From: Bacteroidales bacterium
Lineage (GTDB): Bacteria > Bacteroidota > Bacteroidia > Bacteroidales > UBA932
Assembly (NCBI GenBank): GCA_017415715.1
Contig: JAFQFD010000019.1
Location: forward strand, 1-64,000
DNA: 64,000 bases
Direction: 5' to 3'
Shown: piece by piece, positions 1 through 64,000 of the stretch
Numbering within the stretch: position 1 is the stretch's first letter
How the letters are laid out: every line of letters begins with the position of its first letter
The notes under the pieces: generated by a model
The model's database searches: none
Told to the model about the DNA's origin: nothing
The model's input: only the letters and a program-made list of their open reading frames with translations
Program-made: the position numbers and the translations under genes

Positions 1-14
1 AAGAGGGATTGATG

Positions 15-380
15 TGCTCCGGACGGGAATCGAACCCGTACGGACATTTCTGTCCACGGGATTTTCTTGCTACTCTTGCTTTTACACAAGCCGGCTTCAT
101 CCGTAATGCTAAGCCGTTGTAGTCTGGACTATTTCTTGACCGTGCGCTGGGCGTGTTTACATGCCGTCCTGCGTTTAGGCCCTCCCTGTATAGTCTCTAC
201 GCCATTTATCAGCCTGTGCTGAATTTAGTGAGCCGTCGCCAAAGCCTGCATTTCTGCGGGCGAGGTTTCCGTTTGTTAGGGGAGTTCTACTCTCAAGGTT
301 TCCCTTGAGGCACTCTTTTCGAGCATCCAAAAGGATACTCATTTAAAGTCCCGCGTGTCTACCTATTCCACCACCAGAGC
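15..380 (-). tRNA. tRNA-Leu(UAA), interrupted by a group I intron
   Basis: Exons are 346-380 (5' half) and 15-65 (3' half) on the minus strand. When joined they fold as a class II tRNA. The 7-bp acceptor stem pairs GCTCTGG with CCGGAGC. The D-arm carries GGTAGAC. The 5-bp anticodon stem CGGGA/TCCCG closes the loop CTTAAAA, giving anticodon UAA. There is a long variable arm (GGACA-GAAA-TGTCC) and a T-arm ACGGG-TTCGATT-CCCGT. The long variable arm and UAA anticodon identify leucine. The discriminator is A and the CCA tail is not encoded. The gene decodes UUA/UUG leucine codons once the intron is removed. Confidence 0.93.
66..345 (-). other. group I self-splicing intron in the tRNA-Leu(UAA) anticodon
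   Basis: This 280-nt insertion lies directly after the U of anticodon UAA and ends in G, the omega-G of group I introns. The exon end ACUU can pair with GAGU just inside the intron, placing a U-G pair at the 5' splice site (P1). A 7-bp hairpin with a GAAA tetraloop follows. The P7 strands GACTAT (plus-strand 190-195) and ATAGTC (127-132) pair, and the second lies in AAGAAATAGTCC, close to the classical S element. No homing endonuclease ORF is present. The position matches the well-known cyanobacterial and plastid tRNA-Leu(UAA) intron. The subclass (IC3-like) is my inference. Confidence 0.9.
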
Positions 381-628
381 GATCCGAGGTGCAAAGATAG
401 ATTAATTTTCAATTTCTACAAAATGTTCATGTCTGGTACTGAAGCAGGTTGGCCGATAGTTGACAATGACTAGGGGCGTTGTGTGTAAGTTATTGACAGC
501 TACGAAGATAGCGGTATAAGGGTCGGTAAAAATACCGGCCGAGAAAGAACTAACTATTTGACATGTAGCATATTACGTATTACACAAAAGTGCCGATGCC
601 CACATTGTCAATATACTTATGGCAGGGA

Positions 629-1783
629 TTACCAGAACCAGGCGGTGCTGAAGCCGAGGACGAGGGTACTGAGCCATGGCTGGGTGTTGTCCAGGCTCAT
701 GGACTCGAGGTCGGCGAAGGCTTTGATCTTGAAGTTGTTGTCTGTGATGAGGCTCAAGCCGACTCCGGCGCCGAGGGCAACGCCTGCGCCGAGGGATGGA
801 ACCCGGACATCGTCGATGATATCGCCGCCTGACTTGCTTGTCGCCATGTCGACCATTTCGTTATCCAGATAACCTCTGCCCGACCAGGCATATCCCGCCA
901 TGGCCTTGACCTGCAGTTCCAGGATCTTCGCGAAGTGGAAGTTGTAGAATCCGCCTGCCATGGTGGAGTATAGCGGAATGACTTCCGAGGACTCGAAGGT
1001 GAGGGAGCTGCTGGAGGCGCGGGCCGTGAGGCCTGTGCCGGGCGCCAGCGGGACGTCTGCGGACAGTCCCGCAAGGCTGCCGCGCACAGGCAGCGTGCCC
1101 GCCGCTTTGTAACCGGCTCCGCCAAGGATGAACCTGCGTCCGAATACCAGTTCTGCAACGTAATGTTTCTCAGCGGGATTATAGTAGAACTCCGGATCGA
1201 CATATCTGTCGTATAGTCCCTTCTCCTTGAATATGCAGTCTGTGATGAAATATCCCAGATGTACTGAACCGATGCCTATGGCTCCTCCCGCAATGACATC
1301 GGACAGCCAGTGCCTGTTGTTGAGAATGCGCGATATGCCTGTCACTGCAGCCGCCGTATAGCCTCCGATGCTGAACCATGGGCTTCTCCAGCCATATTCC
1401 TTGTGCAGCATGGTCGCTGTCATGAATGCCGTCGCCGTATGCCCGGAAGGGAAGGAGTTGCGCCGGCTGCCGTCAGGACGCAGGCGTCCGACCGAATATT
1501 TGAGGCCGTTGACCGTTCCTGCCATTATGACCGCCGAGAAGGCATCGCTGACGATCATCCTGCCCCAACCGCTTCTGCTTTCGTAACCGCAAGCCTTCAG
1601 CCCGAGGGTCAACGCCGCAGGAGCATACTGAAGATAGTCGTCATAACTGTAGTGAAATCCCGGAACGACGCAGTTGCGCAGCGCGTGCAGGTCGGTGTCA
1701 ATGCTGTGACGGAAGTCCTCCTGCGCCTGCGCTGCGAAGGCCAGTGTCATGGCCAACGCGATCATGAATCCCTTAAGTTTCAT
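629..1783 (-). CDS. PAP2-family phosphatase with C-terminal beta-barrel-like domain
   Basis: A 384-residue protein with a cleavable signal peptide (residues 1-20, ending AQA). The three PAP2 phosphatase motifs are intact: KYSVGRLRP (95-103), PSGH (112-115) and SR-x5-H-x3-D (151-162). PAP2 enzymes remove phosphate from lipid phosphates such as undecaprenyl pyrophosphate or phosphatidic acid. After about residue 195 the sequence becomes alternating, glycine-rich and aromatic and ends in WFW, as outer-membrane barrels often do, so the C-terminal half is probably a small outer-membrane barrel. That would put the phosphatase domain in the periplasm. The gene is divergent from the small gene at 1842. 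The substrate cannot be told from sequence. Confidence 0.85.
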   Translation of the reverse strand: MKLKGFMIALAMTLAFAAQAQEDFRHSIDTDLHALRNCVVPGFHYSYDDYLQYAPAALTLGLKACGYESRSGWGRMIVSDAFSAVIMAGTVNGLKYSVGRLRPDGSRRNSFPSGHTATAFMTATMLHKEYGWRSPWFSIGGYTAAAVTGISRILNNRHWLSDVIAGGAIGIGSVHLGYFITDCIFKEKGLYDRYVDPEFYYNPAEKHYVAELVFGRRFILGGAGYKAAGTLPVRGSLAGLSADVPLAPGTGLTARASSSSLTFESSEVIPLYSTMAGGFYNFHFAKILELQVKAMAGYAWSGRGYLDNEMVDMATSKSGGDIIDDVRVPSLGAGVALGAGVGLSLITDNNFKIKAFADLESMSLDNTQPWLSTLVLGFSTAWFW

Positions 1784-1841
1784 TACAGGTGAATTGCTTT
1801 GAATGCAAATTTAACTAAATTCGCAGAGTAAAGGACAAGAA

Positions 1842-2084
1842 ATGAAAAAGTATACTGACAAAAACGGCCGCAGGGTGGTAGAAGTGGACGATCTGAGCTA
1901 CCTCGTCGAAAGGGAACATCCATACAACTGGTTCCAGAGACATTTCCACCACCACAGACTTCGCATAGCCTTGAAGAAGGCCGACCTGGTCATAGCGTCG
2001 TCCCCTGAAGTCGCCACAGACATCGTCAGATTCTACTTCGTCCCCAAAGACAAGATCACACTAAGGTCGTCCCACGAAGCCTAG
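1842..2084 (+). CDS. small conserved-looking protein, function unknown
   Basis: 80 residues, preceded by an A-rich ribosome-binding region (AAGGACAAGAA). It is basic and histidine-rich in the middle (HFHHHR). The segment ADLVIASSPEVATDIVRFYF followed by VPKDKI resembles the linker of GT4 glycosyltransferases (ADxVIAxS...xDLxRxYxVPxxKI). No nucleotide-sugar binding domain is present, so it is not an enzyme by itself. It may be a remnant or a small protein that uses the same fold element. It is convergent with the PIN toxin gene. The coding call rests on the clean start and non-random composition. Confidence 0.6.
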   Translation: MKKYTDKNGRRVVEVDDLSYLVEREHPYNWFQRHFHHHRLRIALKKADLVIASSPEVATDIVRFYFVPKDKITLRSSHEA

Positions 2085-2092
2085 TGTGACAT

Positions 2093-2554
2093 CTATTTCT
2101 TGCCGTATCTTGCCGTTGGTTCCGAAAGTATACCAGACTTCGGTGAATTCATTTCATGGATGATCCGGAGCATTTCTGCAGGAGTGACCACGAACGGCTT
2201 CTTTGGAAAGTGCTTTATATTGCCTGTTATCAGGAATGAATCATCTACAGACAGGACGACCTCATAGAAAACGATGTCTTTTGGGTCCGGCAACTGCTCA
2301 TCGCTGGCAAATCTATCAGACTTCAAACCTCCCTTCTTTATTGCTTCAAGAGTGGCTTTGATAACATTGTCCGGAAAATTAAATTTTGCCCTTTTCAAGA
2401 CGGCTGCATACTCGTTCAGAATTTCGTCGTTATAGACAGGTACAATTGTCCTGTCATAAAGGTAATCAAGTATTTTTACGGTTGCCGAATCCTGATGACG
2501 GGACAAAAGGGCAGATATGATGACATTAGTGTCAATGACGGCATAAATCTTCAT
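2093..2554 (-). CDS. PIN-domain toxin (COG1569-type)
   Basis: 153 residues. The N terminus VIDTNVIISALLS carries the first PIN acidic residue (D8) and N10. Further acidic residues follow in DEILNEY, DPKDIVFYEV and SVDDSFLITGN, the last being the usual C-terminal PIN motif before a GNxKHF segment. PIN toxins are Mg2+-dependent RNases that cleave tRNA, rRNA or mRNA when the antitoxin is lost. It sits one base downstream of the RelB-like antitoxin gene, so the two are translated as a pair. Target RNA is unknown. Confidence 0.87.
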   Translation of the reverse strand: MKIYAVIDTNVIISALLSRHQDSATVKILDYLYDRTIVPVYNDEILNEYAAVLKRAKFNFPDNVIKATLEAIKKGGLKSDRFASDEQLPDPKDIVFYEVVLSVDDSFLITGNIKHFPKKPFVVTPAEMLRIIHEMNSPKSGILSEPTARYGKK

Positions 2555-2555
2555 T

Positions 2556-2855
2556 TTATTTTCCCTCTCTCGCCAACCTTATCTCCTCGTTAATTTCCTC
2601 AAGGCTCATACCGGCCGTTCCATTTTCAGCCGCTATCCTACGCATCTCATAGAAAGCCTTTCTTCCTCTTTCCATCACCTCGTCAATCGGGTCTGCTTCG
2701 ATCTGAAAGGGAATTCGTCTCTGACGTACGACGGTCTTCACGTAAATATTAAAAGCTGTATTTACACTCATTCCGAATTCTTCGCAAAGTTTGTCGAATT
2801 CAGCCTTTAATTCAGAGTCTATCCTGATGGTTGTTGCTGTCTGTCCCATAATCAA
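2556..2855 (-). CDS. RelB/DinJ-family antitoxin
   Basis: 99 residues. The N-terminal segment TATTIRIDSELKAEFDKLCEE then GMSVNTAFNIYVK is the ribbon-helix-helix of RelB/DinJ antitoxins, which binds DNA and represses the operon. The C-terminal part (PFQIEADP and onward, acidic helices) is the usual toxin-wrapping tail. RelB/DinJ partners are more often RelE/YafQ toxins; here the partner is a PIN protein, a combination also found in COG1569 systems. Start: an in-frame ATG at 2849 (MGQTA) is an alternative two codons in. Confidence 0.87.
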   Translation of the reverse strand: MIMGQTATTIRIDSELKAEFDKLCEEFGMSVNTAFNIYVKTVVRQRRIPFQIEADPIDEVMERGRKAFYEMRRIAAENGTAGMSLEEINEEIRLAREGK

Positions 2856-2866
2856 AACATTTTATG

Positions 2867-2896
2867 CAAAGATATAGAAATGATGTCAAAATGCAA
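2867..2896 (-). promoter_or_regulatory. promoter of the RelB-PIN operon
   Basis: On the minus strand a TATCTTTG element (2867-2874) matches the Bacteroidota -7 consensus TAnnTTTG. An ATTG lies 19 nt upstream, close to the TTTG -33 element. It lies just upstream of the antitoxin start. Confidence 0.55.
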
Positions 2897-2914
2897 TATA
2901 AATGCCATAAATAA

Positions 2915-3664
2915 TTACGCCCGTCCCACAAACCCCAGCGTGGCGACGCTGATGCGGACCGAGGGCGGGAAGACCGCACGTAGGGCTACAAAGCATGCCA
3001 TCAAAGTAGATCCGGTAGTAAATAAGTCGTCTACAAGGATTATGTGCTTCATGTCGTCCCGGCGGGTGGCTTCGAAGGCTCCGGCGACATTGCGGGCTTT
3101 TGCCTCGACGTCCAGCTTGGTCTGGGTCTTTGTTGCCTTCTTTCTATATAATATGTCTGTCCGGACCGGCACTCCCATGGCTGCAGACAGGCCTTCCGCT
3201 ATCATCTCGGCCTGGTTGTACCCCCTGGACCATTTCCTCCTCCAATGCAGGGGGACGGGGACTATGGCGTCAGCATCCTCGAACCATCGGCACGAGGCCA
3301 TTCTCCTGCCGAGCATCTGTCCGAAACTGTGCCCGATCCAGGTGTCTCCACGATATTTGAGATTATATAACAGGACCTTGTAGTCCGCCTCCTCGGAATA
3401 GAAGAACAGAGCGCATGCATATGCATAGCGCTCGCTCCATGGCGTGTCCAATGATGACGACATGTGATTCTGAATCAGTTCATTGAACTTGTCGGACATC
3501 TTGTTGTGGTCCATGGTCCAGAAGTATGTCAGCGGCATCTGCGCCTGACAGGCCAGGCACAGCCGCTTCTCGTCGATATTCAGTCTTTCGCCGCACACTA
3601 TGCAGGCTCGCGGCAGAAGCACGTCCGCCGCCGCGGCAAGCCATCTCAAAACTTTCCTGATCAT
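2915..3664 (-). CDS. comF: ComF-family phosphoribosyltransferase-like protein
   Basis: 249 residues. The N terminus holds a four-cysteine zinc knuckle (CIVCGE ... CLACQ, residues about 20-40). The PRTase motif HIILVDDLFTTGSTLMAC lies near residue 215, with the conserved segments PVPLHWRRKWSRGYNQAE and ARNVAGAF before it. This is the standard ComF/GntX layout. Homologues are needed for natural transformation in Gram-positives and Haemophilus; in Bacteroidota the role is usually untested. The gene runs toward the toxin-antitoxin pair, with 59 nt between, but that pair has its own promoter. Confidence 0.88.
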   Translation of the reverse strand: MIRKVLRWLAAAADVLLPRACIVCGERLNIDEKRLCLACQAQMPLTYFWTMDHNKMSDKFNELIQNHMSSSLDTPWSERYAYACALFFYSEEADYKVLLYNLKYRGDTWIGHSFGQMLGRRMASCRWFEDADAIVPVPLHWRRKWSRGYNQAEMIAEGLSAAMGVPVRTDILYRKKATKTQTKLDVEAKARNVAGAFEATRRDDMKHIILVDDLFTTGSTLMACFVALRAVFPPSVRISVATLGFVGRA

Positions 3665-3792
3665 CGTGGCAACATACTGATAATAAACGGAAAAGAATGT
3701 AAGAAAAAGAAAAAACTGCGTTTAAAAAGAGAAAAAATTATTTTTATATGGATTTTTGTTCAAAAGTCCATGTGAAAAATCGTCAACCCGGT

Positions 3793-3800
3793 TAACTTTG
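3793..3800 (+). promoter_or_regulatory. -7 element upstream of the pectate lyase operon
   Basis: TAACTTTG matches TAnnTTTG and lies 20 nt before the ATG at 3821, leaving a very short leader. No clear TTTG -33 element is seen at the expected spacing. Confidence 0.4.
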
Positions 3801-3820
3801 CATCAATACATTGAATTTCT

Positions 3821-5824
3821 ATGAAAAGATTACTTCTGATACTGGCCGTCCTCGTGCCGCTTTCCCTCGTATCATGCGAGGATGAACCCCTGACCCCTCC
3901 TGAACAGGTAGAGACTCCTGAGGATCCCGCAGATCCGGAAACTCCAGAAGATCCGGAGAATCCAGAAGATCCAGAAAATCCGGAGGACCCGGAAAATCCT
4001 GAAACACCGGAAGATCCCGAGACACCAGAGGATCCTGAGACGCCTGTGACTCCTGAGGAGCCGGAGCCGCCGGTGACCGGAAGCGTGGAGCTTGACCGTC
4101 TGTATGGATATGCCGAGGGAACGACCGGAGGCGAAGGAGGCAAGGTGCATCACTTCAATGACGGCAAGAAGTTCTGCGAGTGGCTCAAACTTCGTGAGAA
4201 GAACAAGAGCACGGAGCCTGCTGTGGTATGGCTCAGCGGCACGTTCACCAAAGATGACGGCAGGGATACCGGCAGCCCTTGGTTTGACATCAAGCGCACC
4301 CACAATCTGACGATAATCGGAACAAACGACTTCAAGATGCAGAATGTCGGATTCTTCCTCAATGAGGCATCCAACATCATCATACGGAATATATACATAG
4401 TCCAGCCGAAGGCGGATAACGGCGCCGACGGCATCTCGATGCAGGAGAGCCACAATGTCTGGGTGGACCATTGCACGTTCGAGTCGGTGAACCAGGAAAA
4501 GGACTATGAGGACGGATCATGCGATGTGACACATGAAACCTACAATGTGACAGTCTCGTGGTGCCATTTCATAAAGACACAGAAATCCTGCCTTGTAGGC
4601 CACTCAAACAGCGCTTCTGCTGATGAGAAGATAACAGTGACCTTCCATCACAACTACTTCGACCTGTCGAATTCACGTCATCCGAGAGTGCGTTTCGGCC
4701 GTGCTCATGTCTATAACAACTTCTTCAACCAGTGCTCGACCTACGGCGTGGGCAGCGCCTACGGAGCACGCGTGCTCGTAGAGTGCAACCTCTTCGACGG
4801 CGTACGCCTGCCTATAGACATATGCACCTATCCTGCGAAGAAGAGCGGCAGCAGCTGGGTGTCTAACCTGACAGGAAGTGTAGCAGGATATGTATACGAG
4901 AGGGACAACGAGTTCCTCAACCGTCCTTCAGACGCTACAGATCCATATCCTTTCACCAATCTCGAATATACATCATACAACGGCACCAAGCTCGCATCTC
5001 CGCTTACATTCGACGACTTCAAGCCTTCATATGAATATATTGTAGATCCGGCTGCCGACCTGGCAACCATAGTTCCGTCTGCTTCGGGAGTAGGAAAGAT
5101 GCAGGGATATGCCTCGGCACCTGTTGAGGTGGACAATGGCGGTCTGGGGGCATCAGAAGGCGGTTCAAGCGATGGCTCCGGTGACAGCGGCGATGATGGT
5201 TCGGGCGACGGTGACGGCGGCGCCGCAACGCCTCCTGCCGAGGACCTCGGCAACGGCTGGAGCGCTGCAGCCTGCGGCGGCAAGACGTCAGCAGCATCAG
5301 TGTCGGACGGCAAGCTGACCATCACTGCAAACGGCAAGTTCGAGAGCGGTGCGCAGTCATTCGGCTATGTATACAGGGAGGTGTCGGGAGACTTTACGGC
5401 GACTGTCAAAGTGGAGTCATTCACGGCAGCCAAAGAGAGCAACCAGGGCCTTGCAGGCATATTGATGACTCCGGACATCACCAAGACCGGTACGGATTTC
5501 ATACATGCGATGTCAGGCAGGAGCCAAGATGCATACTATTATTCATTCCGCCTGGAAGCAGGAGCCAAGGCGTCCAAAGGCGCCATGCCTGCGGCATCAG
5601 GTACCGGAGATGTGGTCATGAAACTCCGCAGGGAAGGCACTCTGTGTTATGTCTCATACTCCCTTGACGGAGGAGCAACCTTCGGAAGCGAAAAGAAAAA
5701 TGAAATCCCAGGCCTTCCGGACACTGTCTATGTCGGCCTCGCAGTAAACAGCGCAAACAACGAAACCACAGGAACAGCAGTCTTCTCATCGTTTGAGATT
5801 GACGGCTCCTCTGTGTCTTTTTAA
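3821..5824 (+). CDS. pectate lyase lipoprotein (PL1-like) with acidic linker
   Basis: 667 residues. A lipoprotein signal ends in LVSCED (Cys about 19). Residues about 25-85 are a Pro-Glu-Asp repeat (PEDPE/PETPE units), probably a spacer holding the enzyme away from the membrane. The catalytic part (about 88-420) is a right-handed beta-helix of the PL1 type: NLTIIGT, NIIIRNIYI, GADGISMQESHNVWVDHCTF, a Ca2+-binding type aspartate-rich turn (YEDGSCDVTH), and SRHPRVRFGRAHVYNNFF, whose RxxR region supplies the catalytic Arg. After a Gly/Ser/Asp linker a C-terminal beta-sandwich domain (about 485-665) may bind carbohydrate. It probably cleaves polygalacturonate at the cell surface. It is the first gene of an operon with the esterase 6 nt downstream. 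Confidence 0.88.
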   Translation: MKRLLLILAVLVPLSLVSCEDEPLTPPEQVETPEDPADPETPEDPENPEDPENPEDPENPETPEDPETPEDPETPVTPEEPEPPVTGSVELDRLYGYAEGTTGGEGGKVHHFNDGKKFCEWLKLREKNKSTEPAVVWLSGTFTKDDGRDTGSPWFDIKRTHNLTIIGTNDFKMQNVGFFLNEASNIIIRNIYIVQPKADNGADGISMQESHNVWVDHCTFESVNQEKDYEDGSCDVTHETYNVTVSWCHFIKTQKSCLVGHSNSASADEKITVTFHHNYFDLSNSRHPRVRFGRAHVYNNFFNQCSTYGVGSAYGARVLVECNLFDGVRLPIDICTYPAKKSGSSWVSNLTGSVAGYVYERDNEFLNRPSDATDPYPFTNLEYTSYNGTKLASPLTFDDFKPSYEYIVDPAADLATIVPSASGVGKMQGYASAPVEVDNGGLGASEGGSSDGSGDSGDDGSGDGDGGAATPPAEDLGNGWSAAACGGKTSAASVSDGKLTITANGKFESGAQSFGYVYREVSGDFTATVKVESFTAAKESNQGLAGILMTPDITKTGTDFIHAMSGRSQDAYYYSFRLEAGAKASKGAMPAASGTGDVVMKLRREGTLCYVSYSLDGGATFGSEKKNEIPGLPDTVYVGLAVNSANNETTGTAVFSSFEIDGSSVSF

Positions 5825-5830
5825 AGTCGG

Positions 5831-7015
5831 ATGATGAACAGGACGATTCTGGTCATATTGCTTTCCATGGTCTGTGTCTTGACACCTTCGTGTGTCAAGC
5901 CGGCAGACGCTGAGGTGGCGGGCAGTGTAATCCTGACAGAACCTGTTGACGGTCATGTCCTCTTCGATACTCTGGCCTCTGTCCGCACCCTTTCCTTCAC
6001 TGCCTCCGCAGACTGGAAGGTGAAACCTGTGAACAGTTCGGCAGGTGAATGGTGTGCAGTCACTCCGGAAGGCGGCGCTGCAGGGGATCATACCCTTGAG
6101 ATCTCGGTATCGCAGAATCTGTCTTATCAGAAACGAAGTGCCGCATTCAATATAATTTCCGGAGAAGTCCAGCAGAAAGTCCTTGTGACTCAGGACGCTG
6201 CAAAGAAGCCGGCCGAGCTTCCCGCCCCAGAATCCATACGCATCCTTGCAATCGGAAACAGTTTCTCGGATGATTCAATGTGGTATCTGTATGACCTCCT
6301 CAAACAGGCCGGATATGATCAGGTCAAACTTGCAAACCTCTATATCGGCAGCTGCACTCTTCAAAATCACGCATATAATATCAACTCAGGAGCGCAGGTC
6401 TATACATATAGAGTGAATGACGCCGGAAGATGGGTTGATCATGAATCCTTCAGCTCTGCCAATGCTGTGGCAAGTGACAGTTGGGATGTCATCACCCTCC
6501 AGCAGGCAAGCGGTTCTTCAGGTATGCAGGATACATACCAGCCCCATATCGACACAATAGTCTCAAAGGTAAGGGAACTCTGCCCCGGGGCAGCCTTGGC
6601 CTGGCATATGACCTGGGCATATCAGGAAGATTCCACTCATCCGGAGTTCTATAAATATGGGCATGACCAGATGGACATGTATGATTCCATTGTCACTGCC
6701 GTAAAGGGTAATATCCTGACAGATAAGGACTTCATCATGGTAATACCCACCGGAACCGCAATCCAGAATCTCAGGACAAGCCTTTATGGCGACACAGTCA
6801 CACGTGACGGATTCCATCTGGCTTATGATTCGGGAAGGCTCGCTGCTGCCATGATGTGGTTGAAGTCATTGACCGGATGCGATCTGGGCCAGATCACGTG
6901 GACTCCTTCTGCATACGCATATACGCCTGTTCAGATTGCAGCAATCAGAGAAGCTGTGGATAATGCATACAAAAATCCATTTCAAGTTACTCCATCGCAA
7001 ATAACAGGGGAATAA
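5831..7015 (+). CDS. BACON plus DUF4886 SGNH-type esterase lipoprotein
   Basis: 394 residues. The lipobox is TPSCVK. Residues about 35-125 form a BACON-like Ig domain (SFTASADWKV ... VTQDA). The C-terminal half is DUF4886, an SGNH-hydrolase relative: ILAIGNSFSDDSMWYL holds the nucleophile Ser in a GNS block and DGFHL holds the C-terminal D-x-x-H pair. The gene begins 6 nt after the pectate lyase stop, so they are co-transcribed. An esterase removing acetyl or methyl groups from pectin would fit, but that is inference from context. A second ATG directly follows the first (MM). Confidence 0.82.
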   Translation: MMNRTILVILLSMVCVLTPSCVKPADAEVAGSVILTEPVDGHVLFDTLASVRTLSFTASADWKVKPVNSSAGEWCAVTPEGGAAGDHTLEISVSQNLSYQKRSAAFNIISGEVQQKVLVTQDAAKKPAELPAPESIRILAIGNSFSDDSMWYLYDLLKQAGYDQVKLANLYIGSCTLQNHAYNINSGAQVYTYRVNDAGRWVDHESFSSANAVASDSWDVITLQQASGSSGMQDTYQPHIDTIVSKVRELCPGAALAWHMTWAYQEDSTHPEFYKYGHDQMDMYDSIVTAVKGNILTDKDFIMVIPTGTAIQNLRTSLYGDTVTRDGFHLAYDSGRLAAAMMWLKSLTGCDLGQITWTPSAYAYTPVQIAAIREAVDNAYKNPFQVTPSQITGE

Positions 7016-7037
7016 GAAAGTACAATAGACAAAGAAA

Positions 7038-7067
7038 GAACGGGCCTGCATCACTGCGGGCCCGTTC
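7038..7067. terminator. bidirectional hairpin between convergent genes
   Basis: GAACGGGCC and GGCCCGTTC form a perfect 9-bp stem with inner pairing in the loop. It lies between the esterase gene (plus) and fabG (minus), where it can serve both. No strong T-run follows on the plus strand. Confidence 0.6.
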
Positions 7068-7141
7068 AGGTTCAGGTTTTATGCAAATACGATTGATTGT
7101 GTTGTTTTGTGTGAATATAGAAATGTGTGTGTTGTGTGTTC

Positions 7142-7888
7142 TCAGCAGTTCATTCCGCCACAGCAGTTTATCACCTGTCCTGTGACATAGGCGGCAAGGT
7201 CGCTTGCCAGGAATAGGGCTACATTCGCAACATCGTCCGGAGTACCTCCTCTTCTAAGAGGTATCTGCTTCTCCCAATCCTTACGCACATCTTCCGGAAG
7301 GGCGCTTGTCATGTCAGTGGCAATGAATCCCGGCGCTATGCAGTTTGAACGTATTCCGCGTGATCCCATCTCCTTTGCTATGGACTTTGAAAGTCCTATG
7401 AGACCGGCCTTCGATGCGGAATAGTTGCACTGGCCTGCATTTCCCGAAACTCCGACGACTGAAGACATGTTGATGATGCTTCCGCATCTCTGGCGAGCCA
7501 TTATCGGAGTACATGCATGGATGAAGTTGAATGCGGACTTCAGGTTCGTGTCTATCACGGCATCCCACTGAGCCTCGTCCATTCTCATCATCAGGCCGTC
7601 CTTTGTGATGCCGGCATTGTTGACCAGAATATCTATATGTCCGAAGGTCGTCTTTACGTCCTCCACTACTTTATGGGCATCCTCGAAGGAAGCTGCATCA
7701 GATGTGTAGGCCTTCGCGCGAACGCCCATTCCCTCAAGCTCCGCAACGAGCGACTGCGCTGCCTCGTGCTGAGACCTGTAGGTGAAAGCGACGTCTGCTC
7801 CTTCAGCTGCGAACTTCAGGGCAACCGCTCTTCCTATACCTCTTGTCGCTCCTGTTACGAGCGCTGTCTTTCCTGTGAGAAGTCCCAT
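7142..7888 (-). CDS. fabG: 3-oxoacyl-[ACP] reductase FabG
   Basis: 248 residues from the ATG at 7888, which gives the usual FabG N terminus MGLLTGKTALVTGATRGIGRA (NADPH-binding TGxxxGIG). An in-frame upstream ATG (7921) would add 11 non-conserved residues. The catalytic set is present: N in NNAG, S in NMSSVVG, and the YSASKAG Tyr/Lys pair. The C terminus VTGQVINCCGGMNC is normal in length but ends in cysteines. It reduces beta-ketoacyl-ACP in fatty-acid elongation in the cytoplasm. It lies alone, divergent from ahcY. Confidence 0.92.
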   Translation of the reverse strand: MGLLTGKTALVTGATRGIGRAVALKFAAEGADVAFTYRSQHEAAQSLVAELEGMGVRAKAYTSDAASFEDAHKVVEDVKTTFGHIDILVNNAGITKDGLMMRMDEAQWDAVIDTNLKSAFNFIHACTPIMARQRCGSIINMSSVVGVSGNAGQCNYSASKAGLIGLSKSIAKEMGSRGIRSNCIAPGFIATDMTSALPEDVRKDWEKQIPLRRGGTPDDVANVALFLASDLAAYVTGQVINCCGGMNC

Positions 7889-8010
7889 TTCCCGTTTGTT
7901 TTCAAATGCAAAATTATTCATTGGCCCGAGATTGCCAAAAAAATACGTCCGGAGATTGGTTAAATTCAGTGGAATGTGGTGAAATCGCCGATTTTGTAGG
8001 TAAAAAATCC

Positions 8011-8018
8011 TATCTTTG
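8011..8018 (+). promoter_or_regulatory. -7 element of the ahcY promoter
   Basis: TATCTTTG matches TAnnTTTG and lies 32 nt before the ahcY start. No good -33 box is visible at 19-21 nt spacing. Confidence 0.45.
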
Positions 8019-8050
8019 CGCCCGAAACAAGCAAAAAATCAACATATCAT

Positions 8051-9304
8051 ATGGCAAGCGAAATAAGAATTCCTGAGCTTTGGCAGGACGGAAGACTCAA
8101 AATTGACTGGGTGAAGCATCATATGCCTCTCCTTAACGGACTCGAGGAAGAGTTCAGAAAAACGCTCCCGTTCAAGGGACTGAAGATAGCCCTCTCGGTG
8201 CATCTCGAGGCGAAGACGGCGTACCTCTGCGAGGTGCTTGCCGCCGGCGGAGCCGAGATGTATGTGACCGGAAGCAACCCGCTTTCGACTCAGGATGATG
8301 TGGCTGCAGCTCTCGTACATGCAGGCCTGAATGTGTTTGCATGGTATGATGCAACGCCGCAGGAATATGAGGAGCACATCAGAAGGGTCCTCGAGGTGGG
8401 ACCGAACGTCATCATCGATGACGGAGGAGACCTTGTCAACCTTATGCATACAGAATACAGACACCTCATTCCGAATGTCATCGGAGGTTGTGAGGAGACC
8501 ACCACAGGCATCCTTCGCCTTGTCCAGCTCAACAAGGCGAAGGCGCTTCAGTTCCCGATGATGCTCGTGAACAATGCAGACTGCAAGCACCTCTTCGACA
8601 ACCGCTACGGTACAGGTCAGTCGGTATGGGACGGAATCAACCGCACGACCAATCTTATCGTTGCAGGCAAGAATGTCGTTGTTGCCGGTTACGGTTGGTG
8701 CGGAAAGGGCGTGGCGATGCGTGCCAAGGGCCTTGGCGCAGAGGTGATCGTTACGGAAGTCGACCCTATCAAGGCTATGGAGGCTGTCATGGACGGCTTC
8801 AAGGTGATGAAGATGGAGCAGGCGGCGGAGCTTGGAGACATCTTCGTTACGGTTACAGGATGTGACGGTGTCATCATCAGGGAGCATTTCCTGAAGATGA
8901 AGGACGGAGCGATCTGCTGCAACGCAGGTCATTTTGACTGTGAGGTAGATGTTGCAGGCCTTCGTGAGATAGCCGTCGAGGTGAAGCCTGCACGTAAGAA
9001 TATCATAGGCTATAAGCTCGCAAACGGAAACCGTATATATGTAATAGCCGAAGGCCGTCTGGTCAACCTGGCGGCAGGCGACGGCCACCCTGCAGAGATC
9101 ATGGACATGTCATTCGCCATCCAGGCCCTCAGCGCAAAATACCTGGTGGAGAACCGCGACAAGGTGTCGCGCGAGCCGGGATGCATGGTGAACGATGTTC
9201 CGCTCGAAATCGATCAGGAGGTGGCACGCCGCAAGCTTACATACTGGGGCTGCGAAATCGACACCCTCACCCCGGAGCAGCATAAATATCTGTACGGGGA
9301 ATAA
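8051..9304 (+). CDS. ahcY: adenosylhomocysteinase (SAH hydrolase)
   Basis: 417 residues, the shorter form that lacks the roughly 40-residue insertion of eukaryotic enzymes. Visible family blocks are TGSNPLSTQDDVAAAL, the D-N-rich substrate segment DDGGDLVNLMH, GGCEETTTGILRL, the NAD-binding VVAGYGWCGKGVAMRAKG, and the C terminus LTPEQHKYLYGE (usual ending ...YRY). It hydrolyses S-adenosylhomocysteine to adenosine and homocysteine, keeping methylation going. It is convergent with rodA with only 12 nt between. Confidence 0.96.
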   Translation: MASEIRIPELWQDGRLKIDWVKHHMPLLNGLEEEFRKTLPFKGLKIALSVHLEAKTAYLCEVLAAGGAEMYVTGSNPLSTQDDVAAALVHAGLNVFAWYDATPQEYEEHIRRVLEVGPNVIIDDGGDLVNLMHTEYRHLIPNVIGGCEETTTGILRLVQLNKAKALQFPMMLVNNADCKHLFDNRYGTGQSVWDGINRTTNLIVAGKNVVVAGYGWCGKGVAMRAKGLGAEVIVTEVDPIKAMEAVMDGFKVMKMEQAAELGDIFVTVTGCDGVIIREHFLKMKDGAICCNAGHFDCEVDVAGLREIAVEVKPARKNIIGYKLANGNRIYVIAEGRLVNLAAGDGHPAEIMDMSFAIQALSAKYLVENRDKVSREPGCMVNDVPLEIDQEVARRKLTYWGCEIDTLTPEQHKYLYGE

Positions 9305-9316
9305 AGGTCTGATTTT

Positions 9317-10777
9317 CTAGAAGTATTTGCGCTCGTTGCGGTCGAGGGCTATGAAGATGAAGATCAGGGCGGTGAAGGCCCAGAGGGACGAGCCGCCGTA
9401 GCTGATGAGCGGCAGAGGGATGCCGATCACAGGCATGAGGCCTATGGTCATTCCGATGTTTATGAAAAGATGCATGAAGATGCAGCAGGCGACGCAGTAG
9501 CCGTATATACGTGTGAAGGCCTCCCTGCTGCGTTCTGCGTTCTTGATGATCCTCCATATGAGGAATACATACAGAAGTATGACGAATGTGCATCCGAAGA
9601 ATCCCCATTCCTCTCCGATGGTGCAGAAGATGAAGTCTGTACTCTGCTCCGGAACGAATCCGAATGTGGTCTGGGTGCCGTTCAGATAGCCTTTGCCGAA
9701 TACTCCGCCTGATCCTATGGCGATCTTTGACTGGTTTACATTATATCCCACTCCGGAAGGGTCTTCTTTCATGCCCAGGAGTACTTCGATCCTCTTCCTC
9801 TGGTGGTCCTGCAGCACGCTGTTGAAGATGAAGTCTGCTGAGAATACCAGCATGGTGCCGGCAATCATTGCGCCGATGGCCAGTTGTGAGAATCTGTTCA
9901 TCTCCCTGAATGCAAAATAGAGGGCAAAAGGAAGCGCCAGTCCCAGTGCTCCGAGGAGTATATAAAGAGGTTTTATGCTTGCTATGAATGACTCGGGATC
10001 CTCTGTCAATGCTGTCATGATTGACGGCACGAACGCCATGAGCACTATGAGCGGAACTCCGATGATGAACCACCATTTCAACCTTCCGGAGTATAGGCAC
10101 ATGCAGAAGGAGCCTACTCCCGCCATTACCAGAATGGCGACGAAAGGAGACGCCGTGAGCGTCAGGATGAACAGGAGAATGGCCATTCCCACCATGAACA
10201 GAAGCCATCCGGAGAGTCCTTCCCTATATAGCATGAATATGAATCCTACATATACCAGTGCCGATCCTGTCTCACTCTGAAGCACTATTATGCCCATAGG
10301 GAGAAGGATGATGAGAGCTGTGATTATGAAGTCCCTGGCCCTTCCTATCCTGTATCCCAGCTGGCTCATGACGGTCGCCAGCATGAGAGATGTCGATATC
10401 TTGGATATTTCGGCAGGCTGGAATCGTATTCCGCCGAAGTCAAACCATGACCGCGATCCCTTGACTTCGACTCCCAGGAATATGACGGCGACCAGCAGTC
10501 CTATGACGAACAGGTATATCGGCAGGGATAGTCCTTCGTATATTCGGGGACTCAGGACAAACAGTATTATGACTGCAATGACGAGCGAGGTGCCGATCCA
10601 TATGGCCTGCATGCCGCTTCGGCAGCTTGTGTCGAAGATAGACGAAGGCTCGGCAGACTGCACGGAAGCATAGATGTTCACCCATCCGATGAGCACAAGC
10701 AGCAGATAGCAGATCACCAGCTTCCAGTCTATGGTCTTCGCCAGACCTCTTCCTCTATGTCCTCCAAGATCCCTCAT
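9317..10777 (-). CDS. rodA: RodA-type SEDS peptidoglycan polymerase
   Basis: 486 residues with about ten membrane segments. SEDS landmarks are seen: GSRSWFDFGGIRFQPAEISK, the LQSETGSALVYVGF block with the essential acidic residue, QSKIAIGSGGVFGKGYLNGTQ, and GIPLPLISYGGSS near the C terminus. RodA polymerises lipid II for lateral wall growth together with PBP2. Its start codon overlaps the PBP2 stop (TAATG), so translation is coupled. It is longer than E. coli RodA (370), with an enlarged middle membrane region, as is common in Bacteroidota. Confidence 0.94.
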   Translation of the reverse strand: MRDLGGHRGRGLAKTIDWKLVICYLLLVLIGWVNIYASVQSAEPSSIFDTSCRSGMQAIWIGTSLVIAVIILFVLSPRIYEGLSLPIYLFVIGLLVAVIFLGVEVKGSRSWFDFGGIRFQPAEISKISTSLMLATVMSQLGYRIGRARDFIITALIILLPMGIIVLQSETGSALVYVGFIFMLYREGLSGWLLFMVGMAILLFILTLTASPFVAILVMAGVGSFCMCLYSGRLKWWFIIGVPLIVLMAFVPSIMTALTEDPESFIASIKPLYILLGALGLALPFALYFAFREMNRFSQLAIGAMIAGTMLVFSADFIFNSVLQDHQRKRIEVLLGMKEDPSGVGYNVNQSKIAIGSGGVFGKGYLNGTQTTFGFVPEQSTDFIFCTIGEEWGFFGCTFVILLYVFLIWRIIKNAERSREAFTRIYGYCVACCIFMHLFINIGMTIGLMPVIGIPLPLISYGGSSLWAFTALIFIFIALDRNERKYF

Positions 10778-12621
10778 TACTTCTTAACCCTTACTCTGTC
10801 CATAAGATTGGCATCGAGCATCCTCTTCTCCAATGCCTTCCTGTCACTTGATATCTCTCCGTTGAGGTACATCTCAGTCAGCAGCGATGCTATCGGTGCC
10901 GCATAAGATGCTCCGAATCCTCCGTTCTCTATGTATGCGGCAACGGCGATCTTCGGATTGTCCTTCGGTGCAAAGCAGATGAACACGGAATGGTCATGTC
11001 CGTGCGGGTTCTGCGCCGTACCTGTCTTTCCACATATGTCCAGGCCCTCCACAGCGGCGATGCTTGCGGTTCCGCCGGAACCGAAGCCGCTGTTCACGGC
11101 CCTGTACATGCCTCCTACAACTTTAGGGAAATGTGTCGTGTCGACCATCGTGTACTGCCTTTCCTTGTATTTAGGATCGATCTCCACATTCTCGGAGTCC
11201 TTGACGATATGAGGAATGTAGTAGAATCCTCTGTTCGCAATGGTTGCGCAGAGGTTGGCAAGGTGGATAGGCGTGCAGCCGATCTCGCCCTGTCCGATGG
11301 ACAGCGAGATGACGGTGGTAGCCTTCCAGCCGCCCTTGCGGTAGTATTTGTTGTAGTATTTGGAGTCCGGAATGAATCCACCCAGCTCGGCAGGGAAGTC
11401 GCTGCCAAGCTTCTGTCCGAAGCCGAAGCTCATCACATATTCCCTCCACTTGTCCAGAGCGTCGTCGATGCATTCATATTTCGGGTTTTCAAGTATGGCG
11501 CGCAATACATAGCAGTAGTATGCGTTGCATGACATCATGATCGACTCCTCGAAATCGATAGGAGACTTGTGCGCATGGCATCCCAGCTTGTTCTTTCCGA
11601 AATGGTATCCCATGCTGCATGGATACATGGTCGAGGGCGTGAAGACGCCTTCTTCCAGACCTATGAGGCCGTTCACAAGCTTGAAGACCGATCCCGGAGG
11701 ATATGGAGCCTGTACAGCTCGGTTGAACATCGGCTTGTAAGGGTTGGAAAGTATCTCGTTGTAGTGCTGTCCGAAGTCGGCGAGCATGTCCACGTCGATG
11801 CCGGGGCTGGATACCAAGGTCAGGATCTCTCCGGTAGAGGGCTCGATGGCCACAAGGCTGCCCACCTTGTTGTTCATCAGCATCTGTCCGTAGTTCTGCA
11901 GGACGGCGTCGATTGTCGTGGTGATGTCATCTCCGGGTATGGCTTCCTTGTCCTCCTCTCCGTCCTTGTATCTGGACTCTATGCGGTTGCGCGAGTTCCT
12001 GAGCCATATGTTGTATCCCTTCTCCCCGCGAAGTTCCTTCTCCCTGGCCGCCTCGATGCCGGTCATTCCGGCATAGTCGCCGGCCTTGTATTCGCCCGGA
12101 TGCTGCTCCATGTATCTGGCATTCACTTCGGAAACATATCCGAGGAGGTTTCCTCCTGCATTGAACGGGTATTCGCGTATGCTTCGAGCCTGGCCTCTGA
12201 AGCCTGGGAACTTGTATGCCACCTCGGCGAACTTCATGTAGGTCTCCGGCGGGAGTTTCTTGAACATCACGACGGTCTGATAACCGATCTTGCGCCTGTT
12301 CTTCTTGTACTCGTCCATCTTGGCCTTGATGTCTTCGTATGTGACGTCAAGCACCTTTGCAAGCGCAAGTGTGTCAAACTCAGAGACTTCCCTGGGTGTC
12401 ACCATCAGGTCATATGCGACCCTGTTGCCCACGAGAATGTTGCCGTTGCGGTCATGGATGATGCCACGGGTAGGGTAGATGGTGGAGTATACCATCGTGT
12501 TGTTCTCTGCGCTGAGCTTGTATTTGTCCTCGATGATCTGTATGCTGAACAGCTTCAGGATCAGGATTCCCGCTGCTGTGCACAGGCCTATGAGAAGTTT
12601 GTTCTCCCTGTTTAGCTTCAT
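10777..12621 (-). CDS. mrdA: penicillin-binding protein 2 (elongasome transpeptidase)
   Basis: 614 residues. One N-terminal membrane anchor (about 9-28) is followed by the PBP dimerisation domain (TRGIIHDRNGNILV) and a transpeptidase domain with all motifs: S311-V-F-K, S364-C-N and KTGT near 535. It cross-links peptidoglycan for cylinder growth with RodA. Gene order mreB-mreC-mreD-PBP2-rodA supports assignment to PBP2 rather than FtsI. It lies 12 nt after mreD. Confidence 0.95.
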   Translation of the reverse strand: MKLNRENKLLIGLCTAAGILILKLFSIQIIEDKYKLSAENNTMVYSTIYPTRGIIHDRNGNILVGNRVAYDLMVTPREVSEFDTLALAKVLDVTYEDIKAKMDEYKKNRRKIGYQTVVMFKKLPPETYMKFAEVAYKFPGFRGQARSIREYPFNAGGNLLGYVSEVNARYMEQHPGEYKAGDYAGMTGIEAAREKELRGEKGYNIWLRNSRNRIESRYKDGEEDKEAIPGDDITTTIDAVLQNYGQMLMNNKVGSLVAIEPSTGEILTLVSSPGIDVDMLADFGQHYNEILSNPYKPMFNRAVQAPYPPGSVFKLVNGLIGLEEGVFTPSTMYPCSMGYHFGKNKLGCHAHKSPIDFEESIMMSCNAYYCYVLRAILENPKYECIDDALDKWREYVMSFGFGQKLGSDFPAELGGFIPDSKYYNKYYRKGGWKATTVISLSIGQGEIGCTPIHLANLCATIANRGFYYIPHIVKDSENVEIDPKYKERQYTMVDTTHFPKVVGGMYRAVNSGFGSGGTASIAAVEGLDICGKTGTAQNPHGHDHSVFICFAPKDNPKIAVAAYIENGGFGASYAAPIASLLTEMYLNGEISSDRKALEKRMLDANLMDRVRVKK

Positions 12622-12633
12622 TGCGGTCCTCCC

Positions 12634-13152
12634 TTATTTTCTGTCATCCGGCGAAAGGATGTTGATGACTATGTAGGAAAGTATGAGATTGCATATCATC
12701 GATACGCCGAATCTTGTCATGTTGAACCATGTCGGACGGGTTCCTGCTCCGTCAAGGAAGATGTACAGCGCGAGATATACGGCAAGCGCGGTAACCGCGG
12801 CGGCCGATATCTTGCCGGCTCCGTTCTTCTTGAATGTAAACCTGTCGCCCCTGGTGATGAGGTCCTCTCCCATGAATATCTTGATGATCCAGTTGCGAAG
12901 GAGAGCCACAGGGACTATCGCAGCGGCATTGAGTCCTATGATTCCTTCCGACATCCAGTCTACTGCAAGTCCGCTGGCAAACGCTATGAGCATGCATGAT
13001 ATGGTGCTCAATGAAGTCGGAATGCATAATACCATTGCAGGAAGCATCGAGAGGGTAATATACGGACCCAGTGCCGCATAGTTGCACAGGACCGCCTGTC
13101 CTATGACAAGCAGCGCGTACATTATGCCGAAATGCTGACTTTCCCTTATCAT
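12634..13152 (-). CDS. mreD: rod-shape protein MreD
   Basis: 172 residues with five or so hydrophobic segments and little else. Identification rests on size, membrane character and position between mreC and PBP2. MreD is an inner-membrane partner of MreC in the elongasome. Its ATG overlaps the mreC stop by 4 nt (ATGA). Confidence 0.85.
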   Translation of the reverse strand: MIRESQHFGIMYALLVIGQAVLCNYAALGPYITLSMLPAMVLCIPTSLSTISCMLIAFASGLAVDWMSEGIIGLNAAAIVPVALLRNWIIKIFMGEDLITRGDRFTFKKNGAGKISAAAVTALAVYLALYIFLDGAGTRPTWFNMTRFGVSMICNLILSYIVINILSPDDRK

Positions 13153-13970
13153 TTCAGTGCCTCCAATGCTTTCATTTCCTCGCTTCCGAGGTTTTCCACT
13201 ATGGTCACATGACGCAGCGCTCCGAAATCCTCGAAGAGCCTTATCTTTATCTCATATGTCGCTCCGTTCACGATTGTCGCGTCTCCTGCAGTTCCGAGAG
13301 GAATGTCTGCAGGGAAGATGGACGAATATCCGCTGGTGTACACGGTGTCTCCCGGCTGGAATTCCACGTGATGCGGAATCTCGGTCAGTATCGCCCCCGA
13401 GCTGCTCCTTCCGTCCCAGCTCAGCGGGCCGACCGCTCCGCTCCTGCCCAGCCTTGCACTGATGCTCATCTCATGGTTCTTGAACGAACGGGCGTATGAG
13501 TAGTGTTCGCTCACGGCATCGACGATGCCTACAGCTCCCTTGCCTGTGATCACGCCGGCTCCCTGCACGACTCCGTCCTCGGCACCCTTGCCGATGATCA
13601 TGTAGTTGTGCTGGGTGTTGTTGCTGATCTTGACAATGTTGGCGGGAATGTAGGTGAATCCTCTGCTTCTTTTCATACCGGCGTCAGGAGTCTGCAGGCC
13701 GCTCTCCTGGAGAGTCTCCTCCATGAGCGCCAGTCTGGCGCGCAGGTGGTGGTTCTCAAGAGCGAGCGAGTCATTCTCCTTCCTCAGATGGAAATAGTCT
13801 CTGACTTTCTGTGTCGTGCCCCACACTGCGCCTTTGAAGCCATGGGATCCGCGTGCAAACCACATCTGCTGCAGCGTGCCGCTGTTGCTGAGCATAGCCA
13901 ATGCAGCTATCTCCAACGCAATGAAGATAGCTGCTGTTATCACGTGCCTTATGATGTTTCCCTTACGCAA
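13149..13970 (-). CDS. mreC: rod-shape protein MreC
   Basis: 273 residues. An N-terminal membrane segment (about 10-30) is followed by a coiled coil (HLRKENDSLALENHHLRARL) and the MreC beta domains with NNTQHNYMIIGKGAEDGV, ITGKGAVGIV, SGYSSIFPADIPLGTA. MreC is periplasmic and activates PBP2-RodA. It starts 3 nt after mreB. Confidence 0.93.
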   Translation of the reverse strand: MRKGNIIRHVITAAIFIALEIAALAMLSNSGTLQQMWFARGSHGFKGAVWGTTQKVRDYFHLRKENDSLALENHHLRARLALMEETLQESGLQTPDAGMKRSRGFTYIPANIVKISNNTQHNYMIIGKGAEDGVVQGAGVITGKGAVGIVDAVSEHYSYARSFKNHEMSISARLGRSGAVGPLSWDGRSSSGAILTEIPHHVEFQPGDTVYTSGYSSIFPADIPLGTAGDATIVNGATYEIKIRLFEDFGALRHVTIVENLGSEEMKALEALK

Positions 13971-13973
13971 GGC

Positions 13974-14999
13974 TTATCTCATAAGGAATGTGTAGTTGTC
14001 TGTGTTCTTGAGTGCCATGCATGTACCGCGTGCAACAGCCCTGAGCGGGTCTTCTGCCACGTGGAACGGAATGTTCACCTTCTCTGAAAGGCGCTTTGCA
14101 AGGCCTCTGAGGAGTGATCCGCCACCTGCGAGGTGGATACCGTTCTTCACGATGTCAGAGAAGAGCTCCGGAGGAGTCTGCTCGAGAACGTGGAGGATGC
14201 CGGCCTCGATCCTTGTCACTGACTTGTCAAGGCAGTGTGCGATCTCCTGGTAAGTGATGGTCGCATGGATAGGGAGCGCTGTCATGATGTTAGGTCCGGT
14301 GATCTGGTATGGCTCCGGCTCCTCTCCGTCAAGGTCTGGAATCACGGCTCCGATCGCGATCTTGATCTCCTCTGCAGTGATCTGTCCCACTCTGATGTTG
14401 TGCTGCTGGCGAAGGTACTGCTGGATGTCGCTTGTGAATACGTCACCTGCAACCTTGATGCTGTCCTGCACTACGATGCCTCCGAGTGAGATGACAGCGA
14501 TCTCTGTGGTACCGCCTCCTATGTCAACCACCATGTTGCCCTTAGGCGCCTCTACGTCGAGGCCGATACCGAGGGCTGACGCCATAGGCTCATAGATCAG
14601 GTATACCTCACGTCCGCCTGCGTGCTCTGAAGAGTCGCGCACCGCACGGATCTCCACTTCAGTACTTCCAGAAGGGATGCCGATCACCATCTTGATGTTA
14701 GGTGTGAAGAGCGACCTGCGCTTGCTGTTCACCTGCTTGATGAATCCGCGGATCATCATCTCTGCAGCGTTGAAGTCTGCGATGACACCGTCCCTCATAG
14801 GGCGGACTGTCTTGATGCCCGGATTCTCTCTTTCCTGCATGAGCTTCGCCTTCTGTCCGAGGGCGATCGCCTTGCCGGTATTGTTGTCAATGGCCACGAT
14901 GCTCGGCTCGTCGAGAACGATCTGGTCGTTCTGGAAGATGACGGTGTTGGCCGTTCCGAGGTCCATCGCAAGCTCTTGTGTCAAAAATGAAAATCCCAT
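13974..14999 (-). CDS. mreB: rod-shape determining actin homologue MreB
   Basis: 341 residues, normal length. Actin-fold blocks are plain: DLGTANTVIF (phosphate 1), VVDIGGGTTEIAVISLGG (phosphate 2), and LAGGGSLLRGL (adenosine site). It polymerises under the membrane and directs the elongasome. First gene of the mreBCD-mrdA-rodA operon, divergent from ispD with 83 nt between. Confidence 0.97.
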   Translation of the reverse strand: MGFSFLTQELAMDLGTANTVIFQNDQIVLDEPSIVAIDNNTGKAIALGQKAKLMQERENPGIKTVRPMRDGVIADFNAAEMMIRGFIKQVNSKRRSLFTPNIKMVIGIPSGSTEVEIRAVRDSSEHAGGREVYLIYEPMASALGIGLDVEAPKGNMVVDIGGGTTEIAVISLGGIVVQDSIKVAGDVFTSDIQQYLRQQHNIRVGQITAEEIKIAIGAVIPDLDGEEPEPYQITGPNIMTALPIHATITYQEIAHCLDKSVTRIEAGILHVLEQTPPELFSDIVKNGIHLAGGGSLLRGLAKRLSEKVNIPFHVAEDPLRAVARGTCMALKNTDNYTFLMR

Positions 15000-15058
15000 A
15001 TTTTTATCTGCTTTTATTCAGGTTTGTATAATAGGCCGTAAAATTACAAAAAATCATT

Positions 15059-15066
15059 TAATTTTG
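15059..15066 (+). promoter_or_regulatory. -7 element of the ispD promoter
   Basis: TAATTTTG matches TAnnTTTG and lies 16 nt before the ATG at 15083, giving a very short leader. The -33 region is weak. Confidence 0.4.
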
Positions 15067-15082
15067 TGAACAAAATGTAGCT

Positions 15083-15811
15083 ATGTCCAGAAAAAAATAT
15101 TTAATCGTCATGGCGGCCGGCAGCGGCACCCGCATGGGCGCCACGATGCCGAAACAGTTCATAGAACTGGAGGGGGAGGCCATACTCCAGATGACCATAG
15201 AGGTCTTTCTCAGGGCATGCCCTGACATTCATGTCATTACAGTGCTTCCGGAGTCCCATATGGGCTATTGGAGAGACTACTGTCTGAAAAGAAACTTCAT
15301 CTGTCCTCAGATTCTTGTCAAGGGCGGCATAACCCGTTTCCATTCTGTCAGAAACGCCCTTTCCAAAGTTCCTGACGGAGCCCTGGTCGCTGTCCACGAC
15401 GGCGTCCGCCCTCTTGTCTCCGAGGCTTTCATCAAGGAAATGTTCGCCAAGGCGGAATCTGTTCCCGCCCTGATCCCGGTGATACCATGCGTCGACACGA
15501 TGAAGGTGCTCGGCACCAGAAAGACAGCTGACGGGGAAGAACTCTATACCATGGAAGGCCAGACTGCCGACCGATCAGTCCTTTTCGGCGCGCAGACCCC
15601 TCAGATATTTCATTCCGAAGTCATCAAGGAAGCATATGCCCAGGCCTATGACACGGCATTCACTGACGACGCCTCCGTGGTGCTTAAAAACGGAAAGAAC
15701 CTCTCATACCATATCGGCGAGAGGTTCAATATAAAGATCACTACGCAGGACGACCTCGTCCTGGCGAAGGCTATTCTTTCTCTTTCTCTTTCTCCTTCCT
15801 GCTCTTCTTGA
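15083..15811 (+). CDS. ispD: 2-C-methyl-D-erythritol 4-phosphate cytidylyltransferase
   Basis: 242 residues. The N-terminal CTP-binding motif MAAGSGTRMGATMPKQF is intact, as are GGITRFHSVRNAL, VHDGVRPLV and TPQIFH. It makes CDP-ME from MEP and CTP in the non-mevalonate isoprenoid pathway. The last 14 codons lie in a CTTTCT simple repeat that is also the antisense strand of the Lrp gene's end, so the two convergent genes overlap by 41 nt. The serine/leucine-rich tail (LSLSLSPSCSS) is probably not functional. Confidence 0.94.
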   Translation: MSRKKYLIVMAAGSGTRMGATMPKQFIELEGEAILQMTIEVFLRACPDIHVITVLPESHMGYWRDYCLKRNFICPQILVKGGITRFHSVRNALSKVPDGALVAVHDGVRPLVSEAFIKEMFAKAESVPALIPVIPCVDTMKVLGTRKTADGEELYTMEGQTADRSVLFGAQTPQIFHSEVIKEAYAQAYDTAFTDDASVVLKNGKNLSYHIGERFNIKITTQDDLVLAKAILSLSLSPSCSS

Positions 15812-16301
15812 CGCTTGCAGAGAAGCTTGTGTTCTGATATTCCTTCACCCACACCTGGCGCTCGATGGCCTGGTCAAGTGAGATCTGTGTCTCTGTCTGC
15901 TGGACATATGGGATCTTCTGGATTGTGTTCAGAAGAATCTGCATCAGATGGTCATGGTCGAAACAGTACAGCTTGATCAAGAGTGCGTGTTTTCCTGTAA
16001 CAAAGTGGCATTCAACGATTTCCGAAATCTTCTTGAATGACTCGATCACTTCCGGATACTTGTTTGCCTCGGCAAGGGAGACGCTCACGAATGCGCATAC
16101 ATTAAGTCCGAGAGCCTGCGGCTTTACAAGCAGGCGGGAGCCTGTGATGACGCCATTGGCTTCGAGTCTCTTTACTCTCTGATGTATCGCTGCTCCGGAG
16201 ACATTGCACTCACGCGCAATCTCCAGAAACGGCATCCTTGCGTTCTTGACCAGAAAAGAAAGGATCTTCTGGTCGATCTGGTCTATCTGATAAGTTGACA
16301 T
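15771..16301 (-). CDS. Lrp/AsnC-family transcriptional regulator
   Basis: 176 residues. An N-terminal winged helix (residues 5-60: DQIDQKILSFLVKNARMPF then SGAAIHQRVKRLEANGVI) is followed by a RAM/ligand-binding ferredoxin-like domain (NVCAFVSVSLAE ... VTGKHALLIKLYCFDHDHL). Lrp proteins respond to amino acids. The C terminus is an extra basic/acidic tail (KKSRKEKEKEKE) encoded by the simple repeat that overlaps ispD; repeat-length changes would alter both proteins' ends. Confidence 0.9.
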   Translation of the reverse strand: MSTYQIDQIDQKILSFLVKNARMPFLEIARECNVSGAAIHQRVKRLEANGVITGSRLLVKPQALGLNVCAFVSVSLAEANKYPEVIESFKKISEIVECHFVTGKHALLIKLYCFDHDHLMQILLNTIQKIPYVQQTETQISLDQAIERQVWVKEYQNTSFSASVKKSRKEKEKEKE

Positions 16302-16365
16302 TGTTGTTTAGGTGTTATTCTTTATGAACGACAAATTTAAATAAATCTTGAAAAAAATTCAAAAA

Positions 16366-18681
16366 TTACTTGCGTCTTTTCTTGCGTCCGGTCGGCTCTG
16401 AGGTGGATATGATCTCCTTGCAGCGCTCTTCAGTAAGCGTCGCAGGGTCAGTGCCTTTCGGTATCTTGTAGTTGCTGCCCGCATGCTTGATGTATGGTCC
16501 GTATGCTCCGTTGATGACCTGAATGTCGCTTTCGGTGTATTCAGCTATGATTCCACCGGCCTTCTTGCTCTCGCTTTCCTCGATGAGGGAGATGCATGTG
16601 GCAAGGTCAACCTTGAGCGGATCTGTTCCGCGAGGGAGTGACACATTCTTGTCTCCATACTTGATGTATGGACCGAATTTTCCCTTTGTGCATATGATGT
16701 CTATGCCGTTGTGCTGGCCGACGGTCCTTGGCAGATCGAAGAGCTTGAGCGCCTCTTCGAGAGTGATGCTCTCGATGAGCTGTCCCGGAGCAAGGCTGGC
16801 ATACTGCTTATGCGCGCCGTCTCCCTTCTGGACGTATGGTCCATACTGTCCGAAACGTGCAACAAGCGGCTGTCCGTCCTTAGGGTCGACGCCGAGTTCG
16901 CGGCTTACATTGCTGTATTCCCTGTTGGTCAGAGTCTCCTGCACCTTTGCGTGGAACGGTCCGTAGAACTCGCTGATGACGTTGTTCCATACGAGCTCGC
17001 CCTCCGCGATCTTGTCGAAGTCCTTCTCCACGTTGGCTGTGAATCCATAGTCAAGGATTGTGTCGAAGTTCTTCACGAGATAGTCTGTGACGATCATTCC
17101 GATGTCCTGAGGCAGCAGACGTCCCTTTTCCGCTCCGACGGTCTCGGTCTTCGCGACGGCCTTGATCACGCCCTTTCTGAGAGTCAGGTTGGTAACGGCG
17201 TGCTTCTGACCGGTCTTGTCTCCCTTGGTTATATATCCTCTGCCTTTGGTAAGGGTGGAGATGGTAGGGGCATATGTGGAAGGACGGCCGATGCCGAGTT
17301 CCTCGAGTTTCTTGACGAGAGTTGCCTCTGAGTAGCGTGATGGTGCTGCGGTGAACTTGCACTCTGCTGTGATTCCTTCCTCGTACATCCTTCCTCCGAG
17401 CTTCATTTCTGGCAGGATTGTCATCTCGTCGTCCTGTGCAGGCTCGTCGGTGCTTTCCATATAGAGCTTGAGGAATCCGTCGAAGAGCACTTCGCTCGCC
17501 TGTACGTTGAACTTCTCCTCGCCCTTGTCGTATGCGACCTTGATGTCGGTCTTCATGAGGCGCGCGTCCGCCATCTGTGAGGCGACGGTGCGCTTCCAGA
17601 TGAGTTCGTACAGCTTCTTCTCCTGAGGGGTTCCCTCGATGGTGGTGTTCTCTATATATGTAGGACGGATGGCCTCGTGCGCCTCCTGTGCGCCCTTGGC
17701 CTTTGTCTTATACTGTCTGACCTTTGAATATTCATCTCCGAAGTTGTTGCAGATGAACGACTTTGCCGCACCGATGGCCAGGGTCGAAAGATTGGTCGAG
17801 TCGGTACGCATGTAGGTGATGAGTCCGTGCTCATAGAGCTTCTGGGCGATGCTCATGGTCTGGCTGACCGACATCCTGAGCTTCCTCGAAGCCTCCTGCT
17901 GGAGGGTCGATGTGGTGAACGGAGCCGCAGGAGTCCTGACGGCTTCTTTCTTTTCAATGTCAGATATGGTGAAAACAGCTCCGATGCACTTCTCAAGGAA
18001 TGCCTTCGCGCTTTCCATGTCTGGGAATCTCCTGTCGAGAGTTGCCTTCACGAGCACCTGGTCAGGTGTTCCTTCAGGATGGAATATCGCATCTACCTTA
18101 TAATATGCTTCATGATTGAATCCGAGGATCTCCCTTTCGCGGTCGACAACCAGACGGAGGGCCACAGACTGCACGCGTCCTGCTGAAAGCTTCGGCTGTA
18201 TCTTCCTCCAGAGCACAGGAGAAAGTTCGAATCCTACCAGCCTGTCGAGCACGCGCCTTGCCTGCTGCGCGTCTACGAGGCTCATGTCTATGCTGCGTGG
18301 GTTCTGTATCGCGTTGAGAATGGCGTTCTTGGTGATCTCGTGGAACACTATTCTCTTCGTCTTGTCTTCAGTGAGTCCGAGAGTCTCGAACAGATGCCAT
18401 GAAATGGCCTCTCCTTCACGGTCCTCATCGGATGCGAGCCATACGGTTTCAGCATCCTTTGCCGCCTTCTTGAGGTCAGCTACAACCTTCTTCTTGTCTG
18501 CCGGTATCACATATTCCGGCTTGAATCCTCCCTCTACATCAATGCTGAGTTCGTTGTCCTGCAGGTCACGGATGTGGCCGAAGCTGGATTTCACGACGAA
18601 ATCTTCGCCCAGGAACTTCTGTATGGTGCCGGCCTTTGCCGGTGACTCGACGATAACTAAATTTTTTCCTTCCTTCTTCAT
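16366..18681 (-). CDS. topA: DNA topoisomerase I
   Basis: 771 residues. The Toprim domain at the N terminus has VIVESPAKAGTI and the DxDxE block SDEDREGEAI. The active-site Tyr is in GLITYMRTDSTNL. The C terminus has no four-Cys zinc fingers; instead it carries three repeats beginning YGPYV/FGPYI/YGPYI and ending in Lys-rich KKRRK, typical of zinc-free TopA C-terminal repeats. It relaxes negative supercoils. Monocistronic, divergent from the PBP1A gene. Confidence 0.96.
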   Translation of the reverse strand: MKKEGKNLVIVESPAKAGTIQKFLGEDFVVKSSFGHIRDLQDNELSIDVEGGFKPEYVIPADKKKVVADLKKAAKDAETVWLASDEDREGEAISWHLFETLGLTEDKTKRIVFHEITKNAILNAIQNPRSIDMSLVDAQQARRVLDRLVGFELSPVLWRKIQPKLSAGRVQSVALRLVVDREREILGFNHEAYYKVDAIFHPEGTPDQVLVKATLDRRFPDMESAKAFLEKCIGAVFTISDIEKKEAVRTPAAPFTTSTLQQEASRKLRMSVSQTMSIAQKLYEHGLITYMRTDSTNLSTLAIGAAKSFICNNFGDEYSKVRQYKTKAKGAQEAHEAIRPTYIENTTIEGTPQEKKLYELIWKRTVASQMADARLMKTDIKVAYDKGEEKFNVQASEVLFDGFLKLYMESTDEPAQDDEMTILPEMKLGGRMYEEGITAECKFTAAPSRYSEATLVKKLEELGIGRPSTYAPTISTLTKGRGYITKGDKTGQKHAVTNLTLRKGVIKAVAKTETVGAEKGRLLPQDIGMIVTDYLVKNFDTILDYGFTANVEKDFDKIAEGELVWNNVISEFYGPFHAKVQETLTNREYSNVSRELGVDPKDGQPLVARFGQYGPYVQKGDGAHKQYASLAPGQLIESITLEEALKLFDLPRTVGQHNGIDIICTKGKFGPYIKYGDKNVSLPRGTDPLKVDLATCISLIEESESKKAGGIIAEYTESDIQVINGAYGPYIKHAGSNYKIPKGTDPATLTEERCKEIISTSEPTGRKKRRK

Positions 18682-18789
18682 CTCAATGTCTCCTCTTTTT
18701 CAAAAGAAAGTGCAAAGTAAGGCACAAACAAGGCAAATTTCCAAATTTTGTTGTTAATTTTGTGGGTTTGAAATATTAAGGAAAACAAG

Positions 18790-18805
18790 GTCACCTTTAG
18801 GTGAC
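18790..18805. repeat. perfect 16-bp palindrome upstream of PBP1A
   Basis: GTCACCT-TT-AGGTGAC reads the same on both strands in its 7-bp arms. It sits 18 nt before the chosen PBP1A start and could be an operator or an mRNA hairpin near the ribosome site. Confidence 0.45.
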
Positions 18806-18823
18806 ATGCATTGGAGAAATATT

Positions 18824-21184
18824 ATGAAGGACACGACTAAAAAGAAAATAATCAAATGGTTCTGGGTGCTGTTCACCACCCCTATACTGCTTGTGGCTGC
18901 TCTGATCTTCTGCGTGTGGATGTTTGCCGACATCCCGTCGTTCGAGGAACTGGAAAACCCGCAGAGCAACCTTGCGACCCAGGTGATAGCCGAAGATGGA
19001 GAGATCCTGACGACTTTCCATATAGAGAACCGTTCGTATGTGAGCTACGAGGAACTCTCTCCCAACCTTGTCCATGCGGCAGTGGCTACGGAGGACTCAC
19101 GCTTCTATCGCCATTCTGGCATCGACTTCGAGAGTCTCGCCCGTGTGCTCGTGAAGACAGTCCTGGGAGGAAGCTCCAGCCAGGGAGGTGGAAGTACCAT
19201 CACCCAGCAGCTGGCGAAGACACTCTATCCGCGCCAGGATGTAAGCAGCAAGATTCCGGGAGTGTCGACTCTCAAGATGGTGTGGATCAAGCTCAAGGAG
19301 TGGGTCACTGCAGTCAAGCTCGAGCGCAGCTACACCAAGGACGAGATCATGAACATGTATATGAATCAGATCTTCTTCGGCAGCAATGCGTACGGCATCA
19401 AGGCCGCAGCCCAGACATTCTTCGGAAAATCTCCGATCGACCTGACTGTCGAAGAGGCGGCTACGCTTGTAGGCATGGTCAACAAGCCTACAAGATACAA
19501 TCCGGCGCTCAATCCTGACAAGTCCCTCGCACGAAGAAACCTCGTGATCTCCCGCATGGAGCAGAACGGATTCCTCACCAAGGAGGAGGCGGATTCCATA
19601 CAGCAGATTCCTATAACATTGTCATATCAGATCCAGGACCACAACGCCGGCATAGGCCCGTATTTCAGGGACATGCTCCGCCGTACGATGAATGCAAAGG
19701 AGCCGAAGCGCTCGTCTTATACTCAGTATGAAGACTACGTGGTAGACTCTCTTCTCTGGGCAGACGACGCATTCTACGGCTGGCTGAACAAGAACACCAA
19801 GTCCGACGGCACCAGGTATGACCTTGACAGGGACGGCCTCCGCATCTATACTACCATAAACTACAAGATGCAGAAATATGCGGAAGAGGCTGTGGCAGAG
19901 CACCTCGGACAGGACCTCCAGAAGTCTTTCGACCGTCATCTCAAGTGGAACAGGAACAAGCCTTTCGCAAGCGACATAGACCAGAAGACCATAGACCAGC
20001 TCATGAAGCAGGCGCGTCGCTGGAGCGACCGCTACCGCATAATGAAGGCAAACGGAGCCTCTGAGAGCGACATCCGCAAGAGTTTCACCGAGCCTGTGAG
20101 GATGCGCCTCTTCTCATGGGACAAGAAGGGGTATATCGATACGGTGATGACTCCTGACGACTCCATTAAATATTATAAGGGACATCTTCGTGCGGCATTC
20201 ATGGCCATAGAGCCGCATTCCGGTTTTGTGAAGGCGTATGTCGGAGGTCCGAACTACCGCTACTTCAAGTATGACAATGTCCGCCAGGGCAAGCGTCAGG
20301 TGGGATCGACCATCAAGCCTTTCCTTTATACACTCGCGATGCAGGAGGGCATGAGCCCGTGCGACAGAGTCGTGAATGTGCCTCAGACCTTCCTCGTGGG
20401 CGACACAACATGGACACCGAAGAGTACCGACAAGGACGAGTGGATCGGCCAGACTGTGACTCTCAAGTGGGGTCTCACCAAGAGTTCCAACAACATCTCT
20501 GCATATCTGATGAAACAGTACGGCCCTGAGGCCATGGTCGAGATGATGCGCAAGATGGGTATCGGATGCTATCTGGATCCTGTCAATCCGCTTTGCGTGG
20601 GAGCAGCAGACATATCTGTATATGAGATGGTTGCGGCATACAACACCTTCCCTTCAAAGGGTGTGTATGCTTCGCCGATCTTCGTGACCAGGATAGAGGA
20701 CAATCTCGGCAATGTGCTCGGAGAGTTCACAAACAGGAAGAAGGAAGCTATCAGCGACTATACGGCTTACCTCATGGCCAACCTCATGCAGGGCGTGGTC
20801 AACAGCGGAACAGGTGTACGCCTGCGTGCAAAATATGGCTTGAAGGGAGAGATAGCCGGAAAGACCGGTACGACCAACGATCAGTCTGACGGATGGTTCA
20901 TAGGATATACTCCGACCCTGACTGCAGGAGTATGGGTCGGCGCCGAGGACCGTCAGGTTCACTTCGAGTCCCTCAGCCTCGGAGGAGGATCAAACATGGC
21001 ACTGCCTATATGGGGAATATTCATGAAGAAGGTGCTTGCAGACGGCACATTGGGAGTGTATGAGACAGACCAGTTCATAGCCCCTCCGGGCATCACCCTC
21101 AACCTGAATTGCGACGGCAGCGATACCGATGCGGCAGCAGGAGGTCAGTCATCTGAAATCGAGGAAGAAAACTACTTCGAGTAG
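18824..21184 (+). CDS. class A penicillin-binding protein (PBP1A type)
   Basis: 786 residues from ATG 18824, chosen because GGAG lies 8 nt before it; an upstream in-frame ATG at 18806 overlaps the palindrome. One N-terminal membrane helix (about 8-30). The GT51 glycosyltransferase domain has VATEDSRFYRHSGID (catalytic Glu) and GGSTITQQLAK. The transpeptidase domain has GSTIKPF (SxxK), SSNN and KTGTTND. It polymerises and cross-links peptidoglycan. The C-terminal tail is acidic. Confidence 0.95.
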   Translation: MKDTTKKKIIKWFWVLFTTPILLVAALIFCVWMFADIPSFEELENPQSNLATQVIAEDGEILTTFHIENRSYVSYEELSPNLVHAAVATEDSRFYRHSGIDFESLARVLVKTVLGGSSSQGGGSTITQQLAKTLYPRQDVSSKIPGVSTLKMVWIKLKEWVTAVKLERSYTKDEIMNMYMNQIFFGSNAYGIKAAAQTFFGKSPIDLTVEEAATLVGMVNKPTRYNPALNPDKSLARRNLVISRMEQNGFLTKEEADSIQQIPITLSYQIQDHNAGIGPYFRDMLRRTMNAKEPKRSSYTQYEDYVVDSLLWADDAFYGWLNKNTKSDGTRYDLDRDGLRIYTTINYKMQKYAEEAVAEHLGQDLQKSFDRHLKWNRNKPFASDIDQKTIDQLMKQARRWSDRYRIMKANGASESDIRKSFTEPVRMRLFSWDKKGYIDTVMTPDDSIKYYKGHLRAAFMAIEPHSGFVKAYVGGPNYRYFKYDNVRQGKRQVGSTIKPFLYTLAMQEGMSPCDRVVNVPQTFLVGDTTWTPKSTDKDEWIGQTVTLKWGLTKSSNNISAYLMKQYGPEAMVEMMRKMGIGCYLDPVNPLCVGAADISVYEMVAAYNTFPSKGVYASPIFVTRIEDNLGNVLGEFTNRKKEAISDYTAYLMANLMQGVVNSGTGVRLRAKYGLKGEIAGKTGTTNDQSDGWFIGYTPTLTAGVWVGAEDRQVHFESLSLGGGSNMALPIWGIFMKKVLADGTLGVYETDQFIAPPGITLNLNCDGSDTDAAAGGQSSEIEEENYFE

Positions 21185-21192
21185 TTTTCTTC

Positions 21193-21232
21193 TTCGAGCC
21201 TGTCGAGTAGTTGTCAATTCGAGCTTGTCGAG
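21193..21232. repeat. two 15-bp direct repeats before ddl
   Basis: TTCGAGCCTGTCGAG (21193-21207) and TTCGAGCTTGTCGAG (21218-21232) differ at one base. Each is partly self-complementary (CTCGA ends). They lie in the gap between PBP1A and ddl. Confidence 0.6.
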
Positions 21233-21245
21233 AAATCTATAAATT

Positions 21246-22256
21246 ATGTATAAGTCAATAGTAGTGATATACGGCAGCGACTCTTCCGAGTGGGAAGTGT
21301 CGGTGCGCAGCGGTGAGTTCACCGCATCCCAGGTGGATGGAACAAAGTATGATGTCTATGAGATGTTCGCCCGCTTCGGCGAGTGGACGCTTGCGGCATA
21401 CCGCAGGAAGGGCGCCGAAAGGGTGGCGATTCCTGCCGGGGAGCGTCCGGTAATAGACAAGAGTGATTTTTCAGTGATGCTTGACGGTGAGAAGGTCAGA
21501 TTTGACTACGCCTACATCATGCAGCACGGAACTCCGGGCGAGAACGGACTCATGCAGGGTTACCTCGAGATGCTCGGCGTGCCGCACAGCGGCTGCAACG
21601 CCTTCGTCTCAGCCATCACATTCGACAAGTTCTCCTGCAAGAGCTATCTCAAGGATGTGGACTTTGTCAAATGTGCAAAGGACATATTCCTTCGCAAGGG
21701 CGAGTCTGTGGACGGCCTTGCGGAGCGTGCTGTGGAGAAACTCGGTCTGCCGATGTTTGTGAAGCCTACCGACGGCGGCAGCAGCTTCGGTGTGACGAAG
21801 GTCAAGGCCGTGGAGGATTTCCAGAAGGCCGTGGACTGCGCTTTCTCAGAGGGCAACATGCTCATAGCAGAGGCGGCGGTAGTCGGCAGGGAACTGACTT
21901 GTGCTGTATATGATAATGGTAAGGAGAATGTGGCCCTCCCAGTGATAGAGATCCTGACAGACAACGAGTTCTTTGACTATGAGGCGAAGTACAACGGCCA
22001 TAGCCGCGAAGTCTGCCCGGCGCAGATTCCGGACACTCTCCGTGACGAGATTCAGGAAGTTTCAAAGAAGATATATGAGCATCTGGGATGCGCCGGCCTT
22101 GTCCGCGTTGATTATATCGCATCGGAAGAGGGCCTTTATTTCCTTGAGGTCAACACCATCCCGGGCATGACATCAGCTTCACTCGTACCTCAGATGGTAA
22201 GGGCTGCCGGAATGTCCATGACCTCATTCCTTTCTTCAATAATCGAGAATTCATAG
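21246..22256 (+). CDS. ddl: D-alanine--D-alanine ligase
   Basis: 336 residues of the ATP-grasp family. Seen are the N-terminal domain with MQHGTPGENGLMQGYLEMLG, the ATP-lid region MFVKPTDGGSSFGVTKVK and the C-terminal metal/substrate site YFLEVNTIPGMTSASLVPQM. It makes D-Ala-D-Ala for peptidoglycan. Its stop TAG shares a base with the GTG start of prmC (TAGTG), so the two are translationally coupled. Confidence 0.95.
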   Translation: MYKSIVVIYGSDSSEWEVSVRSGEFTASQVDGTKYDVYEMFARFGEWTLAAYRRKGAERVAIPAGERPVIDKSDFSVMLDGEKVRFDYAYIMQHGTPGENGLMQGYLEMLGVPHSGCNAFVSAITFDKFSCKSYLKDVDFVKCAKDIFLRKGESVDGLAERAVEKLGLPMFVKPTDGGSSFGVTKVKAVEDFQKAVDCAFSEGNMLIAEAAVVGRELTCAVYDNGKENVALPVIEILTDNEFFDYEAKYNGHSREVCPAQIPDTLRDEIQEVSKKIYEHLGCAGLVRVDYIASEEGLYFLEVNTIPGMTSASLVPQMVRAAGMSMTSFLSSIIENS

Positions 22257-23131
22257 TGCTTTTAAGGCAGCTTATATCAGAAGGAACGGCGACCGTTTCG
22301 CAGGCCTTCCCCGAAAGGGAGGCGCGCGAGATGGTCCTGCTGTATCTGGGATATGCCCTCGGCACTTCGCGCCATACTCATATAATAGAACCCTCATATG
22401 AGGTTTCCGATGTACATGCCTCCGATGCCATGAAGGCTTTTGCCAGAATGGCGGCCGGTGAACCTATACAATATATAATAGGTATGGCTTATTTTTACGG
22501 AAGGGAATTTCTCGTCACTCCGGATGTCCTGATCCCGCGCCCTGAAACCGAACTTCTCTGCCGTGAGGTCATAGATTGGACTGATTCATATGGATTGCCG
22601 TCAGGCGGATTGCGCATCGCAGACCTCTGCACCGGCAGCGGCTGCATCGCCTGGACCCTGGCGCTTGAGCTGCCTGGAACGGAAGTTCTGGCGGTAGACA
22701 TTTCTGACGGAGCCCTCGATGTGGCTGCGGGCCAGAGCTTTGGCAAGGACGGCTGCAAGAGTCCGTCATTCTTCAAGGCTGATGTCCTTGCCGGACCACA
22801 GGACAGGTTCGGGACCTTTGATGTCATGGTCAGCAATCCACCATATGTGATGGAGTCGGAGAAGGCTATGATGCGGAAGAATGTCCTTGAGCATGAGCCG
22901 GAGCTTGCGCTTTTTGTTCCGGACAACGATCCGCTGATATTCTACAGGGCTGTAGCTGACTGGGCGAAGAAACTTCTCAAGCCGGGTGGATTGTGCTTTG
23001 TGGAGATCAACGAATCCCTCGGAGAGGAGACGGCAGATGTGTTCCGTGACAGAGGATTCAAGGATGTCCAGGTTGTGAAAGACCTTTCAGAGAGAGACAG
23101 ATTCGTCCGTGCTATACAGGATTTTAGCTGA
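22256..23131 (+). CDS. prmC: peptide chain release factor N5-glutamine methyltransferase
   Basis: 291 residues, GTG start overlapping the ddl stop. The N-terminal helical domain precedes VLIPRPETELL, the SAM-binding IADLCTGSGCIAWTLALE and the NPPYV signature. PrmC methylates the Gln of the GGQ motif in RF1 and RF2. A Rho-independent terminator follows. Confidence 0.95.
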   Translation: MLLRQLISEGTATVSQAFPEREAREMVLLYLGYALGTSRHTHIIEPSYEVSDVHASDAMKAFARMAAGEPIQYIIGMAYFYGREFLVTPDVLIPRPETELLCREVIDWTDSYGLPSGGLRIADLCTGSGCIAWTLALELPGTEVLAVDISDGALDVAAGQSFGKDGCKSPSFFKADVLAGPQDRFGTFDVMVSNPPYVMESEKAMMRKNVLEHEPELALFVPDNDPLIFYRAVADWAKKLLKPGGLCFVEINESLGEETADVFRDRGFKDVQVVKDLSERDRFVRAIQDFS

Positions 23132-23164
23132 TTTTTCTAAAAAATACGCTTAATTTTAATTCGT

Positions 23165-23199
23165 AAAACGCCCTCAGGTATGAGTCTGAGGGCGTTTTT
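23165..23199 (+). terminator. Rho-independent terminator after prmC
   Basis: AACGCCCTCAG and CTGAGGGCGTT form a perfect 11-bp stem followed by TTT, ending the ddl-prmC transcript. Confidence 0.9.
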
Positions 23200-23272
23200 G
23201 TAATTTACCCGAAAACATTTTTTTTACACGGATAATGCTTCGGAACTTTGCTGCCGTATAAAAGTAGCAGTT

Positions 23273-24451
23273 ATGAAGAAGATTGTTTTACTATTTGCAG
23301 CGGTGTTGGCGGCGTCTTGCGAGATTGTCGACAATGACATGGACAAGCATGTCGACTCGACTTATGTTTCCCTCGCCGATGTTGCGGCTTTGATGTCCCG
23401 CCTGCCTCTGGAGGCGGAGCATCTTCGCGAGGTGCATGATGCGGTAAGCGCGTCCTCAGGCAACGGATATGATGAGGAATATACCATGTCGCAGCTGTTC
23501 ACAGCTCCGGGGTCCGGAGTCGGTGATCCTGTGACAAAGGCGTCTGCAGGTTATGAGAGGCCGTTACATATGCTTATAGAGGAACATTTGCGTTCTGCCC
23601 CCGTTACAAAGTCTACGACGGTGATGGACCCGGACAGATGGATATCGTATGTTTCCGGATCGGACATTCAGATATACTGGCCATATTCGGAGGGATGGGA
23701 CGGGAAGCAGATGCCGGTGATCACATTCGATCCGGAGGATGATTCTGTTAATAATTCAGGTTATATGTTGGTGACTGATGAAGACGGCTTCCGCCATGTT
23801 GAGGAGGTGCTGGTTGATGAGGAGTTGGCCAGACGCTGCCCTGTCTGGGTCATAAACAGGAACTCGGACGCGCAGTACAAGAGTCTCGAGATGTTGAGAA
23901 GGGAGGATCCGCAGTGGGGCGAAGGAGGCGGAAGCGTCATTGTCAGACCACAGGAGACCAAGTCGACATCAGAAGTGAGGACTCTGATCCTCAAGGACTT
24001 CACCATGAACAGAAACTATGATTCGTGGTTCGCGGGAGCGTCGGAATTCTTCGTCAAGATCGGCGCCTTCGAGGATTTTACTGCTACGACCGAAGCGGAG
24101 ATGAAGCTCTATAATCCGACCATCACAGACTTCATGATAGTCGTGAAAAGGAACCAGACCGGCATCCCACAGCCTTTCAATGCCATCCTTGTCTCGGACT
24201 GGACCGGCCAGATGGACAGTTGTGCCATGATGATAATAGAAGATGACGGAGGAACGATAAAGGAGTGGAGCTGTACGGCCTTGGTCAGGGTGGATTCCAG
24301 AAGCTACGGCATAGAACTTAAGATTCCGTTCTACTCATATGATGACATAGTCTGGCGCGGCAACCTCACCAGCAGATGGTTCGAGGCAAACAACAATACT
24401 GTCTGTCGCTTTGGCGACATAGACATGACCTTTGAACTTGTGGAGTATTAA
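23273..24451 (+). CDS. uncharacterised lipoprotein
   Basis: 392 residues. The lipobox is LAASCEI (Cys about 16). The mature part is acidic and has few cysteines. The segment RWISYVSGSDIQIYWPYSEGWDGKQ and the late beta-rich region (SRSYGIELKIPFYSYDD) suggest an all-beta extracytoplasmic protein. No enzyme motif was recognised. It stands alone between the prmC terminator and the hicAB promoter. Confidence 0.75.
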   Translation: MKKIVLLFAAVLAASCEIVDNDMDKHVDSTYVSLADVAALMSRLPLEAEHLREVHDAVSASSGNGYDEEYTMSQLFTAPGSGVGDPVTKASAGYERPLHMLIEEHLRSAPVTKSTTVMDPDRWISYVSGSDIQIYWPYSEGWDGKQMPVITFDPEDDSVNNSGYMLVTDEDGFRHVEEVLVDEELARRCPVWVINRNSDAQYKSLEMLRREDPQWGEGGGSVIVRPQETKSTSEVRTLILKDFTMNRNYDSWFAGASEFFVKIGAFEDFTATTEAEMKLYNPTITDFMIVVKRNQTGIPQPFNAILVSDWTGQMDSCAMMIIEDDGGTIKEWSCTALVRVDSRSYGIELKIPFYSYDDIVWRGNLTSRWFEANNNTVCRFGDIDMTFELVEY

Positions 24452-24461
24452 AAGTTGTAAA

Positions 24462-24508
24462 ATTTCTATTAAATAATTTAATAAATAATAGAAATATTTC
24501 TATATTTG
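24462..24508 (+). promoter_or_regulatory. hicAB promoter with repeated ATTTCTAT operator half-sites
   Basis: ATTTCTAT occurs at 24462-24469 and 24496-24503, and its reverse complement ATAGAAAT at 24488-24495. The last two form a perfect 16-bp palindrome that runs into the -7 element TATATTTG (24501-24508). This is the pattern expected if HicB binds and shuts off its own promoter. Confidence 0.65.
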
Positions 24509-24521
24509 TAGTAGATATATT

Positions 24522-24713
24522 GTGAAGACAACAGAATTTCACAAATTGGTCCGTGCAAACGGATGGAAAGTCCTCAGGCAGACGGGTAGTCATATCATTT
24601 ATCAAAAAGGCTCAATGACATATCCGGTGCCTTATCATGGGGCCAAGGAACTTGGCAAGGGACTCGAGAACAAGATGATAAAGGATATGGGTCTAAAGAG
24701 TAAGGGATTATGA
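24522..24713 (+). CDS. hicA: HicA-family mRNA interferase toxin
   Basis: 63 residues with a GTG start. The double-stranded RNA-binding-like HicA fold is recognisable: KLVRANGWKVLRQTGSH with catalytic His24, then IIYQKGSMTYPVPYHGAKEL. HicA cleaves mRNA and tmRNA when free. The following hicB overlaps its end by 4 nt. Confidence 0.9.
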   Translation: MKTTEFHKLVRANGWKVLRQTGSHIIYQKGSMTYPVPYHGAKELGKGLENKMIKDMGLKSKGL

Positions 24714-25117
24714 AACTGATACCGGCTATAATCGAAAGAGCGGAAGATGGCACTTACAGCGTCTATTGCAAGAATGAAATATTTTCAGGGATGGGGGTGA
24801 CCATACCGGAAGCAAAGGCTGACATGCATAGACAGATGGCAGTATATAAGGAAACGGCGTTGAAAGAAGGGTTCAAGTATCCGGAGTTTCTGGATGAGGA
24901 GCATGTCATAGAATATACTGTAGATGCTCTCAGTCTCATGAACTATTATGTGAAGTCAGGAATATTTTCCTTGTCTGCGTTGGAAAAGATTACTGGCATA
25001 AACCAGAAACAACTTTGGGCTTACACTACTGGAACCAAGCCTCGCAAAGCCCAGAAAGACAAGATAATATCCGGATTTCTGCGTTTGTCTCAGGACCTTG
25101 ACGCGGTCTTCGCTTAA
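24710..25117 (+). CDS. hicB: HicB-family antitoxin
   Basis: 135 residues. The N-terminal half is the partially degraded RNase H-like HicB fold (IPAIIERAEDGTYSVYCKN then GMGVTIPEAKADM). The C-terminal half contains a helix-turn-helix (SLSALEKITGINQKQLWAYTTG), so it can bind the palindromic promoter DNA. It overlaps the end of the U32 peptidase gene by 4 nt. Confidence 0.9.
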   Translation: MKLIPAIIERAEDGTYSVYCKNEIFSGMGVTIPEAKADMHRQMAVYKETALKEGFKYPEFLDEEHVIEYTVDALSLMNYYVKSGIFSLSALEKITGINQKQLWAYTTGTKPRKAQKDKIISGFLRLSQDLDAVFA

Positions 25118-26979
25118 CCTTTGACTGTCATCTCGCAGCGGGCACAGTCGAAGTGGAGGGAGAAGCGCTGGCCGTTGTTGAGGAGGAAGAGAGGACCGCA
25201 GGCCGGTGCTCCCTGATGGACAGGACACATGCCAAGCTCATGCTTTATGCAATATCTGGTGCGCATGAGTTCCGCATCTTCCTTGTGTGAGAGTTCATAT
25301 GCCGCTTCAGATTCGGTCACGCCGCTTCTGCGGTATACTCCATCGGACAGACGGTTGGACACATTGTTCTTGTATGTGACCTTCTTCAGAGGATAATCAG
25401 ATGGATTGTCCGTCATCGGCTCCCTTATGAGCAGCTCTCTTGCGATGCAAGGCTCGCTGTCGAGCATTTCTGCAAGATTCCTTCTTATCGCATTGATCGC
25501 TGATGCGCTCATGAACGGCAAAATGCCTTCAGGAACGCTTTCAAGGCGGAATCTGTAGATGCTTGTGCTCTTGCCGATCTGGCTTTCCAGCATGCTTCTC
25601 ATCCTTTCCATATTGCCGGCATCCTGGCCTCCGGCGTCGACTGTCGCGGATGCTCTCCTGCCGTCTTCGCTTACGGCTGTCGCCTCCGCTTTCCACAGCC
25701 CGCCTTCCTTGACGAACGAGAGAGTGACAGATACGGCAATCTCCCTGGTGCAGGCCTGCTTTTCGAGTTCCCGCTCGAAAGCGGCGTTTATATTCCTGAA
25801 TATCCTTGCTCCGATGAACAGATCTGAAACGCTCTTGCATCGGATGGACGTGCCGCTGCAGACGTCGCCGCGGAATCCTGTGACGTTTCCGTCCTTTGCC
25901 ACGAATGAGAATCCGTCACCATTGTTCAGGATGATGTCCCTGCTGACGGTCTTAAGAGTTATCTGAGTCTTGTCCTTGCTGAGGGCGGACACCGTTCCTA
26001 TCTCCTCGCCCATGGATTTTGCAGTATCCAGGCAGGCCCATCTGCCTTTTCTGCCATCGATGAACAGTTCGGTATATCCGCGGTTGAATGTCTTTCTGGT
26101 GTCAGGCGTGAAGCCTCCGGTGACGGTTCCGAACGAACCTCTGACATATTCTCCGACATGATTTGAGATGAATCTGTCCAAAGCGAGGGAGTAGTCCCTC
26201 ACTACATTCTTCACATAAGATTCATTTTTAAGGCGGCCTTCGATCTTGAATGATGTGATGCCTGCCTGTGCGAGTTCGCCGATACGCACCTTGAGATTAT
26301 AGTCCTTGAGCGAGAGGAGGGCCTTGTCCCTGACCAGGACCTTGCCCTTGGCGTCGACCAGGTCGTAGCGTGAGCGGCAGGCCTGGATGCAGGCGCCTCG
26401 GTTGGCGCTTCTGCCGGCGATCTTCTCGGAAAGGTAGCACTGGCCGCTGTAGCAGACACACAGGGCTCCATGCACAAAGAATTCCAGCTCGCATGAGACG
26501 GCATCGCGGATAGCCTTTATTTCCTTGAGCGACAGTTCTCTCTCAAGGATCAGTCTCGAGAATCCCAGACTTTCCAGATATGCTGCCTGCTCGGGTGTCC
26601 TGATGGCACATTGGGTGGAAGCATGCAGCGGAATGCGCAGATCTTCCTTGAGGTTGCCAATGCCGTTGCGGGCCATCTCTACAATGGCAAGGTCCTGGAC
26701 GATGATGGCGTCGGCTCCGGCTTCCTGCACGGCGAGCATCTGCCTGTATGCAGACTCCAGCTCATCATCATATAGAATGGTGTTCAGCGTCACGAATATC
26801 CTGACCCCGAACCTGTGCGCGTACTCGCAGAGCCTCCTGATGTCATCCACCTGGTTGCCCGCCGCCTGGCGCGCACCGAACTGCGGTCCGGCGATATACA
26901 CAGCATCGGCACCGCAGTCTATTGCTGCGATGCCGATCTGGTAATCTCTTGCCGGAGCAAGCAGTTCAAGCTGCTTCAT
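25114..26979 (-). CDS. U32-family peptidase-like protein (RNA hydroxylation type)
   Basis: 621 residues. The N terminus LLAPARDYQIGIAAIDCGADAVYIAG and the signature ELEFFVHGALCVCYSGQCYLS with NRGACIQACR mark U32. The cysteines of this block and the later CPVHQ ... CARC set probably bind an iron-sulfur cluster. A central DUF3656-like region is present. Relatives (RlhA, TrhP) hydroxylate 23S rRNA or tRNA rather than cleaving proteins; which substrate applies here is unknown. Downstream of the TPR gene in the same direction (3-nt gap), so probably co-transcribed. Confidence 0.85.
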   Translation of the reverse strand: MKQLELLAPARDYQIGIAAIDCGADAVYIAGPQFGARQAAGNQVDDIRRLCEYAHRFGVRIFVTLNTILYDDELESAYRQMLAVQEAGADAIIVQDLAIVEMARNGIGNLKEDLRIPLHASTQCAIRTPEQAAYLESLGFSRLILERELSLKEIKAIRDAVSCELEFFVHGALCVCYSGQCYLSEKIAGRSANRGACIQACRSRYDLVDAKGKVLVRDKALLSLKDYNLKVRIGELAQAGITSFKIEGRLKNESYVKNVVRDYSLALDRFISNHVGEYVRGSFGTVTGGFTPDTRKTFNRGYTELFIDGRKGRWACLDTAKSMGEEIGTVSALSKDKTQITLKTVSRDIILNNGDGFSFVAKDGNVTGFRGDVCSGTSIRCKSVSDLFIGARIFRNINAAFERELEKQACTREIAVSVTLSFVKEGGLWKAEATAVSEDGRRASATVDAGGQDAGNMERMRSMLESQIGKSTSIYRFRLESVPEGILPFMSASAINAIRRNLAEMLDSEPCIARELLIREPMTDNPSDYPLKKVTYKNNVSNRLSDGVYRRSGVTESEAAYELSHKEDAELMRTRYCIKHELGMCPVHQGAPACGPLFLLNNGQRFSLHFDCARCEMTVKG

Positions 26980-26982
26980 CGA

Positions 26983-27909
26983 TTAGAGGGTCTTGAGCTG
27001 CTCCTGTGCACCAGGACCGAACTTAGGGTCTGTGAGGATCTGCTGGTAGTAAACCTTGGCCTTCTCCTTGTCGCCCATGATCTGTGCTGTTGCTGCGATG
27101 GTGTACTTCATCTGAGCTGCGTCCTTTGCGTTAGGTGAGAACTCGAGGTATTTCTCAAGGTACTGAATTGCCTCAGCGTTCTTTCCGAGAGCAGATGCTG
27201 CTGTACCTGCAACCTTCATGGCTGTAGCGTTCTCAAGGTAGCCGTTAGACTTGAGGGCGAGCTCGAGAGCTGCCGCCTTGTCAGTCTTGAGGGCTGCTGC
27301 CGCCTTCTTTACGAAGAGGTTTGAGAGCTGCTTGTATGCGTTCTTCTCCTGACCGTTCTGTGCTGCAACGAGGTAAGCTGCCTCAGCCTCCTCAGTCTTG
27401 CCTGTAGCGCCGTATGCCATTCCGAGGCGGAGGGCTGCCATTGCGTTGGTAGGGTCAGCTGCCATGATCTGGCTGTAAACCTCGATTGCGCCAGCAAAGT
27501 TCTTGCTGTTGATCATGTCGTTGCCCTTTGCCATGAGAGTCTGACCGATGAGAGCCTTTGCCTCCTCAGCCTCAGCCACGTTGCCGTAGAGGTTTGCAAC
27601 CTCGATAGTCTTGTTGAGCTGCTCTATCGCTGCATCAAACTGATTAGCCTTGATAAGGTCCTTTGCAATCGAACCCATAAGTACAGGGATGTAGCTCTTG
27701 CAGTTTTCTGCGATCTGAGCGCCTTCCTCGCCAAGTTCCTCAGCGGCAGTGAGGGCTGCCTGGAAATATCCTATTGCAGCTTCCTTGTTGCCCATTTCGA
27801 GCTCCATGGCTCCGTTGTTGTAGGTCTCGGTTACAGAGTTGATGTCCTGTGCAGATGCTACGCCTGCCGCCATCATAACAGATGCAAAAAAGAGAATAAT
27901 CTTCTTCAT
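26983..27909 (-). CDS. periplasmic tetratricopeptide-repeat protein
   Basis: 308 residues from the ATG at 27909, chosen because it opens a clean signal peptide (MKKIILFFASVMMAAGVASAQ). The rest is alanine-rich alpha-helical TPR: NGAMELEMGNKEAAIGYFQAA, DAAIEQLNKTIEVANLYG, GAIEVYSQIMAADPTNAMAA, AIQYLEKYLEFSPNAKDA and a last KAKVYYQQIL repeat. It is a likely periplasmic scaffold. No enzymatic motif. Confidence 0.85.
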   Translation of the reverse strand: MKKIILFFASVMMAAGVASAQDINSVTETYNNGAMELEMGNKEAAIGYFQAALTAAEELGEEGAQIAENCKSYIPVLMGSIAKDLIKANQFDAAIEQLNKTIEVANLYGNVAEAEEAKALIGQTLMAKGNDMINSKNFAGAIEVYSQIMAADPTNAMAALRLGMAYGATGKTEEAEAAYLVAAQNGQEKNAYKQLSNLFVKKAAAALKTDKAAALELALKSNGYLENATAMKVAGTAASALGKNAEAIQYLEKYLEFSPNAKDAAQMKYTIAATAQIMGDKEKAKVYYQQILTDPKFGPGAQEQLKTL

Positions 27910-27979
27910 AATGGTATTTGATTTGTTCAACATAATTATCCTAAAGGTAGTAAACACGCAAAAATAGTAAAAAATATCG

Positions 27980-27987
27980 TATTTTTG
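27980..27987 (+). promoter_or_regulatory. -7 element upstream of the M16-like gene
   Basis: TATTTTTG matches TAnnTTTG, 22 nt before the ATG at 28010. Confidence 0.35.
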
Positions 27988-28009
27988 CAGTCACTCATCA
28001 GATTTATTA

Positions 28010-30340
28010 ATGAAAAACGGATTTGTCAGGTTAGCGGCTTTAGTATCAAGCCTGTTATTATCAATTACCGTGCCAGCTCAGGATCTTCCCGTTCTGCCTG
28101 CTGACGCGTCGATAAGGCATGCCGTGCTTCCGAACGGTCTGAACTGCTATGTGACGGGGAATCCGGCGGTCAAGGGATTTGCAGACTATGCCCTGGTGTC
28201 GAAAGAGAACGGAGCGACTTTAATGTATTTCCGTGACAAGCAGACGGCAGATGAGAAGCAGGTGGATTCCACTCTCGTCGCCCTGATGAAGCATGTTGAA
28301 GAGCTAGGCCGTCCTTCGGTTTATGCCCTTATGGCGAGTGGCGACCTGAAGGCGGATGACATCATGAAGAAGCTCCGCTACATGTCATATATGATACCGG
28401 CCGGTGAACCCGCTGGAAAGACGGAGTATGCCAAGGGAGAACTCACTCCTGTGGCCTTCAAGGCCGTTGATGATACGCTGAAGAGAATCACGACGATATA
28501 TGCGGAATGGACATCTCCACGCACGCCTGAGCACCTTATGAACACCGTGCAGACGGCAGTCTATGACAAGACCGTGTATGAGTTCGGAGAGGTTGCATGC
28601 AGCAGGATCAGGGCGGAGCTGGCTGCTGCGGATGTGCCGGCTGCGGATGTGCGTTTTGCGCACAGGGGCAGCCTGGAGGGCCGCGGAGACGAGATGTTCA
28701 GGATAACAGTCGCAGTGGAGACTTCGGCGGCGGACCATGCGGAGGAGACCATAAGGGAAGTACTCGCGGAAATCGATGCCGAGGGCGCTTCTGCGGCGGA
28801 ACTCAAGCTCGCGGAAAGCCGCTATTTCGCGTCGTTGGAGCGCAGAATGAAGGGCAGTGACAGGACCAACGAGGGTTATATAAACAGATGTATTGCGGCA
28901 TATCTGTATAATGGATCTCTGGCTTCAGTCAAGGAACGGCTTGCCTTCCATAAGTCAAAATATATCCCGGATCAGGCTCGCGAGGCCCTTTTTGCCGGTG
29001 TCGCATCTGCTTTGATAGACATTGATGCCAAGACAGCAGAAGGGGAGAAGAAGTATGTGGACCTGTCCGACACCTTGTCATTCCCGGTATCGGGCCCAAA
29101 GGTAAAGGTGTCATCAGACAGGAAGGATCCGATTTCCGGCGGAAGGATATGGACATTCTCCAACGGATTCAAGGTGGTCTACCGGAAGATGCCGACCGGT
29201 GGTGTCCTGCACTATTCTCTGGCCATGAACGGCGGATATGGAAGCATCAGGACTCTGTCCAAAGGTGAGGGCGCGTTCATGTCGGACTATCTTGACATCT
29301 GTCACATATCAGGCCTGAAGGGCCGTGATTTCAAGGATATGCTGTGCCTCTCGGGCATCACGATGGACGAGCAGGTCAACCTCTCCAATGTGATAATCAG
29401 CGGTGAAGCTGCAGACGCCAATCTGCCGTTGCTGCTGAAGTCGCTTCTGGCTGTGGCGAACGACCGCAGCGTGGATACGGCTGCCGTTTCGTATTATCAG
29501 CGTAGCGAGCGGCTCCGTCTGGAGCGCGCCTCAGGCAGCGTGCGCGACATGGGGGCGGTCATCGACAGCCTCATATGCCCGGATTACATATATTCTCCAT
29601 ATAAGTCGGCAGGTCATCTGCAGGATGATACTTTTGACAAGGCTGCGGAGCTTTTCGATGAGATGAGTTTGAAGGTGAATGACGGAGTGCTCGTTCTTGT
29701 CGGAGACATGGACGAGACGAAGGTCAAGAAGACGCTTCTGCAGTATGTGGGAGGGTTCAGGACCCGTGAGGGCGTGTTCAGCAGGACCATGGTGCATTAT
29801 CAGCCGGTGTCCGGATGGATGACATACAATGTCGAAGGAAACAGGGACGCTGTGGTCGTGGCCATGTCGGCCCGTCTCCCGATGACTGCGGACAACTATC
29901 TGGCTGCGGACATTGCGTCGATGTATCTCAAGGAGGTCATGCAGAATGAGCTCGCGCCCCTGGGACTCAAGGTGAACATGTCCCAGTCGCGTCGCATATA
30001 CCCCGAGGAAAGGTTCAGCGTCATGCTGCTGGTGGAGGGTGAGGACATGCCTGAAGACATCATGCGCCTGATAAGGACAGCCTTGGCAAAGGCGGAGGCC
30101 GAAAAGCCGGACAAAGCCTATATGGAGGCTGCCAAGGCATACTGCAAGAACCTCTATGATATGGATATGAAGGGGCCTTCATATTGGCTTCATGCTGTTG
30201 CCATGAGGTATCTCGACGGCAAGGACTTCACCACGGGATATGCTTCAAAGATAGACGCTGTAACCCCTGCAAAGGTCTGTGACATACTGACTTTGCTGGG
30301 TGACGGCAGCAAAGTTGAATACAAGATAGACAAAAGATAG
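28010..30340 (+). CDS. secreted M16-like (insulinase-fold) protein lacking the zinc motif
   Basis: 776 residues with a signal peptide (to about residue 23, VPAQ). Its layout follows two-domain M16 peptidases: RHAVLPNGLNCYV near the start, a long linker with ESRYFASLERRMKG, and a second half with GGRIWTFSNGFKVVYRK, EGAFMSDYL, and a late YPEERFSVMLLVEG. The inverted zinc motif HxxEH expected in the first domain is absent, so it is probably not an active peptidase. In two-subunit M16 systems one partner is often inactive, but no active partner lies nearby. Confidence 0.7.
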   Translation: MKNGFVRLAALVSSLLLSITVPAQDLPVLPADASIRHAVLPNGLNCYVTGNPAVKGFADYALVSKENGATLMYFRDKQTADEKQVDSTLVALMKHVEELGRPSVYALMASGDLKADDIMKKLRYMSYMIPAGEPAGKTEYAKGELTPVAFKAVDDTLKRITTIYAEWTSPRTPEHLMNTVQTAVYDKTVYEFGEVACSRIRAELAAADVPAADVRFAHRGSLEGRGDEMFRITVAVETSAADHAEETIREVLAEIDAEGASAAELKLAESRYFASLERRMKGSDRTNEGYINRCIAAYLYNGSLASVKERLAFHKSKYIPDQAREALFAGVASALIDIDAKTAEGEKKYVDLSDTLSFPVSGPKVKVSSDRKDPISGGRIWTFSNGFKVVYRKMPTGGVLHYSLAMNGGYGSIRTLSKGEGAFMSDYLDICHISGLKGRDFKDMLCLSGITMDEQVNLSNVIISGEAADANLPLLLKSLLAVANDRSVDTAAVSYYQRSERLRLERASGSVRDMGAVIDSLICPDYIYSPYKSAGHLQDDTFDKAAELFDEMSLKVNDGVLVLVGDMDETKVKKTLLQYVGGFRTREGVFSRTMVHYQPVSGWMTYNVEGNRDAVVVAMSARLPMTADNYLAADIASMYLKEVMQNELAPLGLKVNMSQSRRIYPEERFSVMLLVEGEDMPEDIMRLIRTALAKAEAEKPDKAYMEAAKAYCKNLYDMDMKGPSYWLHAVAMRYLDGKDFTTGYASKIDAVTPAKVCDILTLLGDGSKVEYKIDKR

Positions 30341-30342
30341 AT

Positions 30343-30936
30343 ATGGACCACGGAACAATAATTCAGATCGACGACTGCCTCATATCGGAGGAGATCTTCA
30401 CAGAGTATTTTGCATGCGACTATGAGAAGTGCAAGGGATGCTGCTGCGTCATCGGTGACAGCGGAGCCCCTATGGAGGAGTGCGAGGCTGAGGCCATAGA
30501 AAAGAACTACCATATATTCTCTCCGATCATGTCGGAGGAAGGCCGTGCGGCTGTAGCTGCAAAGGGCTTCTATGAGATCGATATGGACGGGGATATGGTG
30601 ACTCCTCTTGTGCCGGGCAGCGAGGAATGTGCATACACGCTTTTTGACGAGAACGGCAACTGCTTCTGCTCTATGGAGCGCTGCTGGTTCCAGGGCAAGG
30701 GCGACTTCCGCAAGCCTATATCATGCTGGCTCTATCCGATCCGCATAACCCAGCTCAGCAATGGCACGAGAGCCCTGAACCTGCATCGCTGGCACATCTG
30801 CCAGGACGCTTTCGCAAAGGGCAAGAAGGAAGGCATCCGCGTATATCAGTTCTTACGCGAACCTATCGAACGTTATTTCGGAGAGGATTTCTACGAGGCT
30901 CTTGAGGAAGCAGCCAAGATGTTCGAGAACAGATAG
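30343..30936 (+). CDS. DUF3109 cysteine-rich protein
   Basis: 197 residues. Cysteine clusters are CDYEKCKGCCCV near residue 25 and later CAYT ... CFCSMERC ... SCWLYP ... HICQ. These match the DUF3109/YkgJ-like pattern of a metal- or iron-sulfur-binding protein. It begins 2 nt after the M16-like gene, suggesting co-transcription. Function is not established. Confidence 0.85.
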   Translation: MDHGTIIQIDDCLISEEIFTEYFACDYEKCKGCCCVIGDSGAPMEECEAEAIEKNYHIFSPIMSEEGRAAVAAKGFYEIDMDGDMVTPLVPGSEECAYTLFDENGNCFCSMERCWFQGKGDFRKPISCWLYPIRITQLSNGTRALNLHRWHICQDAFAKGKKEGIRVYQFLREPIERYFGEDFYEALEEAAKMFENR

Positions 30937-31398
30937 TTACAGCTGACTTATATGATATGAAAGTCCTGTCGCGACTTTCATGACATCCTTGCGGAGGCCC
31001 TCCATAGTCCAGGTGCTTCCGCATTTTGTCATTATGAGCCTGTCTTCGTTCATTCTTGTGAGCCTTCCGGCCATGCGCCTGTATCTGAATGACATGCTGT
31101 CCGCGCTTTCGCTCTCGAGGACATAGCCGCGTGCCTCCATATATTTCACGACTTCGTCGCGGATGTCGGCAAGCTCCCTGTCCATCTCCATGTCGCGTGT
31201 GATGAATCCCAGTTTAGGATACACGGCAGCCACGATGGCAAAGAATATGGCAATCTTCCAGATGGCGTTCCAGCCGCCTTCGAAGATTTCATTTATGTCT
31301 CCCGCAGCGAGCCCGGTTGCGACGAGTGCGAGGACGATGACAGTCGTCCAGAATGCGAAGTAGAAGAAGTATTTGACTGATCTTACCAGATATTTCAT
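30937..31398 (-). CDS. uncharacterised two-helix membrane protein
   Basis: 153 residues. Two hydrophobic segments (about 10-32 and 45-63) are followed by a soluble tail with RDEVVKYMEARGYVLESE and a C-terminal MEGLRKDVMKVATGLSYHI. No family recognised. It is convergent with DUF3109 and divergent from the coiled-coil gene at 31525. Confidence 0.65.
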   Translation of the reverse strand: MKYLVRSVKYFFYFAFWTTVIVLALVATGLAAGDINEIFEGGWNAIWKIAIFFAIVAAVYPKLGFITRDMEMDRELADIRDEVVKYMEARGYVLESESADSMSFRYRRMAGRLTRMNEDRLIMTKCGSTWTMEGLRKDVMKVATGLSYHISQL

Positions 31399-31476
31399 AG
31401 CATGTTATTTGTTGTGCATTGATTGTGTCCGTATGCCTACAGACACAACAAATATAGCAATAATCTTAGATTTTGT

Positions 31477-31484
31477 TATCTTTG
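31477..31484 (+). promoter_or_regulatory. -7 element upstream of the coiled-coil gene
   Basis: TATCTTTG matches TAnnTTTG and lies 40 nt before the ATG at 31525. Confidence 0.4.
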
Positions 31485-31524
31485 CGTGCACATTGGGAAT
31501 ATTAACAATCCAAAACAGAGAAAA

Positions 31525-32388
31525 ATGGGAGAGCAGACTTTGAAAAAGATCATGTATGGACTTATCGCCGCTGTAGTAGTGCTTGCCGGCGTTCTTGCAT
31601 ACATATGGTATCAGAAATCATCGCTTGTGAATGAACTTACCGCAGAGAAGGAAGACCTTACAGAGCAGATGATCGCCCTTCAGAATGACTATGAGACCCT
31701 GTCGTCGGAGTACGACGACATCAACCTCCAGCTGGACTCGTCACGCATTGAGGTTCAGCTCCTTATAGAGAAGATCCAGAAGACCGAGGCGACTAACAGA
31801 AGCAAGATCCGTCAGTATGAGAAGGAACTCGGCACCCTTCGCAGCATCATGAGGAACTATGTGGTGCAGATCGACTCTCTCAACAAGCTCAACAAGAAGT
31901 TGACAGCCGACGCTGCCGAGGCGCGCCGTCAGGCTGCCGAGAGCAAGAAGAGGACCGAAGAGCTGTCGAAGACAGTCGAGGACCTCTCGGGACGCGTGGC
32001 TACAGGCGCCGTGCTGAAGGCATATAATCTCAAGACCGAGGCATATAACTCTTCCGACAAGGTTACAGACCGAAGCAGCAGGGTTACATATCTGCTGACG
32101 ACTCTCAGCCTTGGCGAGAATGACCTTGCAGAGAGAGGACCTGTCACAGTATATATCCGCGTGAAGGATCCTGACGGAATCCTCCTTCTGAACGATGTGC
32201 AGAAGACTTTCGAGTATAATGGAGAGCCTATGGTAGCTTCGGCGTCACGTGAGGTCGACTACCAGGGATCGGAGGTCGAGATGGGTATCTATCTCAATGG
32301 CATCGCAGGATATACAAAGGGAGTATATACCATCGAGGCATACACTGCAAAGTCTCTTCTCGGCACCACCGAGCTCATGCTCCGATAG
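31525..32388 (+). CDS. membrane-anchored coiled-coil protein
   Basis: 287 residues from the ATG at 31525 (MGEQTLKKIMYGLIAA), which follows AGAGAAAA and gives an N-terminal membrane anchor (about 7-28). Residues about 32-160 are a long coiled coil (KEDLTEQMIALQNDYETLSSEYDD ... ELSKTVEDLSGRV). The C-terminal beta domain includes PVTVYIRVKDPDGILLL. It is probably periplasmic. The hemW start lies 3 nt downstream. Confidence 0.75.
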   Translation: MGEQTLKKIMYGLIAAVVVLAGVLAYIWYQKSSLVNELTAEKEDLTEQMIALQNDYETLSSEYDDINLQLDSSRIEVQLLIEKIQKTEATNRSKIRQYEKELGTLRSIMRNYVVQIDSLNKLNKKLTADAAEARRQAAESKKRTEELSKTVEDLSGRVATGAVLKAYNLKTEAYNSSDKVTDRSSRVTYLLTTLSLGENDLAERGPVTVYIRVKDPDGILLLNDVQKTFEYNGEPMVASASREVDYQGSEVEMGIYLNGIAGYTKGVYTIEAYTAKSLLGTTELMLR

Positions 32389-32391
32389 GTC

Positions 32392-33615
32392 GTGATATAC
32401 GTTCACATACCGTTCTGCAGGAGTTTCTGTACCTATTGTGACTTCTACTCGGAGGTTGCTTCAGGGTGTCGTGCAGATGCCGGCTACGAGAGGTTCGCTG
32501 ACGCCCTTGTGCGCGAGATCGAGGAGCGTGCAGGCGAGATGTCAGACGATGTGAACACATTATATATAGGTGGCGGCACCACTTCGGTGCTGCCCGTTTC
32601 TGTTTTCATGCGGATAGTCTCTGCTTTGGAGACTGCCGGTCATGGAGGACCATATGACGAGTTCACAGTCGAGGTGAATCCGGATGACATAGTGGAGAAA
32701 GGTCCGGCATATGTCGAAGGACTGCTCGAACTTGGAGTGAACAGGGTCAGCATGGGAGTACAGTCTTTTGACGATGAGATTCTCCGATGGATGAACCGCA
32801 GACATGATTCTGCAGCGGCCCGGAAGGCTTATGCCATCCTGGAGTCAGCCGGCGTTAAGAACATCAGCATCGATCTGATCTTCGGCCTGCCTCAGCTGTC
32901 AGACCGCCAGTGGCGGGACACTTTGGACCGGGCTTTGGAGATATCGTCAGTGGGAGTCCTTCCTCAGCACATTTCCTCTTATCAACTGTCTGTCGAGCCG
33001 GGCAGCGCTCTTGCCGGCATGGTCTCCAGAGGAGTGTGGTCCGAAGCGTCCGAGGACTTGTGTGCAAGGCAGTATGATATTCTGTGTGAGACACTTGCAT
33101 CAGTCGGATATGATCATTATGAGATCTCCAACTTCGCTCAGCCAGGCCATGCTGCCAAGCATAATTCGGCATACTGGCGACACCTTCCGTATGTGGGTCT
33201 TGGCCCGGGAGCGCACAGCTTTCTGGCTGCCGGTCAGCCTGTCGGTACTAACGGGCGGTCAGTCGGAGTTCCCGGTCTGCCTGTCCGGATGTGGAACAAC
33301 CCGGACCTGAATGCCTATATGCATGCCGCATCGTTTGCCGATGTCCGCGGTTTCGAGGAACTGACCTCGGAACAGCTGGCGCTCGAACACATAATGCTGG
33401 CTCTCCGTACATCAGAAGGCATCGACGCCGCCTTCCTCCACGCTCACGCCGACCAGGAGGCCCTTGCACGAGCCCTCTCGTCAGGCGACCTGGTCAGTGT
33501 CACCGGCAATCTGGCCGGAGCCTTCGGTGATCTGCTGACAGCGCCAGTTGACCGTCTCCGCATACCGGAATCCCGCTTCTTCGTCTCCGACTCCATCATC
33601 TCGGAACTTGTCTGA
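32392..33615 (+). CDS. hemW: HemW-like radical SAM protein
   Basis: 407 residues with a GTG start. The cluster motif C9-x3-C13-x2-C16 lies in YVHIPFCRSFCTYCDF, followed by LYIGGGTTS and the substrate region HISSYQLSVEPGSAL. Coproporphyrinogen oxidase HemN has an extended N terminus and is larger; the start directly at YVHIPFC fits HemW, a heme chaperone. Residues GPGAHSF are also as in HemW. Confidence 0.9.
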   Translation: MIYVHIPFCRSFCTYCDFYSEVASGCRADAGYERFADALVREIEERAGEMSDDVNTLYIGGGTTSVLPVSVFMRIVSALETAGHGGPYDEFTVEVNPDDIVEKGPAYVEGLLELGVNRVSMGVQSFDDEILRWMNRRHDSAAARKAYAILESAGVKNISIDLIFGLPQLSDRQWRDTLDRALEISSVGVLPQHISSYQLSVEPGSALAGMVSRGVWSEASEDLCARQYDILCETLASVGYDHYEISNFAQPGHAAKHNSAYWRHLPYVGLGPGAHSFLAAGQPVGTNGRSVGVPGLPVRMWNNPDLNAYMHAASFADVRGFEELTSEQLALEHIMLALRTSEGIDAAFLHAHADQEALARALSSGDLVSVTGNLAGAFGDLLTAPVDRLRIPESRFFVSDSIISELV

Positions 33616-33629
33616 CATGCACTCCCCAT

Positions 33630-33801
33630 CCGTTGAGCGGAAATTCGCCCAGTTACATCGGTCTGCTCGCTCAACGGGTCGGTTCTGTGTTCCGTTGAGC
33701 GGCTGGACTATCGTGTGCTTGACATTTCCCGCTCATCGTGTCTGCTCTGTGTGCCGTTGAGCGGCTGGAGTGCCGTGTGTTTGACCTTTTCCGCTCAACG
33801 G
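33630..33801 (+). repeat. three 62-bp units with inverted repeats
   Basis: CCGTTGAGCGG starts at 33630, 33692 and 33754, exactly 62 bp apart. Each is followed about 27-28 bp later by its complement (CGCTCAACGG at 33668, CCGCTCATCG at 33729, CCGCTCAACGG at 33791). Each unit can form a long-looped hairpin. Units 2 and 3 are also similar inside. The element fills the hemW to aminopeptidase gap. Confidence 0.85.
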
Positions 33802-33852
33802 GGATTTGGAATTGTTGCTGACAGTTGCTAATTTTATGGAAATTTTAACATT

Positions 33853-35670
33853 ATGGGAAATATCTATGTGGAACGAATCGAGGCGCTGAGGCGTCTGATG
33901 TCCGACAACGGGTGGGATGCTGTTGTGATTACAGGCAGCGACCCTCACTCCAGTGAATACCCTGCACCGAGGTGGAAGCAGGTCGAGTGGCTGACCGGCT
34001 TTACCGGTGAGGCCGGTGATGTGGTTGTCACCGCCGACCATGCAGGTCTGTGGACTGATTCTCGTTATTTCATACAGGCGGAGACGCAGCTTGACGGCAC
34101 TGGTGTAGAGCTGCATAAGACTCGTGTTCCGGGTGCCGTGAGCATACCCGAATGGCTTTTCGAACATGCTTCGACCGTCGCTGTGGACGGTCTGTGCCAG
34201 AGCGTCAGCGCCGTGCAGGAACTGCGTGAGGCGCTCGGGGAGGACGGCAGCGTGCTTGATATCCCGAATCTTCTGGATGCACTCTGGGAGGACCGTCCGG
34301 AGATACCTGTGACTCCTGTGACGACCCTTGATGTCGACTGTTTCGGCGGCATTCCGCGCATAGACAAGATCAGGTGGATGCGCAAGTGGATGCTGGTGAA
34401 CGGATATGACAGGGTGTTCCTTTCATCGCTTGACGAGATCGCGTGGATGCTTAATGTCAGAGGGTCCGATATAGATTATAACCCTCTTGTAATATCTTAT
34501 CTGTTAGTTAGTTATGATACTGTCAAGTGGTTTGTCCGCAAGTCTCCGGTGATCAATGATCCCGAGACTCCGGACAGTTTCAATGAACTTAAGCTTGACG
34601 GAGTCGAGGTCCTGTATTATGACGACCTTTTCATAGGTCTTTCGGATTTCGGAGAAGACGCTGACGGCGGCCGCATATTCGCAGATCCTTCGACATTGAA
34701 CCATAATGTATACAAGGACATATGTGAGATCTACGGCGAACAGAATGTAGTGTTCAGCACATCGCCTGTTATCCTGGAGAAGGCTGTCAAGACGCCTTCG
34801 GAGATTGAAAACCTCAGGCAGACATTCGTAGATGACGGCGTGGCCATGGAGTGCTTCCTGCACTGGCTGGACGAGGAGGTCGCGACCGGAAGGGAAGTGA
34901 CCGAATGGGAGGCTTCCGAGAAGCTGACCGAGTTCCGTTCGCAGGTGCCGGGCTATAGAGGCAACAGTTTCGAGAACATATCAGCATATGGCCCTGCAGC
35001 GGCCCTGCCGCACTATTCGACTCCTCGCGAAGGCTCGTCCGTCATACGTCCGAAAGGCCTTTACCTTGTGGATTCGGGCGGACAGTATCTGACCGGTACG
35101 ACCGATATAACCAGAACCGTCCCTATGGGCGAATGCACTCACCTTGAGAAAGAGGACTATACGCTCGTGCTCAAGGGCATGATCGACCTTTCGATGGCGG
35201 TCTTCCCTCGCGGTACGGCCGGCTGCCAGATCGACGCCATTGCGCGAATGCCTCTGTGGAAGGCACAGCGCAATTTCGGGCACGGCACAGGCCACGGCAT
35301 CGGATATTATCTCTGCGTCCATGAGGGACCGCAGTCCATCCGCTATCAGTACAACCCTCAGCCACTGCTTCCTGGCATGGTGACATCCAACGAACCGGGA
35401 CTATATAGGGAGGGAATGCACGGCATCAGGCATGAGAACATCGTTCTCTGCAAGGAGGCGGGCACTTCCGAGTTCGGTGACTGGCTGGAGTTCGAGACAC
35501 TTACCCTCTGCCATATAGATACCTCAGCGGTGCTTCCGGAACTCCTTGGTCCTGAAGCTGTTGCTTGGTTGAATGCATATAACGACCGTGTCTACCGCAC
35601 CCTCGCGCCGCTCCTTCCGTCTCGCACCGCAGCCTGGCTCCGTGACAAGACATTATCGATAAAACTATAA
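33853..35670 (+). CDS. M24-family aminopeptidase P (Xaa-Pro aminopeptidase)
   Basis: 605 residues, the long form with two creatinase-like N-terminal domains (GSDPHSSEYPAPRW, WTDSRYFIQAETQL; DEIAWMLNVRGSDI). The M24 catalytic domain shows the metal ligands in order: LVDSGGQYLTGTTDITRT (two Asp), GHGTGHGIGYYLCVHEGP (His), TSNEPGLYREG (Glu), and GIRHENIVLC (Glu). It removes the N-terminal residue before proline. Cytoplasmic, as no signal peptide is seen. Confidence 0.93.
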   Translation: MGNIYVERIEALRRLMSDNGWDAVVITGSDPHSSEYPAPRWKQVEWLTGFTGEAGDVVVTADHAGLWTDSRYFIQAETQLDGTGVELHKTRVPGAVSIPEWLFEHASTVAVDGLCQSVSAVQELREALGEDGSVLDIPNLLDALWEDRPEIPVTPVTTLDVDCFGGIPRIDKIRWMRKWMLVNGYDRVFLSSLDEIAWMLNVRGSDIDYNPLVISYLLVSYDTVKWFVRKSPVINDPETPDSFNELKLDGVEVLYYDDLFIGLSDFGEDADGGRIFADPSTLNHNVYKDICEIYGEQNVVFSTSPVILEKAVKTPSEIENLRQTFVDDGVAMECFLHWLDEEVATGREVTEWEASEKLTEFRSQVPGYRGNSFENISAYGPAAALPHYSTPREGSSVIRPKGLYLVDSGGQYLTGTTDITRTVPMGECTHLEKEDYTLVLKGMIDLSMAVFPRGTAGCQIDAIARMPLWKAQRNFGHGTGHGIGYYLCVHEGPQSIRYQYNPQPLLPGMVTSNEPGLYREGMHGIRHENIVLCKEAGTSEFGDWLEFETLTLCHIDTSAVLPELLGPEAVAWLNAYNDRVYRTLAPLLPSRTAAWLRDKTLSIKL

Positions 35671-35673
35671 CTT

Positions 35674-36381
35674 ATGACTTATATTCTCCTTGCGGCCCTC
35701 GCACCGGTCGTAGTGCTGCTTTACTACATCTACAGAAAGGACGAAGTCCAGAAAGAGCCTGTCAAAGAACTGCTTAAGGCCTTCGGACTGGGAAGCCTTT
35801 CTACGTTCCTTTCCTTGTGCATTTCCACTCCTTTGGGGATTCTGGGATTCTTCCCTTCAGAGCCCTCTACGCTGATCGGAGCGGCGGCCGTGTCGTTCTT
35901 CGGTGCTGCGATTCCGGAGGAAATCGCCAAGTTTGTCCTCTTGTGGCTCTTTGTACGTAGGAATAAGTTCTTCGACGAACATATGGACGGTATCGTGTAT
36001 GCTGCAGTCGTTTCTCTGGGCTTTGCCGCCCTGGAGAACGTCATGTATCTGTTTTCTTCGGAGGACTGGGTTTCGACCGGCATCACCAGGGCCCTCTTCT
36101 CCGTTCCGGGCCACATGTTCTTCGGCATCCTCATGGGATATTACTATTCACTCGTGCGCTTCGACCCTGTGACCCCGCGCATCAACCGCTTCTGGGTCCT
36201 CGGCGCACCGGTCCTTGCCCATGGCATCTTCGACACCATCCTCTTCAGCGCGGGCGTGCTCCCGGAGGCCCTCTCGCTGGTGATCATGATAGCCTTCCTC
36301 TTCTTCTGCAACAGCCTCCGCAAAGAGGCCAGCAAGCGCATCCGCATGCATCTGGTGAGGGATGGGGTGGTTGTCGAATAA
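35674..36381 (+). CDS. prsW: PrsW-family intramembrane metalloprotease
   Basis: 235 residues with about seven membrane segments. The PrsW/CPBP-like motifs are IPEEIAKF (EExxK), ENVMYLF and two membrane histidines in SVPGHMFFGILMGYYY and LAHGIFDTI. PrsW cleaves anti-sigma factors in Bacillus. It begins 3 nt after the aminopeptidase. The nearest anti-sigma-like proteins in this window are the ones near 46 and 60 kb; any link is inference. Confidence 0.85.
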   Translation: MTYILLAALAPVVVLLYYIYRKDEVQKEPVKELLKAFGLGSLSTFLSLCISTPLGILGFFPSEPSTLIGAAAVSFFGAAIPEEIAKFVLLWLFVRRNKFFDEHMDGIVYAAVVSLGFAALENVMYLFSSEDWVSTGITRALFSVPGHMFFGILMGYYYSLVRFDPVTPRINRFWVLGAPVLAHGIFDTILFSAGVLPEALSLVIMIAFLFFCNSLRKEASKRIRMHLVRDGVVVE

Positions 36382-36403
36382 TAAGCAAATTAGAGATAAC
36401 GTT

Positions 36404-36802
36404 ATGATATACAATGATTTAATTCAGATAGAGGAGATAGTTGTCGAGAGGCTGTCCCGCAAAGGAATGGTGGTTCATGTTGACTTGGACGATTATCGTT
36501 CCCTTGTAGCTGCAAGTGATCAGGTATTCCTGGTTCATGTGCGGTCAGCTGCAGATTTTCCATGCTTCCTCTCAGAGCTCCGCAGCGAGATCCAGGCCCT
36601 TGGTCTGTCGACTGATACATTAGGGAGAGTCATGGTCCATCTTGTCGCGCATCCTCAGGCCGACGTGACAATGGCGAACTATGCCGCCTTGGGCAACTTG
36701 ATCGGCGAACTCCTCTCGACCGATCATGCCAAGCTCGGCTTTGCATGCGACGCCTCCCTCTCGGAAAACTTCAAGGACATAGCGGTTTTCGTGGCTAAAT
36801 AA
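36404..36802 (+). CDS. stand-alone FtsZ C-terminal-domain-like protein
   Basis: 132 residues from the ATG at 36404. The pattern MVVHVDLDDYRSLVAASDQV, then VMVHLVAHPQADVTMANYAAL, then LGFACDASLSENFKDIAVFV follows the FtsZ C-terminal subdomain (NLDFADVR ... GGPDLTL ... DExLxDxVxVTVIAT) in order and spacing. The GTP-binding N-terminal domain is absent. If the relation is real it could bind FtsZ or another tubulin-fold partner. This is my inference from pattern only; it may be an unrelated small protein. It is followed after 11 nt by the next gene. Confidence 0.55.
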   Translation: MIYNDLIQIEEIVVERLSRKGMVVHVDLDDYRSLVAASDQVFLVHVRSAADFPCFLSELRSEIQALGLSTDTLGRVMVHLVAHPQADVTMANYAALGNLIGELLSTDHAKLGFACDASLSENFKDIAVFVAK

Positions 36803-36813
36803 ACTAAACGATA

Positions 36814-37218
36814 ATGAACGTAGCAATAACATACCACGAGGCACAAGAGCTGATTTCCAGGCAATTCAATCTAAAGCTTGGACTATCTATGGCCGATGGC
36901 AGGACCATGTCCGTGGAATATAATCCCGGACTCCTTCTTCCGACCGTGAGAGTTGACATTCACATTGAGGCCATTCAAGGGAATACGCTTATTCTTACAT
37001 ACAAGTGTATTCCTGCAGTAGCGCTCTTGGTGCAAGGAGCTGTAAAACTTCTAGGTGACAAGGTCCCTGCTGAAATCATGAAGATTGATACCAGTACGAG
37101 AAGCATACAGATGTTTCTTGACGGAGTTGAGCAGCTGAAAGAAGCCTTCAAATATGTGAAATTGCAGGATGTCTATCTCGAGACGGATAAGATATATGTT
37201 GATTTGCTGTTGAAATAA
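36814..37218 (+). CDS. uncharacterised 134-residue protein
   Basis: No family recognised. It looks like a beta sandwich: VEYNPGLLLPTVRVDIHIEAIQGNTLILTY then DTSTRSIQMFLDGVEQLKEAF. No signal peptide, no cysteine cluster. It is co-directional with and 11 nt downstream of the FtsZ-like gene, so likely one transcript. It is convergent with the minus-strand island operon. Confidence 0.6.
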   Translation: MNVAITYHEAQELISRQFNLKLGLSMADGRTMSVEYNPGLLLPTVRVDIHIEAIQGNTLILTYKCIPAVALLVQGAVKLLGDKVPAEIMKIDTSTRSIQMFLDGVEQLKEAFKYVKLQDVYLETDKIYVDLLLK

Positions 37219-37236
37219 AACAGTTTCCTTTATATA

Positions 37237-37503
37237 TTAACGGTGATAAAGATTATAGTCTTCTAGCATGATGTTATATTTGGAAGCTAAATCGGCGACC
37301 ATCGTCTTATATACATTCATGCATTCTAGATTTTCGTCATTCTTTATTAGATAGAGACACTGATCTATAATGTTTTTGATCATCTCATAAACTTGCTCGG
37401 GATGATTATCTTTGTCTACGGCTTTTACAATATGTGGGGCTATTTTGTAGTACTCTGATATAAGAGATCTTCCATCTTCCCTTGATGACATCCAATTATC
37501 CAA
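37237..37503 (-). CDS. small helical protein resembling the tail of CFI-box proteins
   Basis: 88 residues. The part SEYYKIAPHIVKAVDKDNHP then EMIKNIIDQCLYLIKNDEN resembles the helical C-terminal module of CFI-box-CTERM proteins (YYKIAPxIVxxI ... CLxLIxxGKNxE), but the Cys-Phe-Ile box itself is missing. It is the last gene of the island operon, 36 nt after the metalloprotease-like gene. Function unknown. Confidence 0.6.
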   Translation of the reverse strand: MDNWMSSREDGRSLISEYYKIAPHIVKAVDKDNHPEQVYEMIKNIIDQCLYLIKNDENLECMNVYKTMVADLASKYNIMLEDYNLYHR

Positions 37504-37539
37504 TAAGGACGTGACTAATTTGAGGTCACGTCCTTAATA

Positions 37540-38565
37540 TTAGAACTGCTTAATGAGCAGATATTTCTTGATGTTGTAAAACATGTTCCTGGCCTGGTCG
37601 GAAAATCCAAGACTGTCCTGACTCATTTTGCTCCATTGGTCCAGTGAAAGACTTGCAACATCTTCGGTTCTGTAGTCTACGATAAGTTTCAGGAAATCAG
37701 GGTCCTTGAGTGCGGTTTCCAGACCGTTGGAGTCAATGTAATGAGCAAAGTAGTAACCTCCACCTTCAATATCCCATCGCTCTTCCGATACAGGATAATC
37801 GCCCTCCCCGATAGGATCATATTGCCACAGGAACCATTGCCTAGCTGCATCTATATCAACTCCCATTTTATAGTTCAGGTATCCTGAAATAAAATCAGCA
37901 ACCTTTTCTCCTGCAGTAACTGACAAGTTACCGCAATACTTTGAAGCCAGCGCATGGCCAATCTCATGAGCTAGATCAGAAAGGATGATGTCAGTGTTGC
38001 CGATATGTTCTATACAAGCGTCGGCGTAATGTGGATTGAAACAGATGTAGTCATCTGCAAGCGTGAATCTAAACGGACCGCTTAAAGAAGCATGTGCAGC
38101 ATTCGGAACGCTTTCGGTCACAATTACAGGTAGGTGTCTGATGTTTAGAATGTCACACATCTGGTTGCAGGCTTGCTGAAGATCCTCTTGAGTAAAGTCA
38201 ACAGGAATATGTGGTTTCGGTATCAGGTCATCTGGTGAATCCAAGGTTCTGTTCAGGCGCATTGCATATATTCCGAATGGGTCTTTAATTCCGTTGCTGA
38301 TTTCAAAATTAGGTTTTTCATCATATGGAAGCATGTCTTCTTTTGCCCCAAACGAAGGATGGAATGTATGGCAAGAGGCTTCACACTCATCAAGTGCATC
38401 TAGATGAGTGTCTACATTTGTATCCTCGTCATGCAGCGAATTTTCTTCGCATGTGTAGTTCTCACTCTCGTCGGACTCTGATGATTCATCAAGCTGGCTG
38501 CCAATAGGATAGCTGTCATCAATACTTAAGTCTAGAGATTCAAAGTTGTCAAAATTATTTTCCAT
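37540..38565 (-). CDS. HExxH metalloprotease-like protein with acidic N terminus
   Basis: 341 residues. Residues 1-65 are acidic and probably unstructured. Residues 200-204 are HEIGH in DLAHEIGHALASKYCG, followed by GEKVADFISGYL (219-230), whose Glu and Asp could complete a zinc site as in ImmA/IrrE or M48-type peptidases. No signal peptide or membrane segment. It lies between the tail-collar GTPase and the small helical gene in the minus-strand operon. A protease that releases or activates an operon partner would fit; this is inference. Confidence 0.65.
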   Translation of the reverse strand: MENNFDNFESLDLSIDDSYPIGSQLDESSESDESENYTCEENSLHDEDTNVDTHLDALDECEASCHTFHPSFGAKEDMLPYDEKPNFEISNGIKDPFGIYAMRLNRTLDSPDDLIPKPHIPVDFTQEDLQQACNQMCDILNIRHLPVIVTESVPNAAHASLSGPFRFTLADDYICFNPHYADACIEHIGNTDIILSDLAHEIGHALASKYCGNLSVTAGEKVADFISGYLNYKMGVDIDAARQWFLWQYDPIGEGDYPVSEERWDIEGGGYYFAHYIDSNGLETALKDPDFLKLIVDYRTEDVASLSLDQWSKMSQDSLGFSDQARNMFYNIKKYLLIKQF

Positions 38566-38679
38566 AGAGATTTGCTTTTGGATATAAAGAGTACAATCAT
38601 ATTCTTAATCTATTGCCTAGTGTTTAAAATTATGCAAATTAATTGCATATAGATAATACATACTCGGCATCCAATAAGG

Positions 38680-40056
38680 CTACTTCACTCTTATGCAGTA
38701 TAGCAGTGCACAGTTTTTGGGACGTGTTTCCTCCGCGTATCTAGTCTCTATCGGCAAGCTAATAGGATTTGCATTAATGGATAAATTATGCGAGTGCGCA
38801 CCAGTTGATGATGTTCCTCCGGTATCATTTCCACTTGAATAACGGAGTTCATGAAGCACGCTGACCCCAGACAGCATACCTTCATCAACAGACCTTTTAT
38901 CAGCTCTAGTGGAATGACTGTGTTCACCGTTGACACTAATAGAAATTTTGCTTGCGTCCAAGTTATGCTTATGAGATTGTATGGCATCATCCTGATATGA
39001 TCCAAACTCCCTTTTGCTCTTGTCAAATATCTGGTCCTTGTCCCAGCCTCGTATGAAACGTCCCCTTAAATCAGGGATACAGAAGAGGTCGTATCCCCTG
39101 TCGGTGAATGTGTAACCGATAGCTTCAAAAAGTTCTTTGTATTCATCCTTAAGTAGCTTTCTTCCATCGCACACTATCCAACCCGATGGAATCTTATTGA
39201 ATGCAAATGCCTGAATTGTGCCGACAGGACAGATTTCATCCTTTAATGTCTGTATTTCTTTCTTAAGTTCCAGATATGCTCTGTTGTCCATATCAAATAT
39301 TCTTTGGATTAAATGGAAATTGCTTGCTTCCTTTATTTGAGAAGCTGGGTATGATAGTAACTCGTAGGTATTTACTGCATTTCGAATTTCTTTCCTTATA
39401 AGGATTTCATCGTCCATGCCTCCGACACAATACCAGTACCACATAAGATTCACAATCGGGATACATCCTTCTTCAAATGGATAGCGTATAGGTTTGTAGA
39501 ATTCCAGCACATGGCGGTCTTCGCTCATTATTCCTTCGTTGATATCTGAAAACGGACTCCATTTGTCAGCTATTACCATATCCTTGCAATTTAATATGAA
39601 GTAGTATGGTATGTTGTAGCTTTCAAGTCTGCGAATATCTTTATATTGAGAACTTTCGGTTCCGAATGATTTCTCATTTGAAACGACTACGATAGCATAG
39701 TCTAAGTCAGTAAGCGCATTCAATGCGGCCATGTTGTCCTTTTCGTCATATCCAAACCCAGGCATGTCAGTCAGTGTGTAATCTCTAAGAAAGTCGTTGT
39801 TGAGAAATACATTGACTGTTTTGATTGTTTTATCTGTATCAATGCCCTTAAGTCTGCTTATGCCGCATGTCTCCTTTTCTCCATTGTCATATACGATTTC
39901 TGCGAATTCCGATTCTGAAAAAGCATAGTTGACAACAGTATGGGTAGTTGCTAGTCCTACCCCTACTGTTGCAACATGTCGTTTAAGAAGGCAATTAATC
40001 AGAAGTGATTTGCCTGACTGATATTGCCCTACTATTCCGAATCTAAGCTTTGTCAT
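38680..40056 (-). CDS. dynamin-like GTPase fused to a phage tail-collar domain
   Basis: 458 residues. Residues 1-240 are a dynamin-type GTPase: P-loop GQYQSGKS (10-17), GVGLATT with switch Thr (32-38), DMPG (97-100) and NCKD (156-159). Residues about 250-275 are a short coil. Residues 276-340 match the phage tail-collar domain: CPVGTIQAFAFNKIPSGWI, then CDGR, IGYTF, and IPDLRGRFIRGWD. The C terminus carries His-x-His motifs (SHKHNL, GEHSHS, GAHSHN) typical of metal-binding fibre tips. Tail-collar domains are usually in phage fibres; fusion to a GTPase is unusual. It overlaps the larger GTPase gene by 14 nt. Confidence 0.85.
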   Translation of the reverse strand: MTKLRFGIVGQYQSGKSLLINCLLKRHVATVGVGLATTHTVVNYAFSESEFAEIVYDNGEKETCGISRLKGIDTDKTIKTVNVFLNNDFLRDYTLTDMPGFGYDEKDNMAALNALTDLDYAIVVVSNEKSFGTESSQYKDIRRLESYNIPYYFILNCKDMVIADKWSPFSDINEGIMSEDRHVLEFYKPIRYPFEEGCIPIVNLMWYWYCVGGMDDEILIRKEIRNAVNTYELLSYPASQIKEASNFHLIQRIFDMDNRAYLELKKEIQTLKDEICPVGTIQAFAFNKIPSGWIVCDGRKLLKDEYKELFEAIGYTFTDRGYDLFCIPDLRGRFIRGWDKDQIFDKSKREFGSYQDDAIQSHKHNLDASKISISVNGEHSHSTRADKRSVDEGMLSGVSVLHELRYSSGNDTGGTSSTGAHSHNLSINANPISLPIETRYAEETRPKNCALLYCIRVK

Positions 40057-42763
40057 GCCTTACATGCTTTTCCTTGAAGTTTGTATAAATCTTACGCTGC
40101 GCATTGATATTGGCAATTATATGCGTAGCTGTGAAACAAGCCTCCTCTACTGCCTCATTTGATCTTGATGTGGCAATATCTCTTTCATTATCCAGCTTTT
40201 CAAAGTCTACACGGACAGTTTCTTCAAATGAGTCCAGACGTCTATTGAGTTCATTTGAAATCACTTTCTTGAACTTTGAGGCAATGTCTTGCTTGTTAAG
40301 TTCTTCGCGAATCTTTTTGCTTATTCTGTTTGTGAATTCCTTTTTGATGGCATCTGGGCCTTTAATTCCAATAAAAAGACTTCCTCCTAACAGAGCAATC
40401 GTAGCCAAAAATATAGTAGCTGGATTAGAAACAACAATTGCTCCTCCCGCAATTGCGCTACCAAACACGAGGCAAATATACGATGCAATTGCCATTGCAA
40501 TACTTGCTGCAACAACAGCTACCTCAGCTAGAAGTTCAGGCATGATATCTTTTGCCTTTATGGAAACGTTTGCACCCTGCTTATCATTACATTTTATTCC
40601 GAAATTGGAAGTCTCTCTTGAGATGCAGAGAAAATCACTCATTCTATTTGTGAATGATTTGTCATCAGCATAGGTTTTATGCCATTCCTGAAGAAGTCTG
40701 TTCTCTAAAAGATCCATTTCTGGCTCAAAGATATCCTTAAAAGAACTGTCTCTGCCGCTGGACATCATTGAATTCCAATAATTCAAACGACTTTCTATGA
40801 TAAATGTAATGTCAGCTTCAATAAGCGGGGATATAAATTTCTTCAGTTCCTCTTCTTTGCGAAGAAGTTTGAATATATCATATTTGTTCTCGTAGATAGT
40901 ACCAGCAATACTCCTAGAAAGTTCATCATAAATGCTTTCAGTGAAGAGTTTGGCATAGATATCATCACTAAGACGATCAGATAAGGAATCTCTATTGTTT
41001 CGCTTCGTAAAGATATGTCCATGTACTATCGTGCCGGCTTTCGTATCGAACTTATTGGCTTTTTCAATTCGCGTACTCCATATTTCCGCCACCTTTTCAG
41101 CTCCAAGGCAATATGACTCTACGAATTTAGAATGCAGGCCATTTCTTACCTGTGTCAGTCTCTCGTTCATCTTGTTTATACCTTCTGTGAAGATGACAGC
41201 GTATGCCTCGTTTTCTTCAATGAATGAGCGGAGATTTTCAATTAGTTGATTTATTCCGCTTGCCTGGATGAGTGCATCAGAAGTCTTCTCGGGAATGTCA
41301 TTATAACCTTTGGTGTGATACTCCCATGCTTCCTCAAATGTTGCAAACCTGATGACCTGCTTAGTTCCCAGGATTGGGTTCGTGCGTTCAATTGGCCTGC
41401 AGAAATATGTGATATCCTCGCTCATTAATTGACCGTTACCTTGCGAATGCTTAAACATACCAAGGTATGCAAGGTGGGCATCATAACATGTAACGTCCTT
41501 GTCTTTGCCGAACAGTCTTTTAATTTCTTTAATATTGTCATTGATGAATTGATTATCCAGCTTGCTTGATACGTTGTTTACTATGAACAGCTTGCGATGA
41601 ACATCTCGGAAATCACTCTGGATCTTATACAAGGATTCGCAGACATTTTCTCCGATACCCCTGTGATATGGCAGCAGGTATAAAATAGCGTGAACCTTGG
41701 ACATGACTTGAGTGGTTACCTCAGTGTCATACTTATTATTGAACAGTCCAGGACAATCAATAAGGGTGCAGCCGAGACGCTTGAGTGTTGGCGAATCTAT
41801 ATAGCAGTCAATATGACTGATGAAAACAAATGCGGCTTCATGGATGTCGAATGCGTCAACACCATCTTTACTCCATCTGTTATCCAGTTCCGTTGGGAAG
41901 TAGGTGTACTTTGGGGCATCTGATATAGAATAAATCTCGTTTATTGCCTTTTCAAGTTCAGGTGTACCGTAGTATTTGAGGATGAACGAGCATACAGCGA
42001 GGGGCCTAACATCCTTAGGGCATTCCTCCGATAGCCTGAATTTCTCCAGTTCCTTCAGCCAATGCGCTCGTGATTTCTGGTCCTTCAGGTCGAATCCCTC
42101 CTTGAAGCCACCCAGATGTTCAGTAAGGCGTGATAGAATCCTTTTCAGATCCTCATCAGTTTTTTTGCCCACGACGATGTCTTCCTTTTCACAGTATGAA
42201 ACGGAAACAGGAACAGCGGATGTCGCAGATCCTACTCCGATTTTGCCGATATGACGACCGTCGCAAAGAGCGTCTAATGTTGTGGTTTTTCCTGTCTGGT
42301 ACTCTCCCATGAGAAGCACTGTATACCTGTTTTTTGTGCAGTGTTCCTCAATTATATGCAGAGTTTCCCTATGGCTGTTCCATTCAGGAATAATAGACAT
42401 GAAATCAGAAAAGTCGTTGTTCCAAAGGGGACAGCTCAATTCATCATGAATAATTTCTGAGAGTTCCTTGCATGACTCAGAGTAGTCTTCAACGAAAAGG
42501 TCATCATTATTCGGGAATTCCTGGTTGTCATTGACAATGTCTTCAATGGTAGAGTCAATGAATGACTTGGTCCTTTCTAGAATCTCTCTTCTTTTTTCGG
42601 ATACTGTGGCGTCAGCGTCACATGCCTCAGTCAATTGTGAGTCTTCCAATGCGCTGTCACGAATACTTGCCGCCATTTTGAGACTCTCGGATATCGAGAA
42701 AAGTTCCTTGTTGGATTCTAGCATCAATAGCTTATCCTCTAGTTCTCTTAATGTCTTTGTCAT
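40043..42763 (-). CDS. large dynamin-like GTPase with membrane hairpin
   Basis: 906 residues. A helical N-terminal region (1-140) precedes the GTPase: P-loop GEYQTGKT (153-160), GVGSATSAVPV (176-186) and DCPG (336-339); the fourth motif is poorly conserved (VNNVSSK). A long helical stalk follows. Residues about 743-800 form two hydrophobic segments, a likely membrane hairpin, as in bacterial dynamin-like proteins such as BDLP. The last 106 residues are a charged coiled coil returning to the stalk. Such proteins tubulate or fuse membranes. It overlaps its smaller partner by 14 nt. Confidence 0.85.
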   Translation of the reverse strand: MTKTLRELEDKLLMLESNKELFSISESLKMAASIRDSALEDSQLTEACDADATVSEKRREILERTKSFIDSTIEDIVNDNQEFPNNDDLFVEDYSESCKELSEIIHDELSCPLWNNDFSDFMSIIPEWNSHRETLHIIEEHCTKNRYTVLLMGEYQTGKTTTLDALCDGRHIGKIGVGSATSAVPVSVSYCEKEDIVVGKKTDEDLKRILSRLTEHLGGFKEGFDLKDQKSRAHWLKELEKFRLSEECPKDVRPLAVCSFILKYYGTPELEKAINEIYSISDAPKYTYFPTELDNRWSKDGVDAFDIHEAAFVFISHIDCYIDSPTLKRLGCTLIDCPGLFNNKYDTEVTTQVMSKVHAILYLLPYHRGIGENVCESLYKIQSDFRDVHRKLFIVNNVSSKLDNQFINDNIKEIKRLFGKDKDVTCYDAHLAYLGMFKHSQGNGQLMSEDITYFCRPIERTNPILGTKQVIRFATFEEAWEYHTKGYNDIPEKTSDALIQASGINQLIENLRSFIEENEAYAVIFTEGINKMNERLTQVRNGLHSKFVESYCLGAEKVAEIWSTRIEKANKFDTKAGTIVHGHIFTKRNNRDSLSDRLSDDIYAKLFTESIYDELSRSIAGTIYENKYDIFKLLRKEEELKKFISPLIEADITFIIESRLNYWNSMMSSGRDSSFKDIFEPEMDLLENRLLQEWHKTYADDKSFTNRMSDFLCISRETSNFGIKCNDKQGANVSIKAKDIMPELLAEVAVVAASIAMAIASYICLVFGSAIAGGAIVVSNPATIFLATIALLGGSLFIGIKGPDAIKKEFTNRISKKIREELNKQDIASKFKKVISNELNRRLDSFEETVRVDFEKLDNERDIATSRSNEAVEEACFTATHIIANINAQRKIYTNFKEKHVRHDKA

Positions 42764-42785
42764 AGTTTATGTAGTTAGAATGTTT

Positions 42786-44063
42786 CTATTTCTGAAGTAT
42801 TCTCTTTCGGATGACATCGGTAAAGTCAGCGACGATGTCGTTTCTTCTGCACTTCTGAGCAATTCGTATGAGCTCTGAAACGATATTGATATCGTCAATG
42901 GTAAGGTATCTTGTATCAATTTCTGCTGCCGAAGATACTGAAATGTCAGTCCTTGACTTGACTATCGAAAGCAGTGTTTCTGATAGAAGGATGCTTGATA
43001 TATATTCATCGTCTGTCAAGGTCGTTAAGGACCTAAGGAAGTCGACACTTCTTTCTGGGAAATTGCACAAAGTTATTTCTGCATGTTCTTTTACAGTCAG
43101 TTCTCTTTCCATTTTGCAGGAAGTCAGACCGAGTGCTTGGGATCTGAATGCCTCTGTATATGCTTGTTTATAAATGTCTTTTGTAACTGCGTCACATTTA
43201 ATAGTGTCTTGTGATATCAGGTAAGGAAGCAGCGGTGACTGATGTGATGTCGTCCAATAGTATAGATCCGTTTGGAATCCCATTGAACACAAGATATGAG
43301 TCAGAGCATCGGAAGCAAGTTTATGTTTTTCTTTCTTTGACAGGTTTACTATTGGATGGCGGAATGCGATGCCTGTATCATACGAGTATGAACCCTCTTG
43401 TGAACCATTCCAGAGATTGATCTTTATCTCAAGCCTGCTGAAATCTTCGTTTCTTACAATGAAAGGTGTTATGGTTATCGTAGGAGTACGCAGTATCGCC
43501 TTCAAATTCTTGATGTCGTCCTCACTGAACAATACTCCATTCTTCCACATGTCAGTATAGTAGCAAATGGTATGAAGACTTCTCTGATTCCAGTATTCTG
43601 AAATCATTGCAGACAGTTCCTGGTCAAGCAGAGGTAGGATATTCCTGTTGAAGGGTGTGTCGTTACTGTTAGTAAGTATACAGAAGACCCCTTCTCTAGT
43701 GTGTTCCGGCCGGTTGTAGGACATCGGAATGACAGAGTTTCGTATTACGTAAGGGCTTATGTTTAAAGGATATGAGGTTGTTAAAGCATATTGATGAGTA
43801 TATTTCTCAAATGAATCGATGAAACTCTGGTTTATTTCGTTAAGGCGTTCTATGTGAGCTTCTTGCTCCATCTGGAGCTGTAGTCTGCATGATAGTTTGA
43901 ATCGTTCTTGTGAGCGCTCAATCTCTTCCTCTAAGCTTTTCTTTTTGCTCTTCCTCTGCAGTTCCTTTATAGTCTCTGTATGCTTCTTGTTGCTGAAATA
44001 ATTCCAAGTTGCAGCACCTGCCTGTACGATAAGTGTCACGATTATACCTGCTGTTAAACTCAT
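42786..44063 (-). CDS. membrane-anchored coiled-coil protein A of the dynamin operon
   Basis: 425 residues. An N-terminal membrane segment (about 4-22) precedes a basic coiled coil (KELQRKSKKKSLEEEIERSQ). The central region has short beta-rich stretches (TITITPFIVRNEDFSRLEIKINLW), and the C terminus is helical. The same layout is seen in the next gene upstream (44069-45172), where VVIMPKAN ... LSVNVSLW occupies the same place, so the two look like diverged paralogues. No known family. 22 nt before the large GTPase gene. Confidence 0.7.
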   Translation of the reverse strand: MSLTAGIIVTLIVQAGAATWNYFSNKKHTETIKELQRKSKKKSLEEEIERSQERFKLSCRLQLQMEQEAHIERLNEINQSFIDSFEKYTHQYALTTSYPLNISPYVIRNSVIPMSYNRPEHTREGVFCILTNSNDTPFNRNILPLLDQELSAMISEYWNQRSLHTICYYTDMWKNGVLFSEDDIKNLKAILRTPTITITPFIVRNEDFSRLEIKINLWNGSQEGSYSYDTGIAFRHPIVNLSKKEKHKLASDALTHILCSMGFQTDLYYWTTSHQSPLLPYLISQDTIKCDAVTKDIYKQAYTEAFRSQALGLTSCKMERELTVKEHAEITLCNFPERSVDFLRSLTTLTDDEYISSILLSETLLSIVKSRTDISVSSAAEIDTRYLTIDDINIVSELIRIAQKCRRNDIVADFTDVIRKRILQK

Positions 44064-44068
44064 GTGCT

Positions 44069-45172
44069 TTATTTTATTTCGTTTAATACCTCTTTGATTG
44101 CCCCTTGTATGAATTCCGCCTCTTTTCTTCCCATGATTTCTGTCATGATATCAACTCTCGTGGACTGCTCGTTATTTATGTCTGATATAAGGGCAGAGTA
44201 TTCTTTGATCGCGAAAGCTCTCAGTTGGGGAAAATCGGCAAACAGAGAATCCTTTTCCGAATATCTGCAGAAGTGAGGTTTGACCTGCCTCTCAATAAGC
44301 ATGTGTATGTCATTGAAGACTCCACAGATAGTCGTGTAATGACTAATCAGCTCGTTTTTCTTTTTCAGAAAATATTCCTTGCTATCAATAGCCTTGTTCT
44401 CGTCATATTCTATTGTGAATAATGATCTGTGATACGGGAATATAGAATCCTGTGTCCATAAACTTACATTGACTGATAATGTCTTGTCTAGGTGATTCGC
44501 TTTAGGCATTATTACGACACACGGCAAAGCGCTCATCATGGCGTAAATATACGCGATCGCAGGTCCACCAGTGATGGAGTTTTTTTCACAGAATCTGTAA
44601 ACATTTGTTGCTTCGACTCCTATACTCTTGATTTCATTTATGACTCGGTCAACAATATCGCAATACTGGCTTTCATAGGAAAGGATGCTGTTATTGTTGG
44701 GGCTATATATTGTATGTTTTCCAATGATTATATTCAAGGGACAGTTGTCAATGGACTGCGTTTTCCTTAAGTCGTTGATAGCCTTTATGCTGGTCTTTAA
44801 CGGCCAGTCCTTAAAGAATAGTTGCAATTCCATCTTGTCAAGGTCGTTCTGAATTCTTTCTATGGCCTCCTCTTTATGGAACTCTCTCTGCATCTGCTTC
44901 AGTAAGGTTCTGAAAGCCCTTTCATCGGCATCTTTCTCGTCCTTGTACTTTTCTTTTGCTTCCTGAAGACGCTGCTGAAAGGCTTCGTCCTCCTGTAACT
45001 GTGCAAAGGCATTCTGTCTGGTTTTTGCACCTGAGACAAGTGAGATAACGGCGCTGGCTATGAAGAACCAGCTACAACCGGACTTTTGAGAATTCTTCAA
45101 AAAACCTTCTAATTTTGAAGATGCCAGTGTAGCGTCTAGCCGTGCTAGAGGTCCTAAGTTTTCGTATCCCAT
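44069..45172 (-). CDS. membrane-anchored coiled-coil protein B of the dynamin operon
   Basis: 367 residues. A hydrophobic segment (about 33-48, WFFIASAVISLVSG) is followed by a charged coiled coil (QRLQEAKEKYKDEKDADERA) and then a domain with GGPAIAYIYAMMSALPCVVI and LSVNVSLWTQDS. It resembles protein A in order of parts. Separated from A by 5 nt. May tether or recruit the two GTPases; that is inference from the shared operon. Confidence 0.7.
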   Translation of the reverse strand: MGYENLGPLARLDATLASSKLEGFLKNSQKSGCSWFFIASAVISLVSGAKTRQNAFAQLQEDEAFQQRLQEAKEKYKDEKDADERAFRTLLKQMQREFHKEEAIERIQNDLDKMELQLFFKDWPLKTSIKAINDLRKTQSIDNCPLNIIIGKHTIYSPNNNSILSYESQYCDIVDRVINEIKSIGVEATNVYRFCEKNSITGGPAIAYIYAMMSALPCVVIMPKANHLDKTLSVNVSLWTQDSIFPYHRSLFTIEYDENKAIDSKEYFLKKKNELISHYTTICGVFNDIHMLIERQVKPHFCRYSEKDSLFADFPQLRAFAIKEYSALISDINNEQSTRVDIMTEIMGRKEAEFIQGAIKEVLNEIK

Positions 45173-45190
45173 ATTGTATCCTTGTTCGTG

Positions 45191-46603
45191 TTATAATATA
45201 TCATCTGTGAATGCTGCAAGATCGCTTCCAAGACCGAAGTCTGAGCCGTGCTCTGCATCACTTCCAAAATCAGTGTCTGTTAATTCTCCTGACTCCGAGC
45301 TTGAATCATTTCCTGCATCTATGTCTGTCTGCTCAAAAATATCTTTTACCTCATCGATGGCTGCAACTTCCCCTATGCAGGTCCCGTACTCTGAATTTGG
45401 ATTATGTTCACCATCCAGCATTATCCATGGCTTGGATTCATGGAGTCTCATTGGTGTGACCAGATATTCGTCAATAGGTGTCGGCGTATAAGTGTCTTCA
45501 TCGTAAGGCGGCACGAAGTCGCTGAATTCTGTATAGTATGTATCAGCTAAAGCAAACCTGTTAGTAAGTCCGTCAGGAAGAATAAGTGTTGATGGAGTGT
45601 ATTCGGTAGCAAAGCCAGAAGGTTCCATCATATGGGTTTCATAGTTGTACTGGTATGGAGCAGGGATATTTGTTGAGACCATTAGACAGTTACCGTCTTT
45701 CCATGCATCATAGAATTGCTCGTACGTGTATTCGACACAAACTTCTCCTGTGCCAGAGTCAATAATGTTTACTGTTATGTCCTGAGGGTTGTCCGGATTT
45801 ACATTGACTCCGGCAACAACAATAGCATGATTTGCTCCTTCTATACCGTTGAGGTTCTGAATTCCGTCATTTATCCTGTTTACAACCTGCCCATGTAACC
45901 TTTTGAAAAGGTTCGGTTCTTTGGCAATCCAGAGTTCATCGCAGTCAACGCTTACAATCACTCGGTGACCGGCTCTAAGTTCTGCAATGATGTCATATAT
46001 TGTTGCATTCTCTGTTCGTGTAGTGCCTATATGGCAAGTGTCAAGAAGGTTGCCCAAACTTTGTTTCGGGGCACCTCCATTAATTGGATCCGGGTCGAAC
46101 CACCCCTGCTGTGTTGCGAAATCAATCAGATTCTCCTTTGGTATCATGATGCCGTAGTCACGCAATACTATTTCCTGAGCACGCGCGCTGCATGAATTGT
46201 CATAACCCTGCCAGACGTAAGGATCGAAATTCTCCAATTCATAATTGGTGTCATAGCCGAAGGTCTTTCCGAATGTCCCGTTATCAAACGCTTCTCCAAG
46301 TGTTTCCTTGGTGCAGATGTCTTCCATCTCAGGAGCATTGGCTAGAAGAGATACGATATCAAGTTTGTCGAAATACTGATCTATCATGATTGATTCGGCC
46401 TCGTCAATCTTGATTTCAGGAGCGTTGCAATCATGGGCAATGTCATCACAGATATCATTGAAGGAGTCCTCAAGCTGTTTGTTTTCAGATAATAGACTCT
46501 CGACCATGATCTCTTCGTCATGTGTCAAATTGCCTTCGATATATGCTCCAAGCATCTCTTCTGCACTTCCGAAGCTGTTGAGAAAATTGTACTTTGTATC
46601 CAT
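45191..46603 (-). CDS. anti-sigma-like N terminus fused to a C39-like cysteine protease
   Basis: 470 residues. Residues 12-52 (LGAYIEGNLTHDEEIMVESLL) resemble the helical N terminus of Bacteroidota anti-sigma factors, without zinc ligands. Residues about 125-320 are papain-like: Q132 and C138 in QGYDNSCSARAQ, His259 in GANHAIVVAGVN, Asp282 in NIIDSGTG, the C39 order. The tail (about 400-470) is acidic and Ser/Asp/Gly-rich. The gene starts on the sigma stop codon (TAATG). It may bind the sigma factor and release it by proteolysis, or process partners; both are inference. Confidence 0.7.
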   Translation of the reverse strand: MDTKYNFLNSFGSAEEMLGAYIEGNLTHDEEIMVESLLSENKQLEDSFNDICDDIAHDCNAPEIKIDEAESIMIDQYFDKLDIVSLLANAPEMEDICTKETLGEAFDNGTFGKTFGYDTNYELENFDPYVWQGYDNSCSARAQEIVLRDYGIMIPKENLIDFATQQGWFDPDPINGGAPKQSLGNLLDTCHIGTTRTENATIYDIIAELRAGHRVIVSVDCDELWIAKEPNLFKRLHGQVVNRINDGIQNLNGIEGANHAIVVAGVNVNPDNPQDITVNIIDSGTGEVCVEYTYEQFYDAWKDGNCLMVSTNIPAPYQYNYETHMMEPSGFATEYTPSTLILPDGLTNRFALADTYYTEFSDFVPPYDEDTYTPTPIDEYLVTPMRLHESKPWIMLDGEHNPNSEYGTCIGEVAAIDEVKDIFEQTDIDAGNDSSSESGELTDTDFGSDAEHGSDFGLGSDLAAFTDDIL

Positions 46604-47214
46604 TACAGTAGGCCCTCCTTCTTTAAGATGCCAATTACCTTTGACTTGGCTATCAGATGCTTGTTATAAAAGTTATCTCTACTCATGTTGAGCAATAGAG
46701 CTGTCTCTTCGTTTGTTTTTTCTTCTAAATAACGATGTATTATGATTTGCCTGAATCTTTCAGGCTTGACCTGATCGATGATCTTCTTTACATCTTCCTT
46801 GTTGACTGAAGAAAGGTCAATCTCTTCAGTCCCCTCGAACTGTCTCATTGAGTCCTCACGGGTAAGATCACTTGTTACCGTAAACCGCGGCTTCCGTTTG
46901 TATTTCCTTTTGCAATGGTTTATTGCAACTCTCTTGAGCCAGAATGTCAGGGTGCATTTATGACTGAAATTAGCCAAAGGAATCTTGCCCGATTTCTTGC
47001 CGGGAATCATTATCAGGGTGTAGATTTCATTTATGAATTCAATGCAGTTCTCACAGTCTGTGTAATAATCGTTGTAGATTGACTTGAAAAGAGGATAGCA
47101 TTTCTTGTAGAGATAGTTGTAAGTAATACCCTTATCGCGATCCAGAAGGGCTTGAACTACCTCCTGGTCGGACATGCTGTAGATGTCTGGTTGTGTATCA
47201 TATGTGGTTGCCAT
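46603..47214 (-). CDS. ECF-like sigma factor, first gene of the dynamin operon
   Basis: 203 residues. Region 2 is around residues 25-110 (FINEIYTLIM ... LTFWLKRVAINHCKRKYK, the core-binding and -10 reading helix), and region 4 is the C-terminal HTH (NEETALLLNMSRDNFYNKHL). Region 2 is more divergent than usual. It lies at the head of the minus-strand operon and its stop overlaps the protease gene start. It may control this operon. A sigma-like protein with a similar region (GKxPLAxF ... TxWxW) is encoded at 60446. Confidence 0.75.
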   Translation of the reverse strand: MATTYDTQPDIYSMSDQEVVQALLDRDKGITYNYLYKKCYPLFKSIYNDYYTDCENCIEFINEIYTLIMIPGKKSGKIPLANFSHKCTLTFWLKRVAINHCKRKYKRKPRFTVTSDLTREDSMRQFEGTEEIDLSSVNKEDVKKIIDQVKPERFRQIIIHRYLEEKTNEETALLLNMSRDNFYNKHLIAKSKVIGILKKEGLL

Positions 47215-47248
47215 GGGTGAAAGATTGTAGTAGAAGTTAGGTATGAGA

Positions 47249-47256
47249 CAAAGTTA
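47249..47256 (-). promoter_or_regulatory. -7 element upstream of the dynamin operon
   Basis: TAACTTTG on the minus strand matches TAnnTTTG, 34 nt before the sigma gene start. The -33 spacing region is T-rich but has no clear TTTG at 19-21 nt. Confidence 0.45.
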
Positions 47257-47352
47257 ACAAAAAAAAGTGCAAAACAGAAGGTCTAAAAATAATTATGAAA
47301 ACCATATCCTAATCAACCTATGGCCTTGAATCTCGCGTGCGTACCTTTCCTG

Positions 47353-49230
47353 TTACTGCCTCTGCTGGACGGTGACTTCGTCCACGCCTTCGATTTTCTT
47401 GACGCTCTTGATGACGAAGCGCAGCTCGTCAGCCGAGTGGATGTTGAAGTCGATGATGCAGGTGCCGATGTTGTCTGCTGTCTCGGTTGCGAGCGCGGTC
47501 ATCGAGAGCTTCAGTTTTTCGGTGATGCAGTCTATCAGGTCGCTGAGCAGATGGTAGCGGTCGATGGCCTTGACGCAGATGCGCACTGGATAAAGGCGGT
47601 CTGGTGACTCCTCAAGCTCCGCCTCATGTATCTGGTTGCCCTGCTGCGATGCAAGCCTGATGGCCTCTGCGCATGCCCTCTTGTGGAGCGTCATGTGCTC
47701 GGTGTCCTCGCCGAAGCCGATGATCTCGTCTCCAGGCAGCGGACTGCAGTGAGGGCAGCGTGTATGCTTGGGCTTCTGCTGCCTGTCAAGATATGAGCTG
47801 ACCGCCTTCTGTGCCTTGTAGGTCATCATGTGACCCTGCCAGTCGGGTCTGATCTGGACCTCGTCTCCAAGACCTATCTCCACGCAGTCTCCTCTCTTCA
47901 GGACGGTCTTCACCGATGAAAGCCTGCTGTTGATCCTCGCGTATCTGGCATGCTCCCCGATCTTGCTATGAATCGTGAACGCAAAGTCTATTGCTGTAGC
48001 GCCCCTCGGCAGGATGACGCAGTCTCCATTCGGGGTGTAGACGAGGATATCGTCGTTATATTCGAAGACCATGCGGGCCTCGTCTATGAGGTAGTTGGTG
48101 CTGGTGGAGTCTTCCGCAACCTTCCTGAGGACGGCTCGGAAATTCTTGAGCCAGAGACTGAGGTTGCCGCTGGTCTGCTCGGCGGCGCAGCCGAGCCTTG
48201 ACTTGCGTACCATCCTCTCGGACGCGATATGCACTTCCTCCCAGTCTCCTCTGGCATTGAGCAGCTTGACGTGCATGCTTTCATATCCGTTCTCCTTAGG
48301 GGAGTCGATGTAGTTCGAGAAGCTGCCGGGCTTTTCCCTGAAGTGATCCGTGAGGATGGAGTAGATCCTCAGGCTCATGTTCTTCTCCGAAACGCCGAGT
48401 CCGTCCGGGAAGATGATGCGGATGTAATGCTTGTCCTTCACCTGTGCGAAATCACATTCATGTGTCTTCATCTTTCTCCAGACACTATATGGCATTCTGT
48501 AACGGACTTCGATCCTGGCATTGATTCCCTCTTCCTTGAGGAAGCCAATGATGCTGGATGAAAGGCTGTCAATCATAGCCTTGTCGGCCTCCTTTACTTT
48601 GGCGATCATCTCTTCGATCTCAGAGTATTCCCTCGGGCAGCGGAAACGGAATGAGAGGGTCTCCAGTTCCGACTTGACATGGTAGAGTCCGAGCCTGTTC
48701 GCCAGAGGTGCGTAGAAGTAGTCTGTCTCTCCTGCGATCTTCATCTGCTTTGCAGGCTTCATGCTCTCAAGCGTCCTCATGTTGTGGAGACGGTCGGCGA
48801 GCTTGATGAGGACGGCCCTCACGTCGAAGTGGAGCGATTCCAGGAGCTGGCGGAAATTCTCCACCTGCTTCGAGCTGACCTGCTCATGGGTGTCCCTCTT
48901 GGTTACGATGTCCACCAGGTGGGCGACGTCCTCTCCGAAGCGCTCGCCGATCTCCTCGATGGTGTGGTCGGTGTCTTCCACCACATCGTGAAGCAGGGCC
49001 GCGATTACCGGGTTGGGTCCGAGCTCCAGTTCGCTGGCCACGATCTGCGCCACGGCGATGGGATGCACTATGTAAGGCAGCCCGGATTTGCGGAACTGGT
49101 TTCTGTGGGCCTCTTCGGCCATGGCGAATGCATCCTTGACCCTGGCCATGTCGTATTCCGAGATGATGCCGTCAAGAGATCTGTAAAGCCTGGTGATGGC
49201 TTCGTTTATTATGTTCGTATAGTTGTTCAT
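47353..49230 (-). CDS. RelA/SpoT-family (p)ppGpp synthetase/hydrolase
   Basis: 625 residues, shorter than the usual 730-750. The HD hydrolase has HRNQFRKSGLPYIVHP and LLHDVVEDT, with RLHNMRTL. The synthetase segment has GYESMHVKLL. TGS (VYTPNGDCVILPRGATAIDFAF) and a C-terminal ACT-like domain (RVCVKAIDRYHLLSDLIDCI-like) follow. Hydrolase residues look intact; the synthetase region lacks parts of the usual RxKxxxSI block, so activity balance is uncertain. It separates the island operon from the Sir2 area. Confidence 0.9.
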   Translation of the reverse strand: MNNYTNIINEAITRLYRSLDGIISEYDMARVKDAFAMAEEAHRNQFRKSGLPYIVHPIAVAQIVASELELGPNPVIAALLHDVVEDTDHTIEEIGERFGEDVAHLVDIVTKRDTHEQVSSKQVENFRQLLESLHFDVRAVLIKLADRLHNMRTLESMKPAKQMKIAGETDYFYAPLANRLGLYHVKSELETLSFRFRCPREYSEIEEMIAKVKEADKAMIDSLSSSIIGFLKEEGINARIEVRYRMPYSVWRKMKTHECDFAQVKDKHYIRIIFPDGLGVSEKNMSLRIYSILTDHFREKPGSFSNYIDSPKENGYESMHVKLLNARGDWEEVHIASERMVRKSRLGCAAEQTSGNLSLWLKNFRAVLRKVAEDSTSTNYLIDEARMVFEYNDDILVYTPNGDCVILPRGATAIDFAFTIHSKIGEHARYARINSRLSSVKTVLKRGDCVEIGLGDEVQIRPDWQGHMMTYKAQKAVSSYLDRQQKPKHTRCPHCSPLPGDEIIGFGEDTEHMTLHKRACAEAIRLASQQGNQIHEAELEESPDRLYPVRICVKAIDRYHLLSDLIDCITEKLKLSMTALATETADNIGTCIIDFNIHSADELRFVIKSVKKIEGVDEVTVQQRQ

Positions 49231-49240
49231 ATTGGTTGTG

Positions 49241-49582
49241 TTATCGTAATGTCACTTCGTATTCGATACCTTTTCTGTCGCAGAACTCCGTAAATTCGTA
49301 AATTACTGATGAGCCTTTTTCATCTCTGAATCTCTCTCGCAGCCTGTACATGAATGTCTCGGGGTCGTGTGTCTGGAACTTCATCATCAGTCTTTCCGTC
49401 TGCTCCTGGTTGAACCAGTAATACAGTTCTTCGTCTTCGCCACCGGTGAACATCTGCGAGATGATGTGGAACCTGCGGTCCCTAAAGTAGGCGTGCACTA
49501 CCGTGCACAGGTAATCTTCAAGAATGTTCGGGCTGAGTTGCTCATACAGTCTTCTTGGTTTCAGTATGTCCGGTTTCTTCAT
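49241..49582 (-). CDS. uncharacterised acidic-aromatic protein
   Basis: 113 residues from the ATG at 49582 (an in-frame TTG lies six codons upstream). Features are LEDYLCTVVHAYFRDRRFHI, DEELYYWFNQEQTERLMMKF and a C-terminal EFTEFCDRKGIEYEV. No family recognised. The start lies inside the end of the Sir2 gene (41-nt overlap), so the genes are probably co-expressed. Confidence 0.55.
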   Translation of the reverse strand: MKKPDILKPRRLYEQLSPNILEDYLCTVVHAYFRDRRFHIISQMFTGGEDEELYYWFNQEQTERLMMKFQTHDPETFMYRLRERFRDEKGSSVIYEFTEFCDRKGIEYEVTLR

Positions 49583-50315
49583 GTTCGTTGTAGTTTTCAA
49601 GCAGTTCGTTCTCTATTATCTTCATTCCTCTTGTGGCAGGAAGCTTGATATGTTGGTGCGGGCGCGTAGTAGACAGCGGGCATTCGTAAGGGTCGATGAC
49701 CACGAGGGAGGCTTCCTCCCTCAGTTCCTCTATCATCCTGGCGGCTGGGAATACCAGCAGCGAGCATCCCACGATCACCATCATGTCAGCTTCCCTTACC
49801 GCCTTGACAGCCTCCTTCCAGATGCCGTGCTGGAGATTCTCGTTGAAGAATATCATGTATGGCCTTATCTGTGATCCGTCAGGAGCTTTGTCGCCGATCC
49901 TGATGTCTGGGTCGGACGGGTCTATGTCGAGCGGTATGTACGGCCTCAGGGTTGATGCGTTCTTGAGTGCCTCCCCATGAAGGTGGATCACCCTTGTGGA
50001 TCCGGCTCTCTGGTGGAAGTCATCGCCGTTCTGCGTTATGACTGTAACCTCGTACTTCTCCTCAAGTCTGGCGGCTATCAGGTGGGCCTCATTCGGCCTG
50101 CATTCGAGGATCCTTCTACGTATTGGATTTATAAAATCCAATACTGCCTGTCTCCTTTCCCTGCAGTCCGGTCTTCTTCCGCAGTACCAGGCCTTCCTGT
50201 CGGCGACCTTCTCCACGTTCATCGATTCCCAGAGGCCGTCCTTGCCTCTGAAGGTGGGCAGTCCACTCTCCTGTGACATGCCTGCTCCCGAAAATATGAC
50301 CAGTTTCTTCATCAT
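49542..50315 (-). CDS. Sir2-family NAD-dependent deacylase, zinc cysteines missing
   Basis: 257 residues. The NAD motif GAGMSQESGLPTFRG (10-24) and TQNGDDFHQRAG, with catalytic His in VIHLHGEA, are present; RPYMIFFNEN resembles the RPxVVWFGE region. The four structural cysteines of the usual zinc module are absent; the segment between the catalytic His and RPYMIFF has none. Class III sirtuins remove succinyl or other acyl groups. Activity without zinc is uncertain. Start is MM (50315 or 50312). Confidence 0.8.
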   Translation of the reverse strand: MMKKLVIFSGAGMSQESGLPTFRGKDGLWESMNVEKVADRKAWYCGRRPDCRERRQAVLDFINPIRRRILECRPNEAHLIAARLEEKYEVTVITQNGDDFHQRAGSTRVIHLHGEALKNASTLRPYIPLDIDPSDPDIRIGDKAPDGSQIRPYMIFFNENLQHGIWKEAVKAVREADMMVIVGCSLLVFPAARMIEELREEASLVVIDPYECPLSTTRPHQHIKLPATRGMKIIENELLENYNEHEETGHTETKKTV

Positions 50316-50379
50316 TGCCGTGTGCTTTTTCTAATATGGACGCAGATGTCGCTGGAATCTATCGCACAAACTGTCGTTC

Positions 50380-50412
50380 AGCAGCACTTTTTTAAAAAAA
50401 TGGCTGCTTTTT
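50380..50412. terminator. hairpin upstream of Sir2 and the 50.5-kb genes
   Basis: AGCAGC pairs with GCTGCT around a T6/A7 block, followed by TTTTT on the plus strand. No plus-strand gene ends just before it, so it may be an attenuator or chance. Confidence 0.3.
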
Positions 50413-50464
50413 CTCGGTCGGAAAGGAAAATTCAAAAAAAGTGAAATTCATGTAGTAGGTTTTC

Positions 50465-50668
50465 ATGGCCATTTGTCTCCTTTCGGATGAAACCAATTTC
50501 AGGACGACTATGATAAGAGAGATCAGAGGGCTCAAGTGCCCGAGCCACGACAGGATTCGTGACAACCATCATTTCATGTATGACGCCATCCCGGGATGCC
50601 AGCCGACAGCGTTCACACGCTGTCTCCGCTGTGGGAAGACCAAGGCCCTGCACAAGCCGCAGAAGTAA
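50465..50668 (+). CDS. small Cys/His-rich protein
   Basis: 67 residues (alternative ATG at 50510 gives 52). It has LKCPSHD ... DNHHFMYDAIPGC and CLRCGKTKALHKP, so a zinc-binding site is plausible. It lies 18 nt upstream of the 50687 gene in the same direction. Function unknown and coding status only moderately sure. Confidence 0.5.
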   Translation: MAICLLSDETNFRTTMIREIRGLKCPSHDRIRDNHHFMYDAIPGCQPTAFTRCLRCGKTKALHKPQK

Positions 50669-50686
50669 TGAACAGATTAAAACGAT

Positions 50687-51280
50687 ATGGATATGTATTG
50701 CTACGAACTTTGGGGAAACGACACCTTTTCAAATGAGACATATATCTGTGGAACATATATCCACTACTCGTCCGCATGGCGTGCGATGAAGAAACTGCGT
50801 CTTGCCAGCCAGGAAACTCAGGAGAGTGAACTTCGTGATACCTTCTGGATCGTGAGAAGGGAAGTAGAGGAACAAGCTGCGGAGAATGAAAGCCGTCACG
50901 AACGCATCAGATCCGTCCATGAAAGGATGCACTCGGACATGGAGGCTGTCATGAAGCATGTGGCTGCCGTCTACCTTTTCGCCAGGGATGCAGCGACTGC
51001 ACCGGGGATCCATGAGTATCCCTTGCCTGAAGATCTTAATGCGTCGGACATTGATTCCATATGTTTCATTGTAAGACGCCAGTACAGGCGAAGGACCAAA
51101 TATGAGATGTCTCTACATGTGAAGTTCAGCGATGTCGGTGAATGTGTCGGGGTGACGTCCACCCTGGCGTGGGGAACACTGGAGGAGATTCGTGGCGAGA
51201 TGCAAAGGCCTGAGGCCGCCTTGAAGTATGCCCATGTGATCTTTGACGCGATCAGGCAACACTACTGCTCGATATTATAA
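50687..51280 (+). CDS. uncharacterised 197-residue protein
   Basis: Opens MDMYCYELWGNDTFSNETYI; middle is a charged helix (VEEQAAENESRHERIRSVHE); then a beta-rich part (RTKYEMSLHVKFSDV). No signal peptide or recognised family. First of the plus-strand hypothetical genes after an A-rich ribosome site. Confidence 0.6.
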   Translation: MDMYCYELWGNDTFSNETYICGTYIHYSSAWRAMKKLRLASQETQESELRDTFWIVRREVEEQAAENESRHERIRSVHERMHSDMEAVMKHVAAVYLFARDAATAPGIHEYPLPEDLNASDIDSICFIVRRQYRRRTKYEMSLHVKFSDVGECVGVTSTLAWGTLEEIRGEMQRPEAALKYAHVIFDAIRQHYCSIL

Positions 51281-51302
51281 ACATAAATACAGACAAATAG
51301 AT

Positions 51303-51734
51303 ATGAATGAAGGATTCAAGATTACTGAGGCCATACGACGCGCGCTTGATGCGATGGCCGAACTGGAGATAGATACCATCTATGATGCAGAGAGCGGAGA
51401 CTTTATCTTTACCTATAATCTGGTCGAGATGGTTGTCCTTGCAACGAAGGGAGAGGGCGGTGTGTGCCTCTCCGCGGAGTTCGTCATGGATAGATACATG
51501 GACACCATTGCACGGCTCTGGCTGGAGGTGCTCAATAGGAATGGAGAAGGCTTCACCCTTCAAGAGCCATATCCGGGAGTCGGTCGTATTTCAAGAGAGT
51601 GGCTGATCGATTGGGAGAAGCCGCTTCCGGCAGAGGATTTAGAGGCCATGCTGGAGGTAATGGCCGCAGCATGTAAGATAATCTCTGATAACCTGACTAA
51701 TCTGCGTGTTCCGGAAGAGGACGACTATAATTAG
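51303..51734 (+). CDS. uncharacterised 143-residue acidic protein
   Basis: From the ATG at 51303, 23 nt after the previous stop. Includes AESGDFIFTYNLVEMVVLAT and FVMDRYMDTIARLWLEV. The pattern of short acidic helices recalls immunity or effector-chaperone proteins but no family was recognised. It probably shares a transcript with the gene before. Confidence 0.6.
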   Translation: MNEGFKITEAIRRALDAMAELEIDTIYDAESGDFIFTYNLVEMVVLATKGEGGVCLSAEFVMDRYMDTIARLWLEVLNRNGEGFTLQEPYPGVGRISREWLIDWEKPLPAEDLEAMLEVMAAACKIISDNLTNLRVPEEDDYN

Positions 51735-51747
51735 AAGATAGTATTAG

Positions 51748-52272
51748 CCCGAATACAGGGAACTGACTCCGGTTCAGCGTCGCGTCCTCTTTCTTGCTGC
51801 CCTGCTTCATGATGTCGGCAAGACCGTTACTACCCGTCAGGAGGGTTCGGAATGGACGTCTCCGGGACATGCCTCAAAGGGAGCCCTGATGGCAAGGGAA
51901 ATGCTGTGGAAGGAGTTCGGGATGTGTGGAGCCGAGGAACTGATGCGCATGAGGGAGGCGGTGGTTGCCCTTGTGAAATATCATTCGTTCCCGTCTTAGG
52001 AGGAGACCAAGGAGTATCCCAGGAAGCGTCAGCCGTTCGTGTGGAATGCCACCTGCATAACGGTCGACATCCGTCGTCAGCTGATAGACCTGTTCGAGTC
52101 CTATGGCGCCTCTGTCCGCATAGTGTATCTAGAGACCGATATGAAGACGCATCTGCACCGCAATGTGAACCGTGAATATCCGGTTCCGGAGGAGGTGATT
52201 GCCAACATGCTGAGCAAGCTGTCAATTCCTGAGATCCATGAGGCAAGGATGGTGGAATGGATAAACATTTGA
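51748..52272 (+). pseudogene. HD-domain/polynucleotide-kinase remnant
   Basis: In one reading frame the sequence gives RELTPVQRRVLFLAALLHDV then GKT (HD domain), then after about 80 codons an in-frame TAG follows HSFPS. The same frame resumes with FVWNATCITVDIRRQLIDLF and EYPVPEEVIANMLSKL, the C-terminal part of an AAA_33-type kinase. The P-loop part that should lie between is missing. It is thus a truncated, interrupted gene. Its end overlaps the ATG of the 52257 gene. Confidence 0.8.
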
Positions 52273-53249
52273 GTAGTAAGGGAATAAAATGTAATGAAGA
52301 TAGGAGTGTGATAGTAGAGCTGATTAACAAGATTGAAGACGAGGTGTGGAGGTCGGGATGCGGCTACCTTTATGACCATTATGACGAACTGGTGAGTCTC
52401 CTTAATGCAACGGGGAAGGAAAACCTCACCAGGGAGGAAATAGGCTCGCTAAGGGGACTGGTCAGCAGGTACGCATATGAGAGTACATATGACAACAGCT
52501 CGTCGGTGAACTGGATATGGTATTCGGTGCGTGCGTTCTACTGTGCAGATTCCCTGGTGGACTATCTGCCGGAGATTAACCATGAGCACTTTTACGGGCT
52601 TCTTAACGGATGCTTTCTTGAGCTGGTGGAGAGCGGCAGGGCTCCTATCATCAGACAGGAGGTGTTCGACAGGTACCTGGAGATGAACCTCATGGAAGAT
52701 AACAGAAGGGAACTGTACTCCAAGCTGGTGAGGAAGTCGGCAGGTGAGATCGGGATGTCCAGATTGTGGAGACCCGATGAGAACGAGCTCGCAGATGCGT
52801 ACGCAAAGGCATGCAACCATATCATCAGGGATTACCTTAAACGATACGATGACTACTCGCTGCTGAAGGACTGGCTCCCAAAGCTGGGTGTCGTGCGTGT
52901 GGCGGACTTCTGGTACAGGTATCCGGAAAGCACCGACTATGAGTATGCTTCCGAATTCACAAGGACGACCGTAGATGAGAGACTATACAGGATGATGAAC
53001 ATGCTGCTGCACCTGCACAGCATCTGGTACTGGCGTAATCCGAGTGAGATGATAGAAACCCTGTCTTCGGATTATCTGATCGCGCTGCTGGAGGTGCATG
53101 ACGATCGTGAATTCGAAATGACGCTGTTCAACATGGTCGGTCTTCCGTTCAACCAGAAGGTAAAGGATGTTATGGAACATTTTGCACACGATGATGATCG
53201 GAATGTCTCTGAAATGGCAGCTGCGCTGCTGAAATCGTATAATGCCTGA
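52257..53249 (+). CDS. uncharacterised 330-residue helical protein
   Basis: Rich in short helices (RNVSEMAAALLKSYN, LLHLHSIWYWRNPSEMI), possibly HEAT-like repeats, with no membrane segment. It starts within the end of the HD-kinase remnant and ends before a clear terminator. Function unknown. Confidence 0.65.
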   Translation: MDKHLSSKGIKCNEDRSVIVELINKIEDEVWRSGCGYLYDHYDELVSLLNATGKENLTREEIGSLRGLVSRYAYESTYDNSSSVNWIWYSVRAFYCADSLVDYLPEINHEHFYGLLNGCFLELVESGRAPIIRQEVFDRYLEMNLMEDNRRELYSKLVRKSAGEIGMSRLWRPDENELADAYAKACNHIIRDYLKRYDDYSLLKDWLPKLGVVRVADFWYRYPESTDYEYASEFTRTTVDERLYRMMNMLLHLHSIWYWRNPSEMIETLSSDYLIALLEVHDDREFEMTLFNMVGLPFNQKVKDVMEHFAHDDDRNVSEMAAALLKSYNA

Positions 53250-53265
53250 TGTCTACTGAAAGACT

Positions 53266-53304
53266 GAGCCGCCGGACCCCGAATGGGGAACGGCGGCTCT
53301 TTTT
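53266..53304 (+). terminator. Rho-independent terminator after the 52257 gene
   Basis: GAGCCGCC (53266-53273) and GGCGGCTC (53292-53299) form a strong stem with inner CCCC/GGGG pairing, then TTTTT. It ends the plus-strand group and faces the HAD-PBP gene's end. Confidence 0.85.
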
Positions 53305-53326
53305 CGATAACTACGCTTATCAGAAA

Positions 53327-55519
53327 TTATCGAACAGCTTCTATGCGGGAAATGAACTCCCGGACGGTCTCGGACGGCAGACTTCCTCCCGGATGGTTCT
53401 GATGGGTCGGTCTGGTGAACAGGACGCACATGACGCTGTAGTGGGGCTCGTCGGCAGGGTAGAAGCCCGCGAAGGTGCTGGCATATTGGCTTCTGCGTTC
53501 CTGATCGTGGTATGGGTCCGCACTTCCTCCCCGAAGCTCCGGATCGATGATCTGGCGTGATGTGCCTGTCTTTCCTGCTATCTGCAGCGGCATTCCTGCA
53601 AGACGCTTTCCTGTCCCGTCCTCGACGCATGCGGCCAACGCTCTCCTGAGCGTATCGGCCACTTCTTGCCTCAGGGCCCTTTCCTCGCGTTCCCGCGGTA
53701 GCACTGTCAGGTACCCATCGGTCTCGTCCTCGGTTCCCTTTACCAACATCGGCAGCATCATCCTGCCGCCGTTGGCTATGGTGTTGTAGAAGGTGAGTAT
53801 CTGCAGCGGGCACATGGTGAATCCGTATCCAGCGCCGACCGACATCAGGTCGGTCATGCCGTCTTCCCCCTTGCTAGTCATCCTCATGCACGGCATCGTC
53901 CCGTGCGTGAATTCCGACGGGCTCACGCAGAATGCCCTGTACCAGTCGAGGAAGTAGTCCGGTGTCGGGGAATATAGTGAGGCGATATGCGAGGCTACAT
54001 ATCTGGAAGACATCGACAGACCGTCGATTACCGAAATGCTGTCTGTCCTATGCTCTGACTCATACTTTCGGATGGCGGGGTCAGACAAGATTCCGTTGAC
54101 AGGGATGCCGTGCCTTGTCGGAATCCTTTGGTCAAGCGAGGTGATCAGCCTGTCGGACAGGGCGCATGCGAGCGTCATGGTCTGTGCCACAGCTCCGGGT
54201 TCGTAGGAGTAATCCAGGGCATAGTTGAAGTACTCTCCGACTGTTTCGTCATCCAGCCTGTGCATGTTAGCCATGCTTATTATCGCGCCGGTCTCGACCT
54301 CCATCAGCATCAGGCATCCGCCTGCAATGTCTTCATCGCTCTCCACCGCCTGTCGTAGGACGGAGTCTGCCAGTGTCTGATAAGCCATGCACAAGGTTGT
54401 GTGAATGTCCTTTCCGTCTGTACTCTCCTTGGTCTCAACAGTCCATTGTACATTCCTTCCCCTCCTGCGTCCGGTCTTCTTCCTGATGTATCCGTCCTCT
54501 CCTCGTAGTGCCTCGTCCATAGCCTGCTCCACACCGAACAGGTACTGGCCTGTGCCTCTGTTCCATGCACCGATGGCTCTTCTGCCCAGCTCGCCGTATG
54601 GGTATATCCTGACCTCCTTGGATGTGCGGATGAATCCTCCGCGCTTCCCGCTGCTGAAAAGTGTGAGGGAACGGAGCGTATCTGCCATTGACAGGTCGAT
54701 GTCCTTGGCTATGGGGATATGGCGTCTCCTGTTCTTGCGCCCCTTCTGGAAATAGTCCCACCACTGAGGCGCCGTCCTTTCCGGAAGGATTGCGGCTATC
54801 TCCTGCGCCAGCATCCGTGACTTCTCATTCCATTCCGGCTCGCTTTCTATCATGCAGCAGTCGAAGTGGATGTCATAGACCGTGCGGCTGGTGGCTACCA
54901 CATTCCCGTCAGTATCCAGAAGGTCGCCCCTTCCGGCATGCAGGGCATGTGTCACCGTGCCGTCTCCTGGCCTGTTGACCATGCGCCAGATGAACGGTCT
55001 GGCTTCTCTGTAGATGAATAGGCAGGCAAGCAGCAGGACGGCTGTCAGTGCATATGTTTTCCATCTGGGACGTCTGTGAGGGACAGTAGAAGGGTTCTTG
55101 CCGTGGTTCCTTATAAAACTGATGACATTGAGCAGTTCACCCTCATGGCAGAGGTTGACCCTGCAGAGGGAGTCCCTTCTTCTGATGGTGTCCAATGCCG
55201 CGATCTCGGCCTGGAACGGGTAGTCCTCTATCCAGATGAAGTCGCTTCCGGGGTCTATAGCCTCCGTCTTCAGCGTGTCCCATTCAGTGGCCTTGATCTT
55301 GCCGAGTTTCTTCAGCGTCCTGCCGCTGAAGTGCCTTGAGAGGTACTCCATAGTTTGAGTACTGTCTCCCTTGCAGTGGGTGGTCAGCCAGTAAACGTCG
55401 TACCGTCCTGACGTGATGAAGTCTATCAGTGTCTGCGCATGTTCTGCCGGCTGTCCTGTCCGGTAATCCAGAAGGACGCCGTCGATGTCCAGATATATTC
55501 TCGTCTTGCTTCTCTTCAT
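53327..55519 (-). CDS. HAD hydrolase fused to an inactive class B PBP (pseudo-transpeptidase)
   Basis: 730 residues. Residues 1-140 are a HAD phosphatase-like domain (DIDGVLLDY, D11 and D13, and a late WIEDYP). A membrane helix follows (about 155-170), then a class B PBP body. The transpeptidase nucleophile region is EPGAVAQT (440-447), where catalytic Ser is Ala443 and Lys is Gln446. The second motif is SSR (504-506) instead of SSN. KTGT (650-653) is intact. So the PBP domain cannot act as a transpeptidase. A cytoplasmic HAD domain and an extracytoplasmic pseudo-PBP may sense wall or antibiotic state. Part of the PP2C-PTP operon. Confidence 0.85.
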   Translation of the reverse strand: MKRSKTRIYLDIDGVLLDYRTGQPAEHAQTLIDFITSGRYDVYWLTTHCKGDSTQTMEYLSRHFSGRTLKKLGKIKATEWDTLKTEAIDPGSDFIWIEDYPFQAEIAALDTIRRRDSLCRVNLCHEGELLNVISFIRNHGKNPSTVPHRRPRWKTYALTAVLLLACLFIYREARPFIWRMVNRPGDGTVTHALHAGRGDLLDTDGNVVATSRTVYDIHFDCCMIESEPEWNEKSRMLAQEIAAILPERTAPQWWDYFQKGRKNRRRHIPIAKDIDLSMADTLRSLTLFSSGKRGGFIRTSKEVRIYPYGELGRRAIGAWNRGTGQYLFGVEQAMDEALRGEDGYIRKKTGRRRGRNVQWTVETKESTDGKDIHTTLCMAYQTLADSVLRQAVESDEDIAGGCLMLMEVETGAIISMANMHRLDDETVGEYFNYALDYSYEPGAVAQTMTLACALSDRLITSLDQRIPTRHGIPVNGILSDPAIRKYESEHRTDSISVIDGLSMSSRYVASHIASLYSPTPDYFLDWYRAFCVSPSEFTHGTMPCMRMTSKGEDGMTDLMSVGAGYGFTMCPLQILTFYNTIANGGRMMLPMLVKGTEDETDGYLTVLPREREERALRQEVADTLRRALAACVEDGTGKRLAGMPLQIAGKTGTSRQIIDPELRGGSADPYHDQERRSQYASTFAGFYPADEPHYSVMCVLFTRPTHQNHPGGSLPSETVREFISRIEAVR

Positions 55520-55530
55520 GATGGTTGTCT

Positions 55531-55983
55531 TTATTGTCTGTCAATCTTCTGGGTTATCGCCTCGCATGCCCTTTCCAGGTCTGCAAGCACGCTCATGTAG
55601 AAGTCCTTCGGGCGGCATGTGGGGTCGTATACCACTTCGGATGACTCCAGTGCCCATTTCATCAGCAGATGTATCCTGTGATGATAGCTGTGTGGGATTA
55701 TGCCCTTCATGTAGCTCACATGGTGCGGCTCCATGCAGAGGATGAGGTCTGAGCCGATTGCCGAGATGCTGTCGACTCTTCTGGTCTTCCCTGATATCCC
55801 GTATCCGGCTTCAGCTGCGACCTCCAGCATCGTCCTGTCCCGGTCAAGGCCGTCAGTCGCTCCCGTCCCTGCGGACGTTACCTTCACGCATGTGATTCCG
55901 GCTTCAGCAAGCTTTCTTCTGAGGATGCCTTCGGCAAGCGGGGAACGCGTCATGTTCCCGGTGCATATGAACATTACATTCAT
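55531..55983 (-). CDS. low-molecular-weight protein tyrosine phosphatase
   Basis: 150 residues. The active site is CTGNMTRS at 7-14 (C-x5-R-S), and the general acid Asp is in VYDPTCRP near 122. Removes phosphate from tyrosine. It starts one base after the PP2C stop, so the phosphatases are made together; 11 nt before the HAD-PBP gene. Confidence 0.92.
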   Translation of the reverse strand: MNVMFICTGNMTRSPLAEGILRRKLAEAGITCVKVTSAGTGATDGLDRDRTMLEVAAEAGYGISGKTRRVDSISAIGSDLILCMEPHHVSYMKGIIPHSYHHRIHLLMKWALESSEVVYDPTCRPKDFYMSVLADLERACEAITQKIDRQ

Positions 55984-55984
55984 G

Positions 55985-56662
55985 TCATTCTATGGTTATG
56001 AGTATTGCGCTGTAGTTGTCCTCCGCATACTTCTCGCAGAGGAACTTATATGTATCCATGATCTCCTCGGGATCCTTGTCGTCAAGCATGCGGTCTCTGA
56101 GTATGTCGGGTCTGATGGAACTCCACAAGCCGTCGGAGCAGAGGAACACTCTGTCACCCGGCTCTACTTTGGAGGTAAAGACATCCGGCGTGGCCATGTC
56201 GGGATGACCAGTGAAGAACCCCCTGGCAAGGGGCGCCCCGATGCAGTTTCCGGCATTGTGGTCTGTCGTCATGTACTTGGCTTTCCCTTCGCAGCCGTAT
56301 ACATAGCATCTGCTGTCCCCGCAGTGCGCGACGGTCAGCTGTTTTCCGTCGATATGTGCCATTACCATAGTGGTTCCCATCTGTATGCCGCCGTATACGT
56401 CCGACATCGTGTCAAGGGTCCATGCTGCACGTGATATCATGAAACGGATATTTTCCTCGTCACCATCCCGTTTCCGCATGATGGCCCTGCATATGGAGGC
56501 TGCGACGATCTTTGCGGCCGTCCCTCCCATGGCATGCCCTCCCATGCCGTCGCAGAGAACGAAGGAATACCTTCCGTTCTCTGCATCGGTCATGGTTCTG
56601 ATATGGTCCTGGTTCTCGCTTCTCGGACCCTTCTCGCTGAATGTATTATAGGTGATCTTCAT
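55985..56662 (-). CDS. PP2C-family serine/threonine phosphatase
   Basis: 225 residues. Metal-binding motifs are NQDH near residue 17, LCDGMGGHAMG near 37, AHCGDSRCYVY and LCSDGLW, and a late EDNYSAIL. It removes phosphate from Ser/Thr of proteins. It follows the DUF1232 gene by 16 nt. A kinase-like protein is encoded at 61614, but that kinase domain looks inactive. Confidence 0.92.
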   Translation of the reverse strand: MKITYNTFSEKGPRSENQDHIRTMTDAENGRYSFVLCDGMGGHAMGGTAAKIVAASICRAIMRKRDGDEENIRFMISRAAWTLDTMSDVYGGIQMGTTMVMAHIDGKQLTVAHCGDSRCYVYGCEGKAKYMTTDHNAGNCIGAPLARGFFTGHPDMATPDVFTSKVEPGDRVFLCSDGLWSSIRPDILRDRMLDDKDPEEIMDTYKFLCEKYAEDNYSAILITIE

Positions 56663-56678
56663 GATGTGCTCTTATGGA

Positions 56679-57080
56679 TTATGCTCCGGATCCTTTGATG
56701 GAATACTCAGGTCCGAACCATTCCTCTACTTTTTCCTTTGCCTTTAATTCTATGGCAGGGGTGATGTTCTTGCCGATCCTGTTGATGACAAACGCTATGG
56801 CTGCACCATCGTCAATCAGTCCGATACCTCCGAACTTTGCGAATGGAATGATGTCCCTACGCGACACCGTGTATATGATTGCTGCATAGATGAGTATCTT
56901 GTCCAACTTTGGTGTCTTCGGGTCGTCAAGGACGTACCAAGCCTGCAGACACTTCTCGCATGCCTCCCTTTTGAGCGTATTACCATATTTCTTGATGTCT
57001 TCCCAGGCTTCCTGGCAGCGTGCCTTCCAGTCAATGTCCTTGAGTTTTTCCAAATGCGGTTTGAAGTCTAATCCATTCAT
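56679..57080 (-). CDS. DUF1232 membrane-associated protein
   Basis: 133 residues from the ATG at 57080 (an upstream start would add 12 hydrophobic residues). The DUF1232 core is ILIYAAIIYTVSRRDIIPF, then GLIDDGAAIAFVIN. Such proteins are small and membrane-associated, with unknown function. First of the PP2C-PTP-HAD-PBP operon. Confidence 0.8.
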   Translation of the reverse strand: MNGLDFKPHLEKLKDIDWKARCQEAWEDIKKYGNTLKREACEKCLQAWYVLDDPKTPKLDKILIYAAIIYTVSRRDIIPFAKFGGIGLIDDGAAIAFVINRIGKNITPAIELKAKEKVEEWFGPEYSIKGSGA

Positions 57081-57242
57081 TACAGCCGCAAGAATTAATA
57101 AGCAGATTAATAACATTGTAATTGGTTTTAAGTTGTTGTTTCTGTTCCTTGGCGGCCCTCTTCGAGGCTGCCTTTGTATTTATAGATACAGGTTTTCCGT
57201 AAATCTCCCACCTGACCTGCAATTTTTCCCGAATTCCTTTCC

Positions 57243-57729
57243 GCTACTTCAGGAAGATGGAGGCGCAGTCACGGCTGCCATACGTGAAGTTCAGGCCGGC
57301 CCTGATAAGCGGCAGTGCATACTCCTTTACGGATTCGAATTCCTCCTCGAACCCCCAACAGTTTCAGAGACTTGGCGCACTTGTACAGCCTTATAGGCCA
57401 GTCCTGCCATCTCTGGTCCGGGTCGGGGTCGGCGACATTGAATCTTCCCCTCAGGTCCCATCCCCAGGAGAGCATCAGCAGCTCCACTCCGCGGAGAAAC
57501 CTTCCGATGACCTCCTCGTCCTGCCTGAGCAGCTGCGCCTCATGCTCGTAGATTGCATAGGCTGCTCCATAGGCTCCGGAGTGACATCCGTACGGGAACG
57601 TGAATGGTGAAACATGTTCCATTGCCTTTCTTTCGCCCATTCCTCGAACTTCTCCACCTGGGCTGCGTGTCTTGCCTTGAGTCTGTCTATGCCGACAAAA
57701 TCCGCACTCTCGTTTCTTCTTTTGTTCAT
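57243..57729 (-). pseudogene. frameshifted gene of unknown function
   Basis: Three reading frames in succession look like one protein. Frame 1 starts MNKRRNESADFVGIDRLKAR and runs to about NMFHHS. Frame 2 carries AAYAIYEHEAQLLRQ then GVELLMLSWGWDLRGRF and SLKLLG. Frame 3 gives FEEEFESVKEYALPLIRAGL ending IFLK at 57243. So two frameshifts, near 57610 and 57350, interrupt a protein of about 160 residues. It may be a pseudogene, a sequencing error or, less likely, programmed frameshifting. Confidence 0.75.
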
Positions 57730-57882
57730 TCAATGTTTTATCTATAATATACGGTCTGCCGCTCTTCCTGTGATGCGGTATCGGTATGGAGCCTGACGAA
57801 GCGTTGAATCTATCTTCCTTTCTTACCGGTGTACATCATTTTCTTCGGTCTGCGGATCATGCGTGCAATTCACTTAAAAGAT

Positions 57883-57913
57883 TTTGTTCTTTATTTTATT
57901 TGTTGTAAATTTG
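57883..57913 (+). promoter_or_regulatory. Bacteroidota sigma-AB-type promoter of the Nudix regulator
   Basis: TTTG (57883-57886), 19 nt spacer, then TAAATTTG (57906-57913) fits TTTG-N19-TAnnTTTG exactly. The ATG at 57936 lies 22 nt after it. Confidence 0.75.
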
Positions 57914-57935
57914 CGTTATAAATACACAAAGAATA

Positions 57936-58643
57936 ATGGAAGGAATGTATTGCTATAGGTATCCGCATCCGGCGGTGACGACAGACTGCGTCGTTTTCGG
58001 TTATGATCCCAATGACGGTCTGTCTGTCCTTTTGATCAGGCGAGGAGTGGAACCGTTCAAGGACTGCTGGGCTCTCCCCGGAGGATTTGTCAGGATAGAT
58101 GAAGAGGTGGCCGCTTGCGCCAGCCGCGAACTTAACGAGGAGACCGGTCTGCAGCTTTCGCATCTGTCCAATCTGAAGGAATTGGGATGCTATTCCGGTG
58201 TTGACAGAGACCCGCGTGAGAGGGTAATCACTATAGCCTATTACCAGCTCGTCAGAAAGAGTGAGGTCAAGGGTGGCGATGATGCAAGGGAGGCACGCTG
58301 GTTCCCTGTGGATAACCTGCCGGCGTTCCCTTTTGATCACGATAAGATAGTGGAGCATGCGATCGAAAGGTTGAAGCGCGACATCTATTTTGAGCCGATA
58401 GGTTTCAACATATTGCCTGAGGTGTTTACCATGCCGCAGCTTTACAAGCTCTACAAGTCCATCCTCAAGGTGGACTTCGACAGAAGGAACTTCGCCAACA
58501 AGATGATGAAGCTTGGAGTTGTTGACCAGGTCGGCAATCGTCCTAAGGATGCCAGCAGGAGAACTCCGATCCAGTACAGGTTCAACAAGGAAAGATATGA
58601 GATGTTGAAAAATGACAAGAAGGCGTTCAGAATGGAATTCTGA
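57936..58643 (+). CDS. Nudix-domain transcriptional regulator (NrtR/AraR type)
   Basis: 235 residues. The Nudix box (G50 ... E56 ... R64-E65-L-N-E-E-T-G-L) is intact. After residue 150 comes a winged helix-like tail (MPQLYKLYKSILKVDF then NFANKMMKLGVV) typical of NrtR, which regulates NAD or sugar genes in response to ADP-ribose-type ligands. The nearby paralogue at 58777 keeps the Nudix part but not the HTH, so this may control it. Own promoter and terminator. Confidence 0.88.
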   Translation: MEGMYCYRYPHPAVTTDCVVFGYDPNDGLSVLLIRRGVEPFKDCWALPGGFVRIDEEVAACASRELNEETGLQLSHLSNLKELGCYSGVDRDPRERVITIAYYQLVRKSEVKGGDDAREARWFPVDNLPAFPFDHDKIVEHAIERLKRDIYFEPIGFNILPEVFTMPQLYKLYKSILKVDFDRRNFANKMMKLGVVDQVGNRPKDASRRTPIQYRFNKERYEMLKNDKKAFRMEF

Positions 58644-58655
58644 TGCTAAAGTGAG

Positions 58656-58679
58656 ACTGGTGCATGCACCAGTTTTTTT
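58656..58679 (+). terminator. terminator after the Nudix regulator
   Basis: ACTGGTGCATGCACCAGT is a perfect palindrome followed by a run of T. The hairpin after the second Nudix gene uses the same arms. Confidence 0.85.
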
Positions 58680-58776
58680 ACCTCAAGATTAAATTTATGT
58701 AAAATTTACGCAAAACTCTTGTGCAGAAGAAAAATTATTGCTTACTTTGTGTAAAAGAAACGCAATTAGGTTGAGA

Positions 58777-59250
58777 ATGAATATTGGATCTTATACATAT
58801 GACTTTGCCAGGCCTGCCATGACGGCTGACTGTGTGGTATTATGTCATGGAACTGAATCATTGGAGGTTCTGCTGATCGATCGTAGGTTCAGACCGTTCA
58901 AGGGATGTTGGGCCTTACCTGGCGGATTCATGATGATGGATGAGGACGCTGAGACCGCCGCCAGGAGGGAACTGTACGAGGAAACGGGAGTCCGGGTTGA
59001 TAAGGTCGAGCAGTGCGGTGCCTTCACCGATGTAGATAGAGATCCTCGTGAAAGGGTAGTGACCATAGCATACTATGCGCTAATAGACAAGACGGAAGCG
59101 GTAGCTGCAGATGATGCTCAGAAAGCCGAATGGTTTCCCGTTGATGCTCTTCCGCCTTTGGCATTTGATCACGACAGGATCATTCAGTCTGCGATGAATG
59201 ACTTGTGGAATAAACGAAACATGCTGAACGATGACAGAAAGGAAATATAG
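58777..59250 (+). CDS. Nudix hydrolase, paralogue of the regulator
   Basis: 157 residues from the ATG at 58777. The Nudix box (G50 ... E56 ... R64-E65-L-Y-E-E-T-G-V) is intact and shares VDRDPRERV and TIAYYAL with the neighbour. The C-terminal DNA-binding part is absent. It would hydrolyse a nucleoside diphosphate derivative; substrate unknown. Confidence 0.88.
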   Translation: MNIGSYTYDFARPAMTADCVVLCHGTESLEVLLIDRRFRPFKGCWALPGGFMMMDEDAETAARRELYEETGVRVDKVEQCGAFTDVDRDPRERVVTIAYYALIDKTEAVAADDAQKAEWFPVDALPPLAFDHDRIIQSAMNDLWNKRNMLNDDRKEI

Positions 59251-59289
59251 AAAAATAGTTGTCATAGGAGTCCTCGAGCAGGAGGGTAG

Positions 59290-59315
59290 ACTGGTGGACC
59301 GGCACCAGTTTTTTT
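59290..59315 (+). terminator. terminator after the second Nudix gene
   Basis: ACTGGTG (59290-59296) and CACCAGT (59303-59309) pair and are followed by TTTTTT. Same stem sequence as the terminator at 58656. Confidence 0.85.
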
Positions 59316-59422
59316 ACCCCACAAGCTCGATTGAGTAAAATATACTCAAAGATACAAAAGTATACGCTGAAGTGGTAGATATACTGATTAGGAGACTCCT
59401 ACTAAAGTAAAAGACACATGCT

Positions 59423-59851
59423 ATGGATAAGAAAGGTTTTGTACATATCGGTTACAGGCATCTCAACGATGCGATGAAGAGAGTCATCACAGTTCCATCA
59501 GGATTCTCGTTCGTGATGTTTGATGACATTGTCTACAGTATTCAGACGCTGGAGAAGGGAGAATTGATCCATGACTTTGGCAAGAGTGGTACTATCATAA
59601 TGGATGAGTATGGACGGCACTGGTTCCGTCGTTTGTTCGCAGCGGGAGACATGGAAACGTTCGAGACGTATGAGCCGCTGCCGGCTGAAGTCGTTTCCGA
59701 AGAATACGTGGCGAAGAGGATTCCTGACATGATGATATATCCTTTCGTAAGGCTGGACCGTGCGCGAGAGCTGGTCGAGATCTATGAGGCCAGTCCGGGA
59801 TGGAGCGATGAGGAGCCGCTGAGGATCCTGGAGATAAACGGAAAAATTTAA
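59423..59851 (+). CDS. uncharacterised 142-residue protein
   Basis: Contains MFDDIVYSIQTLEKGELIHD and VAKRIPDMMIYPFVRLDRAR. No family recognised, no membrane segment. Followed by the small anti-sigma-like gene. Confidence 0.6.
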   Translation: MDKKGFVHIGYRHLNDAMKRVITVPSGFSFVMFDDIVYSIQTLEKGELIHDFGKSGTIIMDEYGRHWFRRLFAAGDMETFETYEPLPAEVVSEEYVAKRIPDMMIYPFVRLDRARELVEIYEASPGWSDEEPLRILEINGKI

Positions 59852-59927
59852 GGCGAAGTTGAAATTTATGTGATAGGTATAGCAGATCGTCTGGCTACTG
59901 GTGCGAAAACATTTAAAGAATATAGCT

Positions 59928-60143
59928 ATGATTGATTCAGACCTCATTGCGGCTTTCCTTGAAGGTAAGACGACAAAAGACCAGACGATGGAGCTGCTTA
60001 GGGCGATGAGTGTGTCGGGTGTGCTGTTCAATACGGTAGTTGCGGCCGCTGTGATCACCTCAAAAGCCTGCCTAAAGAAAAGAAGAGAAGAAGATGAAAG
60101 GAACAAGCAAAGAAACTTAGAAGGAAAATTGAACCTTATATAA
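59928..60143 (+). CDS. small anti-sigma-like protein
   Basis: 71 residues from the ATG at 59928. The start DSDLIAAFLEGKTTKDQTME resembles the N terminus of the protease at 46603 (AYIEGNLTHDEE) and of Bacteroidota anti-sigma factors. A short hydrophobic stretch (VLFNTVVAAAVITS) could anchor it in the membrane. It is encoded upstream of the sigma-like gene at 60446. Confidence 0.6.
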   Translation: MIDSDLIAAFLEGKTTKDQTMELLRAMSVSGVLFNTVVAAAVITSKACLKKRREEDERNKQRNLEGKLNLI

Positions 60144-60225
60144 TATAAAGAATTAATTCATAAGTAGTTAATAAGAATATAGAGCCCCACAAACAATTAG
60201 TTTTTAACGTTAAAAAGATTGTAGT

Positions 60226-60279
60226 ATGACAAATTGGATGACATGGTTGAACCGCTCAGTGAAGGAGCATCCGCTTTGA
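60226..60279 (+). CDS. possible 17-residue leader peptide
   Basis: ATG ... TGA gives MTNWMTWLNRSVKEHPL. Too short to support as a protein; it could be a leader or a decayed N terminus. The surrounding AT-rich region 60144-60445 otherwise holds only one other small ORF. Confidence 0.25.
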   Translation: MTNWMTWLNRSVKEHPL

Positions 60280-60297
60280 GTTGGAAACCTATAAAAG

Positions 60298-60417
60298 ATG
60301 GATTTGATTAAGATTTTAAGATTTGGATCAGTAAGGCATAAGCCAAAACAGGGTCGGGTCCTAGGGACAGGCTCTGAGGAATTGTCAGGGATAGCTGGCT
60401 TTCCTGAAGAAACATAA
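60298..60417 (+). CDS. possible 39-residue small protein
   Basis: ATG at 60298, stop at 60415-60417. Begins MDLIKILRFGSVRHKPKQGR and is basic then acidic. No family. The region could instead be an untranslated leader for the sigma-like gene. Confidence 0.3.
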   Translation: MDLIKILRFGSVRHKPKQGRVLGTGSEELSGIAGFPEET

Positions 60418-60445
60418 TTATTAACTTTCCTAATATGGGGCTATT

Positions 60446-61480
60446 ATGGAAACTACTTTTGAAAAATCGGCGCCGCAGCCGTCACCTGCGGCAGACCTGG
60501 CTTTTGTCAGGCGTCTGATGGAGGATGCAGATTTTGCCAAGTACTACTTCCTTGAGGATACGGACTTTGGCGAGAAGTGCAAGACCGCATCAAATATCGT
60601 CAATCGTGCCTACATCGACAAGCCGTACAGCAATGAAGGCGAGATCCGTGCAGTTCTCTACATGTACTTCTGCCAGAACCCCGGCAAGCCGCCTCTTGCC
60701 ACCTTCAAGGCGGAGGCGTCCTTTGATACCTGGTTCTGGGGAACGAAGAAGGGTGCGGCAATGCGTCAGGTGTTCCGATACTATGACTCGATGGGCTTTG
60801 TAAGACCACGCCGCCTCAGCTCTGGAAACACGAAGCTGCGCATCCTTCACCTTCCGCTTGAAAAAAGGGAGTATATTGTTGACCTTGTGGCAGTGCCGGA
60901 TTTTCATGAGGTGCTCGTGAAGGTCTATGTGGAGAAGAAGAAGCTGGATGTCGTACGCGAAGAAATGGGTTATCCGGTGGCCGAGCCTAGTAAACAGGAC
61001 GAGTTCAAGACGCTTCTCTCTTCGGCCAAAACGGCTCTCCGCGAGATGATCATAGAGACCGAGGATAAGGAACTCATCAACGAGGCATTGTGGACAAGCA
61101 TCCGTCCCTTCAAGACCCGTGTCGAGGATCTCGTCATTCCTGAAGTTGCAGATGAGACGAGTCCAAGGACTCAGGTCTTCCGTGAGGCGCTGAAGGATTT
61201 GTATGGAATCAATCACAGACATCCTCTGTATCTTGCGCATCTGGAGAATTTCGTACACAAGCTTGCCGAGGATATCAAGCCAAAGGACTGGAAGGGCGTC
61301 AACTGGGAGCGTGATGCTGATATCTGGCTCGCACGATTCCTTGATGACACTCCTGCAAAAGAGCTCGCCAAGCAGTACGGCATAAGGAGCACTGCTGTGG
61401 ACAACATCAAGTCGAGGTTCGAGGCAAGGATCGTCAGACATCTCAAGAAGAAGATGAAGTCATATCTCCGTGAGGCTTAG
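60446..61480 (+). CDS. sigma-like regulator with C-terminal helix-turn-helix
   Basis: 344 residues. The stretch GKPPLATFKAEASFDTWFWG aligns by eye with the region-2 part of the sigma factor at 46603 (GKIPLANF ... TFWL). The C terminus DDTPAKELAKQYGIRSTAVD then NIKSRFEARIVRHL is a typical region-4 HTH. The middle (150-260) may be a second, degenerate sigma part. A strong hairpin follows (61487-61513). Confidence 0.65.
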   Translation: METTFEKSAPQPSPAADLAFVRRLMEDADFAKYYFLEDTDFGEKCKTASNIVNRAYIDKPYSNEGEIRAVLYMYFCQNPGKPPLATFKAEASFDTWFWGTKKGAAMRQVFRYYDSMGFVRPRRLSSGNTKLRILHLPLEKREYIVDLVAVPDFHEVLVKVYVEKKKLDVVREEMGYPVAEPSKQDEFKTLLSSAKTALREMIIETEDKELINEALWTSIRPFKTRVEDLVIPEVADETSPRTQVFREALKDLYGINHRHPLYLAHLENFVHKLAEDIKPKDWKGVNWERDADIWLARFLDDTPAKELAKQYGIRSTAVDNIKSRFEARIVRHLKKKMKSYLREA

Positions 61481-61486
61481 AAGATC

Positions 61487-61513
61487 AGAAGGATGCCGGG
61501 AAGGCATCCTTCT
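61487..61513 (+). terminator. 11-bp hairpin after the sigma-like gene
   Basis: AGAAGGATGCC and GGCATCCTTCT pair perfectly around GGGAA. No T-run follows, so termination may be partial. Confidence 0.55.
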
Positions 61514-61613
61514 ACGTTATATACAGGAGAAAATTAATGGGTACCCCTATGTTTGTCCGATAGATTAGGGCCATGGTCAGTCTCCTCTATTTTGTAAGCA
61601 ATCTGACAGCAAT

Positions 61614-63389
61614 ATGAATTACACATTGACAATAGGACAGAATATAGAGGGCTACAGGGTGATGGAGTACTGTAAGACCTACGGCCTTAACAACGCGGAG
61701 AGCTATAAGGTGGTTGGGCCGGACGGCCGGCCGGCGCTCATGAAGATAATTCTTGACGGATGCTACTCAGCGGAATTCACGGAAGAGGTTTGTGACCTGA
61801 TGAAGAGCAGGTATTCCATGCCTGTGCTCAAGGATGCGGGCGTTATTACCGTCGATTCCCTTGAGTACCGATATGTCGTCAGGGAGATAGGCAGGGGAAC
61901 GAAGCTGTCGGAGATTCTGGCATCCGGGGTCATCTACTCATGGGAGGATGCCGTGAGGATAGTGTCCCAGGTGCTCGATGCCCTTGAGATGCTGCATCTG
62001 GCCGGAGTGATTCACAACGACATCACCCCTGAGAACGTTATCATTGATGACTTCAAGGCGACCCTGATCGGTTTCGGTCATCTCTCCAGGGCGTGTTTCG
62101 GAAGAGCGCGCTTCATGGTGAAGGACCTCGATCCATGGTATATGGCTCCGGAGACGGGGAGGGGACGGTTCGACGAGAGGTCCGACCTGTTCTCCGTCGG
62201 GGCGCTGCTGTACAGGATGGTGTTCGGCATGGAGCCGTGGAGAGCGGGCAGCCCGGAAGTCCTCTCGATGGGCGATCTGAGGGAGCTCCGCAGGAAGCCG
62301 CTTCGTGACCTCAGCAAGAAGCTTGGGCCGGAGATTGACGAACACTCCCTGTCAGTGCTCTGCGGGATGCTTGAACCGGACTACGAGAAACGTTACGGGA
62401 CAGCTACGGAGATACTCTGCAGACTTTCCGCAACGTTGGTTACTGCAGACGAAGAGGATGATGATGAAGAAGAGGTTGGGGCAGATGTTGCGGACTTACA
62501 GCCTGATGTCGAGTCGGTAGGAATCGTGGGACAGGAGGATCCGTCCAAACCCAGAGGTTTTGCCGCGATAGCTGGAATGGATGACGTCAAGGCACTGCTT
62601 ACCGACGAGGTCCTTTATGTGCTGGAGAATCCTGAGAAGGTACGCAGGTACAGGCTCAAGGTTCCTAACGGAATGCTGTTCTTCGGGCCTCCTGGCTGCG
62701 GCAAGACCTATATAGCCGAGAACCTGGCCTACGAGAGCCGTCTGAACTTCATGATGGTGAAGGCTTCTGATATAGGTAGCACCTTCGTTCATGGAACCCA
62801 GGGCAAGATCAGGGAACTCTTTGACAAGGCGGCGGCGACCGCACCGACCATCCTATGCTTCGATGAGCTTGACGGCATGGTACCGGACAGGTCGAAGGTG
62901 ACGAGCGAGGCCATAGCCGGAGAAGTGAACGAGTTCCTGACGCAGCTGAACGGATGCTCGGAAAGGGGGATATTCGTTATCGGTACAACAAACAGGCCGG
63001 AGATGATAGATCCTGCCATCTTGAGGAGCGGGCGAATGGATCATCTGATCTACATACCGATGCCCGACAGGGAAGCCCGAAGGGAGCTGTTCAGGATACA
63101 TCTTGATGGCAGGCCGACGGAAGATGACATTGACACGGATGCTCTGGCAAGGATGACTGACGGGTATGTGGCCAGTGACATAGAGCTTATCGTCAACAAG
63201 ACGGCTCTCGTGTCCGCCAGAGACGATGTACCCATCAGCCAGCGGCGTCTTGAGGAGAGGATAGGGATCACGCGAAGGTCCGTATCAGAGTCGGAGCGTG
63301 CCGCCTACGAGTCGGTCTGTAGGGAGATCCTCTCTGCTCCACGGACGGAGGAGAAGAAAAGGATAGGGTTCAAAACATCATTAATCTAA
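61614..63389 (+). CDS. kinase-like domain fused to an AAA+ ATPase
   Basis: 591 residues. Residues 10-275 have a protein-kinase fold: K44 (ALMK), HND (134-136) with N141, and APE (178-180). The metal-binding DFG is replaced by GFG (153-155), so phosphotransfer is doubtful. An acidic linker (278-300) precedes an AAA+ domain: Walker A GPPGCGKT (358-365), Walker B ILCFDE (413-418), sensor and arginine fingers (R471, R474 in ILRSGRMD). AAA+ of this type unfold or remodel proteins. Kinase-AAA fusions are uncommon. The small gene at 63395 follows closely. Confidence 0.85.
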   Translation: MNYTLTIGQNIEGYRVMEYCKTYGLNNAESYKVVGPDGRPALMKIILDGCYSAEFTEEVCDLMKSRYSMPVLKDAGVITVDSLEYRYVVREIGRGTKLSEILASGVIYSWEDAVRIVSQVLDALEMLHLAGVIHNDITPENVIIDDFKATLIGFGHLSRACFGRARFMVKDLDPWYMAPETGRGRFDERSDLFSVGALLYRMVFGMEPWRAGSPEVLSMGDLRELRRKPLRDLSKKLGPEIDEHSLSVLCGMLEPDYEKRYGTATEILCRLSATLVTADEEDDDEEEVGADVADLQPDVESVGIVGQEDPSKPRGFAAIAGMDDVKALLTDEVLYVLENPEKVRRYRLKVPNGMLFFGPPGCGKTYIAENLAYESRLNFMMVKASDIGSTFVHGTQGKIRELFDKAAATAPTILCFDELDGMVPDRSKVTSEAIAGEVNEFLTQLNGCSERGIFVIGTTNRPEMIDPAILRSGRMDHLIYIPMPDREARRELFRIHLDGRPTEDDIDTDALARMTDGYVASDIELIVNKTALVSARDDVPISQRRLEERIGITRRSVSESERAAYESVCREILSAPRTEEKKRIGFKTSLI

Positions 63390-63394
63390 AGAGT

Positions 63395-63775
63395 ATGAAG
63401 ACAAAGGAAAGAATTCTAGACGCATTGAAAAGACTGGGCCTCCAGCCTGATGATGACGGTGACCAGGTAACGTTCCGTTATCAGATGTCCAATTACGTAT
63501 TCTTCGTTGATGAGGACGATGAATGCTATATGGCGTTCTATATCCCATGCATATATGAGGTTACGGAGGAGAATGAGGTGGTGGTGCTCAAGGCTATCAA
63601 TGAATGCAACCTGCACATGAAGACCGCCAAATTGGTCAGCTCCAACGGAAATGTATGGGCGGCGTATGAGGTCCATGTCCCTGAAGAAGGTGGTCTTGAG
63701 GACTTCGTAGGGCGCGCCGTAGGATGCCTGTACCAGTCAGCTATCTGCTTCGACCAGGAGATCAAGAATATTTGA
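63395..63775 (+). CDS. YbjN-like/secretion-chaperone-fold small protein
   Basis: 126 residues. The pattern FRYQMSNYVFFVDEDDECYM then EVVVLKAINECNLHMKTAKL fits YbjN/T3SS-chaperone-like folds by eye. It follows the kinase-AAA gene by 5 nt and may be a partner or substrate adaptor. Confidence is limited to fold resemblance. Confidence 0.65.
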   Translation: MKTKERILDALKRLGLQPDDDGDQVTFRYQMSNYVFFVDEDDECYMAFYIPCIYEVTEENEVVVLKAINECNLHMKTAKLVSSNGNVWAAYEVHVPEEGGLEDFVGRAVGCLYQSAICFDQEIKNI

Positions 63776-63777
63776 TC

Positions 63778-63833
63778 GATGTGCCGTCTATCCCTGGGTG
63801 CAATGGGATAGCCCCGGCGGCACATCGCCGATC
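63778..63833 (+). other. long hairpin RNA or DNA element
   Basis: CGATGTGCCG pairs with CGGCACATCG, and inside CTATCCC pairs with GGGATAG. A second short hairpin (CCTCC with GGAGG) follows. No T-run, so not a simple terminator; could be a structured RNA or repeat. Confidence 0.5.
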
Positions 63834-63908
63834 CTCCTCCGGTAGGGGGAGGGACGGCTTAAAGGTTGATTCGCTCGCGAAGCATGAAAAAGATAAATTA
63901 AAACCGTT

Positions 63909-64000
63909 ATGATTACTTTGGAAGAAAAGAATATGCTGGCCCGTAGAAGGGTGGAGTACTGTGATAACACCATGCTTGTGTTCAGGTATCTCAAGCTGTT
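63909..64000 (+). CDS. partial gene at window end
   Basis: ATG at 63909 opens 30 codons (start MITLEEKNMLARRRVEYCDN) that run off the window. Preceded by an A-rich region. No family can be named. Confidence 0.45.
   Translation, partial: MITLEEKNMLARRRVEYCDNTMLVFRYLKL

What the first reader, a model, noticed from the sequence alone, without database searches (positions are those of the whole stretch)
37237..47256. Eight-gene island: sigma factor, protease, two dynamin-like GTPases, tail-collar domain
Seen: one co-directional run with short gaps and start/stop overlaps (TAATG at 46603, 14-nt overlap at 40043). It encodes sigma factor, anti-sigma-like/C39 protease, two related membrane coiled-coil proteins, a 906-residue dynamin-like GTPase, a dynamin-like GTPase fused to a tail-collar domain, an HExxH protein and a small helical protein. 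It is visibly AT-richer than its flanks. Known: paired bacterial dynamins remodel membranes and some protect against phage or toxins. Inference: a regulated membrane-acting system, possibly defensive or involved in vesicles, that I do not know as described.
Basis: partly seen in the sequence, partly recalled or inferred. Interest (0 to 1): 0.9.

Follow-up and report, generated by a model that had tools for sequence, protein, structure and literature searches.

The report
Sigma/peptidase-controlled dynamin and tail-collar operon
An unnamed Bacteroidales-type bacterium carries six adjacent genes, found in the same order in two distant relatives, that join a gene switch with a built-in peptidase to a membrane-remodelling enzyme and to a second such enzyme fused to a phage tail piece; it looks like an undescribed version of systems thought to protect bacteria from invaders, but its function is untested.

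Summary
The genes are real, co-oriented and AT-rich (GC about 0.40 against about 0.53). Six of the eight form a conserved unit: ECF sigma factor, anti-sigma/C39 peptidase, two coiled-coil proteins, a 906-residue dynamin-like GTPase, and a GTPase fused to a phage tail-collar. Two MAGs (L105, L106) hold the same six in the same order at 33-49% identity. The HExxH gene and the 88-aa ORF are absent there. The C39 gene marks a wider class of 59 loci: sigma lies in the operon in 35; of the 51 with at least 2.5 kb downstream, 35 carry dynamin-like GTPases, 28 an Hsp70-like gene, 9 the coiled-coil family, and 8 none of these. Some siblings carry DO-GTPases and GrpE, parts of the predicted GTPase-centric conflict systems of Kaur et al. 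2020. The collar is separable: fused here, alone in one sibling, missing behind a homologous G domain in another. I read this as a new variant of such systems: an intracellular trigger frees sigma through the C39 domain and membrane-acting GTPases respond, with the collar as sensor or decoy for phage tail-fibre proteins. No function was tested. The exact subtype is rare.

The parts
47249..47256 (-). TAACTTTG, matching the Bacteroidetes -7 promoter element TAnnTTTG (motif recalled), 34 nt before the sigma start codon
   Evidence: Read from sequence. The two-part pattern TTTG-17..21-TAnnTTTG does not match here, so only the -7 half is present.
46603..47214 (-). ECF-type sigma factor, 203 aa
   Evidence: NCBIfam TIGR02937 sigma70-ECF 48.6 bits against cut-off 42.9; Pfam region-4 models sub-threshold; sigma homologues upstream of C39 in L105, L106 and others
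45191..46603 (-). Anti-sigma-like N-terminus (about residues 14-50) fused to a C39-type cysteine peptidase (about 130-310) and an acidic tail; C138, H259, D282
   Evidence: C138, H259 and D282 invariant in 30 of 30 rows of A5 (29 of 59 loci plus window); in wider sets C and H stay invariant but the Asp column does not (F in L049). zf-HC2 passes its cut-off in L062; over 13 members C39_2 is seen in 9 and zf-HC2 in 4 at E up to 0.1. The window protein alone has no C39 hit and no TM-like segment.
44069..45172 (-). cc1, 367 aa coiled-coil protein
   Evidence: Orthologues L105 E 1e-68, L106 E 2e-79; distant profile match to the sibling family A8 (probability 79)
42786..44063 (-). cc2, 425 aa coiled-coil protein with hydrophobic N-terminus
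   Evidence: Orthologues L105 E 1e-86, L106 E 2e-101; profile match to A8 (probability 96.5)
40043..42763 (-). Dynamin-like GTPase, 906 aa: G1 GEYQTGKT, G3 DCPG, hydrophobic hairpin about 748-800
   Evidence: Dynamin_N 34.3 bits against 27; PADLOC LeoBC 6e-12, 3.9e-18 over residues 95-846 of the L106 orthologue; hairpin also in L105 and L106; orthologues 33-34% identical
38680..40056 (-). GTPase domain (about 1-250; G1 GQYQSGKS, G3 DMPG) fused to phage tail-collar and needle-like region (about 264-458) with three HxH pairs
   Evidence: MMR_HSR1, Dynamin_N and Collar (3.5e-17) above cut-off; PHROG tail collar fibre 1.4e-37; PDB profile hits to short tail fibres (9cuy 2e-13; 1ocy 7e-6), T4 gp37 tip 2xgf (3e-8 for the whole chain, no single stretch passing alone) and GTP-binding protein 5owv (4e-10); H362/364, 379/381, 421/423 invariant in 4 of 4
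37540..38565 (-). HExxH protein, 341 aa, acidic N-terminus; possible cargo, not part of the conserved core
   Evidence: No Pfam family; absent from L105 and L106; matches in 4 of 197 other order genomes, best 31% and E 1e-7, the two best in unrelated neighbourhoods; 114-nt gap to the gene before it
37505..37535 (-). Inverted repeat (10-11 bp arms) just after the HExxH stop codon, possible end of the transcript
   Evidence: Stretch folds at -20.8 kcal/mol, z -5.97, 0 of 200 shuffles as good; the consensus scan did not list it as a T-tailed terminator
37237..37503 (-). 88-aa ORF, TTG start, likely a fragment or not a gene of this unit
   Evidence: Sub-threshold CFI-box-CTERM hit; no counterpart in L105 or L106

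Best explanation
A horizontally acquired, self-regulated GTPase system of the conflict type. Shown: a six-gene unit (sigma, anti-sigma/C39 peptidase, two coiled-coil proteins, dynamin-like GTPase, GTPase-collar) is kept together in three divergent genomes; its sigma/C39 control module is shared with many sibling operons that carry dynamin-like GTPases, Hsp70, DO-GTPases or AAA ATPases. Inferred: the anti-sigma N-terminus holds the sigma factor; an intracellular trigger activates the fused C39 peptidase, which cleaves the anti-sigma part or a partner and frees sigma; sigma raises transcription of the operon. The 906-residue dynamin, with its hydrophobic hairpin, and the GTPase-collar act as a bacterial dynamin pair on the inner membrane, scaffolded by the coiled-coil proteins, and seal or remodel membrane during phage attack. 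The collar and needle module, which should trimerise, binds phage tail-fibre proteins as sensor or decoy.
For: Gene order conserved in L105 and L106 with E from 1e-68 to 2e-153. C39 with dynamin-like GTPase in 35 of 51 loci that have at least 2.5 kb downstream, with Hsp70 in 28, coiled-coil family in 9, at least one of these in 43. Dynamin-like genes 63 of 196 within 6.5 kb downstream of C39 on its strand against 12 of 324 elsewhere in the same loci. C39 Cys and His invariant in the sets aligned. zf-HC2 anti-sigma domain above cut-off in the Desulfosarcina homologue. DO-GTPase2 in 9 of 66 and GrpE in 2 of 66 accessory proteins of sibling operons, parts named in the GTPase-centric conflict systems (PMC7159879, passages and section 27 seen). 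Collar stands alone beside Hsp70 in L070; in L062 a homologous G domain carries no collar but sub-threshold TPR-like repeats. Foreign composition; dynamin absent from 60 related and 392 other order genomes. Precedents: paired bacterial dynamins tether membranes (PMC6104087, passages), DynA delays phage lysis (PMC8844932, passages), a CRISPR-linked peptidase cleaves a sigma inhibitor (PMC10028731, abstract and introduction).
Against: PADLOC gives the dynamin distant Leo hits (6e-12) and otherwise only weak ones (cc2: AbiEi 5e-4; GTPase-collar: LeoBC 8e-4). The one scan of viral contigs found no C39 relative and the plasmid search no dynamin. 8 of 51 C39 loci have none of the GTPase, Hsp70 or coiled-coil genes, so the C39 module is not tied to GTPases alone. 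The catalytic Asp is not kept in L049. The G4 motif looks degenerate in both GTPases (NNVS, NCKD; by eye), so GTP specificity is unsure. No DO-GTPase, GAP1 or Hsp70 gene in the window operon. The GTPase-collar has no TM-like segment (signal peptides not tested separately), so contact with a phage tail protein would have to occur inside the cell.
Confidence: 0.45

Rival explanations
1. Envelope-stress or vesicle operon: sigma responds to membrane damage of any cause and the dynamins repair or vesiculate membrane; phages are not the target and the collar only trimerises and clusters the GTPase.
For: Dynamin relatives LeoABC are tied to vesicle release (PMC4159319, abstract); a sigma/anti-sigma pair in Phocaeicola answers an antibacterial toxin, probably as envelope stress (PMC9308784, passages); Hsp70 and GrpE in siblings fit stress.
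Against: Patchy occurrence and foreign composition and exchangeable C-terminal modules fit a conflict system better than a housekeeping response. The window's C39/anti-sigma protein has no TM-like segment, unlike usual envelope-sensing anti-sigmas.
Confidence: 0.28
2. Cell-suicide version: once sigma is released, the dynamin and coiled-coil proteins damage the inner membrane and stop phage spread by killing the host cell.
For: Tight double control (sigma plus anti-sigma/peptidase) is typical of dangerous effectors (inference); the conflict-system paper proposes apoptosis-like outcomes (PMC7159879, abstract and passages).
Against: No known toxin, pore-former or nuclease domain among the six proteins in the libraries searched; the dynamin precedent seen is protective.
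Confidence: 0.15
3. The collar protein is an injection or surface device: a tail-tip-like spike moved by the dynamins, not a sensor.
For: Collar plus gp37-like needle region with three invariant HxH pairs.
Against: No other tail, baseplate or sheath hit among the eight window proteins; no TM-like segment in the protein (signal peptides not tested separately).
Confidence: 0.06
4. No joint function: an AT-rich acquired cluster of unrelated genes with a chance fusion to a prophage tail fragment.
For: Rare: no match to the dynamin in 60 relatives, 392 order genomes and 394 class genomes (samples overlap in part).
Against: Same six genes in the same order in L105 and L106 despite 33-49% identity.
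Confidence: 0.04

Closest known systems
GTPase-centric (DO-GTPase/GAP1) predicted conflict systems (Kaur et al. 2020, PMC7159879; abstract, passages and section 27 seen)
   Same: Regulatory GTPases, often in pairs, plus exchangeable modules, membrane proximity, Hsp70/GrpE in one theme; sibling C39 operons carry Pfam DO-GTPase2 and GrpE.
   Different: The window has dynamin-type G domains and no DO-GTPase or GAP1 hit; control is by ECF sigma and anti-sigma/C39, and the words sigma factor, anti-sigma, C39 and dynamin do not occur in that paper's main text.
Paired bacterial dynamin-like proteins (Cj-DLP1/2, DynA, IniA, LeoABC)
   Same: Two dynamin-type GTPases side by side, one large with hydrophobic hairpin; profile hits to LeoBC/LeoA and, for the second, to 5owv (Cj-DLP, identity recalled) and IniA 6j72.
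   Different: Partner GTPase ends in a phage tail-collar; dedicated sigma/peptidase control; two coiled-coil proteins.
[quoted passage not shown]
   Same: A peptidase tied to a sigma-factor inhibitor in a defence setting (works like).
   Different: C39 instead of CHAT, fused to the inhibitor, no CRISPR; not a member of that system.
Phage short tail fibre gp12 and long-fibre tip gp37
   Same: Collar domain and HxH needle-like region.
   Different: Fused behind a GTPase in a bacterial operon, or standing alone beside Hsp70 (L070).

Membership tests
GTPase-centric (DO-GTPase) conflict systems | DO-GTPase gene | tested here: not met
   Window proteins hit Dynamin_N/MMR_HSR1, no DO-GTPase model at E up to 1. 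In sibling C39 operons DO-GTPase2 matches 9 of 66 accessory proteins.
GTPase-centric (DO-GTPase) conflict systems | GAP1 protein | tested here: inconclusive
   No GAP1 hit in the window; for siblings only 25 of 59 matched families were shown.
GTPase-centric (DO-GTPase) conflict systems | Hsp70/GrpE theme | tested here: not met
   The window operon has neither. Siblings do: Hsp70 in 28 of 51 loci, GrpE in 2 of 66 accessory proteins.
Dynamin superfamily (906-aa protein) | G domain with G1 and G3 motifs | tested here: met
   Dynamin_N above cut-off; motifs
Dynamin superfamily (906-aa protein) | Helical stalk and membrane-binding segment | tested here: inconclusive
   Hydrophobic hairpin in 3 of 3 orthologues; LeoBC profile match over residues 95-846 of the L106 orthologue; no PDB profile hit at E up to 1, fold not predicted
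Leo dynamins (PADLOC LeoA/LeoBC) | Full-length membership and leoABC gene order | tested here: not met
   Distant, mostly partial hits; the gene order (leoC, leoB upstream of leoA; abstract) is not found here
Phage tail-collar domain | PF07484 | tested here: met
   62.6 bits against 24
ECF sigma factors | TIGR02937 profile | tested here: met
   48.6 against 42.9 bits
Zinc-binding anti-sigma domain | zf-HC2 with zinc ligands | tested here: not met
   Window sub-threshold (12.6 against 22.2 bits) and without HxxxCxxC by eye; the homologue L062 passes (26.2 bits)
C39 peptidases | Cys/His/Asp triad | tested here: met
   Met in the window and in 30 of 30 rows of A5 (29 of 59 loci plus window); the Asp is missing in L049
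C39 peptidases | Pfam C39 model above cut-off | tested here: inconclusive
   9 of 13 members at E up to 0.1, best 1.4e-6; L062 below the cut-off (19.1 against 24); window protein: no C39 hit
Known anti-phage defence systems | Protection from phage | not testable with these tools
   Needs an infection experiment

The most novel reading that the evidence does not exclude
A bacterial dynamin pair has taken up a phage tail-fibre tip as bait: the GTPase-collar co-assembles with newly made phage tail fibres during infection. That both poisons tail assembly and signals, through GTP turnover and the C39 peptidase, the release of a dedicated sigma factor, which floods the cell with a membrane-sealing dynamin that holds the lysing membrane shut.
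Probability: 0.15. Interest if true: 0.93.

Novelty: new variant of a known kind. Interest (0 to 1): 0.72.

Why it matters
It points to a recurrent control module (ECF sigma plus anti-sigma fused to an apparently active C39 peptidase) for a family of GTPase/Hsp70 operons, mostly in Bacteroidales records with some labelled as other phyla. Relatives of the C39 gene with GTPases lie in records not labelled as MAGs (Bacteroides nordii, Prevotella sp. P2-180, Marseilla massiliensis, Desulfosarcina cetonica), so a predicted class of conflict systems could be tested in strains that can be grown. It also offers the first GTPase-tail-collar fusion I know of (no paper held both terms), a direct handle on whether bacteria use phage tail parts as bait.

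Tried and rejected
Single-protein searches with the dynamin found nothing: 60 relatives, 392 order genomes, plasmids, one genome-contig scan. The GTPase domain alone matched 73 of 295 order genomes at E up to 0.1, own included; frames of about 410 aa are probably HydF (from memory). Of the places brought in by that search I looked at L003 and at L052-L055, none of this system, and at two (G055, G254) that also carry C39 and led to the class. cc1 against cc2 directly: no relation. Plain phage origin of the island: rejected, no other tail hit among the eight proteins and no viral C39 relative. I considered filing it under the Leo dynamins or the DO-GTPase systems and did not (see membership). 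HExxH as a core part: rejected. An RNA element before several sibling sigma genes was followed and also occurs elsewhere. The consensus promoter/terminator scan found no more sites than shuffles. Literature: searches returned no paper; some returned listings in which I saw no paper on this combination; the closest was PMC7159879.

Limits: open frames were called by a greedy longest-first script, not a gene finder. The families used in counts were built from the same loci, by single linkage. The loci are not independent. L044, L046, L047 and L048 are the same places as L056, L085, L066 and L083 and were not counted twice. In one search the script missed the sigma gene of L062 because its C39 protein is very long; I add it (34+1=35). 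Pfam was run on 2 of the 65 members of the main GTPase family (L085; L067), plus L062 and L097 of other families. Of 127 accessory genes listed I chose 66 for, 99 by hand, favouring larger genes near the GTPases; the 61 dropped include all of L101 and L114, cc1/cc2 of L105 and L106, and most genes cut by locus ends. The 29 loci in A5 and the 13 rows of A9 were also chosen by hand.


Full report
What is there. On the minus strand between 47214 and 38680 six genes follow one another with gaps of 5-22 nt or overlaps: an ECF sigma factor, an anti-sigma/C39 protein, two coiled-coil proteins (cc1, cc2), a 906-residue dynamin-like GTPase and a GTPase-collar fusion. A seventh, an HExxH protein, follows after 114 nt, and then a hairpin (z -6.0). 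The 88-aa frame beyond starts with TTG and is doubtful. GC is 0.385-0.43 inside; flanking windows run from 0.46 to 0.56, most at 0.50-0.55. In one same-genus genome (G007, locus L134) the neighbours on the two sides of the island, an aminopeptidase-like gene (73%) and a RelA/SpoT gene (58%), lie one gene apart with no island, although the RelA/SpoT gene is turned round. The other three same-genus genomes fetched do not keep this neighbourhood. This fits an insertion but does not prove its borders.

Conservation. The dynamin finds no match in 60 relatives (36 of them of the same genus), in 392 other order genomes or, as a profile, in 394 other class genomes at E up to 1e-6 (the samples overlap in part). 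The C39 protein is better kept: 12 of 295 order genomes match at E up to 0.01, own genome included. A profile of five C39 domains found 59 loci in named genomes and none in the one scan of viral contigs. Two of the 59, L105 (MAG titled uncultured Bacteroidales, RUG14590) and L106 (uncultured Bacteroidetes, RUG12038), hold all six core genes in the same order: cc1 1e-68/2e-79, cc2 1e-86/2e-101, dynamin 2e-153/8e-147, GTPase-collar 1e-125/2e-132, with sigma and C39 before them. L105 even has the same 14-nt dynamin/GTPase overlap; L106 has a 3-nt gap. Neither has the HExxH gene or the small ORF. Identity to the window is 33-34% for the dynamin, 48-49% for the GTPase-collar, 35-40% for the coiled-coil proteins and 45-48% for C39; for sigma it was not computed. 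A resolvase gene lies about 1.1 kb upstream of the L105 operon. In the own genome the C39 profile finds one copy; a second, weak match covers the anti-sigma part only.

The wider class. Of 59 C39 loci, sigma lies in the same-strand run in 35 (34 by script, plus L062). Of the 51 with at least 2.5 kb downstream, 35 have a dynamin-like GTPase, 31 have two or more, 28 an Hsp70-like gene, 9 a coiled-coil gene, 8 a gene of the DO-GTPase family and 5 an AAA ATPase; 8 have no GTPase, Hsp70 or coiled-coil gene: L088, L092, L099, L100, L111-L114. Within 6.5 kb downstream on the C39 strand 63 of 196 genes of at least 150 aa are dynamin-like, against 12 of 324 other genes in the same loci (the loci are not independent and the model was trained on them). 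Typical orders are C39-GTPase-Hsp70-GTPase, C39-GTPase-GTPase-Hsp70-DO-GTPase-BACON protein, and sigma-antisigma-C39-coiled coil-AAA ATPase. Most records are MAGs with Bacteroidales-type titles. Records not labelled MAG include Bacteroides nordii WAL 11050 (L067), Prevotella sp. P2-180 (L079), Marseilla massiliensis An824 (L104) and Desulfosarcina cetonica JCM 12296 (L062); 10 of the 59 are MAGs titled outside the Bacteroidetes (such as Clostridia, Lentisphaeria, Akkermansia, Thermoguttaceae, Chlorobiaceae), with the usual binning caveat. Of 66 accessory proteins scanned, 9 match DO-GTPase2, 2 GrpE, 13 a zinc ribbon and 2 PP2C. DO-GTPases and GrpE are parts of the GTPase-centric conflict systems (PMC7159879, passages and section 27).

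The control module. C138, H259 and D282 are invariant in 30 of 30 rows of A5 (29 of 59 loci plus window), so the C39 domain is probably an active peptidase; in L049 the Asp is lost. Pfam's C39 models match weakly, the window protein alone has no C39 hit, and PDB hits are not significant (best E 0.54, a putative C39-like peptidase). The N-terminus is an anti-sigma type domain: in L062 zf-HC2 passes its cut-off, and that protein also carries a protein kinase domain between zf-HC2 and C39. In L065 and L076 the anti-sigma part and C39 are separate genes, which supports two functions. No TM-like segment was found in the window protein, so the module should sense something inside the cell. Which bond is cut is unknown.

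The GTPases and the collar. Both have G1 and G3 motifs and, by eye, a degenerate G4. The dynamin has a hydrophobic hairpin in 3 of 3 orthologues. The GTPase-collar's G domain has PDB profile hits to 5owv (a bacterial GTP-binding protein; Campylobacter DLP from memory), mitofusin-1 and IniA; its C-terminal half to short tail fibres and, more loosely, the T4 gp37 tip. Three HxH pairs are invariant in 4 of 4; in T4 fibres such pairs bind metal in the trimer (recalled). The collar is a module: alone beside Hsp70 in L070, fused in the window, L105 and L106, and missing behind a homologous G domain in L062, where TPR-like repeats score below their cut-offs; the collar model finds no other case in the 59 loci. 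Exchangeable modules behind constant regulators are a mark of conflict systems (PMC7159879, abstract and passages).

How it most likely works, by step. Sigma held by the N-terminus: inferred from domain and gene order. C39 activation and release of sigma: inferred, with a CRISPR-linked precedent (PMC10028731, abstract and introduction). Membrane action of the dynamin pair: inferred from family, with precedents in PMC6104087 and PMC8844932 (passages). Collar as sensor or decoy for phage tail fibres: inferred, the least certain step. I give 0.45 to the whole reading as a conflict-type system, 0.28 to a general envelope or vesicle role, 0.15 to a suicide version.

Novelty. No paper joining C39, sigma and dynamin was found (open-licence library, listings only partly shown). 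The kind (GTPase-centric, predicted conflict systems; paired dynamins) is known; the control module and the tail-collar fusion are, as far as I could see, not described. Hence a new variant of a known kind.

Noticed in passing
L065:10-102, L070:8843-8943, L071:1114-1208, L072:8928-9029, L076:1371-1466, L091:686-785 (the six used for the model); L079:9054-9152, L097:7732-7830, L103:8978-9073, L073:15372-15468; own genome G000:C35:75926-76020: A structured, mostly T-tailed RNA element of about 97 nt. No Rfam match at gathering in the six model loci or the window. In the six it ends within 100 nt of the sigma gene on the same strand; the model finds it in 10 of 59 C39 loci at E below 1e-5 (four new) and once clearly in the window's own genome, away from the island. 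Only 2 of 22 pairs show two-sided changes.
   Followed up: partly
window 35674-36381 (+): PrsW-family intramembrane protease gene (Pfam 3.7e-37) about 0.9 kb from the small ORF; PrsW acts on an anti-sigma factor in Bacillus (recalled). Not found between aminopeptidase and RelA/SpoT in L134.
   Followed up: partly
L049:8169-13458: A gene that looks by eye like sigma (no match to the window sigma) and a C39 protein, followed by proteins that look by eye like TIR and STAND NTPase (not scanned), suggesting that the module also drives other effectors.
   Followed up: no
L062:3060-5546: Desulfosarcina cetonica protein with anti-sigma zinc finger, Ser/Thr kinase and C39 domains in one chain.
   Followed up: no
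L112, L113, L114: C39 homologues beside a shared neighbour (family 26, RibD-like deaminase by eye) instead of GTPases; perhaps a separate branch of the C39 family.
   Followed up: no
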